NCBI GenBank assembly: GCA_903881505.1
Contig: CAIRTM010000005.1
Span: forward strand, 1-52,349
Direction: 5' to 3'
DNA: 52,349 bases
DNA from: an uncultured delta proteobacterium
GTDB lineage: Bacteria; Desulfobacterota; WTBG01; CAIYCZ01; CAIRTM01
In this document: one piece after another, positions 1 through 52,349 of the stretch
Numbering within the stretch: position 1 is the first letter of the stretch
Layout of the letters: each line of letters starts with the position of its first letter
The notes under the pieces: model-generated
Databases searched by the model: none
What the model was told of the DNA's origin: nothing
Seen by the model: only the letters and a program-made list of their open reading frames with translations
Program-made: the position numbers and the translations under genes

Positions 1-704
1 ATGACCACTGCGCCGGCGATTGAAGCGTTCAGGGATTCAAACCCGCCCGGCATGGGAATTGAGAGCAGCGCGTCGCATTTTTCGCGCACAAGGCGGCGCA
101 TGCCCGGCCCTTCGCCGCCGATTACGAGCGCAAGGTCGCGCTTGAAGTCAAAGTCGTAGATCGACTGGCCACCCTGCGGTACGGTTCCGGCAACCCAGAT
201 GTCATTGCGGCGCAACCCCTCGAGGCTCTGGGCGATATTGACCACGCGGCACAGGCTGATATGCTCGATGGCACCGGCCGAAGCCTTGGCAACCGCCGGG
301 GTCAGGCCGGCGGCGCGGTCTTTCGGGAAAATGACGGCCTGCGCGCCGCAGCACACCGCGCTCCTGATAAGCGAACCCGTGTTCTGCGGGTCCTGCACGC
401 AGTCAAGCACCAGAAAAAAACAGCGTTCATTTTTGCGGCGCGAGCTCGCGATCACATCATCGATATCGCTTAAGGGAAACGGCTCGGCCTGGGCGGCAAC
501 GCCCTGGTGCTGAGTGCTGCCGGTCAGCTGGCTCAGTTCATGCTGCGCAGCGGCGCGCAGGGCAATACCGTGCTGCTGGGCAAGCTCGCTGATCTGCGTC
601 AGGGATTTGTCGTGGCCCTGCCGGGCAAGCTGGATTGATTTAATTGCGCGCGGTCTGCGCTTGAGCGCTTCCAGAACCGGGTGTATGCCGTAGAGGGTCA
701 GCAT
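1..704 (-). CDS. rlmB: 23S rRNA (guanosine-2'-O)-methyltransferase RlmB, 3' end cut by window edge
   Basis: This is a SpoU/TrmH-family 2'-O-ribose methyltransferase, most likely RlmB, which modifies G2251 of 23S rRNA using S-adenosylmethionine. I read it directly from the minus strand. The N-terminal substrate-binding part begins MLTLYGIHPVLEAL. The catalytic SPOUT knot follows with all three motifs: an N-T-G-S-L-I-R-S segment (motif 1), LVIGGEGPGM (motif 2) and IPMPGGFESLNASIAGAV (motif 3). The reading frame is open to base 3 with no stop, so only the last residues are missing. The ATG at 704-702 overlaps the end of pyrF (stop 700-698) by 7 bases, which indicates translational coupling as the last visible gene of the mtnP operon. 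RlmB is preferred over TrmH because of the extra N-terminal domain and length of at least 234 residues. Confidence 0.93.
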   Translation of the reverse strand, partial: MLTLYGIHPVLEALKRRPRAIKSIQLARQGHDKSLTQISELAQQHGIALRAAAQHELSQLTGSTQHQGVAAQAEPFPLSDIDDVIASSRRKNERCFFLVLDCVQDPQNTGSLIRSAVCCGAQAVIFPKDRAAGLTPAVAKASAGAIEHISLCRVVNIAQSLEGLRRNDIWVAGTVPQGGQSIYDFDFKRDLALVIGGEGPGMRRLVREKCDALLSIPMPGGFESLNASIAGAVV

Positions 705-1426
705 TGCGGGCAGGCTTCAAGCTCTGCGGCGATTGCACGCGCGGCCGCAGCCGGATCAGGGGCATGGGTCACGGGACGTCCGATAACCAGATAGTCAGCT
801 CCTGCCGCAAGCGCCTCGGCCGGTGTCATGGCGCGCTTCTGGTCGTCCAGTGAGGCTGACGCCGGCCGGATGCCGGGCGTGACCACGACGAAATCAGGGC
901 CGCAGGCATCCTTGATCAATCTGATTTCACGGGGCGAGGCCACCACCCCGTCAGCGCCGGCAGCGCGGGCAAGGCGCGCCAGGCGCACAACCACCTGCTC
1001 AACGGGATCGCGCAGGCCGAGTTCGGCAAGGTCGGACTGCGCCATGCTGGTCAGCACGGTCACCGCCAGTATCAGCGGCGCAGGCGTCCCTGAATTCTGC
1101 GCCATCCCGCGCACTGCCTTGACAGTCTGGGCTATCATGGCGCTGCCGCCCAGGGCGTGCACATTGAACATGAACACGCCCATGCGCGCGGCCTCACAGC
1201 CGGCCAGGGCCACGGTGGTGGGAATATCGTGGTATTTTAAATCCAGAAACACGCGGCCGCCGGCAGCGTGCACCATTGCAACCGCTTCGGGCCCGCAGCG
1301 GGTAAAAAGCTGCTTGCCGATTTTAAAGGCGCCGACAGCGCCGGTGAGGCAGCTGACCAGCTCGCGGGCCTTCTCGAGCGTTTCAACGTCCAGCGCGACG
1401 ATGATTTTTTCATGCGGTGCGCTCAT
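698..1426 (-). CDS. pyrF: Orotidine 5'-phosphate decarboxylase
   Basis: This enzyme decarboxylates OMP to UMP, the last step of de novo pyrimidine synthesis, in the cytoplasm. The 242-residue protein is full length for the bacterial type I family. Visible signatures are the substrate-binding strand IIVALDV near residue 8, FKIGKQLF (Lys35) and the catalytic DLKYHDIPTTV with Asp62, Lys64 and Asp67. The C-terminal phosphate-binding segment VTPGIRP and GADYLVIGRPVT is also present. The start ATG overlaps the stop of gmk by 4 bases (ATGA, 1426-1423), and its own stop overlaps rlmB, so it sits in a continuous translationally coupled operon. Nothing is odd in its sequence. Confidence 0.97.
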   Translation of the reverse strand: MSAPHEKIIVALDVETLEKARELVSCLTGAVGAFKIGKQLFTRCGPEAVAMVHAAGGRVFLDLKYHDIPTTVALAGCEAARMGVFMFNVHALGGSAMIAQTVKAVRGMAQNSGTPAPLILAVTVLTSMAQSDLAELGLRDPVEQVVVRLARLARAAGADGVVASPREIRLIKDACGPDFVVVTPGIRPASASLDDQKRAMTPAEALAAGADYLVIGRPVTHAPDPAAAARAIAAELEACPQC

Positions 1427-2034
1427 GCCAGCAGTTCCCCGATTATATGGCGGTCGCGGCGGCAGCGCTCGGCGATGATGACGCAGCGCAGGCGGTCGAC
1501 CGCCTCCTCGATAGTGTCGTTGACCACCACGTAGTCATACCAGCGCATGGCCCTGATCTCTTCCGCCGCGCGTTGCAGGCGGCGCTCAAGCGCCGCGCCT
1601 TCCTCGGTGCCGCGGCTGATGAGCCGCAGGCGCAATGCCGCAAGGGTCGGCGGAAGCACCAGCACGGTGATCACATTCGGATAGGCGTCTTTGAGCTGTC
1701 GCGCGCCGGGCTCATCAATATCGAAGAGCACGTCGCAGCCGCGGTCGAACAGGGCGTCGATGGTTGCGCGGGCCGTGCCGTAACGGTTGCCGTAAATCTG
1801 GGTCCACTCGGCCATCTCGCCGCGGTGAAGGGCTTCCTGGAACCGGGCCGGGGAGACGAAATAATAGTTTACGCCGTCAGCCTCGCCCGCCCGGGGCTGC
1901 CGGGTGGTGTGCGAGATGGAAAATGCAAGGTCGGGCATCCTGGCCAGCACCTCGCGGCACAGGGTTGTCTTGCCGCAGCCCGACGGCGCCGAAACGACAA
2001 GCAGCAGGTGCTCGTTGTGCGCTGGGGTATGCAT
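1423..2034 (-). CDS. gmk: Guanylate kinase
   Basis: It phosphorylates GMP to GDP with ATP. The 203-residue protein starts MHTPAHNEHLLLVVSAPSGC and has the P-loop SAPSGCGKTT at residues 15-24. It also has the GMP-binding segments SHTTRQPRAGE and DGVNYYFVS, a central acidic motif DVLFDIDEPGARQL and a C-terminal YDYVVVND. The last two are canonical, except that the usual Asp-Val/Trp-Gln is Asp-Glu-Pro. The frame is open further upstream to 2166, but that stretch lies inside yicC and matches nothing in the family, so ATG 2034 was chosen. The yicC stop lies at 2083-2081, leaving a 46-base gap, the largest inside this part of the operon. Confidence 0.96.
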   Translation of the reverse strand: MHTPAHNEHLLLVVSAPSGCGKTTLCREVLARMPDLAFSISHTTRQPRAGEADGVNYYFVSPARFQEALHRGEMAEWTQIYGNRYGTARATIDALFDRGCDVLFDIDEPGARQLKDAYPNVITVLVLPPTLAALRLRLISRGTEEGAALERRLQRAAEEIRAMRWYDYVVVNDTIEEAVDRLRCVIIAERCRRDRHIIGELLA

Positions 2035-2080
2035 ATGATACGCTCGTGCTCCGGAAACAGCGCGCCTGTGAGGAGCGCGG

Positions 2081-2962
2081 CTACATGATATTTTGAATCT
2101 GTTCCCTGATTTTCTCGAGTTCGTTTTTAACTTCGACAACCTGCAGGGCGACGGCGCCGTCGGCAATTTTTGATCCGATGGTGTTGATCTCGCGGTTCAT
2201 CTCCTGCATCAGAAAATCGAGCTTCCGGCCGATGGCGCCGTCAGCTTCCAGCCACTGCTCGAACTGGCGGATATGGCTTGCTAGCCGCACCAGCTCTTCG
2301 GTGATATCGCTGCGGTCGGCCAGCAGGGCGACTTCCTGCATCACGCGCCCTTCATCAACAATAATGCCTTCGCACAGCGCCTTGATTTTTTCGCGCAGGG
2401 TTTCCTGACGCTGGCGCAGAAGTTCCGGAGCCGCGGTTTCGATTTTCGCAACGCATGCCTGTACAGCTGCCAGACGCGTGCGCATATCGGCCGCGGTTGC
2501 CCTGCCTTCAGCAGCCTGCATGTCACGCATGGCCTGCAGCGCTCCCAGCAGCGCCGGCCGGATCACCGCCCAGTTTTCGTCGCTGTCGGCCCCCGGCTCC
2601 TGCTGCTCAAACAGCATATCCTTGAACGCGAGCAGGGAACCCATATCGATTGCGGACGTGCAGCCCGAAGCGCTCTGGAGCTCCCTGAGCAGGCCGGCTA
2701 TCCGGGCAGCCTGCTCGGCATGCAGACGCAGGCTGAAATCGCGCTCACCGGCGCATTCGAGCTGAATTGAAACGTCGATCTTGCCGCGGGCCGCGCAGGA
2801 GGACACCTCGTCGCGGATCTTTTTTTCAAGCCCGTACAGGCTGCGGCTCATGCGCAGCGCTATGTCGAGATAGCGGTGGTTGACCGCCCGGGTTTCGACG
2901 ACGGCTTTGTTGCCGGCATGGGTGTGCTCAGCCCGGCCGTATCCGGTCATGCTTTGCAGCAT
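2081..2962 (-). CDS. YicC-family endoribonuclease
   Basis: This is a 293-residue member of the YicC/YloC family; members in E. coli and B. subtilis have been reported as endoribonucleases. The family N-terminus MLQSMTGYGRAE is plain, followed by RAVNHRYLDIALRM. The conserved C-terminal half (DUF1732) has RSDITEELVRLASHI, GRKLDFLMQEMNREINTIGSK and the terminal VEVKNELEKIREQIQNI. I placed the start at ATG 2962 because the family begins with this methionine. The frame extends upstream to 3076 only inside the preceding DUF4416 gene, which it overlaps by 16 bases. It lies directly before gmk, the usual yicC-gmk pairing of many bacteria. Its RNA substrate here cannot be told from sequence. Confidence 0.93.
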   Translation of the reverse strand: MLQSMTGYGRAEHTHAGNKAVVETRAVNHRYLDIALRMSRSLYGLEKKIRDEVSSCAARGKIDVSIQLECAGERDFSLRLHAEQAARIAGLLRELQSASGCTSAIDMGSLLAFKDMLFEQQEPGADSDENWAVIRPALLGALQAMRDMQAAEGRATAADMRTRLAAVQACVAKIETAAPELLRQRQETLREKIKALCEGIIVDEGRVMQEVALLADRSDITEELVRLASHIRQFEQWLEADGAIGRKLDFLMQEMNREINTIGSKIADGAVALQVVEVKNELEKIREQIQNIM

Positions 2963-3516
2963 CGTTTGTCTCCCGTGTGTGCGCGTGGCAGCTGTTTCAA
3001 CTGTTCGAAATAGCGCTCTCTCAGCATGGTGAGCATGTTCAGCATTTCCCCGGAGCCGTAATCGGGAAATGTCCATTCAAGGGTTTGAAAGCGTCCGCGG
3101 CGGTACACCAGCGTCATGTCAGCGTAGATGCCGTCGCGCAGGTACGGCCGATGGGTGAACGCCTTGCCGGTCGCCAGAATCAGGTGGCACAGCGCGATAT
3201 AGCCGGGGTCGATGTTGAGAACCCTTTCGCCGTTCCCAGATGCGAATTCCCGCTCAATGGCGTTGGTCGCCAGCTTGATGTCGGGCAGCTCATCCGGCAT
3301 GATCAGGCCGGCAAAGCTTATCATGCGCCTCTTCAGCCCGGCACCCATTTCGGGCGTGTAATAGTCCGTAAAGCCGAATTCCAGTGCGTCGCTGACAAAA
3401 TCCGTAGCGCCGAATTCCCGGCGCATCAGTTCAATGGCGCGGTCCGCAGCCGCCAGGTCCGCAGTCAGAATACTGGCGATGAGCTTGACCGGCTGCGGCG
3501 CATGAGGGCTGCTCAC
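2947..3516 (-). CDS. DUF4416 family protein
   Basis: This 189-residue cytoplasmic protein of unknown function belongs to DUF4416, a family seen mainly in Desulfobacterota and related anaerobes beside yicC. Conserved-looking segments are VKLIASILTADLAAADRAI near the start, DALEFGFTDYYTPEMG, GLIMPDELPDIKLATNAIE, NIDPGYIALCHLILATGKAF, GIYADMTLVYRRGRFQ and EWTFPDYGSGEM. No catalytic motif, signal peptide or membrane segment is visible. It is coupled on both sides: it starts by a 4-base overlap with the heptose kinase stop (3516-3513), and its end overlaps yicC. The family assignment rests on recalled sequence patterns and position; no function should be assigned. Confidence 0.85.
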   Translation of the reverse strand: MSSPHAPQPVKLIASILTADLAAADRAIELMRREFGATDFVSDALEFGFTDYYTPEMGAGLKRRMISFAGLIMPDELPDIKLATNAIEREFASGNGERVLNIDPGYIALCHLILATGKAFTHRPYLRDGIYADMTLVYRRGRFQTLEWTFPDYGSGEMLNMLTMLRERYFEQLKQLPRAHTGDKRCCKA

Positions 3517-4526
3517 GACAGGCCGATCTTTTTTTCAACAATCGCCTGGCGCAGCAGCTCCCGGGTGATAACGGTTGTGCCGATGTAGTGGATCACCACG
3601 CCCGCGGCGACATTGGCGATGCGCGCGGCCTCCTCCCAGGTCGCCCCGGCGGCGCGCGCGAGCACCAGGGTGCTGATGACGGTATCGCCCGCTCCGGTTA
3701 CATCATAGACCTGCTCGGCCGCCGTGCTGATGCTGATGTCGGTTCCGTCGGCGCCGATAAGGCGCATGCCGTGTTCGCCCAGCTTGATCAGCACATTTTC
3801 GCAGTTCAGGCTCGCAAGAATGTCGCGCGCGGCCGCAAGAGCGTCCTGCGCTGAAAGGATCTCATAGCGCACAAAGCCGCTGGCCTCCTTGCGGTTGGGC
3901 ACGACGATGGAGACGTTTTTAAAATGGCGGAAATTGGTGAACTTGGGGTCGACCGCCACGGTGACGCCCTGCCTGGCCGCGCGCGGCAGCACGATTTCAA
4001 GCAGGTCGGGCGTGATCACTCCTTTTTCGTAGTCGGAAAAAATGATCGCGTCCAGGCTGCCAAGCCTGTCCGTGATAAAGCCCGCCAGCCGTTCCCGGCT
4101 CGCATCCGAGATCGGGCAGCGTTCTTCGCGGTCGAGGCGCACAACCTGCTGGTTGTGGGCGATGATGCGGGTTTTGATGGTTGTGGGCCGGGCGGCATCC
4201 ACAATAAGCCCCCGGGTTGAAAGGCCTTTGACGCGCAAATGGCTGTGAACGAATTCGCCGTCAGGGTCGCCGCCCACGACTCCGCACAGAATAGCGTCGC
4301 GTGCGCCCAGGGCGATGAGATTGTTGAACACATTGGCGGCCCCGCCAAGGCGCACGTCGCGCTCCGGGCCGTTGATGATGTTGACGACCGGGATGGGGGC
4401 TTCCGGGGAAACACGGTCGACCACGCCGCGTACGTATTCGTCCAGCATCAGATCGCCGACCACCATGATGCGGGCGCACGAAAATTTTTCCAGCAGTTCA
4501 TCGAGCCTCTCAGTTCCAACAGGCAT
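3513..4526 (-). CDS. PfkB-family sugar kinase, D-glycero-beta-D-manno-heptose-7-phosphate kinase (RfaE domain I)
   Basis: This 337-residue ribokinase-fold protein resembles the kinase half of HldE/RfaE, which makes heptose 1,7-bisphosphate for LPS inner core. Visible family features are IMVVGDLMLDEYVRG near the start, the glycine motif RLGGAANVFNNLIALGA, the RfaE-type IFSDYEKGVIT and VDPKFTNFRHF blocks, and the PfkB signature DVTGAGDTVISTLVLA with catalytic Asp. The cytidylyltransferase half found in fused HldE is absent; a separate protein elsewhere would have to supply it. ATG 4526 was chosen because upstream sequence lies within apt (overlap limited to the frame between 4552 and 4592) and does not match the family. 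It ends with a 4-base overlap onto DUF4416. A different phosphosugar substrate cannot be excluded. Confidence 0.88.
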   Translation of the reverse strand: MPVGTERLDELLEKFSCARIMVVGDLMLDEYVRGVVDRVSPEAPIPVVNIINGPERDVRLGGAANVFNNLIALGARDAILCGVVGGDPDGEFVHSHLRVKGLSTRGLIVDAARPTTIKTRIIAHNQQVVRLDREERCPISDASRERLAGFITDRLGSLDAIIFSDYEKGVITPDLLEIVLPRAARQGVTVAVDPKFTNFRHFKNVSIVVPNRKEASGFVRYEILSAQDALAAARDILASLNCENVLIKLGEHGMRLIGADGTDISISTAAEQVYDVTGAGDTVISTLVLARAAGATWEEAARIANVAAGVVIHYIGTTVITRELLRQAIVEKKIGLS

Positions 4527-4551
4527 ATGCGTAGACCGAACCCCCGGGCTG

Positions 4552-5067
4552 CTATTCGTAGGTGAGCAGTGAAAAAATGGTATAGCCGTCAAGGCGGGCC
4601 CGGCCGTTCAGGCCGGCCAGCTCTATCAGGAACGAGCATTCGGCCACCTCGGCGCCGCTCTGGCGCACCAGGCTGCAGGCTGCCTGCATGGTGCCGCCCG
4701 TTGCCAGCAAGTCATCCACCAGCAGCACGCGCTGGCCCGGCTTGAGCGCATCAACATGCATTTCGATGCGGTCGGTGCCGTATTCAAGGCTGTACTCGGC
4801 TGAAATCGTTGCTGCCGGCAGCTTGCCGGGCTTGCGGACCAGCACGAACCCCTTGTTCAGCTCATAGGCCAGCACCGTTCCCATGATGAAGCCGCGCGAC
4901 TCGATGCCGGCGACCATATCGAAGCTCATGCCGCGGTAGCGTTCGAGCAGCGTGTCAACCGCCTGCCGGAAGGCCTCCGGCCGCTGAAGCAGGGTGGTGA
5001 TGTCGCGAAAAAGAATTCCGGGTTTGGGAAAATCCGGCACATTGCGGATGATGTCCTTGAGTTCCAT
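4552..5067 (-). CDS. apt: Adenine phosphoribosyltransferase
   Basis: It converts adenine and PRPP to AMP in purine salvage. The 171-residue protein is the usual length. It has the type I PRTase loop VLLVDDLLATGGT for PRPP binding, the flexible-loop area GFVLVRKPGKLPAATIS and the APT-typical GIESRGFIMG. Two starts are possible: TTG 5070 and ATG 5067. A GGAGG at 5077-5073 sits 5 bases from the ATG and only 2 from the TTG, so the ATG is preferred. It lies 18 bases downstream of the methylthioadenosine phosphorylase gene, whose product adenine is the substrate of Apt. The pair therefore forms a logical adenine-recycling unit. Confidence 0.96.
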   Translation of the reverse strand: MELKDIIRNVPDFPKPGILFRDITTLLQRPEAFRQAVDTLLERYRGMSFDMVAGIESRGFIMGTVLAYELNKGFVLVRKPGKLPAATISAEYSLEYGTDRIEMHVDALKPGQRVLLVDDLLATGGTMQAACSLVRQSGAEVAECSFLIELAGLNGRARLDGYTIFSLLTYE

Positions 5068-5085
5068 CAAAGCCTCCGTTGCGTC

Positions 5086-5871
5086 CTACAGTATTGATGA
5101 GGCTGCGTCATTGCGGCAGTTGCAGCTGCCGCAGCGAATCTGTGGAAGAGCGGCCAGCAGCAGCCTGCGCATATTGGCGGTATTTCGGTCCATGGTTTTC
5201 TGGATAAGCTCCCAGGTGACCGGCTCCTCGGATGCATGCCAGCAGTCGTAATCGGTGCTCATGGCCGCGGTGGCGTAGCAGATGCCGGCTTCGCGCGCCA
5301 GCACCACCTCGGGCACGGTGCTCATGTTGATGATGTCGGCACCCCAGGCGCGGAACATGCGGCTCTCTGCCCGGGTTGAAAAACGCGGCCCTTCGATCGT
5401 GATCACGGTTCCCGCGGCGTGATGGGCAAGTCCCAGCCCGGCCGCGGTATCGGCCAGAATCTGCCGCAGTCCAGGACAGAACGGCTCGGCCATGGGTATG
5501 TGGCAGACTTCATGGCCTTCATAAAACGTTGCGGCGCGGCAGGCCGTGCGGTCGATAAACTGGTCCGGAAACACGATGTGGCCGGGCGCTATCTCTTCGC
5601 GCAGTGAGCCGACCGCTGTTACGGCGATGAGGTGGGTCACGCCCAGGTGCTTCATGGCCCAGATATTGGCCCGGTAGTTGACGCGCGAGGGCGCAATGGT
5701 GTGGGCCGCGCCGTGGCGCGCGATTGTCACCATGGATACGCCGTTGCACTGCCCGGTGACCGGCAGGCATGAGGGCGCGCCGTAGGGCGTATGCAGTTTG
5801 GCGGTGCAGCTGTTTTCAAGAAAATCGGGATTGCCGAAGCCCGTGCCGCCGATGATGCCGATGATCGCCAT
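5086..5871 (-). CDS. mtnP: S-methyl-5'-thioadenosine phosphorylase (purine nucleoside phosphorylase family 2)
   Basis: It cleaves methylthioadenosine with phosphate to adenine and 5-methylthioribose-1-phosphate. The 261-residue protein has [10 protein letters not shown] at the start, the phosphate-site [18 protein letters not shown], the family signature [16 protein letters not shown] and the purine-site STDYDCW, whose acidic residues favour 6-aminopurine substrates. The C-terminus carries a Cys-Asn-Cys (CXC) motif within a cysteine-rich tail, as known from archaeal MTAP II enzymes. The frame is open to 5961, but a promoter predicted at 5952-5980 would start transcription inside that extension, so ATG 5871 was chosen despite a weak ribosome site. 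It is the first gene of the eight-gene operon. Confidence 0.9.
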
Positions 5872-5951
5872 AGGGTTCTGCTCTGTATTCTTCGTTGCTA
5901 TGCGCGGTCCGCGCACACAGTGCGCAGGCCCGTTTTCTCGTGTGTCTTCAC

Positions 5952-5980
5952 AGCATAGCAAAAGGGTTTTGAATCGGCAA
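5952..5980 (-). promoter_or_regulatory. Predicted sigma-70 promoter of the mtnP-apt-...-rlmB operon
   Basis: On the minus strand, TTGCCG (5980-5975) is followed by a 17-base spacer and TATGCT (5957-5952), 4/6 matches to each consensus box. Transcription would start near 5945, about 75 bases before mtnP. No other promoter-like sequence was seen between the genes of the operon, which overlap or nearly touch. Confidence 0.6.
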
Positions 5981-6048
5981 GACTATATTGCGCTCAGCAG
6001 GAATGATTTTAGGGCATTTTTTTGAATATCATAGATTCAAAAAATTAT

Positions 6049-6134
6049 CCGTTCGCCCTGAGCCTGTCGAAAGGCAGAACGGATTACCTGGCGCACACCA
6101 GAACCGTTCATGGCTCGAAAAGCCCGCTATGAAC
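6049..6134. repeat. Two REP-like dyad repeats
   Basis: Two imperfect dyads sit in the 396-base gap between mtnP and acs. At 6049-6082 the arms CCGTTC and GAACGG enclose CCTGAGCCTGTCGAAAGG, and at 6106-6134 GTTCAT and ATGAAC enclose a 17-base loop. The core GCCTGTCGAA reappears as TTCGACAGGC at 16447, so it is dispersed in this genome. Such GTTCG/CCTGTCGAA units are common extragenic repeats in environmental proteobacterial genomes. I see no gene in the gap. Confidence 0.55.
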
Positions 6135-6208
6135 GAGCCGGCTCTTTGAAAGGGCTGCAGTAAAAAGGAATAGTCTCTGGATACAACGAAAGATTCTTTA
6201 TGCCCAGT

Positions 6209-6242
6209 CAAAAAAAGTCCGGCCGGGCAGGCCCGGCCGGAC
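6209..6242 (-). terminator. Rho-independent terminator of acs
   Basis: The perfect inverted repeat GTCCGGCCGGGC (6217-6228) and GCCCGGCCGGAC (6231-6242) with a 2-base loop is followed on the minus strand by six T residues (6216-6211). It lies 25 bases after the acs stop. Confidence 0.9.
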
Positions 6243-6267
6243 GTCTGTAAAGCTTGAATCAAAAAAA

Positions 6268-8133
6268 TTACTGCTTGTTTTTCTTCAGGTCTTCCACGAC
6301 TGCCGGATCGGCAAGCGTCGTGGTATCGCCCAGATCATTAAACTGGCCGGCGGCGATCTTCTTCAGTATGCGGCGCATGATCTTACCGGAGCGGGTCTTG
6401 GGCAGACCGTCGGCCCACTGGATCTTGTCGGGCGTTGCGATCGGGCCGATCTCTTTACGTACATGGGCGATCAGCTCCTTTTTGAGTGCATCGCTCTTCT
6501 CCACGCCGACGTTCAGGGTTACGTAGGCATAGATGCCTTCGCCCTTGATCTCGTGAGGCATGCCGACGACAGCAGCTTCGGCGACTTTGGGGTGCGCAAC
6601 CAGGGCGCTTTCGACCTCGGCGGTGCCCATGCGGTGGCCGGACACATTGATAACGTCATCCAGGCGGCCCATGAGGAAGTAGTCGCCGTCGGGGTCCTTG
6701 CGGGCGCCGTCACCGGTGTAGTACTTGCCCGGGAACTGGGTGAAATAGGTGTCCTTGAAGCGCTGGTGGTCGCCGTATACGGTGCGCATCATGCCGGGCC
6801 AGGCCTGGGTCACGCACAGATGCCCGCCCTCGTTGACTTCGCACTCGCTCTTGCCGTCCTCGCGCAGGATGGCAAGCTTGATGCCGAAGAAGGGGCGGTT
6901 GGCGGAACCGGGTTTGATCTTCATGGCGCCGGGGATCGGGGTGATCAGGAACCCGCCGGTTTCGGTCTGCCAGTAGGTGTCGACGATCGGGCAGCGGCCG
7001 CCGCCGATCTTGTTGTAGTACCACATCCAGGCCTCAGGATTGATGGGTTCGCCCACGGTGCCGAGAATGCGCAGGCTGGAAAGGTCGATGCCTTCTACCC
7101 ACTGGTCGCCCTGAGCGGCGATGGCGCGGATGGCGGTCGGAGCGGTGTAGAACTGGTTGACCTTGTACTTCTCAACGATCTTCCAGAAGCGTGAGTAGTC
7201 GGGCCAGCTCGGTACGCCTTCGAACATGACGGAGGATGCGCCGTTTGACAGCGGGCCGTAGCAGATGTAGCTGTGCCCGGTGACCCAGCCGATGTCGGCG
7301 GTGCACCAGAACGTGTCTTCTTCCTTCAGGTCGAAGACGTACTTCAGGGTAACCGTTGCATAGAGCAGGTAGCCGGCCGAGGTATGGCAGGCGCCCTTGG
7401 GCTTGCCGGTGGAGCCGGAGGTGTAGAGGATGAACAGCGGATCTTCTGCATCCATCCACTCGGGCTCGCAGTATGCGGGCAGGCCTTTGGCATTCATTTC
7501 CTCATGCCACCAGCAGTCGCGGCCGTCCTTCATGGTGACGGCTGCGCCCGTGCGCCTTACCACGATGCAGTTCTTGACCGAGGGGCATTCATCCATGGCC
7601 TTGTCGGCATTGCCCTTCAGATCAACGGATTTGCCGGAGCGGTAGGACGCGTCGCTGGTGATGAGCACGGCTGCCTCGGAGCCCTGGATACGATCGCGCA
7701 GCGCGTCGGCCGAGAAGCCGCCGAACACGATGGCGTGAATGGCGCCGATGCGGGCGCAGGCCAGCATGGCAATCGGCAGTTCGGGAATCATGGGCAGGTA
7801 GATGACAACGCGGTCGCCCTTTTTCACGCCCTTGGCCTTCAGCACGTTGGCGAACTTGTTAACTTCGTGATAGAGCTCGATGTAGGTATAGGTGCGGGCC
7901 TCGTCAACGGGCTCGCCCTGCCACATGAGGGCGGCCTTGTTCTTGCGGGCGGTCTTGATATGGCGGTCAAGGCAGTTGTAGGATACGTTCAGTTTGCCGC
8001 CCTTGAACCAGGCAATCTTGGCCTCGTTCAGGTCAGCCTCGACAACCTTGTCCCACTTTTTGAAAAATTCGATGTTTTCATCAGCCATCTTGGCCCAGAA
8101 CGTATCAGGGCTTTCAATGGACTCTTTGTACAT
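6268..8133 (-). CDS. acs: Acetyl-coenzyme A synthetase, main open frame after an in-frame amber codon
   Basis: It activates acetate to acetyl-CoA through acetyl-AMP. The 621-residue frame starts [13 protein letters not shown]. It contains the AMP-binding P-loop [12 protein letters not shown], the adenylate motif TYWQTETGG, the hinge [19 protein letters not shown] and the acylation-site Lys in [11 protein letters not shown]. The family normally has about 30 more N-terminal residues. They are encoded immediately upstream in the same frame (8241-8140) but are separated by a TAG at 8139-8137 where relatives such as E. coli Acs (QQYEAMYQQS) have Glu. No ribosome site precedes ATG 8133, whereas a strong one precedes 8241. 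Expression therefore needs restart, suppression or a different allele. A sequencing error is possible. Confidence 0.9.
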
Positions 8134-8136
8134 TGC

Positions 8137-8241
8137 CTAGTACTGGGCCATGCTCTTGATGTGGGCCTTTTCGGCCAGTTCCTTGGGAACGTCGAAGACC
8201 TTTCCCATCTGTGCCAGTGACTGCATCTTCTGTTCTGCCAT
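8137..8241 (-). pseudogene. acs: 5' fragment of acs ending at premature TAG (34 codons)
   Basis: A 34-codon open frame (MAEQKMQSLAQMGKVFDVPK and 14 more residues ending MAQY) is preceded by AAGGAGG at 8253-8247, 5 bases from its ATG. It ends in TAG two codons before the ATG of the main acs frame. It is in phase with that frame, and together they would make a 657-residue protein, the normal Acs length. A single GAG to TAG change explains the break. TAG ends several intact genes here (leuS, moxR, holA, menG), so a genome-wide reassignment is unlikely. Confidence 0.85.
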
Positions 8242-8764
8242 GTGTTCCTCCTTCTAAAGAGTGGCTGTTACGTGGTAATAAACATACCCGATAATGATGA
8301 TTCCTTATTTAAAGCGGTAAGAATAGCAGATTTCGCCGACTTTTGCCAGATAATTTCAGAACTATATAATCAAGGAGCATGCCAAGTTCCGTTCAAGTAA
8401 CCGCAGCACCGCACTGTCAATATTCGCTGAAAAAACAGGCACTTTAAAGCATTTTGACACGGCAGCGGTCATTGCGTCCTTGTCAGTTTGTCATGGTTGT
8501 TTTGCAAAAAATCTGTGCGGGCACGCAGGAAAGCCATTTTTTGCTTGATTATTCGTGTAAAAGAGGGGTATTAAAAACAAAAATGTCATGTGACAATCTG
8601 TCAATGCCGTTGTGTGCTGTTGCTGTATTTTTTTATTATAAAATGTGTTTTGCTTTATTTAAATGCTATCTTTCAGGTATAAAATATGACTTCTTAACCG
8701 GCTGTGATTACATGGCCCCTTTTTTGCTTTTACCTTTGCAGGACTTTTCGCGCGGTAAGGAACT
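8242..8764. other. AT-rich 523-base intergenic region between acs and the MoxR gene
   Basis: This divergent region is much richer in A+T than its surroundings and holds no convincing gene. It contains the acs ribosome site, a TATAAT at 8365-8370 without a good -35, T-runs near 8631-8640 and a cluster of TGTCA/TGACA half-sites listed separately. A frame open at 8454-8768 looks unlike a protein and was rejected. Confidence 0.6.
8415..8603. promoter_or_regulatory. Cluster of seven TGTCA/TGACA half-sites upstream of the MoxR/VWA genes
   Basis: TGTCA occurs at 8415, 8481, 8489, 8584 and 8599, and its complement TGACA at 8455 and 8591. The pair 8584-8595 forms a perfect palindrome TGTCATGTGACA. 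About 0.4 occurrences would be expected by chance in 190 bases on two strands. It may be an operator array for a regulator of the MoxR genes or of acs; the protein is unknown. Confidence 0.4.
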
Positions 8765-10237
8765 ATGAGCGATAAAAATACGATGACCGCCAGGCACTTC
8801 CATCCACTGGAAGAATCGGTGCTTTCGCTGGCAGCCGGCAAGCTGCACCACGTGGAGGCGCCTGAAACCGCTCCGGTGCTCCGGCCGCCTGTGCCCGAAG
8901 AGCCGGCCCCGCTTCCTGAAATGCGGCCCCGGGCCGACATGCCCCTTGAAAAGCTTAAATCAATTTCCCACACGATCAATGAATGTGTCCGCTACGTTGC
9001 CAAGCACGTCATCGGCCGCGAGCAGATCGTGCGCCAGACGTTCGTCGCGCTTCTGACGGGAGAACATCAGCTGCTGATCAGCCGCACGGGCATGGCGAAA
9101 TCGCTGCTGGCGCGCCAGATTTTTGCCTGTTTCGAGGGCGCGCAGGTTTTCGAGAAGCAGCTGACCAAGGACACGATGCCTGAAAATCTTTTCGGCGCCT
9201 ACGATATCGAAGCCATGAAAAAGGGCAAGATGATCCACAACGTCGAAGGATCGGTGGTGCTTTCGCATTTCGCGTTTCTGGACGAGATTTTCGACGCCAA
9301 CGACATGCTGCTGCGCTCGCTCCTGTCGCTGCTCAATGAAAAGCAGCTCATCAACGGCGAACAGATTGTAAATTCAACCCTGTACAGCGCGATTGCGGCG
9401 GCAAATTATATCCGCTACACCGACGTGCTTGAAGCCGTCATCGACCGTTTTCTCTACAAGAGTTTTATCCCGGAAAACAAGGACCTGTACTTTCAGTACT
9501 CGATCGACCAGATATACCAGCAGCAGTTCGGCAAGGTCGCTCTTCCGCAGCGCCGTCTTTCTCTGGGCGAGCTGGCCTATGCCAAAAAAGTCATCCAGAG
9601 CAATCAGATTGCCGTTCCGGGGTATGTGCTGTTTTTGAAAAATTATATCCTGAAAAAGTATATTGAGGAGACGCGCGCCACCCACTCCGACCGCAAGGAC
9701 TTTACGATCAGCGACCGCAAGAGCGTGAAGATGCAGGACACGCTGCGCGCGGTCGCGTTCCTGGACGGCCGCGAGGAGGTCAGCGACCAGGATCTGGACA
9801 ACCTTTTCCTGTCGGTGTGCACGCTTGGCCGCGACGATGAAACCGCGCTGCTTGCCAAGATAACCGGGGCGGCGCGCAATTATTTCCGCCAGGACCGCGA
9901 CATCCTTGAAAACATGTTCAATGCAATCGATATATTTAACATCATCAGGTCTTCCGAAAACCAGGACATGCTCAAGAGCGATACATCCTTCAACCTGATC
10001 CGCACCCGCCTGCAGGAAACCGCACGCGCGGAAACCTCGCGCTTCAAGGATTATTTCAACCGCCTCAAGACAAAGATCATGTCCCTGAACCGCGACACGT
10101 TCCTGCCGGAAACATTCGCCGTGCTTGAAAACATCAGCGAGGTTTCCATGAAGGATGCCGGATCGCGCGAGTGCCGCGAGCTTGTGGTCAGCTTCCGGCA
10201 GGCCGTGTTTGAGTACAAGAAATATCTCAAACTGTAG
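8765..10237 (+). CDS. MoxR-family AAA+ ATPase (RavA-like)
   Basis: This 490-residue protein is an AAA+ ATPase of the MoxR branch. After a Pro-rich N-terminal 60 residues, the AAA module begins near residue 65. Its P-loop region reads LLISRTGMAKS (106-113), where the first Gly of the usual GPPGxAKS is Ser, while Lys112 and Ser113 are kept. Walker B is FAFLDEIFD with Asp173 and Glu174. Sensor/arginine-finger blocks follow (SAIAAANY, EAVIDRFLYK). A helical C-terminal half of about 200 residues has no recognised domain. The start ATG 8765 is preceded by TAAGGA at 5 bases. A hairpin and 86 bases separate it from the VWA gene on the same strand. MoxR-VWA pairs act as chaperone-like or metal-insertion machines; the client here is unknown. 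Confidence 0.88.
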   Translation: MSDKNTMTARHFHPLEESVLSLAAGKLHHVEAPETAPVLRPPVPEEPAPLPEMRPRADMPLEKLKSISHTINECVRYVAKHVIGREQIVRQTFVALLTGEHQLLISRTGMAKSLLARQIFACFEGAQVFEKQLTKDTMPENLFGAYDIEAMKKGKMIHNVEGSVVLSHFAFLDEIFDANDMLLRSLLSLLNEKQLINGEQIVNSTLYSAIAAANYIRYTDVLEAVIDRFLYKSFIPENKDLYFQYSIDQIYQQQFGKVALPQRRLSLGELAYAKKVIQSNQIAVPGYVLFLKNYILKKYIEETRATHSDRKDFTISDRKSVKMQDTLRAVAFLDGREEVSDQDLDNLFLSVCTLGRDDETALLAKITGAARNYFRQDRDILENMFNAIDIFNIIRSSENQDMLKSDTSFNLIRTRLQETARAETSRFKDYFNRLKTKIMSLNRDTFLPETFAVLENISEVSMKDAGSRECRELVVSFRQAVFEYKKYLKL

Positions 10238-10245
10238 GGTGCCGT

Positions 10246-10274
10246 AAGCCGGCAGAACGCTGTTCTGCCGGCTT
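10246..10274 (+). terminator. Strong hairpin between the MoxR and VWA genes
   Basis: A perfect 13-base inverted repeat, AAGCCGGCAGAAC and GTTCTGCCGGCTT, with a GCT loop lies 9 bases after the MoxR stop. Only three T residues in total run through its end, so it may be a weak terminator, attenuator or processing site that lowers VWA expression relative to MoxR. Confidence 0.5.
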
Positions 10275-10323
10275 TGCACGATCGCCCGTTTCATCCAGAG
10301 GCACCCGGGCGCAGCATGGCACT

Positions 10324-11901
10324 ATGGAACAGTCCGCATTCAGCTCCTATCTTTCCTTTTACCTGCCTTCCTGCGACATGTGCAGCACGCAGAGCCTGAA
10401 ATTCACCCCTGAGCTGATGAAGATTTTTTATATCGCGCGTGTGGTTTTCAGCGAAGCCAGCCGCCATCGCATCAAGACGCAGGCCGCGCCGCTGTTCAAC
10501 CGTGAAACCGTGTTCGCCCGGGGACGGGACCAGGACAATGACAGCCTGCAGCCGCAGCGGCCCGCGCGCATGGATAACAGCATCAACCTCGCGCCTATCA
10601 ACTCGGTCAGCGATATAGCCCACCTGCTGCCGCGCGAGCACATCATTTATCCAGACACTATTTTCTATAAAAAAGTCGCCAATCGCGAGTTGATCAAGAT
10701 CGATTACGAAGGCGGGGCCGCAGCTGTGTCAAGCGTTGATGATTTCCTGGGCGAGCAGCAGGTGGAACTCAGGCGCAGCCAGAAAGTCTATCTTCTGTTT
10801 GACAATTCGACCTCGATGAACGGCGAAAATTTTAAAAAGCTGATCGTTTCCAAGGCCATTGCCATCGAGTACCTGCGCCGGGCGGCGGCCGAGGAGCCGC
10901 AGCTGTACTTCCGCTCATTTCACAGCGAGGTATCCGACCTTGTGAAGGCCTCAAGCCGCGCCGACATTGAGTCGCTTGTCGCCCATATTACACGGCTGTC
11001 GACCGGAGGCGGTCATATCACCAATATCGGCGAGGCCATCGAGCAGGCCATTGCCGACATCCGCGCCGACGTTGAGCTTCGCCAGGCTGAAATCCTCGTG
11101 CTGACTGACGGCTTCGGCCCTGTTCCGCGCGACCTGCGCGAGCGGCTCGGATCAATCAAGCTGCACATCATCCTGATACCTGACCTGGATATAGAGAAGA
11201 TACTGCAGATGTATCCCGACCGTGCGGCCTGGAAAAAAGGCGGCCATGACGGGACGCGGCCCATGCCGCCGTTCTGGAGCTACTACGGCGCAAAGGCGCC
11301 GCCCGCCACGATCGAGAACGATGAACTGCTCAGGGAGGGCATACGCTCGGTTCAAACGGCCGCCAAGTCGGTCAAAGAGCTCAAGATGCTTGAGATACTG
11401 CAGGGCCTCAACCAGGTGTACGCGCTGCAGGAGGTGTGCGAAAATTTTATCTTTGTCGTGATTACCTCGATCCTGGAAGAATCCTTCCCGTTCAATGAAA
11501 CCGAGCTGGCCGCGGCCCGTGCCGAGGCGCAGCGCCTGCATGAACTGAGCATAGAGCAGCTTTCCAACGCGGAAAAAATGAAAACCCTGCAGCAGGTGAA
11601 TTTCCTGATCCAGTTTCTCGAAGTCGCGCGCAATAACACGCAGGACGGGGGGCTGAAAAAGGGCATCAGGGAAGTCGAGCGGATTTTGCGGGCCGTGCAG
11701 GCCCGCATCCTGGGCGACCCCTGGATAAAGTCGGTCCTCAGGTTCGATGATATCAGCATCGACTTCAAGTTCGACATGGCCGCTGAGCGCAACCGGGACG
11801 ACGGCGCCAGCCTGTGGGAGGCGTTTGCGTCGCTTATAAAGATTTTGCGCGAAAAGCTCCGCTATTTTTACGGCCAGCTGCGGGATCAGTACAGGATTTG
11901 A
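10324..11901 (+). CDS. VWA-domain protein partnered with the MoxR ATPase
   Basis: The 525-residue cytoplasmic protein has a central von Willebrand A domain (about residues 155-330) with a complete metal-ion-dependent adhesion site: DNSTS (Asp160, Ser162, Ser164), Thr233 in GGGHITNIG and Asp262 in LVLTDGFG. The N-terminal 150 residues contain a CxxC (SCDMC), and the C-terminal 190 residues are predicted mostly helical. No signal peptide or membrane segment is seen. Unlike ViaA, whose VWA domain is C-terminal, the domain here is in the middle. The start ATG 10324 has no clear ribosome site, so a later start is possible. Its position right after the MoxR gene suggests they form one complex. Confidence 0.87.
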   Translation: MEQSAFSSYLSFYLPSCDMCSTQSLKFTPELMKIFYIARVVFSEASRHRIKTQAAPLFNRETVFARGRDQDNDSLQPQRPARMDNSINLAPINSVSDIAHLLPREHIIYPDTIFYKKVANRELIKIDYEGGAAAVSSVDDFLGEQQVELRRSQKVYLLFDNSTSMNGENFKKLIVSKAIAIEYLRRAAAEEPQLYFRSFHSEVSDLVKASSRADIESLVAHITRLSTGGGHITNIGEAIEQAIADIRADVELRQAEILVLTDGFGPVPRDLRERLGSIKLHIILIPDLDIEKILQMYPDRAAWKKGGHDGTRPMPPFWSYYGAKAPPATIENDELLREGIRSVQTAAKSVKELKMLEILQGLNQVYALQEVCENFIFVVITSILEESFPFNETELAAARAEAQRLHELSIEQLSNAEKMKTLQQVNFLIQFLEVARNNTQDGGLKKGIREVERILRAVQARILGDPWIKSVLRFDDISIDFKFDMAAERNRDDGASLWEAFASLIKILREKLRYFYGQLRDQYRI

Positions 11902-12198
11902 TTTGCGTGCGGCGTGCGCGCGCATGCTGCAATTATCACGATCGTCGTTAAGCGGAATTTCTGGAGTCCGCGCCTGCCGTATTGTGAATAGTCAGCAACA
12001 ATTCGCAAAAATAATTTTTTTAAAAAATGTCGGGACTTGATTTGATCCCGTAGCCATGCCGACCATGGCCGGGCCGGGTATCCATGCGGAGGCTCCCTGT
12101 ATGCGAGCGGCGCAGAAGGAATTTTAAGGTGTCGTGGAATAAAAAACGCCGCCGGCATGTGCCGGCGGCGCGGATATGGTGTCGACTGTCCGGCAGGT
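11902..12198. other. 297-base convergent intergenic region
   Basis: This region lies between the VWA gene (plus) and the SPOR gene (minus). Apart from the terminator at 12138-12170 it holds only an A/T run near 12008-12028 and no gene or repeat that I recognise. Confidence 0.6.
12138..12170 (-). terminator. Rho-independent terminator of the SPOR gene
   Basis: The inverted repeat CGCCGCCGGCA (12147-12157) and TGCCGGCGGCG (12160-12170) with a 2-base loop is followed on the minus strand by six T residues (12146-12141). It lies just after the SPOR gene stop. Confidence 0.9.
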
Positions 12199-13728
12199 TT
12201 ACCTGCTTGTGTGAATCATCGGCTCAATGTCAGGATACTTCTTCTTGATGTCCTGCCGGGCCTGTTCGGCCTCGGCGCGGGTTGCATAGGGGCCGACCTT
12301 GACGCGGTGCCAAATGCCTTTTGCGCCGAGGTCAACGGTTTCAAGGTAGGCCTGCAACCCGCGTTTGTTCATCCGCTCGATTTCGTTTTGAGCCGCCGGC
12401 TGCGTCTTGAAAGAAAACACATGCACTGAGAAAGCCCCTGGTTTTGGCGCCGGTTTTTTATCAGGGGCTGCGGGCTTGGCCGGTGTGTTCTGCACAGGCG
12501 CCGCCGCCGGCTCGGCTTTTTTCTGCGGTTCGGCGGCTTTTTGTTGTCCGGTTTTTTCGGGCGCTATTTCGGTACGGATACGCTCAGGTACTGGCGGCGC
12601 CGGCTGCGGTTCAGTTGCCGGCTTTTCTTCTGCTTTCTGAACAGCGCTCTCGCCAGGGGCCGTATCCGGTGCGGCTGCCTTTGGTGTCGGGCCGGTCTCT
12701 GATGCCGGAGCGGGCTGCTCAGCGGAAACTGCCGGTGCTGGCATTACCGTCTCCGGTTTCTGCACGGGCTGCTTTGATTTTTTCCGGACAGCAGGCGGGG
12801 CGGGTTTTGCAATCTGTGCGGATGGTTCGGGCTGCTGCAGGAAATAGTCTGCAAGAACGTACGCACCCGCAATAACAGCCACACCCAGAAGCACAAGCGC
12901 GATAAGGCGTATCTTTGATCCCGGGCGGCCTGCCAGCGGTTCTTCGGCAAAGGCGTCCAGGGAGAATCCCGGTTCTTCGCTGCCACCAGGTGCGAATGCT
13001 CCCGCAATCGAGGCATCGGATTGCTGCCGGATCTCCGGGATCAAATCAAGGCCGCTGGTTGCAGGCTCAGCCGTGTCCCTGCCGAGTATCAGCCCAGGGC
13101 CGTCATCCGGCCGCCGGGCCGGGGCGCCCATTGAATCCAGCGCGCTTGCAAGCCGCTGCCCGCTGGCTTCATCAATGAAGGCCGCGCTGTCCTGCGGCGC
13201 GGTTTGAGGGGCGGTCTCATCGATAAAAAGGCTGTCATCCAGAATGAAGGGCTGCTCGGGAGCGCCTGCTTCACTGGTAAACGGAAAGGTCTGCCCAGAA
13301 GTTTCCGCTTCTGAAAACGGGCTTCCGGTGGTTTCCCGGAAAAGGCTGTCGTCCGGCAGCGCAAAAATATCCTGCCCGCCTGTCTGCTCAGTGGGCATGG
13401 CCGGCATCTCCTGCCTCCTAGGGGCATCCGGGAAATGCGGCGGGGTTTCGTCCGCATCCTTACTCAGAAGCGCTTCAAGGTCAAGACGCGAGGGCTCAGG
13501 CGTGTCGTTCGGGGCGGCCGGCTGCGGCATGCTGTCCATGGCGTCGAGCTCATGCTTGGCATCCAGGAGCAGATTGCTGATGTGTAAATCAAGCGGTACT
13601 TCCTCCGCTTCCCGGCCGGAGGGCTGGTTCCCCGGCGACTCGTCAGGGTGCTGCATGAGTACGCCGCCGCAGATGGGGCACTCGGTTACTTCCTGTTTTA
13701 TTTCAAATTCACAGTTCGGGCAGTACAT
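12199..13728 (-). CDS. Zinc-ribbon, single-pass membrane protein with C-terminal SPOR domain
   Basis: The 509-residue protein has three parts. A short zinc ribbon at the N-terminus has Cys3, Cys6, Cys17 and Cys20 (MYCPNCEF...CPICGG). An acidic, Pro/Ser-rich linker of about 250 residues follows. A single membrane segment lies near residues 272-295 (IRLIALVLLGVAVIAGAYVL). After it comes a long Pro/Ala/Lys-rich stretch and a SPOR domain over the last 80 residues (FSVHVFSFKTQPAAQNEIER to the end), which in other proteins binds denuded septal peptidoglycan. The topology should put the zinc ribbon in the cytoplasm and SPOR in the periplasm. It follows nth by 92 bases on the same strand and ends at a strong terminator. 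A role in division or envelope sensing is inference. Confidence 0.88.
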   Translation of the reverse strand: MYCPNCEFEIKQEVTECPICGGVLMQHPDESPGNQPSGREAEEVPLDLHISNLLLDAKHELDAMDSMPQPAAPNDTPEPSRLDLEALLSKDADETPPHFPDAPRRQEMPAMPTEQTGGQDIFALPDDSLFRETTGSPFSEAETSGQTFPFTSEAGAPEQPFILDDSLFIDETAPQTAPQDSAAFIDEASGQRLASALDSMGAPARRPDDGPGLILGRDTAEPATSGLDLIPEIRQQSDASIAGAFAPGGSEEPGFSLDAFAEEPLAGRPGSKIRLIALVLLGVAVIAGAYVLADYFLQQPEPSAQIAKPAPPAVRKKSKQPVQKPETVMPAPAVSAEQPAPASETGPTPKAAAPDTAPGESAVQKAEEKPATEPQPAPPVPERIRTEIAPEKTGQQKAAEPQKKAEPAAAPVQNTPAKPAAPDKKPAPKPGAFSVHVFSFKTQPAAQNEIERMNKRGLQAYLETVDLGAKGIWHRVKVGPYATRAEAEQARQDIKKKYPDIEPMIHTSR

Positions 13729-13820
13729 ACGCGGTCCCCTTGTGTTGGCTGTTTATTGCAGGAATCAGTGCCCATAGCTGCCGGCATCTGTTATTTTTTC
13801 GACATTCGAGGCATATATCT

Positions 13821-14513
13821 TTATAGTTTTATTGCGTTCCGTTTTTTTTGATTTCCGTGCGCGGGCATGTACCCGCCATGGGGGCACAGATGCCTGACAG
13901 CACACAGGCTGCACCGCGGATTGCGCGCCGTGCAGACCGCGCGTCCGTGGTTGACCAGCAGGAAGTTCATATCAAGCCACAGCGGCTTCGGCAGCAGACA
14001 CATGAGGTCCTTCTCGATGCTATCCGGCGCGGTATGGGCGCTCAAGCCCATGCGGCCTGCAAGCCGTTTAACATGCGTGTCGACGGCAATGCCTGCGGCG
14101 ACATGAAATGCACCTGCCAGCACTATGTTGGCGGTTTTGCGCGCTACTCCCGGAAGCATGACGAGATCCTCCATTCTGGCGGGAACGCTGCCTGCGTATC
14201 TTTCGGCAATGATGCGCGCCGTGGCGATGATGTGTGCAGCCTTGGTGCGGTAGAATCCTGTCGGCCGTATATCCTGCTCAAGAACTGTTTGTCCGGCGCG
14301 GGCGAATGCAGTGACGTCCGGATATTTTCTGAACAGGGGCCCGGTTACCTCGTTGACTTTTTTATCAGTGCACTGGGCCGACAGGATAGTCGCGATCAGC
14401 AGTTCAAGCGGGCTGCGGTGGTTGAGCTCGGTATATGCTTCAGGATAGGTGCGGCGCAGAAGGCGCACAATGGCGCGGGTGCGTTTTTTCAAATCTTCGA
14501 AACAGGTCGTCAT
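13821..14513 (-). CDS. nth: Endonuclease III
   Basis: This DNA glycosylase/AP lyase removes oxidised pyrimidines. The 230-residue protein shows the helix-hairpin-helix LPGVARKTANIVLAGAF with the catalytic Lys, the catalytic Asp in AVDTHVKR, and the [4Fe-4S] cluster loop Cys-x6-Cys-x2-Cys-x5-Cys (CTARNPRCSLCAVRHLC). ELNHRSPLELLIATILSAQCTD near the N-terminus is the usual family opening. A Lys/Arg-rich tail of about 15 residues follows the cluster. It lies 30 bases downstream of the DUF192 lipoprotein gene on the same strand and may share its promoter. Confidence 0.97.
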   Translation of the reverse strand: MTTCFEDLKKRTRAIVRLLRRTYPEAYTELNHRSPLELLIATILSAQCTDKKVNEVTGPLFRKYPDVTAFARAGQTVLEQDIRPTGFYRTKAAHIIATARIIAERYAGSVPARMEDLVMLPGVARKTANIVLAGAFHVAAGIAVDTHVKRLAGRMGLSAHTAPDSIEKDLMCLLPKPLWLDMNFLLVNHGRAVCTARNPRCSLCAVRHLCPHGGYMPAHGNQKKRNAIKL

Positions 14514-14543
14514 CGATCAAACCGCAGCCGTGGGGCGACAGGG

Positions 14544-15005
14544 TTAGCGCGTCTCGAAACCGGGCACATGCGCAAAAGCGACGCGGTCACCGGCGGCTAT
14601 TCCGTGCCGGGCGCAGAAACCTGCGTTGACTTCAAGGACATAGCGTGCAGGGCGGCCAATGCCGAACGGACCGCTGGCGTAGGGTTTCGTGTTCTCGACG
14701 ATGCCGGCTACGGCCGGGGATGCGTCAATGAAAATCATGTCAAGCGGTATGGAGGTGTTGCGCATGGTAAATTGGTGCTTGCCGTCCTGTTCGAACAGGA
14801 ACAGCATGCCGTGGCCAGGCCCGAGCTTTTTGCGGTACATGAGGCCCATTGAGCGCTGTCCGGCGGTGCGGGCCAGTTCCACCGTAACGCGCGCAAGAGA
14901 GCCGTTTGTCGGATAGAGAATCACGGAGGGTTTTTCCTCTGAGCAGCCCGCGCACACAAGCGCAGGCGCAAGCAGGAGCGTGAACAGTGTCCGGAGAGTT
15001 TTCAT
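14544..15005 (-). CDS. DUF192 family lipoprotein
   Basis: This 153-residue protein belongs to the DUF192 family of unknown function. Its N-terminus is a lipoprotein signal with a basic MKTLR, a hydrophobic LFTLLLAPALV and a lipobox ending at Cys21 (VCAGC). The DUF192 core follows: RSMGLMYRKKLGPGHGMLFLF, FTMRNTSIPLDMIFID, VLEVNAGFCARHGI and GDRVAF. ATG 15005 is chosen because it begins the signal peptide. The frame stays open to a GTG at 15131, with AGGAGG only 2 bases before it, but such an extension would bury the signal. A good promoter at 15173-15202 leaves a leader of about 160 bases. Confidence 0.9.
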   Translation of the reverse strand: MKTLRTLFTLLLAPALVCAGCSEEKPSVILYPTNGSLARVTVELARTAGQRSMGLMYRKKLGPGHGMLFLFEQDGKHQFTMRNTSIPLDMIFIDASPAVAGIVENTKPYASGPFGIGRPARYVLEVNAGFCARHGIAAGDRVAFAHVPGFETR

Positions 15006-15377
15006 GGCGGTGCGAAAGGTTCCTGTTAAAGCCGAAATGCGAACAGTTACACAATAAGCTGTGAATCGGTCCTTAAGGAATAGTGCCGATCCGAAGCCGG
15101 CCCGCTGTTGTCCGGCGGCTTCAGGCTGCACAACCTCCTGCGCCGGCAGTGTTGCTCTGCCAGCCTGTTCAAACTATAGCGTTTCGCAAAGCGGCTTGTC
15201 AATCCCCTTCGGCTCTGAACCGCAGGGAACCGTCCGGTATGCCTGATGCATGCGTGCCGTCGGTGTTTTTTTGTTGCCCGCGCCGCGCTTTTTGCCTATA
15301 CTCCCTGCACCTGCGAGCAGACGGGCTGCAGGCCCTGCTGCGGAATACATCCGGCCGTTTCGGCCCAAGGCTCTTTT
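15006..15377. other. 372-base divergent intergenic region
   Basis: This region lies between the DUF192 gene (minus) and the DHH phosphoesterase gene (plus). It holds the predicted promoter at 15173-15202 and an AGGAGG on the minus strand at about 15139-15134. No separate gene was recognised. Confidence 0.5.
15173..15202 (-). promoter_or_regulatory. Predicted sigma-70 promoter of the DUF192-nth genes
   Basis: On the minus strand, TTGACA (15202-15197), an 18-base spacer and TATAGT (15178-15173) give 11 of 12 consensus matches. The start would be near 15166, giving a leader of about 160 bases to the DUF192 start. Confidence 0.65.
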
Positions 15378-16418
15378 ATGCGTAACGCAAACGCTGCAAC
15401 CGTTCTTGCAAACATTAAACAGCTGCTCAGGCCTGCGCGCACGGTGATGGTCATGATTTCCGATCCCGTAGACCCTGACTGCGTGGCAGCGGCACTGGCG
15501 CTGCGCTGGATGCTGACCCGGCAGCGCAAGGCCGTGGCACTCGTCAGCCTGTACCGCATCCCTGCCGCGATGGTGGATTTTCCCGGTATCGGGCAGGTAC
15601 GGGCCTGCGATACCGTGCTGCCTGATTTTTCGGCCTTTGAGGTCGTGATGCTGGTCGACGGCGCGACATGGCCGCAGTTTTTCGGCCGCGACTGGGTCCA
15701 TGTGCTTGAGGGGCTTGACCTGCGCAGGCTGGTCAACATCGACCACCACGTGCCCGACGATATTCAGGCGGCAATTCCCCGCACATGCCTGAACATGCAG
15801 CTGTCCTCAACGGCGCAGGTGTTGTATGAGTGTTTTATCAAGCCGGAAAAAATGCGTCTGCCGATTGAAGTCGCCGATGTCCTGTACCGCGCGCTTCTCT
15901 ATGATTCGCGCAATTTTAAAAATGAAATGCATCGCGGCGAGTATGCCTTCGCCGACATGCTTATTGAACAGGGTGCCGACCATGCGCGTGCGGTTGACGT
16001 GAATGTCGATATGCGTGAAGTCCGTTTCATGGCCTGGGCCATAAAGAAAACGGATTTCATCCCGGGACTGTACCTGAGCCTGCTGTGCCTTGACGCGGGC
16101 CGCCAGAAAGATCTACACGCGCTGCTGGGCGAGGACTGGCCGGAGTTCAACACGCTGTACAAGGAAACCGTTCTGCGGCAGGTAAGGGGCTTTCATTACG
16201 GCGTGATCCTGCAGGAAAAGGCCGGGCAGGGCAGCGTGCGACTGACGTGGCGCACCAGAAATTACGGCAGTCATCTCAGCGTCGCCGAGATCGCGTGCCG
16301 GGCCGGGTTTAAAGCCGGCGGGCACCGCAATGCCGGCGGCGGCAGCTTTCACGGCTGCTTGGCTGACGCGCGCGCGCGGCTGCTGGAAGAGTTCAGACGC
16401 GCGCTGGGTGGGGCGTGA
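15378..16418 (+). CDS. DHH/DHHA1 family phosphoesterase (NrnA-like)
   Basis: The 346-residue protein belongs to the DHH phosphoesterase superfamily, related to nanoRNase/pAp phosphatase NrnA. Motif I reads SDPVDPDCVAAALALRW, with the first His of the usual HxxPDxDAxGS replaced by Ser. Motif II is LVDGA, motif III is NIDHHVPDD, and motif IV is the Asp of YDSRNF. The C-terminal DHHA1 substrate domain ends GGHRNAGGGSF. ATG 15378 (MRNANAAT) is taken as the start because the upstream frame is Cys-rich and unlike the family; AAGG lies 8-9 bases before it. Its stop abuts the left end of the MITE-like element at 16418. The altered motif I may change metal binding or substrate. Confidence 0.87.
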   Translation: MRNANAATVLANIKQLLRPARTVMVMISDPVDPDCVAAALALRWMLTRQRKAVALVSLYRIPAAMVDFPGIGQVRACDTVLPDFSAFEVVMLVDGATWPQFFGRDWVHVLEGLDLRRLVNIDHHVPDDIQAAIPRTCLNMQLSSTAQVLYECFIKPEKMRLPIEVADVLYRALLYDSRNFKNEMHRGEYAFADMLIEQGADHARAVDVNVDMREVRFMAWAIKKTDFIPGLYLSLLCLDAGRQKDLHALLGEDWPEFNTLYKETVLRQVRGFHYGVILQEKAGQGSVRLTWRTRNYGSHLSVAEIACRAGFKAGGHRNAGGGSFHGCLADARARLLEEFRRALGGA

Positions 16419-16573
16419 CAGGCTGTTGAAAACCGACCGTCTGCCGTTCGACAGGCTCACGGCCCTGGGCTTCGCCGAAGGGCTTCGGTGCGCTACACAG
16501 GGCGTCCGGAAACGCACGCCTCATTCCTCATGATGTCGCGCGCCCTGCATCTGCGCATTTTTGAACAGCCTGT
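16418..16573. mobile_element. 156-bp MITE-like element with terminal inverted repeats
   Basis: The ends match in inverted orientation: ACAGGCTGTTGAAAAC at 16418-16433 and, on the other strand, ACAGGCTGTTCAAAAA at 16573-16558, so 14 of 16 bases match. GTG flanks both sides (16415-16417 and 16574-16576), a possible 3-base target duplication that could be chance. Inside is a TTCGACAGGCTCA unit related to the REP-like repeat at 6049. No transposase is encoded. The terminal sequence resembles the CAGGCTGTTGAAAAA ends often seen on insertion sequences. It lies at the 3' ends of the DHH gene and lgt. Confidence 0.6.
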
Positions 16574-17410
16574 GTGGTGTTGCTGGCGGGTGCTATTGAC
16601 GGGGACGGTTTTTCGCTGCAGGTGTGGCGTGTTCAGCGGAAACAGGCGCAAGCCTGTTTTTTTTCTGAGAACCGGGAACAGAACCAGGCTCGCGACGATA
16701 AGCACCACCGCGATAACGAATGAAATTTCGATTCTGTCGGTCAGCATGCCGCCGCGTATATCGCCGCGGAACTGTTCGGTGATCAGGCGCTCACAGCTGT
16801 AGCACAAACCCCAGAGCAGCGCCAGCTGGCCGTCGAAGGTCTTGCGTTTGCGCAGGCTGTAGAGCAGGATGAAGGTTACGGCCGCGCCCAGGGCGCTGTA
16901 GAGCTGCGTGGGGTGCAGGGGCACGCCGCTGCGGGCCAGGGTCAGCGGATGCGTGAACGTAACGGCCCAGGGCAGGCTGCACTCACGGCCATAGCAGCAC
17001 CCGGCCGTAAAGCAGCCCAGACGGCCGAAAAACACGCCCGCGGCCAGCGAGGGCGCGAACACGTCAAGGGTTTTCCAGACCGGCAGCCGGTGCTTGCGTA
17101 TCATCCACACGCACAGGATAACGGCCAGGATGAAGCCGCCGAAAAATGTCAGGCCGCCTTCCCAGATTTTGAACATGTCAAGCGGATGCTGGCGGAAGTA
17201 CGCAAGGTTGGTCAGGATATAGTAGAGCCGGGACCCGACGATTCCGCCCAGCAGAAGGTAAAAGGCCAGATCAGCAACCGCATCCGCGCTGAGGCCCACG
17301 CGGCGCGCTTCGCGCAGGGCGATGAACAGCCCGACCGCGAATCCGACCGCGATTAGAAACCCGTAGGTCTTGATTGAGAAACCGCCCAGTTCGATCAGGA
17401 CAGGGTGCAT
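16493..17410 (-). CDS. lgt: Phosphatidylglycerol-prolipoprotein diacylglyceryl transferase
   Basis: This inner-membrane enzyme transfers diacylglycerol to the lipobox Cys of prolipoproteins. It has about seven membrane segments and the family opening MHPVLIELGGFSIKTYGFLI. The signature GRLGCFTAGCCYG, the HPTQLYSALG block and SCERLITEQFRGDIRGG are also present. At 305 residues it is longer than the usual 260-285. The last 26 residues (from TGCSKMRR to the end) are encoded inside the MITE-like element at 16418-16573, so the natural C-terminus was probably replaced by insertion. The frame upstream of ATG 17410 is not family-like. It follows lspA with a 75-base gap in the ileS-lspA-lgt gene group. 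Confidence 0.93.
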   Translation of the reverse strand: MHPVLIELGGFSIKTYGFLIAVGFAVGLFIALREARRVGLSADAVADLAFYLLLGGIVGSRLYYILTNLAYFRQHPLDMFKIWEGGLTFFGGFILAVILCVWMIRKHRLPVWKTLDVFAPSLAAGVFFGRLGCFTAGCCYGRECSLPWAVTFTHPLTLARSGVPLHPTQLYSALGAAVTFILLYSLRKRKTFDGQLALLWGLCYSCERLITEQFRGDIRGGMLTDRIEISFVIAVVLIVASLVLFPVLRKKTGLRLFPLNTPHLQRKTVPVNSTRQQHHTGCSKMRRCRARDIMRNEACVSGRPV

Positions 17411-17485
17411 GGCGTACACTTTCGAGCAGGATTGTTTTACCGCCCTGGGCGTGTGCCGCACCGGGCGCTGTTGCCTGTTTTCGTC

Positions 17486-17998
17486 TCAGCGTTCAGCGCG
17501 CTTTGCGCCTGCGCGGGAGGCGAGCATGCGCCGCAGTTCAAGCAGCACCATGCAGGTAATGCCGGTTGAAATGCAGGCGTCGGCCACGTTGAATGCCGGC
17601 CAGTGATAGGCATCCATCCAGTGCGCATCGAGGAAGTCGACGACTTCACCCAGGCGGACCCGGTCGATCAGGTTCCCGACGGCGCCGCCCAGGATCAGGG
17701 ACAGGCACCAGCGCTCAAGCCGCTGGGACGGATGCGACTGGGCCAGCAGGAACGCGAGCAGTCCGAGAGCCAGCAGCGTTGCCGTTATGAGCAGCGCAAC
17801 GCGGTATGCTTCCGGCAGGTTCTGCAGCAGGCCGAAGGCCACGCCCGGATTGCGCACGTGCACGATGTTGAGGAATTCCGGCACGACCTCGATGCGCTGA
17901 TAGCGTGTCAGGGCCGCGCTGATCCAGAGTTTTGATGACTGGTCGGCCGCGATTACCCCGGCAGCGATCAGCGCGACACCCGGGTATTTTTTAGGCAT
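17486..17998 (-). CDS. lspA: Lipoprotein signal peptidase (signal peptidase II)
   Basis: This four-span inner-membrane aspartic protease removes the signal peptide after Lgt has acted. The 170-residue protein shows DQSSKLWI near the start and NPGVAFGLL. The two catalytic Asp motifs are GGAVGNLIDRVRLGEVVDF and FNVADACISTG. ATG 17998 overlaps the ileS stop (17993-17991) by 8 bases, indicating coupling to ileS, the usual ileS-lspA pairing. Longer open sequence upstream lies inside ileS and was rejected. Confidence 0.96.
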   Translation of the reverse strand: MPKKYPGVALIAAGVIAADQSSKLWISAALTRYQRIEVVPEFLNIVHVRNPGVAFGLLQNLPEAYRVALLITATLLALGLLAFLLAQSHPSQRLERWCLSLILGGAVGNLIDRVRLGEVVDFLDAHWMDAYHWPAFNVADACISTGITCMVLLELRRMLASRAGAKRAER

Positions 17999-20747
17999 TG
18001 GTCGCCCCGACCGCCTGCGCGCAGCGCCCGCACAGTTCCGGATGACCGTTGCGGTGGTATTTCCAGCAGCGCTGGCATTTGGCGCCCTCGGCGCGCTTGA
18101 TCGCAATGCTTAACTCCGCCGCTTCCGCGCTGCCCCCGCGCACAAGTTCAACGCCGGACACAATCAGCATGTCGGCCAGGCCTGCGGCGCGGCTGCTCAG
18201 CAGATCGAATACAGCGCCTGATGCCGTGATGGTGACATGCGCTTCCAGCGCGTTGCCGATCTCTTTGCGCTCGCGCGCAAGCTCAAGCTGCTTGAGCGCC
18301 TGTTCGCGCACCTGAAGCAGCTGCTCCCATCGCGCGCCGAGCCCATCGCTGTCATAGCGTGTGTCCGGCTCGGGGAAGCGGGCAAGGTGTACGCTTTCCT
18401 CCTTTTCTCCGGGCAGGAACTGCCAGGCCTCCTCCGTGGTAAAGGCCAGGATCGGCGCCATCAGGCGCAGCAGGACGCTCAGGATTTCATGCAGAGCGCT
18501 CTGGGCTTTCCGGCGGGTTGCATCATTGGCGGCCGAGCAGTACAGGCGGTCCTTGAGGATGTCAAGATAGACCGCGCTCATATCAACGATGCAGAAATTC
18601 GTGACGCTGTGGAACACAGTGTGGAACTCGTAGCGCCCGTAGGCGCCGGCGACCCTGTCCACGAGCTGGTTCAGGCGCAGCAGTGCCCACTGGTCAAGCT
18701 CCTCAAGGTCGGCATAGTCAACGCGGTCCCGGGCGGGATCGAAATCGGCCAGCGTGCCCAGCATGAAGCGCCAGGTGTTCCTGATCTTGCGGTAGGCCTC
18801 GCTCAGGCGCTTGAGAATGTCGTCGGAAATACGCATGTCCTCCTGGTAGTTCTCTGAGGCGACCCACAGGCGCAGCACTTCGGCACCGTACTGTTTGATG
18901 ACTTCCTCCGGCCGGATGACATTGCCCCTGGATTTGGCCATTTTCTGGCCCTTGCCGTCCATCACAAAACCGTGCGTGAGCACGGCGCGGTATGGAGCTC
19001 TTCCCCTGGTTCCCACGCTGGTCAAAAGCGAACTCTGGAACCAGCCGCGATGCTGGTCGCTGCCTTCAAGGTACAGGTCGCAGGGGCTTGCAAGTTCTTT
19101 GCGGCGCTCGAGTACGGCCGCGTGGCTTACGCCCGAGTCGAACCAGACATCCAGGATGTCGCTCTCGGGAGTGAACTGCGCATGGCTGCACGCCGGGCAG
19201 ATCGTGCCCGCGGGCAGAAGCTCCGCGGGGCTGCGTTCGAACCAGATATCGCTGCCTTCTTTTTCAAACAGATCGGCGACATGGTTGATGACGGCCTGAT
19301 CGAGCAGGAGGTGGTTGCAGCTTGTGCAGTAAAAGGCAACGATCGGCACGCCCCAGGTGCGCTGCCGCGACAGGCACCAGTCAGGCCGGTTTTCAACCAT
19401 GCCGCGGATGCGGTCGATGCCCCAGGTCGGTATCCAGTTCGTTGCGGTGATGGCCTCAAGCGCGCGCTCTCGCAGACTGTTTGTTTCCATGGAGATGAAC
19501 CACTGCTCGGTTGCCCGGAAGATAACGGGTTTCTTGCAGCGCCAGCAGTGCGGATAGGAGTGGCTGATGTGCTGTTCGCCGAGCAGGGCGCCAGAAGCGC
19601 GCAGGCGCTCAACGATGGCGCTGTTGGCCTTGAACACGAATTGTCCGGCGAATTCGCCAGCCTCGGCGGTAAACACGCCGGCGTCATCGACGGGTGCGAA
19701 GATGTCGAGCCCGTAGCGCAGGCCCACGTCGTAGTCTTCCTGGCCGTGGCCGGGCGCCGTGTGCACGCAGCCGGTGCCGGCCTCGAGGGTCACATGCTCG
19801 CCGACAATCATGAGTGAATCGCGTTCGCACAGCGGGTGGCGGCAGACAAGCCCTTCAAGATCCCGGCCGCTGAACCGGGCGACGATTGCATGCTGCTTAA
19901 TGCCGCAGGTCTGCAGCGTGCTTTCCAGCAGGCCTTCAGCCAGAATCAGCACTTCGGCGCCGGCCGTGACGGCAACATACTCAAGGTCGGGGTGCAGGCA
20001 GATTGCAAGGTTGGCCGGCAGGGTCCAGGGCGTCGTGGTCCATATGACCACGGATGCGTTTTCACGGGCCGCTTCGGGAAGTTTCGCGCTGCTTTCGGGC
20101 GTGAGCGCGAATTTTACGTACACCGAGGGCGTTGTTTCATCCTGGTATTCAACCTCGGCCTCGGCAAGGGCGGTGCCGCAGGAGGCGCACCACTGTATCG
20201 GTTTCTTGCGCTTGTACACGCCGCCCGAGGCGACGAATGCGCCGAACTCGCGTACGATCGTCGCGCTGTAGCCGGGCGTGAGCGTCAGGTAGGGGTTCCC
20301 CCAGTCGCCCAGAACGCCGAGGCGCTTGAACTCCGCACGCTGAATATCGATGAACTCGCGGGCATAGACGCGGCACTGCCTGCGGATTTCAGATTTTGAC
20401 ACGCTTTGCTTGTCGCGCCCCAGGTTTTTTTCAACGTTGAGCTCGATGGGCAGGCCGTGGCAGTCCCAGCCCGGAATGTAGGGGGCCTGGAAGCCGGCCA
20501 TAGTTTTCGATTTGATGATAAAATCCTTGAGCAGCTTGTTGAGCGCGGTGCCGATGTGTATATGGCCGTTGGCATAGGGCGGCCCGTCGTGCAGGATAAA
20601 TTTCGGTCCGCCGGCGCGGGACGCCTTGATTTTTTCATACAGACCCGTCTGTTCCCAGTGCGCCAGCAGCTCGGGCTCCTTGCGCGGCAGGCTGGCCTTC
20701 ATGGGAAACGGGGTCTGGGGCAGGTTGATCGTATTCTTGTAGTCCAT
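17991..20747 (-). CDS. ileS: Isoleucyl-tRNA synthetase
   Basis: It charges tRNA-Ile. The 918-residue class I synthetase has the HIGH-type motif PPYANGHIHIGTALNK near residue 55 and PGWDCHGLPIE. The CP1 editing domain includes WTTTPWTLPAN, and the KMSKS loop reads GQKMAKSRGNV. The C-terminal zinc finger has CQRCWKYH followed by CGRC at the end. All are standard for the bacterial enzyme. The start MDYKNTINLPQTPFPMKASL matches the family. It leads the ileS-lspA-lgt unit and is transcribed divergently from leuS, with 221 bases between starts. Confidence 0.98.
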   Translation of the reverse strand: MDYKNTINLPQTPFPMKASLPRKEPELLAHWEQTGLYEKIKASRAGGPKFILHDGPPYANGHIHIGTALNKLLKDFIIKSKTMAGFQAPYIPGWDCHGLPIELNVEKNLGRDKQSVSKSEIRRQCRVYAREFIDIQRAEFKRLGVLGDWGNPYLTLTPGYSATIVREFGAFVASGGVYKRKKPIQWCASCGTALAEAEVEYQDETTPSVYVKFALTPESSAKLPEAARENASVVIWTTTPWTLPANLAICLHPDLEYVAVTAGAEVLILAEGLLESTLQTCGIKQHAIVARFSGRDLEGLVCRHPLCERDSLMIVGEHVTLEAGTGCVHTAPGHGQEDYDVGLRYGLDIFAPVDDAGVFTAEAGEFAGQFVFKANSAIVERLRASGALLGEQHISHSYPHCWRCKKPVIFRATEQWFISMETNSLRERALEAITATNWIPTWGIDRIRGMVENRPDWCLSRQRTWGVPIVAFYCTSCNHLLLDQAVINHVADLFEKEGSDIWFERSPAELLPAGTICPACSHAQFTPESDILDVWFDSGVSHAAVLERRKELASPCDLYLEGSDQHRGWFQSSLLTSVGTRGRAPYRAVLTHGFVMDGKGQKMAKSRGNVIRPEEVIKQYGAEVLRLWVASENYQEDMRISDDILKRLSEAYRKIRNTWRFMLGTLADFDPARDRVDYADLEELDQWALLRLNQLVDRVAGAYGRYEFHTVFHSVTNFCIVDMSAVYLDILKDRLYCSAANDATRRKAQSALHEILSVLLRLMAPILAFTTEEAWQFLPGEKEESVHLARFPEPDTRYDSDGLGARWEQLLQVREQALKQLELARERKEIGNALEAHVTITASGAVFDLLSSRAAGLADMLIVSGVELVRGGSAEAAELSIAIKRAEGAKCQRCWKYHRNGHPELCGRCAQAVGATNA

Positions 20748-20801
20748 GGGTTTCTCCGGGCAGTAACGGTGTGCGGCTCACGCCGTGCAATAAAGTGATA
20801 A

Positions 20802-20830
20802 AAAGTAGCGGTATGGGCGTATAAAGTCAA
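20802..20830 (-). promoter_or_regulatory. Possible promoter of ileS
   Basis: On the minus strand, TTGACT (20830-20825) is followed by a 17-base spacer and TACTTT (20807-20802). The -35 is strong and the -10 weak. The start would be about 50 bases before ileS. Confidence 0.35.
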
Positions 20831-20968
20831 GTTAAAACAGGGCGATCGAGACGGGCGGCAGATAAAATCTTGCTTCATGCCGGTGTGCTGTGTTAGATTT
20901 AAATTTTTTGTATGCGGCGACCGCATTGCCCGGCCCGGTTGACAGACGCGCATGTAAAGGCAGCATCG

Positions 20969-23554
20969 ATGGATCGACACTACAATCCCGGCACAATCGA
21001 AGAGAAATGGCAGTCCTTCTGGGACGCCAATCAGAGTTTCCGCGTCAGCGATGAAGATGAAGGGCGGGAAAAATACTATGTGCTTGAAATGTTTCCCTAT
21101 CCGTCGGGCCGCATCCACATGGGGCACGTGCGCAATTACACCATCGGAGACGTGGTCGCGCGCTATAAGGCCATGCGGGGCTTCAAGGTGCTGCACCCCA
21201 TGGGCTGGGACTCATTCGGCATGCCCGCGGAGAATGCCGCTATTCAAAACAAGACGCACCCGGCCGCCTGGACGTATGCCAACATCGACATCATGCGCGC
21301 GCAGCTCAAACGCATCGGGCTCAGCTATGACTGGGAACGCGAGCTGGCAACATCGGATGTGAGCTATTACGGGCTTGAGCAGCGCATCTTCCTGAAAATG
21401 TACGAGCGCGGCCTGGTCTACCGCAAGCAGGCCTTCGTGAACTGGTGCGAGACCTGCCGGACGGTGCTGGCCAACGAGCAGGTCGAGGCGGGACGGTGCT
21501 GGCGCTGCGGCGAAGAGGTCACCCAGAAGGAACTGCCTCAGTGGTGCTTCAGGATCACGCGCTATGCCGAGGAGCTGCTCGAGGGCCTCGAGGGCCTCAC
21601 GGGCTGGCCCGAGCAGGTCATCACCCAGCAGCGCAACTGGATCGGCCGCAGTTATGGCAGCGAAATTGCCTTCCGGATTGAAAACAGCGACGACTCGATC
21701 ACCGTTTTCACCACCCGGCCTGACACGCTCTACGGCGCGACCTTCATGAGTATCGCTCCCGAGAACCCGCTTGCCGTGCAGCTCTCAAGCGGCACCTCCC
21801 AGGCCGGTCCCGTGCGCGACTTTATCGCGCGCGTTTTGAAACAGGATAAAACCGTGCGCTCATCCGATGACCTGGTCAAAGAAGGCGTTTTTACGGGGGC
21901 GTACTGTATCAATCCGGTCACCGGCCGGCGCATGCCGGTGTATGTCGCCAATTTCGTCCTGATGGAATACGGCACCGGAGCCGTCATGGCTGTGCCGGCC
22001 CATGACCAGCGCGACTTCGAGTTCGCCCGCGCATACGGTCTTGATGTGCGGGTCGTCATTCAGCCCGAAGGCGCTCCGCTTGACCCTGCCGCCATGGCGC
22101 AGGCCTATGTCGACGACGGCGTGCTGGTGAACTCGAACCGCTTCACCGGGATGCATAACCGCGAAGCCATGGGGGCCATAACCGACTATCTGGCTGCGCA
22201 GGGGCTTGGCCGACGGACCGTCAACTACCGGCTCAAGGACTGGGGAATTTCACGGCAGCGCTACTGGGGCGCCCCGATTCCGGTTGTCCACTGCCCTCGC
22301 TGCGGCATCGTTCCGGTGCCCGAGCGCGATCTGCCCGTGGTGCTGCCGGAGAAGGTCTCGCTTGAGGTTCTCGGGCGTTCGCCTCTGGCCGACTGCACGG
22401 AGTTCGTGAACACGGCCTGCCCGCAGTGCGGCGCGGCTGCGCAGCGCGAGACCGATACCATGGATACGTTCGTGGAATCGTCCTGGTATTTTGCCCGCTA
22501 CGCCTGCCCGGACCTCATGGACGCCCCGCTCGATCCGGCCAGGGTCAACTACTGGCTGCCGGTCGACCAGTATATCGGCGGCATCGAGCATGCGGTCATG
22601 CACCTGCTCTATGCGCGCTTTTTCACCCGGGTGCTGCGCGATCTGGGCATGCTTGACTTTGACGAGCCGTTCACCAATCTGCTGACGCAGGGCATGGTCT
22701 GCATGGAAACCTCCAGCTGCGCAAACTGCGGCTGGCTGTTCCCCGAAGAGGTGCAGTCCGGCGCGTGCACGCGCTGCGGCGGAGAGGCCCGGCAGGGCCG
22801 CACGGAAAAAATGTCCAAGTCCAAGAAAAACGTCGTCGATCCCGAAAAACTGATCGCGCAGTTCGGCGCAGATACCGCGCGGCTGTTCTGCCTGTTCGCC
22901 GCGCCGCCCGAGAAGGACCTGGAGTGGAATGAAAAGGGCGTTGAGGGCTCGTTCCGGTTTATCCAGCGCCTCTGGCGTCTGGCCGAGGAGAACGCGGATC
23001 TGCTGGAGCATGTCAACGCGGGGTCGTACGGGGAGCCCGCGCCCGGTGATGATGCCGGCAGGGCCATGCGGCGCAAAACCCATCAGACCATCGCCAAGGT
23101 TACCGCGGACATTGAGAAGAGTTTTCATTTCAACACGGCCATCAGTGCCGTGATGGAGCTGGTCAACCATCTGTATCAGTTTGTTCCGCATGCCCGCAAC
23201 CATGCGGCCGGCACGCAGGCATTCAGGGAGGCCTTTGACGCGGCCGTGCTGCTGCTGGCTCCCATGGCCCCGCATGTGTGCGAGGAGATCTGGCAGCAGC
23301 TCGGCCGCGCGGGGCTCGCCGGCGAGCAGCCCTGGCCAACGGATGATCCGGCAATCGCGGCCGCCGATGAGGTGCAGATTGTCGTGCAGGTCAACGGCAA
23401 GGTACGCGGCAAGCTGAGTGTCGACGCCGCTGCGGCTGATGATCGGGTGCGCGAACTGGCCCTGGCCTGCGAGCATGTGCAGCCCTGGATACAGGGCCGT
23501 GAGATCCGCAAGGTTATCGTGGTGCCGAAAAAGCTTGTCAGCATCGTCGTGTAG
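20969..23554 (+). CDS. leuS: Leucyl-tRNA synthetase
   Basis: It charges tRNA-Leu. The 861-residue class I enzyme starts [19 protein letters not shown]. It carries the HIGH motif [31 protein letters not shown], the CP1 editing domain ([15 protein letters not shown]) and the KMSKS motif [14 protein letters not shown] zinc ribbon (CANCGW...CTRCGG) sits just before KMSKS, an insertion seen in some bacterial LeuRS. ATG 20969 is preceded by AAAGG at 8 bases; open sequence back to 20912 is not family-like. It ends in TAG, which matters for judging the amber codon in acs. It is followed by lptE and holA. Confidence 0.98.
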
Positions 23555-23600
23555 CCCTGTAAGGGGCGCCGGCGGTTTTTTACCGGATGAGAGGAGACAT

Positions 23601-24122
23601 ATGAACGCTGCGAGGTTATGCGTCTGGGCTATGGTGCTTCTGTGCGTTTGTGCGGGCGGCTGCGGCTACCGGCTGGCGCGGTTTGACAATCCCGACATGG
23701 ACGGCATCACCACGATAGCTATTCCGTATTTTGAAAATAAAAGCTATGAGCCCGGCATTGACGCGATTTTTACTCATGCCTTCGTGAACAAGTTTGTAGA
23801 GACCAAACGGCTGCAGGTGGTCGGCGCTGACGAAGCGGACGCGGTGCTGCGCGGCATTATCAAGAAAGTCGACGATGACTCGCTGGCACTGACCCGGGAC
23901 CGGCGCGCGCTTGAGTGGCGCGTCTGGGTGACGATCAGCGTTGTTGTTGAAGAGCGCAAAACCGGACGCGTGCTCTGGAAACGCTCCGCGCTCAGGCACG
24001 GCGAAGAGTTCCGCACAAGCGACGATATTCAGCTCGACGAGGCCGACAAGCGGCGAGCCTTTCAGGAACTTGCCGCCGACCTGGCCGAGCGGGTGCATGA
24101 CGGGCTCATGCAGGGTTTTTAA
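23601..24122 (+). CDS. lptE: LPS-assembly lipoprotein LptE
   Basis: The 173-residue outer-membrane lipoprotein is expected to plug the LptD barrel in LPS export. It has a lipoprotein signal (MNAARLCVWAMVLLCVCAGG) with the acylated Cys21 followed by GYRL, the hallmark CGYxL opening. The family block TIAIPYFENKSYEPGID and a C-terminal RAFQELAADLAERVHDGL follow. GAGGAG lies 4 bases before ATG 23601. It sits between leuS and holA, the classical position, and its TAA stop is immediately followed by the holA ATG. Confidence 0.93.
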   Translation: MNAARLCVWAMVLLCVCAGGCGYRLARFDNPDMDGITTIAIPYFENKSYEPGIDAIFTHAFVNKFVETKRLQVVGADEADAVLRGIIKKVDDDSLALTRDRRALEWRVWVTISVVVEERKTGRVLWKRSALRHGEEFRTSDDIQLDEADKRRAFQELAADLAERVHDGLMQGF

Positions 24123-25118
24123 ATGCCGGCCGATGATCTGCAGACACTGCTGAAAGGCGCTGTCGCGCCGCTGTATTATTTCCACGGTGACAACACCCGC
24201 CGTATCGACGATGCCCTGGAGGGGCTCAAAAAGAAACTGTTCGCGGATGCGGAGCCTGATTTCGACTCTGAGCGCTTCGATGCCCAGTCGCACGATCCCG
24301 CCGCTGTTTTAATGGCCGCCCGCACCCTGCCGGTATGCTTTGAGCGCCGCCTGGTGGTGGTGCAGCGCATTGATGCCTGGGAAGACGATGACCTTGCCAG
24401 GATGGAACCCTGCTGTCTGAAGCCTTCGCCATCTGCCTGTCTTGTGTTTGTCAGTGCAGCGGAAAAAAAGAAGCTCAGCGGTTGGGTGAAAAAAACAGGC
24501 CGGGTGTTCGCATGCGCCAATCCTCGCTGGGACAGCGATGTGCGTGCCTTCGTGCAGCAGGAGCTCTCCCGTCACGGGAAAAAGGCCGGGCCGGCGGCGC
24601 TTGCGCTGCTTTGCCAGGAGCTGGACGGCAATGCCCGCACCATGGCGGGCGAAATCGAGAAGCTTGCTCTGTACTGCATTGACCGCCAGACGATCGAGGA
24701 GGCGGATGTTGAAGAGGCACTGAGCGCCGGGCACCGTACGACGATTTTCAACCTGGTTGACAGTATCGGCGAGGGCCGCCTTGAACAATCGCTGCGCTGT
24801 CTGAAACAGTTGATGGACGGCGGCATGCCTGCGCTGCAGGTGCTGGGAATGATTGCGCGCCAGTTTCGCCTGCTGGCCCGGGCCTGCGAGGCTGACCCGG
24901 GGCGTGCAGGCGCCTCCCGGATCAGGCAGCTTTTGGGCCTTAAGACTGATTTTCAGGCTCAAAAAATAATAAAGCAGGCCGGGAGATGGTCTGCGGCCTG
25001 CTTCGGGTCTGTCTTTGCGGAATTGTCGTCGGCCGACCGGCAGCTGAAATCAAGCCGCAAGGATGGCCGGCTTATTATTGAGAATCTGCTGCTGCGCCTT
25101 GCCGGCCTGCGCGTATAG
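24123..25118 (+). CDS. holA: DNA polymerase III subunit delta
   Basis: This clamp-loader subunit opens the beta clamp. The 331-residue protein has the N-terminal APLYYFHGDNTRRIDDALEGL, a degenerate AAA+ fold, the FERRLVVVQ and VFVSAAEKKK strand regions, and the helical lid LDGNARTMAGEIEKLALYC. The C-terminal collar segment has FNLVDSIGEGRLEQSLRCLKQL and LGMIARQFRLL. The start is directly adjacent to the lptE stop. It ends 6 bases before the convergent rpsT. Confidence 0.93.
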   Translation: MPADDLQTLLKGAVAPLYYFHGDNTRRIDDALEGLKKKLFADAEPDFDSERFDAQSHDPAAVLMAARTLPVCFERRLVVVQRIDAWEDDDLARMEPCCLKPSPSACLVFVSAAEKKKLSGWVKKTGRVFACANPRWDSDVRAFVQQELSRHGKKAGPAALALLCQELDGNARTMAGEIEKLALYCIDRQTIEEADVEEALSAGHRTTIFNLVDSIGEGRLEQSLRCLKQLMDGGMPALQVLGMIARQFRLLARACEADPGRAGASRIRQLLGLKTDFQAQKIIKQAGRWSAACFGSVFAELSSADRQLKSSRKDGRLIIENLLLRLAGLRV

Positions 25119-25123
25119 CCTGT

Positions 25124-25396
25124 TCAGCCGGCCAGCAGCACCGCATTGGCGCGCCTGGTCAGGCGTGAAATTGTGCGGTTTGCGGTATTGCTGTGGATAA
25201 TGCCCTTTGTTGCTGTCTTGGCGATGAGGGATGTTGCGGCAACAAGCGTGGCGCGCACGGATTCCTTATCGCTGGTTTCTATCGCGCCCAACAGTTTTTT
25301 GACGGAGTTTTTCATTGCCGAGCGCTGGCTTCTGTTGCGCAGGCGCTGCGCAATGCTTTGCCGATGGCGCTTGACCGCCGATTTGTGATTTGCCAA
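25124..25396 (-). CDS. rpsT: 30S ribosomal protein S20, TTG start
   Basis: This primary 16S rRNA-binding protein has 90 residues, highly basic, with ANHKSAVKRHRQSIAQRLRN and the C-terminal NTANRTISRLTRRAN. An upstream in-frame ATG at 25411 would add MEVAP. The GGAGGT at 25409-25404 overlaps that ATG codon and sits 7 bases before TTG 25396, where the family's conserved start (MANxKS) lies, so TTG is the start. S20 genes commonly use weak starts for autoregulation. A strong promoter lies at 25443-25470. Confidence 0.95.
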   Translation of the reverse strand: MANHKSAVKRHRQSIAQRLRNRSQRSAMKNSVKKLLGAIETSDKESVRATLVAATSLIAKTATKGIIHSNTANRTISRLTRRANAVLLAG

Positions 25397-25442
25397 GGGT
25401 GCTACCTCCATGTGTTTAAAAGAGTATTTCTAAAAGCAATGA

Positions 25443-25470
25443 ATAATAGCATTGTTTTGATGTTTGTCAA
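25443..25470 (-). promoter_or_regulatory. Strong sigma-70 promoter of rpsT
   Basis: On the minus strand, TTGACA (25470-25465), a 16-base spacer and TATTAT (25448-25443) give 11 of 12 consensus matches. Transcription should begin near 25436, leaving a 40-base leader. Confidence 0.8.
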
Positions 25471-25533
25471 GCTTTTGTTTCGGGCTGCGTCTGGCTGCAC
25501 GTCCTGTCTGCTGCCCGCGAAGGGCATGACGCC

Positions 25534-26079
25534 ATGACATGGTATGACAGTATCCGCACATCGTTCGGCTGGTGCGCGGCGGTGGCAGGGCGCTCCGGAG
25601 TGCGCCGTGTTTTCCTGGCGCACCCGGACCGTCAGTCGCTGCTGGCGGCTGTGTCGGGGCACTTTCCCGGGTGCCGGCCCGATGCCGGTCACTGCCGGGA
25701 GGCAGTTTTGTTTCTGGAACAGTATTTCGCGCACGGCGCTGCAGCGCTTCCGCCCGCGCGGCTGGATCCCGGCCCGGCAACCGCGTTTCAGCGCGCGGTC
25801 TGGGATGCGGCAGCCGCTATTGCCTTCGGGCAGGTGCGCACCTACGCCTGGATAGCAGCGCGGATCGGCCGACCGGCCGCGGCGCGCGCTGTTGGAAACG
25901 CACTGGGCGCCAATCCCCTGCCGCTCATCGTGCCCTGCCACCGCGTTGTGTGCGGCAACGGCAGCCTCGGCGGATTCTCCGCTGCTGGAGGGGTGGCGCT
26001 GAAACGCCGCCTGCTGGAGCACGAGGGCGTCGCGTTTGATGAGCAGGCAAGGGTGATGAGCGGTGAGTTGGACGTGTGA
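25534..26079 (+). CDS. Methylated-DNA--[protein]-cysteine S-methyltransferase (Ogt type)
   Basis: It repairs O6-alkylguanine by transferring the alkyl group to its own Cys. The 181-residue protein has a short RNase H-like N-terminal domain and the C-terminal DNA-binding/active-site domain: ATAFQRAVWDAAAAIAFGQV, RAVGNALGANPLPLIVPCHRVV with the acceptor Cys in PCHR, and GGFSAAGGVALKRRLLEHEG. These match Ogt/AdaB proteins closely. ATG 25534 has only a weak ribosome site. It stands alone between rpsT and the M20 peptidase. Confidence 0.95.
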   Translation: MTWYDSIRTSFGWCAAVAGRSGVRRVFLAHPDRQSLLAAVSGHFPGCRPDAGHCREAVLFLEQYFAHGAAALPPARLDPGPATAFQRAVWDAAAAIAFGQVRTYAWIAARIGRPAAARAVGNALGANPLPLIVPCHRVVCGNGSLGGFSAAGGVALKRRLLEHEGVAFDEQARVMSGELDV

Positions 26080-26180
26080 AGCCAGGAAAATGTGGTACCG
26101 GTTTAAGCCTGATGAGGTCGTAAAATCCGTCTCACCGGCCAAGGACAGTGTCCAGTATTTTTGTAATGATCTGAAATTAA

Positions 26181-26206
26181 TGAATCCCGGCCTTCGCCGG
26201 AACGAC
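26181..26206 (+). repeat. Extragenic GGCCTTCGCCGGAA repeat unit
   Basis: The sequence GAATCCCGGCCTTCGCCGG followed by AACGAC is one copy of a hairpin-forming extragenic repeat frequent in many bacterial genomes (ATTCCGGCGAAGGCCGGGAT type). It lies in the 209-base gap before the M20 peptidase gene. Confidence 0.5.
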
Positions 26207-26288
26207 TAACAGCAGGCATTGTCCGGTTAGTACGGCTTCATAAGCCTTGAACCTTGTTTCCCAGGCACATGAAAGGAGATTTTCTAAG

Positions 26289-27629
26289 ATGTCCCATACC
26301 TCTATCGACTGGGAGCGCACGGCAGCCGAGGCGGCTGAATTGCTCAGCGCTTACATCCGGATCAACACGACCAACCCGCCGGGCAACGAAACCGAAGGCG
26401 CCCGCTTTCTGCATGAGGTTTTAAAACGCGAAGGCATCGCCTCCGAGATCATCGAGTCTGCGCCCGGACGCGGCAGCCTGGTCTCGGGCTGCACGGGCGG
26501 CGCAGTCCCCGAGATCATGCTGCTGCATCACATCGACGTGGTGCCGGCCGAGGCCGGGCGCTGGCAGGTGGAGCCTCATGCCGGCATTGTCCGTGAAGGT
26601 GAGATCTGGGGCCGGGGAGCGCTTGACTGCAAGGGCCTCGGCATCATCGAACTCATGGCTTTTCTGCTTCTGAAGCGCCAAGGCCTCGATCCCGGGCGCC
26701 GCATCGTCTATGCCGCTACCGCGGACGAAGAAGCCGGCGGCGCCTGGGGTGTGCCCTGGCTGCTGGAGCACCACCCGGAAAAGTTTCAAACACGCCATGT
26801 TATCAACGAGGGGGTCGGCTGGGGCCTGCGAACCGGCAGCCGCAATGTATATTTGTGCCAGGTGGCCGAGAAGGGCTCCTGCTGGCTGAACATAACCTTT
26901 GAAGGGCGCCCCGGCCACGGTTCAATTCCGCATGCGGAAAACTGCGTGCTGCACATGGCCCGGGCCATGCAGGCGCTGGGAGAGTACCGCTTCGGCCTTC
27001 AATGCGCCGCGCCGGTGCGCATGCTGCTGGAGGCTTTGGCCCATGAGCAGGACTATATGAGCCCTGAGCGGTTTCTGGGGATTCTGGACCCCGGCCGGAG
27101 CCGTGAAACGCTTGATGCGATCGGCGACGGGCCCATGCGTGAAATGCTCGCTGCCCTTTTGACCAACACGATGGTGCCGACCGTGGCAAAGGCCGGAACC
27201 AAAACCAATGTTATTCCCTCTGAGTGCGTATGCGAGATTGACGCCCGCATTCTGCCGGGCACAACCCCGGAAGAACTCAAGGCCCTGATTGAACAGCTGC
27301 TCGCAAAAGCCGGGTGCCGGGGCTTTACGGTGCATCTGCCCGGCGGCTCGCAGGCCTCGCAGTCACCAATGGATACCGGGCTGTACCGCGTGCTGGATGA
27401 TGCCATCCGGGGCTGTGATCCGCGCGGCATGCTCCTGCCGTACCTGTCTCCCGGAGCGACCGACTCGCGTTTCTTCCGCGAGCGCGGCATCGTTGCCTAC
27501 GGCATGCAGTTTGACGCATCGATTGAATCAAACCGGTTGATCCACGGCCATGACGAGCGCATCAGCCTCAGGCATCTGCTGTTCGGCATCCGGGTGCTCT
27601 ATGATACGCTCAGGCGTTTTGCTGTATGA
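26289..27629 (+). CDS. M20 family metallopeptidase (carboxypeptidase/deacylase)
   Basis: This 446-residue zinc-dependent hydrolase belongs to the M20 family (ArgE/DapE/CPG2/PM20D1 group). Metal-site motifs are HHIDVVP (first His and Asp), GRGALDCKG (bridging Asp) and the catalytic/metal pair in TADEEAGG. GRPGHGSIPHAENCV marks the dimerisation (lid) domain, and a late metal His is in RLIHGHDERIS. ATG 26289 follows AAAGGAG by about 10 bases; an earlier in-frame ATG at 26247 lacks a site. Length and the ARPTTP-like RINTTNPPGNE opening resemble amino-acid deacylases and dipeptidases. The substrate is not determinable from sequence, and no functional partner lies next to it. Confidence 0.9.
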   Translation: MSHTSIDWERTAAEAAELLSAYIRINTTNPPGNETEGARFLHEVLKREGIASEIIESAPGRGSLVSGCTGGAVPEIMLLHHIDVVPAEAGRWQVEPHAGIVREGEIWGRGALDCKGLGIIELMAFLLLKRQGLDPGRRIVYAATADEEAGGAWGVPWLLEHHPEKFQTRHVINEGVGWGLRTGSRNVYLCQVAEKGSCWLNITFEGRPGHGSIPHAENCVLHMARAMQALGEYRFGLQCAAPVRMLLEALAHEQDYMSPERFLGILDPGRSRETLDAIGDGPMREMLAALLTNTMVPTVAKAGTKTNVIPSECVCEIDARILPGTTPEELKALIEQLLAKAGCRGFTVHLPGGSQASQSPMDTGLYRVLDDAIRGCDPRGMLLPYLSPGATDSRFFRERGIVAYGMQFDASIESNRLIHGHDERISLRHLLFGIRVLYDTLRRFAV

Positions 27630-28160
27630 GGTGGACCTGCCGGAACATGCGCCGGGACGCAATGCCCTGTTTTTATCTGATCCATCCGGGTGTTAAAGCT
27701 GACGCCGGAGCATGTTGATGACCGGGACGGCCACCTCCGGCTTAACCTGCCAGTATCTGCCCGGTGCTGTTTGTGCCTTCGAGAGCCTTCCACAACATTC
27801 CATGGCCGTTTTGATTCGGCTGCCATTTCGGCAACCAGGCTGCTATGTTGAGGCGATGCTCTAAAATATCAGGCTGCTTCGATTAACTTGCCAGACAAGC
27901 CCCGGGATGTTCTGGAGTCCAATAGGTTGTTGTGTCACGTTTCACCGGGGCCGGTTTTTCGAGGGAGGCGTAGAATGCCATTGTCGTTATACGGCCCGGA
28001 AACTTCCACGCAGCCTGTGACCGGACCCAAATACAGCCGCGCAGGGTGCAGACAGCCGGCTGCATTTTTGCGCGCACAGTATGTTTGCTGTTTATCCTTG
28101 AATTTGATATGGTTGGGGCGCAATCCACCGCCGCCATGAACAGCGCTCACGGAACCCGGC
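27630..28160. other. 531-base region without a recognised gene
   Basis: Only short frames are open here, and none resembles a protein family. I see no tRNA, terminator hairpin with T-run, or clear promoter. It may hold a decayed gene, fitting the truncated DUF169 gene next to it. Confidence 0.5.
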
Positions 28161-28505
28161 ATGCCTGATTTAAAAGCCATCGCAGAGGTGTTGATCCTCA
28201 CGGCCGGGATCCGGGGCAAACCGGTCGGCATGACGCTGTTCCGGGACGGGCCGCCCGCAGCATGCGAGTCGATTCAGGAGGAATCCTGTACCATTGCGCG
28301 CCCGGCAACGGATGATGGCAGAGCCATATACTTTGATGCCGGCCATCATGACTGTCTGGCCGGCGTGTATCATTGCGGCATGATAGCGGGAAAGCCCGAA
28401 ATCATGTCAGGCGAATACCCCTCCATAGCCAGCAGCTTTTTTACCTGTGGGGGCGCGGCCCGGCGCGCGTCCGGCACTCACGGGCGGATGCGCGGAGCCG
28501 TATAA
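28161..28505 (+). CDS. DUF169-like protein, apparently truncated
   Basis: The 114-residue frame matches the N-terminal part of DUF169 proteins, which are usually over 200 residues long. The matching segments are LKAIAEVLILTAGIRGKPVGMTLF, then ESCTIARPATDDGRAIYFDAGHHDCLAG with paired Cys, and PEIMSGEYPSIASSFF. The last 20 residues are low-complexity and unlike the family, and the manC gene begins 33 bases later, so the C-terminal half is missing. It could be a pseudogene remnant or a functional short form. DUF169 has no assigned activity. The recognition is by recalled pattern and is moderate. Confidence 0.55.
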   Translation: MPDLKAIAEVLILTAGIRGKPVGMTLFRDGPPAACESIQEESCTIARPATDDGRAIYFDAGHHDCLAGVYHCGMIAGKPEIMSGEYPSIASSFFTCGGAARRASGTHGRMRGAV

Positions 28506-28538
28506 ATAATGATCGCAGTCCGTGAAACGGAGAGCAGC

Positions 28539-29957
28539 ATGTACGCCGTTATTTTAGCAGGAGGATCGGGGACGCGCCTGTGGCCGATGAGCCGGGCGCT
28601 GTTTCCGAAGCAGTGTCTGCCCCTTGCCGTCGGCGGCCGGACGCTGTTTCAGGCAACCGTTGAGAGGGTGCTGGGCACTGTCGCCGAAGAGCGCATCACC
28701 GTGGTCACGCATGTTGATCAGGCCGCTGAAATCAGGCGGCAGCTTGCGCTCATGGGCTTGAAAAGCGTGCGCGTGCTCGCAGAGCCCCAGGCCCGCAACA
28801 CCGCGCCCGCGATCGGACTTGCCGCCTGGCAGATACTGCGGGAGGCAGGCCCTGATGCCGTCATGGCGGTTTTGCCCTCGGATCACCTGATCGCCGACAG
28901 CGCGGGTTTTGCCGTCCTGCTGCGGCGCGCCGAGGCAGCCGCGAGCTCCTGCGGCCTGATCACGTTCGGCATCCGGCCCACAGGGCCCGAGACCGGTTAC
29001 GGCTATATTCGCAGCGGCCGGGCGCTTGCCGGCGGCCTCTTCGCCGTGGAACAATTTATTGAAAAGCCAGATAGTGAGACAGCGCAGCGCTACCTTGCGG
29101 CCGGGGGCTATTTCTGGAACAGCGGCATGTTCGTATTCAGGTCCGGCGCCCTGATCGAGCAGTACCGGGCGCTGCTGCCGGACATGCATGCCGCGCTCAG
29201 CCGGATTGACGCAGCCGATGCTGCTGCATGCAGGAACACCTACCACGGCCTTGCATCGATTTCAATCGACTACGGCATTCTTGAGAAAGCCTGCGGGGTA
29301 GCGGTTCTGCCGGCTGAAATCGGCTGGAGCGATCTGGGCAGCTGGCAGGCCTGCTATCAGGCAGCCGATCAGGATGATCGCGCCAACAGCTTTACAGGCC
29401 GGGTGTGCGCCGTTGATACGCAGGGCGCGCTGATCCGCTCTGATGCGCGCCTTGTGGCCGCGGTCGGCGTACGGGACATGATCATCGTTGATACGGCCGA
29501 CGCCCTGCTGGTATGTGAGCGCAGCCGGGCCCAGGACGTTAAAAAAATAGTTGACCGGCTCACGGCCGCAGGCGCGCCCGAGGCCCGAGAACACCGCACC
29601 GTATACTGCCCCTGGGGCAGCTACACCTGCCTGGAGACGGGTGCGCGCTATCAGGTGAAGCGCATCAATGTGAACCCGGGCGCGCGGCTCAGCCTGCAGA
29701 GCCACCGCTTCCGCGCCGAGCACTGGACAGTGGCTGCCGGAGAGGCGCTGGTCATTGTTGATGAAGGGCAGCTTGTTGTCCGAACGGGCGGCAGTGTTGC
29801 TGTGCCGCTGGGCGCGCGCCATCGCATTGAAAACAAAGGACCCCAGCCGCTTATCATTATCGAGGTGCAAAACGGCGACTACCTCGGAGAGGATGATATC
29901 ATACGCTATGAAGACGACTACGGCCGCAGCCTGGGACCGCTGCAGGCAATGGATTGA
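28539..29957 (+). CDS. Mannose-1-phosphate guanylyltransferase / mannose-6-phosphate isomerase (type II)
   Basis: This bifunctional enzyme of GDP-mannose synthesis has 472 residues. The N-terminal nucleotidyltransferase has VILAGGSGTRLWPMSRALFPKQ, the substrate region VLPSDHLI and IEKPDSETAQRYL. The C-terminal cupin of type II phosphomannose isomerase has PWGSYTCLETGARYQVKRI, LSLQSHRFRAEHW and VPLGARHRIENKG. ATG 28539 is preferred over 28509 because GGAG lies 6 bases before it and the family starts at MYAVILAGG. It overlaps the following phosphohexomutase by 50 bases, so the two are coupled and probably supply GDP-mannose for LPS or exopolysaccharide. Confidence 0.93.
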   Translation: MYAVILAGGSGTRLWPMSRALFPKQCLPLAVGGRTLFQATVERVLGTVAEERITVVTHVDQAAEIRRQLALMGLKSVRVLAEPQARNTAPAIGLAAWQILREAGPDAVMAVLPSDHLIADSAGFAVLLRRAEAAASSCGLITFGIRPTGPETGYGYIRSGRALAGGLFAVEQFIEKPDSETAQRYLAAGGYFWNSGMFVFRSGALIEQYRALLPDMHAALSRIDAADAAACRNTYHGLASISIDYGILEKACGVAVLPAEIGWSDLGSWQACYQAADQDDRANSFTGRVCAVDTQGALIRSDARLVAAVGVRDMIIVDTADALLVCERSRAQDVKKIVDRLTAAGAPEAREHRTVYCPWGSYTCLETGARYQVKRINVNPGARLSLQSHRFRAEHWTVAAGEALVIVDEGQLVVRTGGSVAVPLGARHRIENKGPQPLIIIEVQNGDYLGEDDIIRYEDDYGRSLGPLQAMD

Positions 29958-31620
29958 ACATCCGCGGCTTGACCCCGGAATGCGCGGCGAGATTGAGGCT
30001 TTAGCGGAAGATCCGGACGCCGTTGAGGAGCACTTCGGCGGCGAGCTTGTCTTCGGCACCGGTGGCATGCGCGGACTGATCGGGCCCGGCCCCAACCGCA
30101 TGAACCTCCATACGGTGCGCCGCGTCAGCCAGGGCCTGGCGGACTGCCTGACAGCAGCGCGCGCCCGGAGCGTGCCCCGCAAGGTTGCGATTGCCCGGGA
30201 CACGCGAAGGTATTCCGCCGAATTTGCCGAAGAATCCGCGCTTGTGCTTGCGGCCAACGGGATTCGCGCCCTGCTGTTTGGCGAGATCAGGCCCACGCCG
30301 GTGCTGTCCTATGCCGTGCGCGCTTTGGGCTGCGATGCCGGCATTGTCATCACCGCCAGCCATAATTCCCGGGACTATAACGGCTACAAGGTCTATGGCC
30401 CTGATGGCGGCCAGGCGGTCAGCCCGCTGATTGATGCGCTGATTGCGGCGGTCACCCCCCTTGATTTTTTTGATGCAGTAAAAATTATCAGCCGTGAAGA
30501 AGCCTGCAAGGCAGGCCTGCTTGAGCTGATCGGCCCTGAGGTTGACAAAAGCTATCTTGCAAACGTCCGGGGCCTGTCGCGTACCAGCCCACGGTCGCGC
30601 CTGAGCGTCGTCTACACGCCCCTGCACGGGACCGGCTCGGTCAACATTGCGCAGCTGCTTTCTGAAAGCGGCCGGGATGTGGCGGTGGTGCCTGAACAGT
30701 CCGGCCCGGACCCGGAATTCAGCACCGTGCGGGTTCCCAACCCCGAGGACCCGGCCGCGCTCGACATGGCGCTTAAACTGGCTGCACAGACGCAGGCCGA
30801 TATCGTTCTGGCAACCGATCCTGACGGCGACCGGGTCGGCACGGCCGTGAGGGGCCGCGATGGCACCTATCAGGTGTTGAGCGGCAACCAGGTCGGCGCC
30901 CTCTTGATCGAGTACATCTGCAGCAGCCTGAACGCGCAAGGGGCCATGCCGCCCGAGCCGGCTGTGGTGACGACAATTGTAACCGGAGAGCTCGGCCGCC
31001 GCGTGGCTGCATCATACGGCGCGCGCATAATTGAAACGCTCACCGGGTTTAAATTTATCGGCGGGAAGATCGAACAGTTCTGCACGGAGGGAAGCCCTTC
31101 CTTCGTGTTCGGCTATGAGGAGAGCTGCGGCTATCTCGCGGGCACGTTCGTACGCGACAAGGACGCGGTGATCGCCTCGTTTCTCATCGCGGAAATGGCG
31201 GCCTGGCATAAAGACGGCGGCAAAACCCTGCTTGATGTGCTGGAAGAGCTGCACCGGCGCCACGGCTATCATGCTGAAGATCTTCTCAGCGTTGAGCTGC
31301 GCGATATCGCCGAGGCCGAGCGCTATGTTGCGGCTTTCGATCATCTGCCCGCGGCATTTGCCGGCAGTATGATACTTGAGAAGCGTGACTATGACCGGCG
31401 CATCGGCTGGGATTATGCCCCCATGCGGAAATTCAGTCTGGAACTTCCCCGGTCGAGGGTTCTGCATTATTCGCTTGCGGACGGTTCCTGGTTCGCCGTG
31501 CGCCCGTCAGGAACGGAGCCGAAGGTTAAATTCTACCTCGGCACGCATGCCCCGACAGCCGCCGGAGCATCGGCACAGCTATCGCGTCTGCGCGAAGCCA
31601 TTCTCTGCAGTCAGGGCTGA
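29908..31620 (+). CDS. Phosphoglucomutase/phosphomannomutase (alpha-D-phosphohexomutase)
   Basis: It interconverts hexose 6- and 1-phosphates. The 570-residue protein is a four-domain phosphohexomutase of the long PgcA/YbbT type. FGTGGMRGLIGPGPNRMN is near the start. The active phosphoserine loop is VITASHNSRDYNGYKVYG, and the metal loop is ATDPDGDRVG. The sugar-recognition loop is GYEESCGYLAG, and the phosphate loop is RPSGTEPKVKFYL. ATG 29908 was chosen; ATG 29893 with a nearer GGAG is an alternative adding five residues. It overlaps manC by 50 bases, suggesting it makes mannose-1-phosphate for that enzyme, although glucose-phosphate activity is equally likely from sequence. Confidence 0.92.
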   Translation: MKTTTAAAWDRCRQWIEHPRLDPGMRGEIEALAEDPDAVEEHFGGELVFGTGGMRGLIGPGPNRMNLHTVRRVSQGLADCLTAARARSVPRKVAIARDTRRYSAEFAEESALVLAANGIRALLFGEIRPTPVLSYAVRALGCDAGIVITASHNSRDYNGYKVYGPDGGQAVSPLIDALIAAVTPLDFFDAVKIISREEACKAGLLELIGPEVDKSYLANVRGLSRTSPRSRLSVVYTPLHGTGSVNIAQLLSESGRDVAVVPEQSGPDPEFSTVRVPNPEDPAALDMALKLAAQTQADIVLATDPDGDRVGTAVRGRDGTYQVLSGNQVGALLIEYICSSLNAQGAMPPEPAVVTTIVTGELGRRVAASYGARIIETLTGFKFIGGKIEQFCTEGSPSFVFGYEESCGYLAGTFVRDKDAVIASFLIAEMAAWHKDGGKTLLDVLEELHRRHGYHAEDLLSVELRDIAEAERYVAAFDHLPAAFAGSMILEKRDYDRRIGWDYAPMRKFSLELPRSRVLHYSLADGSWFAVRPSGTEPKVKFYLGTHAPTAAGASAQLSRLREAILCSQG

Positions 31621-31998
31621 CGCACCGGCATCCTCGAATAATCACTGCTATTAAAGGGTACATAACGTACGCGAGGTGCCCGAAAAACAATGGATGCTGT
31701 TACGGCCCCCCGGCAAAAACCATGACCGGCATGAGCAGGATAACAAAAAGCGGGTTGATGCGGATCGCCGCGGTTTTTGATAATGCCGCGCAATGAAGTT
31801 TAAAAAACCACAGCCCGTGTGCGGTTTCTGGTTGTAACAGCCGGTACTTTCTGCGTTGTTGGCGCTGGACTCTCAAGGCGCAGGGCAGAATCAATTTTTT
31901 ATTTATTTTATTCAAGTTGCACTGAAACAGTACGATATTCTATACTGTAGTAAAGTATTGATTCAGCCTAAGGGTGTATCAACTCTACAGGAGTCTAT
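31621..31998. other. 378-base intergenic region with a candidate promoter
   Basis: The region becomes A/T-rich towards its 3' end. TTGCAC (31917-31922), an 18-base spacer and TATACT (31941-31946) form a weak promoter for the following gene. No gene was recognised in the remainder. Confidence 0.4.
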
Positions 31999-32667
31999 AT
32001 GAATAAGCACTCTCTGTGGATTATCGGCAGTCTGGTTCTGCTGCTGGTATCCATGAACGCACATGCCTCCTATTTCAGCATACAGCTGCACAACGGCAAT
32101 GAAATGAAAACCGCGCAGTACTGGGAAGACGGCGACAAGATAAGTTTTTATACCCGCAGCGGCACGGTTTCGGTGCCGCGGTCGATGATTAAAAACATTG
32201 CCAAGATCGACGGCTCGCTTGAAAACGAAACCGTGTATGTGTCCCCAGAACTGCTTGCCATCCCGGGCGAGGAAGCCGCGGAAGAACTGCCCGCCCCGCC
32301 GGAGGAAACGGGCGCCGGCGCCGAGCGCGCCGAGGAGTTCATCGCCGACCTGCGAGACCGCCTGAGCATTATCAGCTCCAACATAGAAAACCTCAACCGC
32401 AACAGGGAGCTGTTCATGCACCAGCGTGAAGGCTATGAGCAGGAGCTGCAGCGGGCGCAGGGCCGGATCGAGGAGGCAAACAACGAGTCGCTGCTGAGCG
32501 CTTCCGACCGGGCCGATCGCGTACAGCTTGAAAACGCAAAAATCAGCGATATTGAGTCTAAAATTGCCCGCGTGGATGAGCAGCTGCGCAACAATGGCCG
32601 TCTGGTTGATGCGCAGAACAAGATGAAAGAGCGCGTTGAAAGGGAACTGGCGGGTCTTACCCAGTAG
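31999..32667 (+). CDS. Secreted coiled-coil protein of unknown function
   Basis: The 222-residue protein has a Sec signal peptide (MNKHSLWIIGSLVLLLVSMN, cleavage expected after AHA). A small beta-rich module follows (FSIQLHNGNEMKTAQYW, DGDKISFYTRSGTVSVPRSM) of a type seen in secreted proteins of Desulfobacterota, then an acidic Pro/Glu linker. The last 115 residues form a strong heptad coiled coil from about residue 110. AGGAG lies 7-8 bases before ATG 31999. It stands alone between the phosphohexomutase and the convergent DUF1015 gene. I do not recognise a named family; periplasmic location is the only safe inference. Confidence 0.75.
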   Translation: MNKHSLWIIGSLVLLLVSMNAHASYFSIQLHNGNEMKTAQYWEDGDKISFYTRSGTVSVPRSMIKNIAKIDGSLENETVYVSPELLAIPGEEAAEELPAPPEETGAGAERAEEFIADLRDRLSIISSNIENLNRNRELFMHQREGYEQELQRAQGRIEEANNESLLSASDRADRVQLENAKISDIESKIARVDEQLRNNGRLVDAQNKMKERVERELAGLTQ

Positions 32668-32733
32668 GCAGTCCGGCGACATACGTATGCATGCACGGCG
32701 ACCCGTCCCGAGCGGGCCGCCCCGGCGCACACC

Positions 32734-34068
32734 TCACCTGATCAGGCGGCACTCCAGATAGAATCGTTTCTCCTCGGCCGAGCCCATCGAAAATGTTTTG
32801 CGCGGCAGGGCTCCCTGCAGCACGATGGTGCGGAACAGGTCTGCCTTCGCTATGGACGGCAGATAAAAACCGGCATTGCCCTGACGGCGGCCGAGTTCTG
32901 CCACGACTGCGCTGCCGTGCACATAATCGATAAGGGCCTGCTGATGCTCCTGCACAAACGCATCCAGAAAGTCCTGCAGGGTGCCGGTTGCGCACACCTG
33001 GCCGGGCGCATCGATCTCTGCAATGCCGCAGCCGCACGCGCTCACCCAGCCGAAGCGGTGCAGCGTCGATGATCCGGTTTCAGCGGCGACTGCTGCGGCC
33101 TCGTCCCCTGAGGCCGCCCGCAGGCGAACGCTCAGGCCCTGCCGGCGGAAATACGTTTCCATATATTCCGGCAGGCGTTCAGCCTGTATGTCGAACAGCA
33201 CCCGGTAAATAGGCTCAAACAGCAGGCCCGGATCATGCAGGTTCACAAGCTCGACCAGCGCGTAGCGGGCCGGGTGGCTCATGAGCGCGGTCTGATCAGC
33301 CGAAGACTGTTTCAGCGTTTCCCATATGTTTTTTGCCGTTGCCAGCGAATGATTGCCGTCGCCGACTGCGTACAAAAACGCGCCCGTATCCGCGCCGCCG
33401 TACTGCCCGGCCGATGCATCGGCCAGGCGCCGAAGCGCCTGCGCCGCCGACGCTATGCGGACCGGGTCGTTGATCCCAAAGCCGCGCACGCGGCCTGCCT
33501 GCAGCATAAGTTCAATATCATAGAGCGGGCTGAGCGCATGCTCAAACAGCGGCTCGATCACGGTGCGGCCCGGATCGTCGATGAGCACCATGATATGGGG
33601 CAGCTCAAGGGGGGCATCGCGGCGTACGATGACGCGCGGCGGCAGCCGCTCAACGATGGTGCCTTCAGAGGCGCGTATCAGGCTGGTTGATCCAGGGCGA
33701 TAATCATAGCGCTCAAGATCGAGGGCCGCCATCAATCCCTTGCGCGAAGCGGCATGCGGCGTGCGGCGGTCGACCAGGATAAAGCCCGGCTGCTGCGCGG
33801 TAAGCAGGCCCGTGTCAAGATAGGACTGCATGGTGCGGTTGATGCGGGCGACCTGCTCATCCGTGACGCGGTCAAGGTAGACCTCCGGCAGGATCATGTG
33901 CAGCGTGGAGGGGCTGCCGCCGACCCGCTCGGCAACCTGCCGCCAGTAATCGGGCTGGGAGGTGTACTGATCGCACGCAATGACGGCCCATGCAGAAAGG
34001 TCGATGCCCGGCCGGGGCAGCATGATCGTCGGCACGTGCAGTGCAACTGATTCAAGAAGTCTCTGCAT
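32734..34068 (-). CDS. DUF1015 family protein
   Basis: This 444-residue cytoplasmic protein belongs to DUF1015, a widespread family without an agreed function. Typical segments are the opening VPTIMLPRPGIDLSAWAVIACDQYTSQPDYW and FILVDRRTP. The conserved core AVGDGNHSLATAKNIWE and HPARYALVELVNLHDPGLLFEPIYRVL follow. No signal peptide or membrane segment is seen. It is the downstream gene of mqnE on the same strand (183-base gap), so a shared transcript is possible but not shown. Confidence 0.88.
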   Translation of the reverse strand: MQRLLESVALHVPTIMLPRPGIDLSAWAVIACDQYTSQPDYWRQVAERVGGSPSTLHMILPEVYLDRVTDEQVARINRTMQSYLDTGLLTAQQPGFILVDRRTPHAASRKGLMAALDLERYDYRPGSTSLIRASEGTIVERLPPRVIVRRDAPLELPHIMVLIDDPGRTVIEPLFEHALSPLYDIELMLQAGRVRGFGINDPVRIASAAQALRRLADASAGQYGGADTGAFLYAVGDGNHSLATAKNIWETLKQSSADQTALMSHPARYALVELVNLHDPGLLFEPIYRVLFDIQAERLPEYMETYFRRQGLSVRLRAASGDEAAAVAAETGSSTLHRFGWVSACGCGIAEIDAPGQVCATGTLQDFLDAFVQEHQQALIDYVHGSAVVAELGRRQGNAGFYLPSIAKADLFRTIVLQGALPRKTFSMGSAEEKRFYLECRLIR

Positions 34069-34251
34069 CGCGGTGATTCCGGAAAGGGTAAGCTTGTGCC
34101 GGGCAGGCCGTGCCCGGCCTGCCGGTTGTGGGCGCTCGGGCGCTCAACGCATAGCACGATACTGAAAAACGCCCAGAAAATCAATCTTTTTCGCGTTTCA
34201 GCAGGCGCCCGCACGCAGACGCGGCCATTGCGCGCCGTGGAACGTGCCGCT

Positions 34252-35352
34252 TCAGCAGCAGCGCAGCATCCGGTACAGGCTGTCGCGCTCAACCGGACGG
34301 CTGCCGCTGCGGCGGATAAGCGCGATCAATGCCCGGCGATCAAGGCCGGTTGCGGTCGCCGCCCCGGCAGCGTGGGTGATCTTCTCCTCACGCACGGTGC
34401 CGTCAATGTCGTCGGCACCGAACACAAGCGCAAGCTGGGCCGCCGGCAGGCCGGTCATGACCCAGTAGGCCTTGACGTGCTCGATAGAATCAAGCATGAG
34501 CCGGCTGAGGCTGATCATGCGCAGTATGTCAACCGCGCCGGGCCGTGAGCATGTTCCCGCAAGCGCGGTGTTCTCAGGATGAAACGGCAGCGGGATGAAG
34601 GCCTGGAATCCTCCGGTCTCATCCTGCAGGCTGCGCAGGCTCAGCAGATGGTCGATGATTTCTTCCGGCGTTTCAATATGGCCGAACAGCAGGGTCGCGT
34701 TTGATTTCAGGCCCAGAGCGTGGGCCGCGCGCATGACCGCAAGCCACTGGCCGGCAGTTGCCTTGCGCGGACAGATCCGCTCGCGCACCCGGTCGCTCAG
34801 CACTTCTGCCCCGCCGCCCGGCAGGGATCCCAATCCGGCTTCTTTCAGGCGGCCGAGTACGTCTTCGATGCTGCCGCCCGATATATCGGCAAAATACTGA
34901 ATCTCGGCGGCGGTAAAAGCCTTGATGTGCAGGCGCGGAAATTCACGGCGCAGGCAGCGGACCATGTCGAGATAATAGGTGAACGGCTTGTCGGGGTGCA
35001 GGCCGCTGACCATGTGAATTTCGGTAACGGACTCGCCGGCTGCGCGTACGCGCTCAACGGCCTCCTGCTGATCCATGCAGTATGCGTCAGCATCCCGGGC
35101 GTCACGGCTGAAGGCGCACAGGCCGCAGCGGGCCGCGCAGATGTTGGTAAGGTTGAGGTGGCAGTTAACGTTGAAAAAAACCCTGTCAGCGCTGTGGCGC
35201 TGCTTGAGCGTGTGCGCGGCGGCGCCAAGCGCGAGAAGATCGCCGGAGGCGAGGAGCCGCAGCCCGTCGTCGCGCGAAAGCCGCTCACCGGCAAGGCTCT
35301 TTGCAAGTATGGGTGCGACCCCGTCAGAATCGCGTACGCTGGCTATGGCCAT
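34252..35352 (-). CDS. mqnE: Aminofutalosine synthase MqnE (radical SAM)
   Basis: It couples SAM radical chemistry to formation of aminofutalosine from a chorismate-derived enol ether and SAM, in the futalosine route to menaquinone. The 366-residue protein has the cluster motif Cys-x3-Cys-x2-Cys in CAARCGLCAF. It shares the MqnE-specific blocks EIHMVSGLHPDKPFTYYLDM, HIKAFTAAEIQYF, GLGSLPGGGAEVLSDRVR, HIETPEEIIDHLLSLRSLQD, FIPLPFHPENT, HVKAYWVMTGLPAAQLAL, FGADDIDGTV and PVERDSLYR. ATG 35352 (MAIASVRD) was chosen; an open frame upstream to 35442 is not family-like. The quinone methyltransferase gene lies 256 bases away, divergently, supporting menaquinone use. Confidence 0.94.
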   Translation of the reverse strand: MAIASVRDSDGVAPILAKSLAGERLSRDDGLRLLASGDLLALGAAAHTLKQRHSADRVFFNVNCHLNLTNICAARCGLCAFSRDARDADAYCMDQQEAVERVRAAGESVTEIHMVSGLHPDKPFTYYLDMVRCLRREFPRLHIKAFTAAEIQYFADISGGSIEDVLGRLKEAGLGSLPGGGAEVLSDRVRERICPRKATAGQWLAVMRAAHALGLKSNATLLFGHIETPEEIIDHLLSLRSLQDETGGFQAFIPLPFHPENTALAGTCSRPGAVDILRMISLSRLMLDSIEHVKAYWVMTGLPAAQLALVFGADDIDGTVREEKITHAAGAATATGLDRRALIALIRRSGSRPVERDSLYRMLRCC

Positions 35353-35608
35353 GGCAACACACCGCTTGCTGGGTATATATACAGATGCATCAGGCCATAT
35401 CGTACACGGCCCGGCCTGCGACGGGCAAGCAAAAAAATGCACGGGGCGCTTTTCCCAAGAAAGTCATGACATCAGGGACTTTTTCTGGTATGTACTGCTG
35501 TCACGCGCTGCCGCCGGTCCCCCTGCGGATGCAGCGGTGTCGCGATGAACCAACCGGAGCCGGAGCGTGAACAGGCGCTGCCGCGCCACTTCCTGCTGAA
35601 TACTGACC

Positions 35609-36313
35609 ATGAATGCCCTGACTGATAAAACGCCGGTTGTACGCTCATATTTCGATGCTATCGCCGGCCGCTACGATCTTATGAACACGCTGCTGTCCTT
35701 CGGCCTGCACCATGCGTGGAAGAGAACAACGATCCGGGCCGCCCGGATCAGCGGTGCCATGCGGGTGCTGGATGTGTGCGGCGGCACCGGCGACCTGGCC
35801 GCGCTTGCAGCCCGCAGGCTCGGCCCCGCAGGTTCAGTGACCCTCTATGATTTCAGCCGTGCGATGATGTGCGCGGGCCGCAGACGTGCACGGCAGCCCC
35901 GCACCCTGCACTACGTGTGCGGCGACGCCCGCGCCCTTGCGCTGAAAGACGAAAGCGTTGATGCCGTTATTATCGGCTTCGGACTGCGCAATCTGGCGGA
36001 TATGGACGCGGGCCTGCGAGAATTCCGGCGCGTGCTCGTGCACGGCGGCCGCCTGGTGTGTCTTGAATTTTCGCATCCTGCCGGAGAGCTGCTGCGCCGT
36101 TTCTACGATCTGTATTCCTACCTGGTCATCCCCGTTCTGGGACGGCTGATTGCCGGTTCACGCGAGGCCTACACCTATCTGCCCGATTCCATCCGGGAGT
36201 TCCCGCCGCCTGAGCGCCTGCAGCAGATGATGGAGCAGGCAGGCTTCCGGGAGGTTGCATGCCGCCTTCTGACCGGCGGCATTGCGGCAATCCATACCGG
36301 GCATAAAGCATAG
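35609..36313 (+). CDS. ubiE: Demethylmenaquinone methyltransferase (UbiE/MenG)
   Basis: It C-methylates demethylmenaquinone with SAM, the final step of menaquinone synthesis. The 234-residue class I methyltransferase begins with KTPVVRSYFDAIAGRYDLMN. The SAM motif is VLDVCGGTGDLA, followed by YDFSRAMM, VCGDARALALKDESVDAVIIGFGLRNLAD and LEFSHPAGELLRRFYDLYS. The family signature YLPDSIREFPPPERLQQMM is followed by the closing GGIAAIHTGHKA. It lies divergent to mqnE, so the two menaquinone genes share one 256-base control region. It ends in TAG. Confidence 0.95.
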   Translation: MNALTDKTPVVRSYFDAIAGRYDLMNTLLSFGLHHAWKRTTIRAARISGAMRVLDVCGGTGDLAALAARRLGPAGSVTLYDFSRAMMCAGRRRARQPRTLHYVCGDARALALKDESVDAVIIGFGLRNLADMDAGLREFRRVLVHGGRLVCLEFSHPAGELLRRFYDLYSYLVIPVLGRLIAGSREAYTYLPDSIREFPPPERLQQMMEQAGFREVACRLLTGGIAAIHTGHKA

Positions 36314-36449
36314 CGCTACAGTTCGGTCTTTTTTGCTCCGGGCAGCAGGCCGCAGCGTCCGTGTGCTGCTCCTGTGGTTTTCCCTGTTGTCTGTGCGGTT
36401 TTCCTGAGTTGCCTTGAGGCGCGGAATACGGACGTAAAAAACGGTTGGC

Positions 36450-37451
36450 TCACGGGGTGGGGCACGCCGGGGGTCTGGATTGCGGCTCGGACGGCCCGGC
36501 GGCGGGTGCTGCATCCGGGAGTGCATCGGGCACCGGCGCGTTGAGTTGCTCAATCGTCGGGCAGAGGCTGTCCAGCAGGTGTTTTTCAATGATATAGACG
36601 GTATCGGCATCGGCGGTTTTGGCGTACTGCTGAAAGGCGTTGGCGTCTTTACCGAGCAGAAGCGTGGCGCTTGTTCCACCGGCACGTTCGGCCGTGACCG
36701 TGCGGGAGGGGCTGGCAAGTCCGAATTCTTCAAGCGGCCCGTGCGCAAAACCAGCGGCGCTGAGGTTTGCAAACGCTCGCATAAGCCGGGCGGCGGCTTC
36801 ACCGTTAACGGCTGGCCCTGCGCCTGCCTGCCACCCGTCTGCGTTTTTACGCAATGAGAGGCTGCAGCTCCCGCTGACCGTATAGGCGTGCACAAGCGCA
36901 GGATCGAATTTAAAAACGGTTTTGTCGCGCCATTGGTTCAGCGTTCTGGATGCTGCGGTCTGCAGGATGCCGTCGACCAGATATACCGTGTCGCTGCCTG
37001 CTGCGCGCACATAGGTGCTGAAAATATTCGGTCCGTTTTTGCCGATCACCACGTCGGCCAGTACGAGGCCGCTGCGGTCGCGGGCTTCGACGCGGACCCC
37101 GCGCGCCGGGTCTACTTCATAGAGCGCATGCCGGCCGGGATTGCGCGAAACCATGCTGGCGGTTGTAAGCGCTGCCAGAGAGTCGAGCAGCGCCTGCACC
37201 GCGGAGCTGTCGGCGGCATATGCCGCGTCTGTGTCCTGCTCCGACACCTGCCAGGCTGCGCCGGAGCGCTGCAGCACGACAGCGCCATTATCAGGGGAGG
37301 TCAGCGCAAGGCGTGCAGTTTCAGCGGGCGCAAAGCCGCTCAGCAGCCGGCCGGGTTCCTGGGGGACGCGCCGGAGCGCGGAGCCCTCCAGAAGCCAGTA
37401 GAGGGCGGCCAGTACGATAAAGATCAGGGCAAACAGGCCGAGCCGCCGCAT
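36450..37451 (-). CDS. DUF4340 domain protein
   Basis: The 333-residue protein has one N-terminal membrane segment (LGLFALIFIVLAALYWLL) and an extracytoplasmic domain of DUF4340 type: VRVEARDRSGLVLADVVIG, STYVRAAGSDTVYLVDG, NQWRDKTVFKFDP and a second repeat ATLLLGKDANAFQQYAKTAD. A Pro-rich tail of about 35 residues closes the protein. Its ATG shares one base with the TAA stop of the Gld-like gene (TAATG at 37453-37449), so it is the last gene of the ABC operon. DUF4340 proteins regularly accompany GldA/GldF/GldG-like transporters; the role is unknown. Confidence 0.88.
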   Translation of the reverse strand: MRRLGLFALIFIVLAALYWLLEGSALRRVPQEPGRLLSGFAPAETARLALTSPDNGAVVLQRSGAAWQVSEQDTDAAYAADSSAVQALLDSLAALTTASMVSRNPGRHALYEVDPARGVRVEARDRSGLVLADVVIGKNGPNIFSTYVRAAGSDTVYLVDGILQTAASRTLNQWRDKTVFKFDPALVHAYTVSGSCSLSLRKNADGWQAGAGPAVNGEAAARLMRAFANLSAAGFAHGPLEEFGLASPSRTVTAERAGGTSATLLLGKDANAFQQYAKTADADTVYIIEKHLLDSLCPTIEQLNAPVPDALPDAAPAAGPSEPQSRPPACPTP

Positions 37452-39106
37452 TAGGTACCTCCGGTTATGGCCTGCGCGTCACGCAGTCTGCGCCGTCTGC
37501 GAAGGCCGTAGTGGAAAAGCCCGAATGCAATGACCAGCAGCGGCACGGCCATCAGATTGACGGCGCGCACCATCAGCTTTGCCGGCTCGCTCAGCAGGTG
37601 CAGGGGCCGTTCGCCCGCCTCGCGAGAGCGGATACCGATCAGTTCGTCTCCAATGGTCAGCCAGTCAATGGCGTTCAGGAAAAAGGTGCGGTTGCCTTCG
37701 AATTCATCAGGAAAGTTTTCGGTAATACAGCGCGAGGTGCCCGCTACAATGATCCTGGTATCAGGGCTGCGCTCGATAACCTCGGCAGGGTGCTGCGCGG
37801 TCTTTGCATCCGTGGGCGGCACGCCGCGGCCGGCAAAATAGCTCCTGAAGCTGCCGCTGAGCGCCACGGCCAGGGCTCGTTGGCCGCCTGTGTGCGTACG
37901 GGCATTAAACTCCTGGTCAGGGTTTAAATCAAAAAAATCCTGCTGCACCCAGGCTGCATCCGAACTCTGGGCCAGAATGTCAACCTTCAGGTTTGCAGTG
38001 GCATTGTCGGCAGCAATGACCGGGCTGACCCAGGGCATAACCATGCTTTCAATGCTGGAGCTGACCGGGTGGCGTGATTTTTCGGCGCTGCGGACAACGC
38101 GTACCCAGAATGGGTAGGGCAGCATGACCTCGTACATGCCGCTTTGGAAACCTGCCGTGACATTGACCGGGTCCAGTACCAGCTGCGGCAGCACGTGGAC
38201 GCCGTAATGCGCGAGCAGGCCTGCCAGAGGCGACTCGGCGGGTGAGGCCTGCATGCGCTCATCGATCGCAACGCCGTCGACAAGGAATATGGCCCGGCCG
38301 CCCCGCATGATATATTGATCAATGATGAAAAGATCGCGTTCGGCGAGTTCGCGCGGAGAGGCCACCACCAGCGCCGACACCTGCGCAGGATCGATCAATT
38401 CGCCGCCCGCGGTCGGCACGGTACGCGTGAAATACTGCTCTTTGAGCAGCCGGTTGATCGCGCGCAGGCCCTGCTGCAGATCCGGCTCGCCGTGGCCGCT
38501 TAAAAATCCGATCGTCTGCTCAGCCTCCCGCGTAACGCGCAGGATTTTGCCGGTCAGGACGTATTCGAAGCGCTCGAGTTCGGCCAGGGTCGGAATGATT
38601 TCTTTCTTGTCGCCGTAGAGCACCGCAAGCCCCATGTACACGTTGGCAATCGCGGCCTGGTCTCGCTCGACGATATTGAGCTGCAGCTGGGGGATGCCCA
38701 TGAACTGCAGCGAGCGCTGCAGGGCCGGATCATCGGCCGGGTCGATATATTCAATCGAGATCATGCCTTTGGCGCAGATGCGGTATTCCTCCAGCATGTC
38801 GCGGATCTCGTCGCTGATGCTCATGGCATACGGGGGCAGCTTGCGCGACAGATAGACCTTGACCGTGACGATGTCATCAAGCCCGCCAAGGACGGCGCGC
38901 GTGGAATCGGCAATGCTGTAGCGCCGGTTCTGGGTCAGGTCGATTCTGAAAAAATGCCGGTGGGCATACAGGTTGACGACCGCGAGAATGCCGGCAAAGA
39001 GCAGCGCGAGCAGGGCTGCCTGAACTGCGGATGTTGTCTTCCTGGTTGCCATGGCCTGTGCGAAGCTTCGTGTATATGCGTGCCCGGCGCGAAATTTCAG
39101 CGCCAT
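37451..39106 (-). CDS. GldG-family ABC-associated membrane protein
   Basis: The 551-residue protein has membrane helices at both ends (about residues 29-47, VQAALLALLFAGILAVVNL, and near the C-terminus, LMAVPLLVIAFGLFHYGL). Between them lies a large extracytoplasmic IFT52/GldG-like domain: RIDLTQNRRYSIADSTRAVL, IVTVKVYLSRKLPPY, AEQTIGFLSGHGEPDLQ and FLVDGVAID. This layout is that of GldG of the gliding-type ABC systems, which also occur in non-gliding bacteria. ATG 39106 overlaps the permease stop by 10 bases and has GGAAAG 6 bases before it. ATG 39052 is an alternative start with no ribosome site. Confidence 0.87.
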   Translation of the reverse strand: MALKFRAGHAYTRSFAQAMATRKTTSAVQAALLALLFAGILAVVNLYAHRHFFRIDLTQNRRYSIADSTRAVLGGLDDIVTVKVYLSRKLPPYAMSISDEIRDMLEEYRICAKGMISIEYIDPADDPALQRSLQFMGIPQLQLNIVERDQAAIANVYMGLAVLYGDKKEIIPTLAELERFEYVLTGKILRVTREAEQTIGFLSGHGEPDLQQGLRAINRLLKEQYFTRTVPTAGGELIDPAQVSALVVASPRELAERDLFIIDQYIMRGGRAIFLVDGVAIDERMQASPAESPLAGLLAHYGVHVLPQLVLDPVNVTAGFQSGMYEVMLPYPFWVRVVRSAEKSRHPVSSSIESMVMPWVSPVIAADNATANLKVDILAQSSDAAWVQQDFFDLNPDQEFNARTHTGGQRALAVALSGSFRSYFAGRGVPPTDAKTAQHPAEVIERSPDTRIIVAGTSRCITENFPDEFEGNRTFFLNAIDWLTIGDELIGIRSREAGERPLHLLSEPAKLMVRAVNLMAVPLLVIAFGLFHYGLRRRRRLRDAQAITGGT

Positions 39107-39810
39107 TTTCTGCTTTCCAGCGCCAGCTGGTTCAAAAAAAGAAAAAATCCGGTTACGGTCAGGTAATAGAGAATGTCACGCGAATCGACAACGCCGCGTC
39201 CGATACTTTCGAAATGCGCTCCCAGACCCAGCCAGGAGCACGCCGGCACAAGGGCAGCGGGCATGCTGAACAGGACAACATCCTCTCCGATCACCAGCAG
39301 GGCGAAGCACAGAACGATCGCGAGGATAAAGGCCACGATCTGGTTCTCGGTCAGGCTCGATGCGAACAGCCCGATGGCCAGGTAGGCGCCTCCCATCAGG
39401 CAGGCTCCCAGGTATCCTCCCCAGATCGGGCCCGGGTCGGGAGAGCCGACTATCAGCACGGTCAGCGGCAGAGAAAGCGTCAGGCACAGCGTGATGGCAA
39501 GGAAGGCAAACGCGGCCAGGAATTTAGCCAGCACCGCGTCCCGCTCGCGCACCGGAAACGTCATCAGCACTTCAAGTGTGCCCAGTTTTTTTTCTTCAGC
39601 CCAGGCCCGCATGGTGAGGGCCGGGGCCAAAAAAAGAAATATCCACGGCAGCAATGCGAAAAACGGGCGCAGGCTCGACTGGCTGATGAGAAAGAATGTG
39701 CGGAAAAACAGCCAATGCGTAACGCCCAGAAACGCCAGGATCACGATATAGGCGACCGGTGAACTGAAGTAGCTGCTTAATTCCCTGCGGAACATGGTGA
39801 GGGTTGTCAT
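39097..39810 (-). CDS. ABC-2 type permease (GldF-like)
   Basis: The 237-residue protein has six membrane helices typical of ABC-2 permeases. FRRELSSYFSSPVAYIVILAFLG at the start and MRAWAEEKKLGTLEVLMTFPVRERDAVLAKF in the first cytoplasmic loop are the signatures of the GldF/NosY group. ATG 39810 overlaps the ATPase stop by 4 bases (ATGA). The substrate of these systems is unknown; the ATPase, permease, GldG-like and DUF4340 order here is the standard set. Confidence 0.9.
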   Translation of the reverse strand: MTTLTMFRRELSSYFSSPVAYIVILAFLGVTHWLFFRTFFLISQSSLRPFFALLPWIFLFLAPALTMRAWAEEKKLGTLEVLMTFPVRERDAVLAKFLAAFAFLAITLCLTLSLPLTVLIVGSPDPGPIWGGYLGACLMGGAYLAIGLFASSLTENQIVAFILAIVLCFALLVIGEDVVLFSMPAALVPACSWLGLGAHFESIGRGVVDSRDILYYLTVTGFFLFLNQLALESRKWR

Positions 39811-40748
39811 CGTGGGGCCTCGCGGGTGGTGAGGTCCAGAAACACCTCTTCCAGGTTGATGGCTGTACGCTGCAGCTCGGCCAGGCTCCATCCATTGTCA
39901 ACGGCTGCGCGGAAAATGCGCTCGCCCGCGTCTTCGCAGCTTTCGCAGCGCAGGCTGTAGCGGTGCAGACCGCCGGTTTCAGCCAGATGGGTGACGGACG
40001 TCATGAACGGCAGATCGCGCAGCGCGGCTTCAACACTCTCCCGGTCAGCTCGTATGCTTACCAGCAGTTCCTGGCCTGAGCGCGCCATGGCGGCCAGCTC
40101 GGCGGGCGTGCCGGTGCCGGCGATGCGGCCTTTGCTCATGATCAGCACCCGGTCGCAGGTGGCTGAGACTTCCGGCAGAATATGCGAGCTGAGGATGACG
40201 GTTTTTTCGCGGCCGATGTCGCGGATCAGGGAACGCATGCCGATGATCTGATGCGGGTCAAGACCGATGGTCGGTTCATCAAGCACCAGAATGGGCGGGT
40301 CATGGATGAGCGCCTGCGCAAGTCCCAAACGCTGCCGGAATCCCTTTGAGAGCTCTCCGATTGTTTTGGCGGCCATGGGGCCCAGACCGCACAGCTCAAC
40401 CACTCGCCGTACGGATTGAGAGCGCTGCTGCGGGGCAATCGCGCGCATGCCGGCAACGAAACGCAGGTACTCCAGTACGCCCATCTCCATGTACAGCGGG
40501 TTGTTTTCGGGCAGGTAGCCGATACGACGGCGCACCTCGATGGCTGCGCTGTTGACGTCAAAGCCGGCAACGCTGGCCGATCCTGAATCAGAGGGTATGA
40601 AACAGGTCAGGATTCGGATGGTGGTTGACTTGCCCGCGCCGTTGGGGCCCAGAAAGCCCAGCACCTCGCCTTTTGCGACATGGAAGGAGATGTCCCTCAC
40701 CGCGCGCGTGGATCCGTAGCTTTTGCTGATGCTGGTTACGTCAATCAT
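39807..40748 (-). CDS. ABC transporter ATP-binding protein (GldA/CcmA type)
   Basis: The 313-residue ATPase has Walker A GPNGAGKSTT, a Q-loop in GYLPENNPLY, the signature LSKGFRQRLGLAQAL, Walker B ILVLDEPTIGLD and the H-loop SSHIL. A C-terminal region of about 90 residues (LLVSIRADRESVEAAL to the end) is typical of the ABC-2 drug/Gld subgroup. ATG 40748 gives the usual MIDVTSISKSYG start; a GTG at 40763 is an alternative. It is the first gene of the four-gene operon. Confidence 0.92.
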   Translation of the reverse strand: MIDVTSISKSYGSTRAVRDISFHVAKGEVLGFLGPNGAGKSTTIRILTCFIPSDSGSASVAGFDVNSAAIEVRRRIGYLPENNPLYMEMGVLEYLRFVAGMRAIAPQQRSQSVRRVVELCGLGPMAAKTIGELSKGFRQRLGLAQALIHDPPILVLDEPTIGLDPHQIIGMRSLIRDIGREKTVILSSHILPEVSATCDRVLIMSKGRIAGTGTPAELAAMARSGQELLVSIRADRESVEAALRDLPFMTSVTHLAETGGLHRYSLRCESCEDAGERIFRAAVDNGWSLAELQRTAINLEEVFLDLTTREAPR

Positions 40749-40815
40749 GAATCGTGTTCGCACATATCAGATGAACGATACGGCCTTAGTATCACAGGAC
40801 CGCCGCAGCCAAGAA

Positions 40816-40844
40816 GTATTATTGGACCGGCCCGGTTTTGTCAA
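40816..40844 (-). promoter_or_regulatory. Possible promoter of the ABC/Gld-like operon
   Basis: On the minus strand, TTGACA (40844-40839), a 17-base spacer and TAATAC (40821-40816) form a candidate with a perfect -35 and weak -10. It lies at the 3' end of the upstream 5'-nucleotidase-like gene. Confidence 0.4.
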
Positions 40845-42120
40845 GATCAATGTCGTTTCTGCGCGTTCGTGACTGTATTTCCCTCAGAACCGAAAACCCG
40901 ACCGCGCTGTCGCCCAGGCCTGCGCGCACGCCCTCGGCTACGCGGCGGGCCATGTCGCGGCACAGCTGCGAGTCGGCGGCGCATGCTGCTATGGGGCGGT
41001 TTTCGCAGTCGATCTCATTCATCAGGCGCACCGCCCGTCTGCGGACTGTTTCCGTCAGGCCGCTCATGTCAGCTGCAGGCACGGCATCCTGGTAGTGAAG
41101 GCCGCGGCTGCTGAGCCGGCGCCGGGCGCGGTCTTCGCGGAAGGTTTCAAGCAGCAGTCCGACGGCAGGATCTGCCGGTACGCTGCTGTCAAGCGCGGCA
41201 AGGCGAAAGGTAAAGCGGCCCCTGGCCGGCTGCATGTCCGTCCGGCTTTCGGCATGTTCCCCTCCGGCGTATATAAAGGCAGGCCCACGGCCTTCTATCA
41301 TGCATTCTACAACGGCGGCGTGCGTGCCCCGCTGCCCGGGCGCAATGGCGTAGCTGTCGCCTGAACGGACAGGTTCGGCGCGTGCCGGGCCGTCCGAGGA
41401 GCCGAGCACGAAATGGATGCCGGGTACCGCGGCAATCAGGCTCCGGTTCTGCTCCTCGCTCAGCTGCGAAAGCAGTACGATCACGTCGCAGCGCGCGCGC
41501 TGCAGTGCCTTCACGGTGACGGCTGCGGCCGGGACAGGATCATCGGCATGAATTCCGTCCGGGCAGGACGGGGCCGGGTTGGTCAGGCCGAAAACTCCGA
41601 TGCGGGTTCGGTTGAGCGTCGTTACCAGGTGGGGGCTGAAAAGCAGCTCGCCTGCAGCGTCGCGCAGGTTTGAGGAGAGCAGCACCACCTGTCCGGCTGC
41701 CTTTTTTATAAAATCGGCGCCGGCAGCGCAGTCGGAGGCGGCAACATTTATGGCGGCCGTCTGTATGCGGCCGATGCCGGCGAGCAGAACGCCGGCAGAG
41801 AGCAGGCTCTCCCGGGAAGGTGTTTCGCCAGGAGCAAACAGAAGATTGCCGCTGTCGAGCACCAGCACAGGATTTCCTGCGGCACGCGCTGCGGCGATAC
41901 AGCCGGCGCGGCGCTCCATGCCGCCAGCATGGCGGCAGGCGCAGCCCTGCGGCTCAAGCGCTCCTGCGGTTCCGTTGGTCACGATCAGGGTGAAGCGTTT
42001 CGGCTCATTACCGGCCGGCTTCATAAAGCCCGCGCACGCACCTGCAAACAGGCTCAGGCCCGCAAGCGCGAAGCATAAAAAAAGCATACGTACCGGGCGA
42101 ATGGAATCGTTAGCATGCAT
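40819..42120 (-). CDS. 5'-nucleotidase/UshA-like lipoprotein lacking metal-site residues
   Basis: The 433-residue protein starts with a lipoprotein-type signal (MLFLCFALAGLSLFAGAC, Cys29) and has the layout of calcineurin-like 5'-nucleotidases: LIVTNGTAGALEPQGC, a cysteine segment CACRHAGGMERRAG, LVLDSGNLL, RIGVFGLTNPAP, and LGSSDGPARAEP. In active relatives the first motif is TNDxHGxLEP and the fifth GGHxH. Here the Asp and His residues that bind the metals are absent, so catalysis is unlikely. The C-terminal 130 residues are helical and include CENRPIAACAADSQLC. ATG 42120 has AGGA about 10 bases before it. Its own promoter lies at 42171-42199. Family assignment is by pattern. Confidence 0.7.
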   Translation of the reverse strand: MHANDSIRPVRMLFLCFALAGLSLFAGACAGFMKPAGNEPKRFTLIVTNGTAGALEPQGCACRHAGGMERRAGCIAAARAAGNPVLVLDSGNLLFAPGETPSRESLLSAGVLLAGIGRIQTAAINVAASDCAAGADFIKKAAGQVVLLSSNLRDAAGELLFSPHLVTTLNRTRIGVFGLTNPAPSCPDGIHADDPVPAAAVTVKALQRARCDVIVLLSQLSEEQNRSLIAAVPGIHFVLGSSDGPARAEPVRSGDSYAIAPGQRGTHAAVVECMIEGRGPAFIYAGGEHAESRTDMQPARGRFTFRLAALDSSVPADPAVGLLLETFREDRARRRLSSRGLHYQDAVPAADMSGLTETVRRRAVRLMNEIDCENRPIAACAADSQLCRDMARRVAEGVRAGLGDSAVGFSVLREIQSRTRRNDIDLDKTGPVQ

Positions 42121-42449
42121 GGGGTATTGTCCTGTGGACGGTGCCGGATCAGGCCGCGCGTTTTCTGAAATATATAGGCAGGTTGCCTGCAGGTGTCAAT
42201 GCAAATATGGTGCGCATCCGGGAGAAGAGACGTTCAAAATTCAGGGATTGACGCAGCCGTAATAAATTATTTCGGTGCCATTGCGCGGGATCCCGGACCG
42301 GCGGAACAACGCGGCAATTTCGTCTTTACACGTGTTTGGAAGCCCGGCTGCTGCATCGCTAAGCTTGCAATGATTGTTTGGAAAAATGTTACGGGTCGTT
42401 GAAGGATGTAACGTTCACAAAATCGGTATCGGACCCGGTACCGCACCTG
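42121..42449. other. 329-base intergenic region
   Basis: Apart from the promoter and dyad at 42171-42199 there are only short imperfect palindromes (for example CGGTA and TACCG around 42427-42445) without T-runs. No gene was seen. Confidence 0.5.
42171..42199 (-). promoter_or_regulatory. Sigma-70 promoter with dyad in the spacer
   Basis: On the minus strand, TTGACA (42199-42194), a 17-base spacer and TATATA (42176-42171) form a strong promoter for the nucleotidase-like gene. The spacer contains the palindrome GCAGGTTGCCTGC (42178-42190), placed where a repressor could block polymerase. Confidence 0.7.
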
Positions 42450-43424
42450 TCAAGAGTGCCGCGGCCACGCACTGAAGATCAGATGCGCGCTGTAGACGGC
42501 ATATGCCAGCACCAGCGCAGCTCCTGCAGGCCGGCTGATACGGCCGCCTTTGCCGGAATCGAACACGAACACGAACAGGGACAGTGTCAGCAGGCCCATG
42601 ACGCTGATATCGCGGCCGAGCACTTCGGCCGGTACGGCCATGGGCCGGATGCTGCCGGCAAGGCCGACAACCGCCAGGGTGTTGAAAAGATTAGAGCCCA
42701 GCACATTGCCCAGCGCGATGTCGTGCCTGTTTTTCCTGATTGCCGCAAGCGAGGAGGCGAGTTCGGGCAGCGACGTTCCGAGGGCCACGATGGTCAGGCC
42801 GATGACGATATCGCTGACGCCGAAAAAGCGGGCGGCCGTGACCGCGCCCCAGATCAGCAAACGGGAGCTTGCCAGCAGTATACTCAGGCCCGCGCATATC
42901 CGCAGCCCTGCTTTCGCCATGGGCATGGCCCGCGGCAGATCCTGCCGGCTTTCACGGGTTAAAAAGATTTCACGGCCCCACATTCCCTTTCTGACCGTCC
43001 ACAGCATAATCGCCGTGAACAGCGCCAGCATGCCCAGCGCCTCCGGCCGGGTGATGGTGCCGCCGCCGGCCGACAGGGCGGCAAGCAGGGTGGCCGCCAG
43101 CAGCATGGGCAGGTCTTTTTTGAATATCGCGGGTGGAACCGCCACCGGGCACACCAGGGCGGTTATCCCCAGTATCAGTCCGATGTTGGCGATATTTGAG
43201 CCGTAGGCATTGCCCAGGGCAATGCCCGGGCTGCCCTGCAGGGCGGACTGGGCGGAGATGAGCATTTCCGGCATGGATGTGCCGAAACCGACAATGACCA
43301 TGCCGATGATGAAGGCCGATACGCCGAAATGCGCTGCCAGCGCAGCCGAGCCTTCCACGAACAGGCTGGCGCTCCACACCAGCAGCACAAGGCCGACTAT
43401 GACGGCAGCACTGGCGGACAGCAT
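42450..43424 (-). CDS. Calcium/sodium antiporter (YrbG family)
   Basis: This 324-residue inner-membrane exchanger of the CaCA superfamily has two inverted repeats of about five helices each. The two alpha motifs are GFGTSMPEMLISAQSAL and ALGTSLPELASSLAAI, each with the ion-binding Glu, followed by GNAYGSNIANIGLILG and GNVLGSNLFNTLAVVG. ATG 43424 has GGGAGAG 5 bases before it; an open frame further upstream crosses a terminator and another gene. It is separated from the upstream Lys-rich gene by that terminator, so a promoter near 43440-43480 or readthrough is needed. Confidence 0.93.
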   Translation of the reverse strand: MLSASAAVIVGLVLLVWSASLFVEGSAALAAHFGVSAFIIGMVIVGFGTSMPEMLISAQSALQGSPGIALGNAYGSNIANIGLILGITALVCPVAVPPAIFKKDLPMLLAATLLAALSAGGGTITRPEALGMLALFTAIMLWTVRKGMWGREIFLTRESRQDLPRAMPMAKAGLRICAGLSILLASSRLLIWGAVTAARFFGVSDIVIGLTIVALGTSLPELASSLAAIRKNRHDIALGNVLGSNLFNTLAVVGLAGSIRPMAVPAEVLGRDISVMGLLTLSLFVFVFDSGKGGRISRPAGAALVLAYAVYSAHLIFSAWPRHS

Positions 43425-43448
43425 CCATACTCTCCCGGCGGCGTGCAG

Positions 43449-43473
43449 AAAAAAGCCGGGCTGAGCGCCCGGC
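43449..43473 (-). terminator. Rho-independent terminator after the Lys/Ala-rich gene
   Basis: GCCGGGC (43455-43461) pairs with GCCCGGC (43467-43473) across a 5-base loop, followed on the minus strand by six T residues (43454-43449). It lies between the small gene and the antiporter gene. Confidence 0.85.
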
Positions 43474-43482
43474 CGGAAAGAA

Positions 43483-43818
43483 CTATTCTGCTTTTTTTTC
43501 TTTTTTTTTCTTCTTCGCCGGCTCGGGCGCGGCCGCTTCGCCTTTGTGTTTCTTCTTATCGGCCCGCGCGGCAGCGCGTTTTTCAGCGTTTGCGGTTTTG
43601 CCTGAGCGTGCATGCGCAACCGTTGCGGCGCGCTTCTCAATCGACGCGATTGCCGCAATGGTGCGTTTCAGGTCGCCCTTCAGCTTTTTCAGCTGGGCAT
43701 CTTTGGCGATTTGATCAGCGCTTTTCCCCTGCGCACCCAGCACCGCGGTGCGTTTTTCAATCAGGGCGGCAAGCTGATTCCTCTGCAGTTGCCGGATATC
43801 TTTGCTCTGTGATCCCAT
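43483..43818 (-). CDS. Small Lys/Ala-rich basic protein
   Basis: The 111-residue protein is helical in its first 65 residues (QLQRNQLAALIEKRTAVLG, KLKGDLKRTIAAIASIEKRA). It ends in a disordered Lys/Ala/Glu tail with KKKHKGEAAAPEPAKKKKKE. AAAGGAG stands about 5 bases before ATG 43818, and it has its own promoter (43877-43904) and terminator, so it is a real single gene. Composition resembles histone H1-like or ribosome-associated basic proteins; binding to DNA or RNA is plausible, but no family is recognised. Confidence 0.8.
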   Translation of the reverse strand: MGSQSKDIRQLQRNQLAALIEKRTAVLGAQGKSADQIAKDAQLKKLKGDLKRTIAAIASIEKRAATVAHARSGKTANAEKRAAARADKKKHKGEAAAPEPAKKKKKEKKAE

Positions 43819-44160
43819 GCGTGCTCCTTTATGCTTAGTCGTTGCGTACAGGCGGATTTCCCTGTAAAGAAGGCATATTCTAACAATATTTTTCTTAAAG
43901 GCAAGCTAAATAAGTCCGTACGGGATCAGCCCGCAGCAGAGGACTGCCGCCGGGACGCTGCCCGGACGGGGGCGTCCGCATGCACGCGGCCGGGATGTAT
44001 CAGCTACATGGCGTTATGCGGACGGCATGAAAAAAACTTATTTCTTTATTGGACACAGCCGATATCTTTGGTGTATATAAAATATGTTTTTTTACATAAT
44101 GCATGAAAAATATCTCTGGTTTCGGCCTGTGTAGCTCGGTGTAGGGGGCATGTGCAGCCA
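43819..44160. other. 342-base divergent intergenic region
   Basis: This A/T-rich region lies between the basic protein gene (minus) and the diguanylate cyclase gene (plus). It holds the promoter at 43877-43904 and, on the plus strand, TTGGAC at about 44050 with TATATA further on, a weak candidate for the cyclase gene. No c-di-GMP riboswitch pattern was seen. Confidence 0.4.
43877..43904 (-). promoter_or_regulatory. Sigma-70 promoter of the Lys/Ala-rich protein gene
   Basis: On the minus strand, TTGCCT (43904-43899), a 16-base spacer and TAGAAT (43882-43877) precede the gene by about 52 bases of leader. Confidence 0.6.
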
Positions 44161-45285
44161 ATGGCACGGCAGTTCTATCATCTTGAAGACATAAGCGCGG
44201 AAGAAGCCGCGCAGGTTGTGCGGCAGGAGCTTTTAAGCTTCCGGCAGACATTGCGCAGCATCGAATGGCTTCTGCCGTTTATGGTCATGCTGTATTTTCT
44301 CGCCGTTGACATCGCCATAGCCGACTATCCCATGCTGCAGCTTGCGATCGGATCCTATGTCGTGTTTCTCGGCTGCATGCAGCTGATCAGGTGGTCGGAT
44401 AAGTACACCTGGAAGCTTATTTCCGCCCAGATCTGGGGGATGATACTGTTTATCACCCTGATACTGTGGCAGACCGGCGGCATATGGAGCCCGCTTCTGT
44501 GCCTGTACCTGTTCCCCATTATTACCTCGGCGGTCGCGCTTCCGGAGAACAGCACGCCGAAATTCCTGGTTGTCATGGTCTTCTGCTTTTCGCTCGCCCT
44601 TCCCGCTGACGGGATGAGCAGGTATAGCCAGCGGGAGCAGATCGCCACGCTGCTGCTTATCATCAGCTTCTGGGTGGTTCCCTACATAGCCTCGCTGCTG
44701 TCGACCTCGATGCTCAAGGCGCGCCGCCAGATACAGGAACTCTCCGGCACGGACTACCTGTCAGGCCTGCAGAACATGCGTACCTTTCTGCCGCTTGCGC
44801 GCAAGGAGTATGAGCGCTCCGTTCGCTACGGGCATCCCTTTTCCATCCTCATGATCGACGCTGACAACCTGAAGCCGGTCAACGAGCGCTACGGGCATAT
44901 ATACGGCAGCACCATTATCAGGCATATCGGCGAGGCGATCGCCAGAAATATCCGTTCGTCCGACATTGCCGCCCGTTACGGCGGCGACGAGTTCATCGTG
45001 CTGCTGCATGAGACCGATCCGCCCAGCGCCCTGCATGCCGCCGAACGCATCCGCATGGATGTGGAGAAGATGACCTTCAGCGTGCCCGGCGGCAGCCAGT
45101 CGATAACGATCAGCATCGGCATCGCGGGCTATCCCAGGCACGGCATACAGGTTGAGGATGTCATCAGCCAGGCAGACAAGGCCCTGTTTATCGGCAAAAG
45201 CCGCGGCAAAAACCGCTGCACAATCGCAGACCAGCCCGCCACGGCCGACAGCCAGCCAGACCCTGAAGATCCTTCTGACAGCTGA
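44161..45285 (+). CDS. Membrane-bound diguanylate cyclase (GGDEF)
   Basis: This 374-residue protein should make cyclic di-GMP from two GTP. The N-terminal half has five to six membrane helices (for example LLPFMVMLYFLAVDIAIADY and ISAQIWGMILFITLILWQTG). A short helix leads to the GGDEF domain: GTDYLSGLQNMRTF, ILMIDADNLKPVNERYGHI, the active-site YGGDEF and ISIGIAGYP. No RxxD inhibitory site stands five residues before GGDEF (the segment is RSSDIAARYGGDEF, so RSSD is present but closer to the motif). ATG 44161 is 12 bases from a GGGGG; GTG 44152 is the alternative. It is convergent with the cobalamin gene. Confidence 0.92.
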   Translation: MARQFYHLEDISAEEAAQVVRQELLSFRQTLRSIEWLLPFMVMLYFLAVDIAIADYPMLQLAIGSYVVFLGCMQLIRWSDKYTWKLISAQIWGMILFITLILWQTGGIWSPLLCLYLFPIITSAVALPENSTPKFLVVMVFCFSLALPADGMSRYSQREQIATLLLIISFWVVPYIASLLSTSMLKARRQIQELSGTDYLSGLQNMRTFLPLARKEYERSVRYGHPFSILMIDADNLKPVNERYGHIYGSTIIRHIGEAIARNIRSSDIAARYGGDEFIVLLHETDPPSALHAAERIRMDVEKMTFSVPGGSQSITISIGIAGYPRHGIQVEDVISQADKALFIGKSRGKNRCTIADQPATADSQPDPEDPSDS

Positions 45286-45330
45286 TTGCGCAGCGCCCCC
45301 GGTTTCCGTCAGCGTCATCCGCACGCACGG

Positions 45331-45849
45331 TTATTTTTCTATACCCGTTCGCGCCTGCACACCCTGCCGATAATAGTGCCTGCGCTCGAGCATCTCCGTT
45401 ACCAGATCGGCGCGTTCCAGAATGCGCTCGTCGGCATAGCGGCCTGTCAGCACAAGCTCTACGCCCGGCGCCCGGCATTCGATCAGATCCAGAACGTCCT
45501 GCACGTCGATCAGGCCATAGCGGGTCGCGATGTTGATTTCATCAAGGATCACGATGTCGTAGCTGCCGGCGCGGACAAGCGGCTTGACCTCGCTGAGCCC
45601 GCGCCGGGCCGCCTCACGGTCGGCAGGTTCCGGCTGCCCGGACATAAAGCAGCCCGTGCCGTATTGACGCAGGGTGATCACATCCGCAAGGCGTTCAAAG
45701 GCCGCAAGCTCGCTGCAGGGCATGCCCTTGACGAACTGGGCGATAAAAACGCGCAGCCCGGCGCCGGCCGCGCGCAGCGCGAGGCCGAACGCCGCGGTTG
45801 TCTTGCCTTTGCCGTCTCCGGTATACACCTGTACATAACCCGTGCGCAT
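45331..45849 (-). CDS. Cob(I)yrinic acid a,c-diamide adenosyltransferase (CobA/BtuR type)
   Basis: It adenosylates cob(I)alamin or its precursors with ATP. The 172-residue P-loop protein has VYTGDGKGKTTAAFGLALRA (Walker A), FIAQFVKG, DIVILDEINIATRYGLI and VLTGRYADERILERADLVTEM, all characteristic of CobA/CobO. AGGAGG lies 6 bases before ATG 45849. No cobalamin riboswitch or other cobalamin genes are nearby. It is divergent to ispH with 97 bases between starts. Confidence 0.95.
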   Translation of the reverse strand: MRTGYVQVYTGDGKGKTTAAFGLALRAAGAGLRVFIAQFVKGMPCSELAAFERLADVITLRQYGTGCFMSGQPEPADREAARRGLSEVKPLVRAGSYDIVILDEINIATRYGLIDVQDVLDLIECRAPGVELVLTGRYADERILERADLVTEMLERRHYYRQGVQARTGIEK

Positions 45850-45866
45850 GGAACGCCTCCTGTTTT

Positions 45867-45896
45867 TTGCTGTTCATCGGAGCGCATTCATACTAT
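45867..45896 (+). promoter_or_regulatory. Possible promoter of ispH
   Basis: TTGCTG (45867-45872), an 18-base spacer and TACTAT (45891-45896), 4/6 matches each, lie about 50 bases before ispH. Confidence 0.35.
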
Positions 45897-45946
45897 AACG
45901 GCACATGTAATTGAGCAAGCCAATTCATTCGCGAATGGAGGCGGGC

Positions 45947-46792
45947 ATGCATATCACGGTTGCCAAATCCGCCGGTTTCTGTTTCGGCGTCAAGCGCGCC
46001 ATAAAAATCGCGCTCGAGACCGTCGCGAAATCCGGGCATGTCGAGATGCTCGGCGATATCGTGCATAACGAGCAGGTGGTGCGGGATGTCGAGTCTGCGG
46101 GCATACGCAAGGTTGATGCGCTTGAGGCCGGCCGGGGCAAGACGCTGCTGATCCGCTCGCATGGTGCCCCGGAATCGGTGTATGGCGAGGCGCGGCGCCT
46201 GGGATATCGCATCGTTGACGCGACCTGTCCCATGGTCAAGGAAATTCACACCATCGTGCGTGAGCGCTACGCCCAGGGGTTCAGCATTATCATTATCGGC
46301 GATAAGCAGCATGATGAGGTGCGGGGCATTCTCGGCCAGATCGGCTGGGACGCGCTCGTCATAGAGCATCCCGATTCGGTTCCGCCCGATGAGCTCCGGG
46401 GGATAGAACGCGCCGCGGTTGTCGTACAGTCGACCCAGGCGCTGGCCAATGTGCGCGCGATCCTTGCGGTGCTGGAGCGTCATATTCCCGAAGTGGTATT
46501 TTCGAACACGATCTGCCGGGCGACCCGGGAGCGACAGGCGGAAATGGAAACCCTTCCTCTTGAAAACGACGTGGTGCTGGTGATCGGCTCGAAAACAAGC
46601 GCCAATACGACACGGCTCTATGAGCTTGCACGCGCGGCCAATGAGCGCAGCTACCTGATCCAGACGCGCTCTGATATAATGCCGGGCTGGTTTGAAGGGG
46701 CGCAGCGCGTTGCGGTGACGGCCGGGGCCTCAACGCCGGATGAAACCATTCAGGATGTTATCGCGGCGCTCGAGGCCATGCAGGCCGGCTGA
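45947..46792 (+). CDS. ispH: 4-hydroxy-3-methylbut-2-enyl diphosphate reductase
   Basis: This [4Fe-4S] enzyme is the last in the MEP isoprenoid pathway, making IPP and DMAPP. The 281-residue protein has the three cluster Cys in AGFCFGVKRA, DATCPMV and NTICRAT, and the substrate-site motifs IRSHGAPE, GDKQHDEVRG and TAGASTPDETI. ATG 45947 is preceded by GGAGG at 6 bases; an open stretch from 45911 upstream is not family-like. Confidence 0.97.
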   Translation: MHITVAKSAGFCFGVKRAIKIALETVAKSGHVEMLGDIVHNEQVVRDVESAGIRKVDALEAGRGKTLLIRSHGAPESVYGEARRLGYRIVDATCPMVKEIHTIVRERYAQGFSIIIIGDKQHDEVRGILGQIGWDALVIEHPDSVPPDELRGIERAAVVVQSTQALANVRAILAVLERHIPEVVFSNTICRATRERQAEMETLPLENDVVLVIGSKTSANTTRLYELARAANERSYLIQTRSDIMPGWFEGAQRVAVTAGASTPDETIQDVIAALEAMQAG

Positions 46793-46833
46793 AAAGGCAT
46801 GGCCCGCAGCGGGGAGACTGCGCTCATGCGGCC

Positions 46834-47538
46834 TTAGGCAAGCCTGCGCGCATACCTGGTGGGATCCTGTACACCCGCGGCTTCAAATCCCTTGCGGCGC
46901 AGCACACAGCTGTCGCATCCCCCGCAGGCCCCGCCGTCGGGAGCGGGGTCATAGCAGCTGTGGGTCAGTGAGTAATCTACGCCCAGCCGGATGCCTGTCC
47001 GGATAATTTCAGCTTTTGACAGATCGATAAGCGGGGTTCTGATCGTGATGGCGCGGCCCTCCACCCCCTCGCGCGTTGCCAGATCAGCCATGTGCTGAAA
47101 AGCCCGGATAAACTCGGGGCGGCAGTCCGGGTAGCCTGAATAATCGACCGCCGTAACGCCGATGAAGACCGCACTGCATGAGCGCGCTTCGGCAAGAGCC
47201 AGGGCACAGGAGAGAAAAATAGTGTTGCGCGCCGGCACATACGTCACGGGGATGGATCCGGCGCTTTCAGGGGCGCTGCCTGCGCGGGGAACCGGTATCG
47301 GCTCTGTCAGGGCCGAGGCGCCGATGCGGTCGAGCGCGATCTCAAGGCACAGATGCTCGCGCGCGTTAAAGGCCCGTGCTATCCGTTCGGCGGCCTGCAG
47401 CTCGACGGCATGGCGCTGACCGTAGGCAAAGCTGAGACAGTGGACTCCAAAGCCTTCGCTGCACGCGATGGCCAGCGCGGTTGTCGAGTCGATGCCACCG
47501 CTGCACAGCACTACGGCCCTGCGTTCACGGGCGCTCAT
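46834..47538 (-). CDS. queC: 7-cyano-7-deazaguanine synthase
   Basis: It makes preQ0 from carboxydeazaguanine and ammonia for queuosine synthesis. The 234-residue protein has the PP-loop [42 protein letters not shown] and [17 protein letters not shown]. The zinc site [17 protein letters not shown] is near the C-terminus. Its start is 6 bases after the lysC stop, so it is cotranscribed with aspartate kinase; no other queuosine genes are nearby. Confidence 0.96.
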
Positions 47539-47544
47539 CGGATG

Positions 47545-48918
47545 TCAGCGTACCAGCGCGCCGTGGATAACGCGCAGGGCCCGGTCGGCATGCTCGTCCT
47601 CGATCACGCAGGAGATATTTATCTCCGAGGCGCCCTGCGAAATCATTTCGATGTTGATGTTTTCGCCGCCGAGCTCGGAAAACATGCGGCCGGCCAGTCC
47701 CACGCAGTTTTTTTGTCCGCGGCCCACAAGGCTCAGGATGGCAAGGCCGCGGCGCACCGTCACCTCGCCCAGTTCCCGCAGGTCGGCAATTGCGCGGTCA
47801 AGGTTTTTGTCGCTGTCCACGGTCATGGAAACGCTGACTTCGGAGGTTGCGATCAGGTCGATGACGATGCCGTATTTTTCGAACACGTTGAAAACATGGG
47901 CCATGAAGCCGTAGGCCATGAGCATGCGGTTCGAATCGATGTTGATCACGGTGACATTGCGCTTGGCGGTTACCGCCGTTGCCGGCCGGGACGGGCCCGT
48001 CTCGACAAGATTGGGATCGACGATGGTGCCCGGCACGGCCGGATTCAAGGTGTTTTTGATGCGGATCGGTATGTTGGCCCTGATCACCTGCTCCATGGTA
48101 AAGGGGTGAATGACTTCGGATCCGAAGTAGGTCAGCTCGGCTGCCTCATCCGGGGTAATGCTTTCCAGGACGTGCGCGTCCTCGACCTTGCGCGGGTCGG
48201 CTGAAAACACGCCGTCGACCTCCTTCCATATCTGCAGTTCCCGCGCGCCTACGGCGGCGGCGGCCAGTGCAGCGGTCAGGTCGGTGTAGCCCCTGCCGAT
48301 GCTGTGAATGATGCCGCCGGGCACGAGCCCGAAATAGCCGGTCAGGACCGGCACCCGGTGCCCGCACAGCTCGATGCGTTTTTTGAGGCCCGCGCGCGTG
48401 TAGGCGTAAAATTCATGGTTGGCCGCGGCAAAAGGCTTGTCGACGAGCGTGTCGAGGTTGACATACTCGGCGTCAATGCCCGTGCTGTTCAGCAGGCCGG
48501 TAAAAATGAGCGCCGAGAGTTTTTCACCGGTGCTGATAATCACGTCGTGGGAACGGGGCGATATCTCGCCGATAACGCTGATCGCCTCAAGGAATGATTT
48601 CATGGCCTTGAGCTCGGCATCGATCTGCTCGACGACCTGCGCCTGCAGCGGACCCTGGATAAGCTGCCGGGCGGTTTCAAGGTGATACTCCTCGATCAGG
48701 TCTATGATGCGGTAGAAATCCTTTCTGTTCAGGGCCGCGTCCGCCGCTTCGATCAGGCGGCTGGTCGTGCCTTCGGCCTTGACATAGCTGCTCATGGCTG
48801 AAAGCGCCACGATCACGCGGTCATGCTCAAGGCTGTCGCGGACAATGCCGGCAACAGAGCGCATGCGTTCAGCCTTGCCCAGGCTGGTTCCGCCGAATTT
48901 TTGTACGATGTACTGCAT
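47545..48918 (-). CDS. Aspartate kinase (monofunctional, ACT-domain)
   Basis: It phosphorylates aspartate at the start of Lys/Thr/Met synthesis. The 457-residue protein has VQKFGGTSLG at the N-terminus, ISTGEKLSALI, GYFGLVPGGIIHSIGRGYTDLTAA and the Asp/Arg block WKEVDGVFSADPRKV. Two ACT domains occupy the last 150 residues (VTVINIDSNRMLMAYGFMAH and SEINISCVIEDEHADRAL), expected to bind feedback amino acids. The long N-terminal helical insertion is like the class III/LysC type rather than the short 400-residue type. It lies between the mutase gene and queC on one strand. Confidence 0.94.
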   Translation of the reverse strand: MQYIVQKFGGTSLGKAERMRSVAGIVRDSLEHDRVIVALSAMSSYVKAEGTTSRLIEAADAALNRKDFYRIIDLIEEYHLETARQLIQGPLQAQVVEQIDAELKAMKSFLEAISVIGEISPRSHDVIISTGEKLSALIFTGLLNSTGIDAEYVNLDTLVDKPFAAANHEFYAYTRAGLKKRIELCGHRVPVLTGYFGLVPGGIIHSIGRGYTDLTAALAAAAVGARELQIWKEVDGVFSADPRKVEDAHVLESITPDEAAELTYFGSEVIHPFTMEQVIRANIPIRIKNTLNPAVPGTIVDPNLVETGPSRPATAVTAKRNVTVINIDSNRMLMAYGFMAHVFNVFEKYGIVIDLIATSEVSVSMTVDSDKNLDRAIADLRELGEVTVRRGLAILSLVGRGQKNCVGLAGRMFSELGGENINIEMISQGASEINISCVIEDEHADRALRVIHGALVR

Positions 48919-48977
48919 GGTGTATGGCCTTTCCGGTAAGATGCGTTTTGTATGTGTGGCTGCCGACGCGCGGGCTG

Positions 48978-50369
48978 TCAGCGCAGGCGCCGGCTGTTGA
49001 TCAGCCCGGGCGCCTGCAGGGTCAGCTCGGGCGTTCCAAACAGAATGTTTTCAACCGCCTCAATGCCCTGCATGACGGCATGATCCATGTTGCCGACTTC
49101 ATATTTCCAGGCGCCGAACCTGCCGCGCGAAAAGACATCCAGGCTCCTGAGATGATCAAGGCTCCGGTTCAGCAGCGCGTCCCGTCCGAAAAACGGCGTG
49201 GGGTAGGCGACTGCCGCCCGGTGCGTCCAGGTGGCCACGATGGCGTTTTTGTCTTCGATCAGCCCGGTGTTGATGAAGCCCTGCAGGGCTTCATCAAGCA
49301 GCCTGCCTGCGTCGACCGTCTTTACCGGCGATTCAGAGACCTCGCCCATGAGCGACCAGCAGCCCTCTCCGGGCACATTGTTGGGCGAATAGTTTGAAAG
49401 CACGGTTACGCGGTAGAAGGGATTGTCGTCCTCGGGGAAATACATCCAGCATTTGGTCGCGAGTTTTTCGGGCACGGGGCCCCGCAGGCCGACACCGATG
49501 ATATTGGTTGCAGATGATACCAGCGCAGGCCGCTCCCGGAGCGGTTCGGCCCGGTCGGCCATGAGCAGCTCATCAAGAGGCATGGTTGAAATCAGGAAAT
49601 CATAGGGCTCTTCCGTGCCGTTATCCAAAAAAAGCACTTTTTTGCGGCTGTCCCAACCCTGCAGCGCGATGCCGGTGTTCAGCTTGCCCGGTGGCAGGCG
49701 GCTTGCCATCTGGCGCCAGATGGCGCCGGTTCCGCCGTACAGCGGGAAGCTGAACGTATTGTTGGGGCCCCAGGAACAGTCGTCGCGGCCGGCGATAATG
49801 TTGTCCATAATGCGCCTGACATCCGGGACGGCCACGCGTTCGCCGATCCAGTGCGCGTCCAGCATCTCCGGAGGGTAGGCCCACACTTTTTTGTTGTAGG
49901 GAACCATGAAATGACGCGCCAGCCCCTCGCCGAAGCTGTGCATGATCCAGTCAAGGAAGGTCGCGCGTTCAAGATCAAGCGGCTGGCCGGAGCCGCACTG
50001 CATCAGCCCGGCAAGGCATTCCAGCATGTCACGCTGCGGCAGGCGCCCGATATTGTACTGCAGCGGATAGGGGATGAAACGGTTGCGCATCCAGATCCAG
50101 CTTTCGCGTTCATGCGCAACCCAGCCTTCCGGAGCAATAAGCGCCTGCATCAGGCGGTCATAATAATCGTAGTGCGAAAACAGCACATGGCCGCCTATGT
50201 CCCAGGTAAAGCCCTGTGCATCGGCGAAGCTGGCGGAAAGGCCGCCGACATAGTCATTTTTTTCATACACCGCGAAGGTATCGTAGCCCAGCTCCTGCAG
50301 ACGCCAGGCAGCGCCCAGGCCGCAGGGCCCGGCCCCGATAATGATGATTTTGCCGTTTCCTGGCTGCAT
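48978..50369 (-). CDS. UDP-galactopyranose mutase-like flavoenzyme, eukaryotic type
   Basis: The 463-residue protein has an FAD-binding GAGPCG (residues 13-18) near the start. It follows eukaryotic UDP-galactopyranose mutases block by block: DIGGHVLFSHYDYYD (His61), FIPYPLQYNIGRLP, PYNKKVWAYPPEMLDAHWIG, ERVAVPDVRRIMDNII, SWGPNNTFSFPLYGGTG, IGVGLRGPVPEKLATKCWMY, FPEDDNPFYRVTVLSNYSPN, SRGRFGAWKYEVGNMDH and a C-terminal VENILFGTPELTL. The classic bacterial Glf is much more distant. It should convert UDP-galactopyranose to UDP-galactofuranose for cell-surface glycan; activity is inferred. ATG 50369 was chosen after a perfect promoter at 50433-50460. An amine-oxidase-like role is the alternative. 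Confidence 0.85.
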   Translation of the reverse strand: MQPGNGKIIIIGAGPCGLGAAWRLQELGYDTFAVYEKNDYVGGLSASFADAQGFTWDIGGHVLFSHYDYYDRLMQALIAPEGWVAHERESWIWMRNRFIPYPLQYNIGRLPQRDMLECLAGLMQCGSGQPLDLERATFLDWIMHSFGEGLARHFMVPYNKKVWAYPPEMLDAHWIGERVAVPDVRRIMDNIIAGRDDCSWGPNNTFSFPLYGGTGAIWRQMASRLPPGKLNTGIALQGWDSRKKVLFLDNGTEEPYDFLISTMPLDELLMADRAEPLRERPALVSSATNIIGVGLRGPVPEKLATKCWMYFPEDDNPFYRVTVLSNYSPNNVPGEGCWSLMGEVSESPVKTVDAGRLLDEALQGFINTGLIEDKNAIVATWTHRAAVAYPTPFFGRDALLNRSLDHLRSLDVFSRGRFGAWKYEVGNMDHAVMQGIEAVENILFGTPELTLQAPGLINSRRLR

Positions 50370-50432
50370 ACCCACTGTATTCCTTCCGCCAAAGCGTTCG
50401 TGCGCGTATCCGCCGCGCCTTTGCCAGCCGGT

Positions 50433-50460
50433 ATTATAGACAACTGCACACACCTGTCAA
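50433..50460 (-). promoter_or_regulatory. Consensus sigma-70 promoter of the mutase gene
   Basis: On the minus strand, TTGACA (50460-50455), a 16-base spacer and TATAAT (50438-50433) match both consensus boxes perfectly. Transcription should start near 50426, giving a leader of about 57 bases, and may extend through lysC and queC. Confidence 0.85.
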
Positions 50461-50469
50461 CCGGGGTTT

Positions 50470-50478
50470 TGTTATAAT
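50470..50478 (+). promoter_or_regulatory. Extended -10 promoter of the TetR gene
   Basis: TGTTATAAT (50470-50478) is a perfect extended -10 on the plus strand, about 100 bases before the TetR start. It lies 10 bases outside the -35 of the divergent mutase promoter, so the two promoters face away from each other in a short space. Confidence 0.5.
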
Positions 50479-50582
50479 TGCACGAGCATCGGCCGGCTGC
50501 CTGGTGGCAGATTTCAATTGACAGACGCCGGGCCGCTTCCTATAGTGCCAGCATTACATGCGCGCACAGGAGGACGCCTGCC

Positions 50583-51185
50583 ATGGCCGGCAAGCGGGAA
50601 ACGCAGAAGGAGCAGCGGCGCGAAGCGATTTTGAACGCCGCCCTGGATCTTTTTTCGAAAAAGGGGTTCGACCTGACAACGGTCGAGGACATTACCCGGG
50701 AGGCCCGCGTCGCCAAGGGGACGTTTTATAATTTTTTCCTCAAGAAAGAGGACGTGCTGCTGTATTTCCTCGACAGGGAGTTCGCAAAGAGCAGGGCGGA
50801 GATTGCGCGCAAAATGCCCCGGACGCCGGGCATCTCTGAAAAAATCGAGCTGCTGATTGCGACCTATATTAAATATATCTTCCCCAACAAGGAGTTCTCC
50901 TCCGTTCTCATCAGGGAGCGCGTCATGAATCTCGGCACCGGCAGCAACAGGAACGAGATGAGCCTGGTGCATGAACTTGCCGGGCTTTTCGACGAGGCCA
51001 AGGGCCGCGGCGAGATCCGCTCCGATGTTGCCTCCGACCACCTGGCGGAGATGGTGTTTGCGATCTATACCATGTATGTCATCTACTGGACAAACGGCCT
51101 CATAAAAACGAAAAAACAGTGCATTGAGCGTATCCGCGAAATCAGCATGCTCATGCTGCAGGGCGTTGCCCGGAGCAGGGCATAA
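50583..51185 (+). CDS. TetR/AcrR family transcriptional regulator
   Basis: The 200-residue protein has an N-terminal helix-turn-helix of TetR type (RREAILNAALDLFSKKGFDL, TTVEDITREARVAKGTFYNFF) and an all-helical ligand domain. AGGAGG lies about 10 bases before ATG 50583. It is transcribed toward a FAD-linked oxidase gene that has two similar 12-base palindromes in its promoter region (51326-51358), the likely operators. The ligand cannot be read from sequence; TetR proteins next to acyl-CoA or aromatic degradation genes often sense acyl-CoAs. Confidence 0.93.
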   Translation: MAGKRETQKEQRREAILNAALDLFSKKGFDLTTVEDITREARVAKGTFYNFFLKKEDVLLYFLDREFAKSRAEIARKMPRTPGISEKIELLIATYIKYIFPNKEFSSVLIRERVMNLGTGSNRNEMSLVHELAGLFDEAKGRGEIRSDVASDHLAEMVFAIYTMYVIYWTNGLIKTKKQCIERIREISMLMLQGVARSRA

Positions 51186-51325
51186 GGCCGTTTTGAACAG
51201 AGACCCTTCCTTCGCAGCGCAGGCCGGCACGGCGCGGCGCTTCCCCTCATATCTGTTTCGCATGGCGAGGGCGTATTGCCCCTAACGTTCAGCGCGCCAC
51301 CCCGCCCGGGGCGGCCTCTAAAAAA

Positions 51326-51358
51326 TGACCTTGGTCAAAAAAATATTGACTTAGGTCA
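51326..51358. promoter_or_regulatory. Tandem palindromic operator, probably for the adjacent TetR protein
   Basis: Two palindromes, TGACCTTGGTCA (51326-51337, perfect) and TGACTTAGGTCA (51347-51358, one base-pair mismatch), are centred 21 bases apart, two helical turns, on the same face of DNA. The second overlaps a TTGACT -35-like box. They stand 89 bases before the FAD oxidase start and 141 bases after the TetR stop. Confidence 0.65.
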
Positions 51359-51446
51359 TAAAATATGCCACTAAACAGCCATGCGGTTCATATGACACCG
51401 GCAGGGCGGCCTTGCGCATGCAGCGCCGCGGCTTCAGGAGGCAGGC

Positions 51447-52349
51447 ATGTCCATTAAAAATGATCTTACAGCCATCGCGGGTTCCGGCAATGTGCGGGAT
51501 GACGGCCAGACGCTTGGCCGCTACGCGGCCGATCAAAGTTTTGTGAGCCCGCGCAGGCCCGACCTTGTCGTGTTTGCTGAACATGTTGACCAGGTGCAGG
51601 CAATCGTCAGGTACGCCAATACGACCCGGGTGCCGGTGGTGCCGTTCAGCTCCGGGCTCAATCTGCACGGGGCCGCCATACCCAAAGAGGGCGGCATTGT
51701 GCTGGACCTGTCACGCATGGACCGTATTCTTGAAATCAACGCCGATAACCGGCATTGCGTAATCGAGCCCGGCGTGACGGCAGCGCAGCTGCAGGATGAA
51801 CTCGCTAAACACCAGCTGCGCGCCATGCTGCCGCTGGGCATACACCCGAACCGCTCCGTGCTGTCGAGTTACCTTGAGCGCGACCCGGCGACTGGCGCGG
51901 CAAGTTTCGAATACGGCAATGAATTGATCATGGATACCGAGCTTGTGCTGCCCACGGGCGAACTGTTCCGGACAGGGCTGTGGTCGGCCGGCGTCAAACC
52001 CGGATCTCCGATGGGTCCGGTGCGCGCCATGCTGAACCGCCTCTGGACCGGCGCCCAGGGCACGCTCGGCATTATGACGAAAATGAACATCAAGGTCGAA
52101 TATCTGCCGCGCCTGCGCAGAGTCTGCATGCTGGCGTTCGATTCGTTCCCCGAGGCCATGGAGCCGCTGCGCATGATTCAGCGCAGGGAAATCGGCCTTG
52201 AATGCCTGCTGCTGAACAACTTCAACTGTGCGGCGCTGCTGTGCCGGGACTGGTCAGTGCCGGAAGCGTTCCCCGCGGCCCTGGTTGTTTCAAATCAGTT
52301 CGAACAGCTGCGGAAAAAACTGCCGGAGTGGGTGATGGTTGTGTGTTTA
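51447..52349 (+). CDS. FAD-binding (VAO/PCMH family) oxidoreductase, N-terminal part
   Basis: The 301 codons visible run off the right edge in frame. The protein opens with DQSFVSPRRPDLVVFAEHVD and VQAIVRYANTTRVPVVPFSSG. The FAD-binding block LNLHGAAIPKEGGIVLDLSRM follows, with CVIEPGVTAAQLQDELAKHQ, TGAQGTLGIMTKMNIKVEYL and LVLPTGELFRTG, as in glycolate oxidase GlcD, D-lactate dehydrogenase and 4-cresol methylhydroxylase relatives. AGGAGG lies 5 bases before ATG 51447. Likely controlled by the TetR protein through the tandem operator. The substrate is unknown without the C-terminal half. Confidence 0.88.
   Translation, partial: MSIKNDLTAIAGSGNVRDDGQTLGRYAADQSFVSPRRPDLVVFAEHVDQVQAIVRYANTTRVPVVPFSSGLNLHGAAIPKEGGIVLDLSRMDRILEINADNRHCVIEPGVTAAQLQDELAKHQLRAMLPLGIHPNRSVLSSYLERDPATGAASFEYGNELIMDTELVLPTGELFRTGLWSAGVKPGSPMGPVRAMLNRLWTGAQGTLGIMTKMNIKVEYLPRLRRVCMLAFDSFPEAMEPLRMIQRREIGLECLLLNNFNCAALLCRDWSVPEAFPAALVVSNQFEQLRKKLPEWVMVVCL

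Follow-up and report, generated by a model that had tools for sequence, protein, structure and literature searches.

The question raised by this locus is how a bacterium comes to carry a gene for a UDP-galactopyranose mutase (UGM) of the type known from fungi and protists, and whether such a gene may provide its host with galactofuranose (Galf). The window analysed here, i.e., the whole stretch of 52,349 nucleotides, belongs to the genome of an uncultured delta proteobacterium. In our opinion, the gene very probably encodes a functional FAD-dependent UGM of the class called eukaryotic, which would feed a glycan route with GT2 and GT-C enzymes.

The Gene and Its Local Setting

The features of the locus are collected in Table 1. 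The first-pass annotation, made from the sequence of the window alone, had placed the gene behind a perfect consensus promoter and ahead of aspartate kinase and queC, and this was confirmed in both respects. Both hexamers of the UGM promoter are kept, with a diverged spacer, in the congener G001, and the divergent TetR promoter is likewise kept there; the region contains three sites of promoter type vs 0.8 expected. An in-frame GTG sits 6 nt 5' of the start ATG. The order TetR–UGM–aspartate kinase–queC is also kept in this congener, the UGM of which is 84% identical to the window protein. No functional link of aspartate kinase or queC to UGM was found, the synteny being seen within the genus only. 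The position of UGM ahead of these two genes is a genus-level trait, and in sister genera the gene belongs to a glycosylation operon. The divergently encoded TetR-family protein is a candidate regulator of the intergenic region common to both genes.

Table 1. Features of the UGM locus in the window and selected active-site codons.
Feature	Position	Strand	Remarks
Eukaryotic-type UGM, CDS, 463 aa	48978..50369	-	Start ATG at 50369
Aspartate kinase	47545..48918	-	Directly 3' of the UGM gene
queC	46834..47538	-	Downstream of the UGM gene, same strand
TetR-family gene	50580..51185	+	Divergent from the UGM gene; same order in congener G001
Sigma-70-type consensus promoter TTGACA-16-TATAAT of the UGM gene	50433..50460	-	12/12 match
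Near-consensus promoter TTGACA-17-TATAGT of the TetR gene	50518..50546	+	Divergent
Histidine loop Gly59-Gly60-His61	50187..50195	-	AfUGM G61-G62-H63; TcUGM G60-G61-H62
Arg178, mobile flap 1	49836..49838	-	AfUGM Arg182/TcUGM Arg176; lost in closest paralog group
Arg320, diphosphate	49410..49412	-	AfUGM/TcUGM Arg327

Contamination or recent import of the UGM gene was ruled out by the gene order and promoter kept in G001 and by the native GC content. A viral or plasmid origin was rejected too: viral contigs contained no relatives, phage matches were at 25–26% and plasmid matches did not exceed 39%.

Beyond the TetR gene, the contig ends within a gene of a FAD_binding_4 oxidase (GlcD-like) at 51447–52349; in G001, where the sequence goes on, an Fe-S/CCG protein and another FAD_binding_4 (GlcD-like) oxidase follow. 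Elsewhere in the window (8765–11901), a bpMoxR AAA ATPase adjoins a VWA protein, resembling MoxR-vWA-beta-propeller ternary systems.

Homology, Fold and Active Site

When the window protein was compared with the PDB by phmmer, the best match was the UGM of Trypanosoma cruzi (TcUGM, 4dsg; 467 bits, E 6.9e-139, residues 7–461) and the second was that of Aspergillus fumigatus (AfUGM; 404 bits), after which the PDB matches listed cover the N-terminal FAD domain only; no classic Glf chains were among the 60 PDB matches listed at E 0.01. The Pfam family GLF (PF03275) gave no match at E 0.1. The identity amounts to 48.9% with TcUGM over 450 columns and to 42% with AfUGM, these two being 49% identical to each other. 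It is known that prokaryotic and eukaryotic classes of UGMs have 14–18% identity between them (PMC3624792). The AlphaFold model of the window protein (pLDDT 90.8) is superimposed on 4dsg with TM 0.93 and 47% identity, vs TM 0.64 and about 16–17% identity with classic Glf. Full-length homology and a common fold with TcUGM (4dsg/4dsh) and AfUGM (3ute) bear out the earlier statement that the protein aligns throughout with fungal and protist UGMs rather than with classic Glf, and the motifs quoted in its support were found as GGHVLFSHY, VWAYP, GVGLRGPVPEK and SRGRFGAWKYEVGNMDH. Unlike the eukaryotic UGM chains of 484–513 aa, the window protein has 463 aa and a bacterial host, and its relatives occur in a bacterial glycosylation operon. 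Classic Glf (PF03275), known from E. coli, K. pneumoniae and D. radiodurans, has a related flavoprotein fold and presumably the same reaction, but its histidine block differs.

The Gly-Gly-His loop, both flaps, the uridine Gln/Tyr/Phe and the Arg/Tyr set of the diphosphate are shared with TcUGM and AfUGM, as are most residues of the NAD(P)H site. The histidine loop with two Gly residues is described as unique to eukaryotic UGMs, and Gln107 of the uracil site is missing from bacterial UGMs (PMC3624792); in the window protein, the equivalent of the latter is Gln104. Identical in the alignment are all 12 catalytic residues of TcUGM (Gly60, Gly61, His62, Val63, Arg176, Asn201, Tyr317, Arg327, Tyr395, Arg423, Tyr429 and Asn433), the residues that matter for function being taken from PMC4192007. 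As for AfUGM, 20 of the 21 positions compared are identical, the exception being Asn203 (Ser in the window protein), which is also different in T. cruzi. The identical positions include all the uridine residues (Tyr104, Gln107 and Phe158) and all those of the diphosphate and sugar (Arg182, Arg327, Tyr317, Tyr334, Tyr419, Arg447, Tyr453, Asn207 and Asn457). Part of the AfUGM residue list used for this mapping belongs to the general background on that enzyme. The second active-site flap (AfUGM 203–209) reads SWGPNNT in the window protein vs NWGPNAT. Six of the eight residues listed for the NAD(P)H site of AfUGM (PMC7662398), a site associated with fast reduction by NADPH, are identical (equivalents of Arg91, Ser93, Tyr104, Phe66, His68 and Tyr317) and Ile65 is replaced by Leu; this comparison includes Asn57, named in the cited paper, which disagrees with the AfUGM numbering in the chain.

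The first-pass annotation had named the absence of the uracil-binding Arg and Tyr residues as evidence against a UGM. All of them are present, and the roles assigned to them need only a minor correction: uracil belongs to the equivalents of Gln107, Tyr104 and Phe158, and the Arg/Tyr set is that of diphosphate. The window protein is very likely to be catalytically active.

The Second Mutase and the Question of Substrate

Another mutase, of the classic Glf type (222 bits), is encoded on contig C56 of the same genome, where genes of a GT2 and an 8-TM protein come after it, and the view of the UGM as the sole furanose mutase of the genome was rejected. The earlier idea of Galf obtained by the eukaryotic-branch enzyme is supported with respect to the enzyme class and has to be supplemented with this second candidate. 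No classic Glf was found in G001, a genome that is 100% complete. Among 30 tested genomes with the eukaryotic-type UGM, for 22 of which completeness is not given, classic Glf is absent in 26, and both mutases occur in four (the window's genome, G000, as well as G059, G065 and G072); a 31-bit classic-Glf match in G003 is a paralog.

The classic Glf of the window's genome departs from the norm, FRT replacing FHT in its histidine block; the solved UGMs compared have FHT where GPHYFRT has Arg. Campylobacter UDP-GalNAc mutase also has Arg at the FHT position. A different substrate of GPHYFRT Glf proteins is possible, judging from this motif. GPHYFRT was observed in two of the three classic Glf proteins of this family (L085 8195–9346; L140 5709–6809; L139 4644–5807).

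These data bear on the strongest alternative, according to which the window protein has the same fold and chemistry but acts mainly on another UDP-sugar (UDP-GalNAc, UDP-L-Arap or a deoxy sugar), UDP-Galf being made by classic Glf. A C. jejuni enzyme annotated as UGM proved to be a UDP-arabinopyranose mutase (PMC10615251), and therefore the substrate cannot be deduced from homology alone; the presence of two mutase types in one genome also favours a division of this kind. However, all the sugar and diphosphate residues are identical to those of enzymes proven on UDP-Galp, the eukaryotic-type enzyme is the only recognisable UGM in the 26 genomes mentioned, and it is the classic Glf of the window's genome that is atypical. 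We consider this alternative rather unlikely and UDP-Galf, rather than another UDP-sugar, a highly likely substrate.

It is very unlikely that the UGM gene has become redundant or is decaying, its job being done by the classic Glf operon on C56. The existence of that Glf–GT2–membrane-protein operon and the separation of UGM from its usual operon partners in the genus would agree with decay, but the frame is intact, the active site is fully conserved, and identity and promoter are kept in G001, where no classic Glf was found. The presence of classic Glf in the window's genome, which makes the need for a second mutase less evident, counts against the best explanation, namely a functional eukaryotic-type UGM.

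Glycosylation Cassette in Relatives and Proposed Function

In sister genera of the class (L005–L008), the gene directly after UGM encodes a GT2 with a length of about 235 aa. The operon has the order cl28–UGM–GT2 in G013 and G010, where cl28 is a large membrane protein (764 aa in G013), and UGM–GT2 in G003 and G004. The partner GT2 was found with at least 59% identity in all seven class genomes with UGM and in one of eight without it, at 47–48% identity (Fisher p 0.0014, kinship not corrected). In the exception, G002, GT2 adjoins classic Glf and a PMT_2/DUF2298 membrane protein comes after them, and in G005 cl28 adjoins classic Glf and a diverged GT2. Because homologues of the GT2 and membrane partners adjoin classic Glf in these sister genomes and eukaryotic-type UGM in others, the two mutases are suggested to be interchangeable in the cassette. 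The simplest reading of the gene neighbourhood is that either mutase would feed the same cassette type with UDP-Galf.

The same parts are dispersed in the window's genome, where UGM is on C5, GT2 on C68 (59% identity) and cl28 on C47, adjoining a UGM paralog, and no operon joins them. The model of cl28 has pLDDT 67, and its best fold matches are weak ones to GT-C proteins (OST, ArnT bound to undecaprenyl phosphate and AftB), none of which reaches E 0.001.

A three-component polyprenyl-phosphate glycosylation system, CsbB–GtcA–YfhO, is known in Bacillus and Listeria (PMC7389260). The cassette of relatives resembles it in the combination of a GT2 with a large multi-TM GT-C-like protein, here adjoining a mutase. 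Unlike that system, it includes a furanose mutase, and no flippase (GtcA) was identified. In a cyanobacterium-labelled MAG (L014 4895–11820), a protein kinase, GT2, eukaryotic-type UGM and YfhO stand in a row, and in Geobacter-like and Brocadia-like genomes UGM lies among GT4 and GT9 genes.

The search for a UDP-galactose epimerase, proposed in the first-pass annotation, gave a GalE in the genome (431.8 bits), and this enzyme would supply UDP-Gal. The flavin of the mutase would be reduced first, probably by NADPH, FAD N5 would then attack C1 of UDP-Galp with departure of UDP, the sugar ring would open at the stage of the flavin iminium and reclose as furanose, and re-addition of UDP would give UDP-Galf. 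The latter would most likely be consumed by the partner GT2 and probably loaded onto polyprenyl phosphate, after which the GT-C membrane transferase would decorate a surface glycan with Galf. The polyprenyl-phosphate-Galf route is put forward tentatively.

NodU-type carbamoyltransferase genes were noticed near UGM or cl28 in three related genomes (L116 5636–7495; L115 11398–13260; L142 8312–10051), and their recurrence may hint at a carbamoylated sugar.

Distribution, Phylogeny and Origin

A scan of species-representative genomes gave 106 relatives, 80 of which were kept, MAG labels being those of the submitters. They belong to Thermodesulfobacteriota, Planctomycetota, Kiritimatiellota/Lentisphaerota, Actinomycetota, Acidobacteriota, Omnitrophota, Sumerlaeota and other phyla. 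All 21 sites compared are identical to those of the window protein in 69 of 82 bacterial sequences, and none of the 82 varies at the equivalents of Arg182, Arg327, Gln107 and His63. Within the window's phylum, sampled evenly, only 12 of 297 genomes have a strong homologue; the eukaryotic-type UGM in bacteria is widespread but patchy.

No report on a bacterial eukaryotic-type UGM was found in the literature searched, outside of which lie key subscription papers, and an earlier mention is possible. As far as this literature shows, the window protein extends a known enzyme class to hosts from which it had not been described. The original designation, a bacterial gene for a eukaryotic-type UGM, is correct as to the class, but the "eukaryotic" type occurs widely among bacteria, and therefore the gene is no evidence of transfer from a eukaryote to a bacterium.

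The tree comprised 61 proteins with only two eukaryotic sequences, T. cruzi and A. fumigatus. The clade of bacterial and eukaryotic UGMs together is split from the paralog family (100/100), and the window protein, clustering with its class relatives (100/100), falls inside it, with generic amine-oxidase-like paralogs outside, contrary to the placement with amine oxidoreductases that the first-pass annotation had named as a refutation. The two eukaryotic sequences form a pair (92/92) amid several deep bacterial branches. Neither the constraint of monophyly of all bacteria (AU p 0.30) nor that joining the eukaryotes with the window clade (AU p 0.18) was rejected.

The latter result, together with the eukaryotic origin of the members with known structures, might speak for the transfer of the gene from eukaryotes to bacteria, but the bacterial diversity is large, the eukaryotic pair is one branch among deep bacterial ones, TcUGM is nearer to a Sumerlaeota protein (54% identity) than to AfUGM (49%), and gene order and promoter are native, as is the GC content, all of which makes such a transfer highly improbable. 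It is quite possible, if short of probable, that the "eukaryotic" UGMs form a bacterial class, old and widely spread, which replaces classic Glf in many phyla, can be swapped with it within the GT2/GT-C cassette and was the source of the Galf pathway in fungi, kinetoplastids and animals. The bacterial branch of this class would make the origin of Galf synthesis in fungi and trypanosomes testable by phylogeny and would offer easy bacterial models for a class of drug-target enzymes; many "FAD-dependent oxidoreductases" would be re-annotated. Galf is then predicted in glycans of Geobacter, Desulfovibrio, anammox bacteria and Phycisphaerae, for which no report of it was found in the literature searched.

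PRK07208-type and related FAD oxidoreductases belong to the same superfamily as the window protein. Paralogs differ at 6–10 of the 21 active-site positions; the closest ones retain the equivalents of His61, Gln104, Arg320, Tyr389, Arg417 and Tyr423. The chance that the window protein is a generic flavoprotein, similar to amine oxidases or protoporphyrinogen oxidases and merely resembling UGM, is negligible, since, although its only Pfam match is Amino_oxidase, NCBIfam gives PRK07208 models only, far below their cut-offs, and plasmid homologues (at most 39% identity) are labelled "FAD-dependent oxidoreductase" or "NAD(P)-binding protein", its model is much farther from the closest protoporphyrinogen oxidase structures (TM 0.72, 15% identity) than from TcUGM, the UGM active site is complete and the paralogs are split off with full support.

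The window's genome itself contains a member of the paralog family, 31% identical to the window protein (C47:42662–43939; L086 9624–10973, minus strand). It retains most of the nucleotide-sugar residues, lacks the equivalents of Arg182 and Asn457 and adjoins cl28 both here and in G001; it may be an uncharacterised UDP-sugar flavoenzyme. Adjoining it (L086 11132–12118) is a gene of a protein with 4Fe-4S motifs and a match to ferredoxin-dependent bilin reductase.
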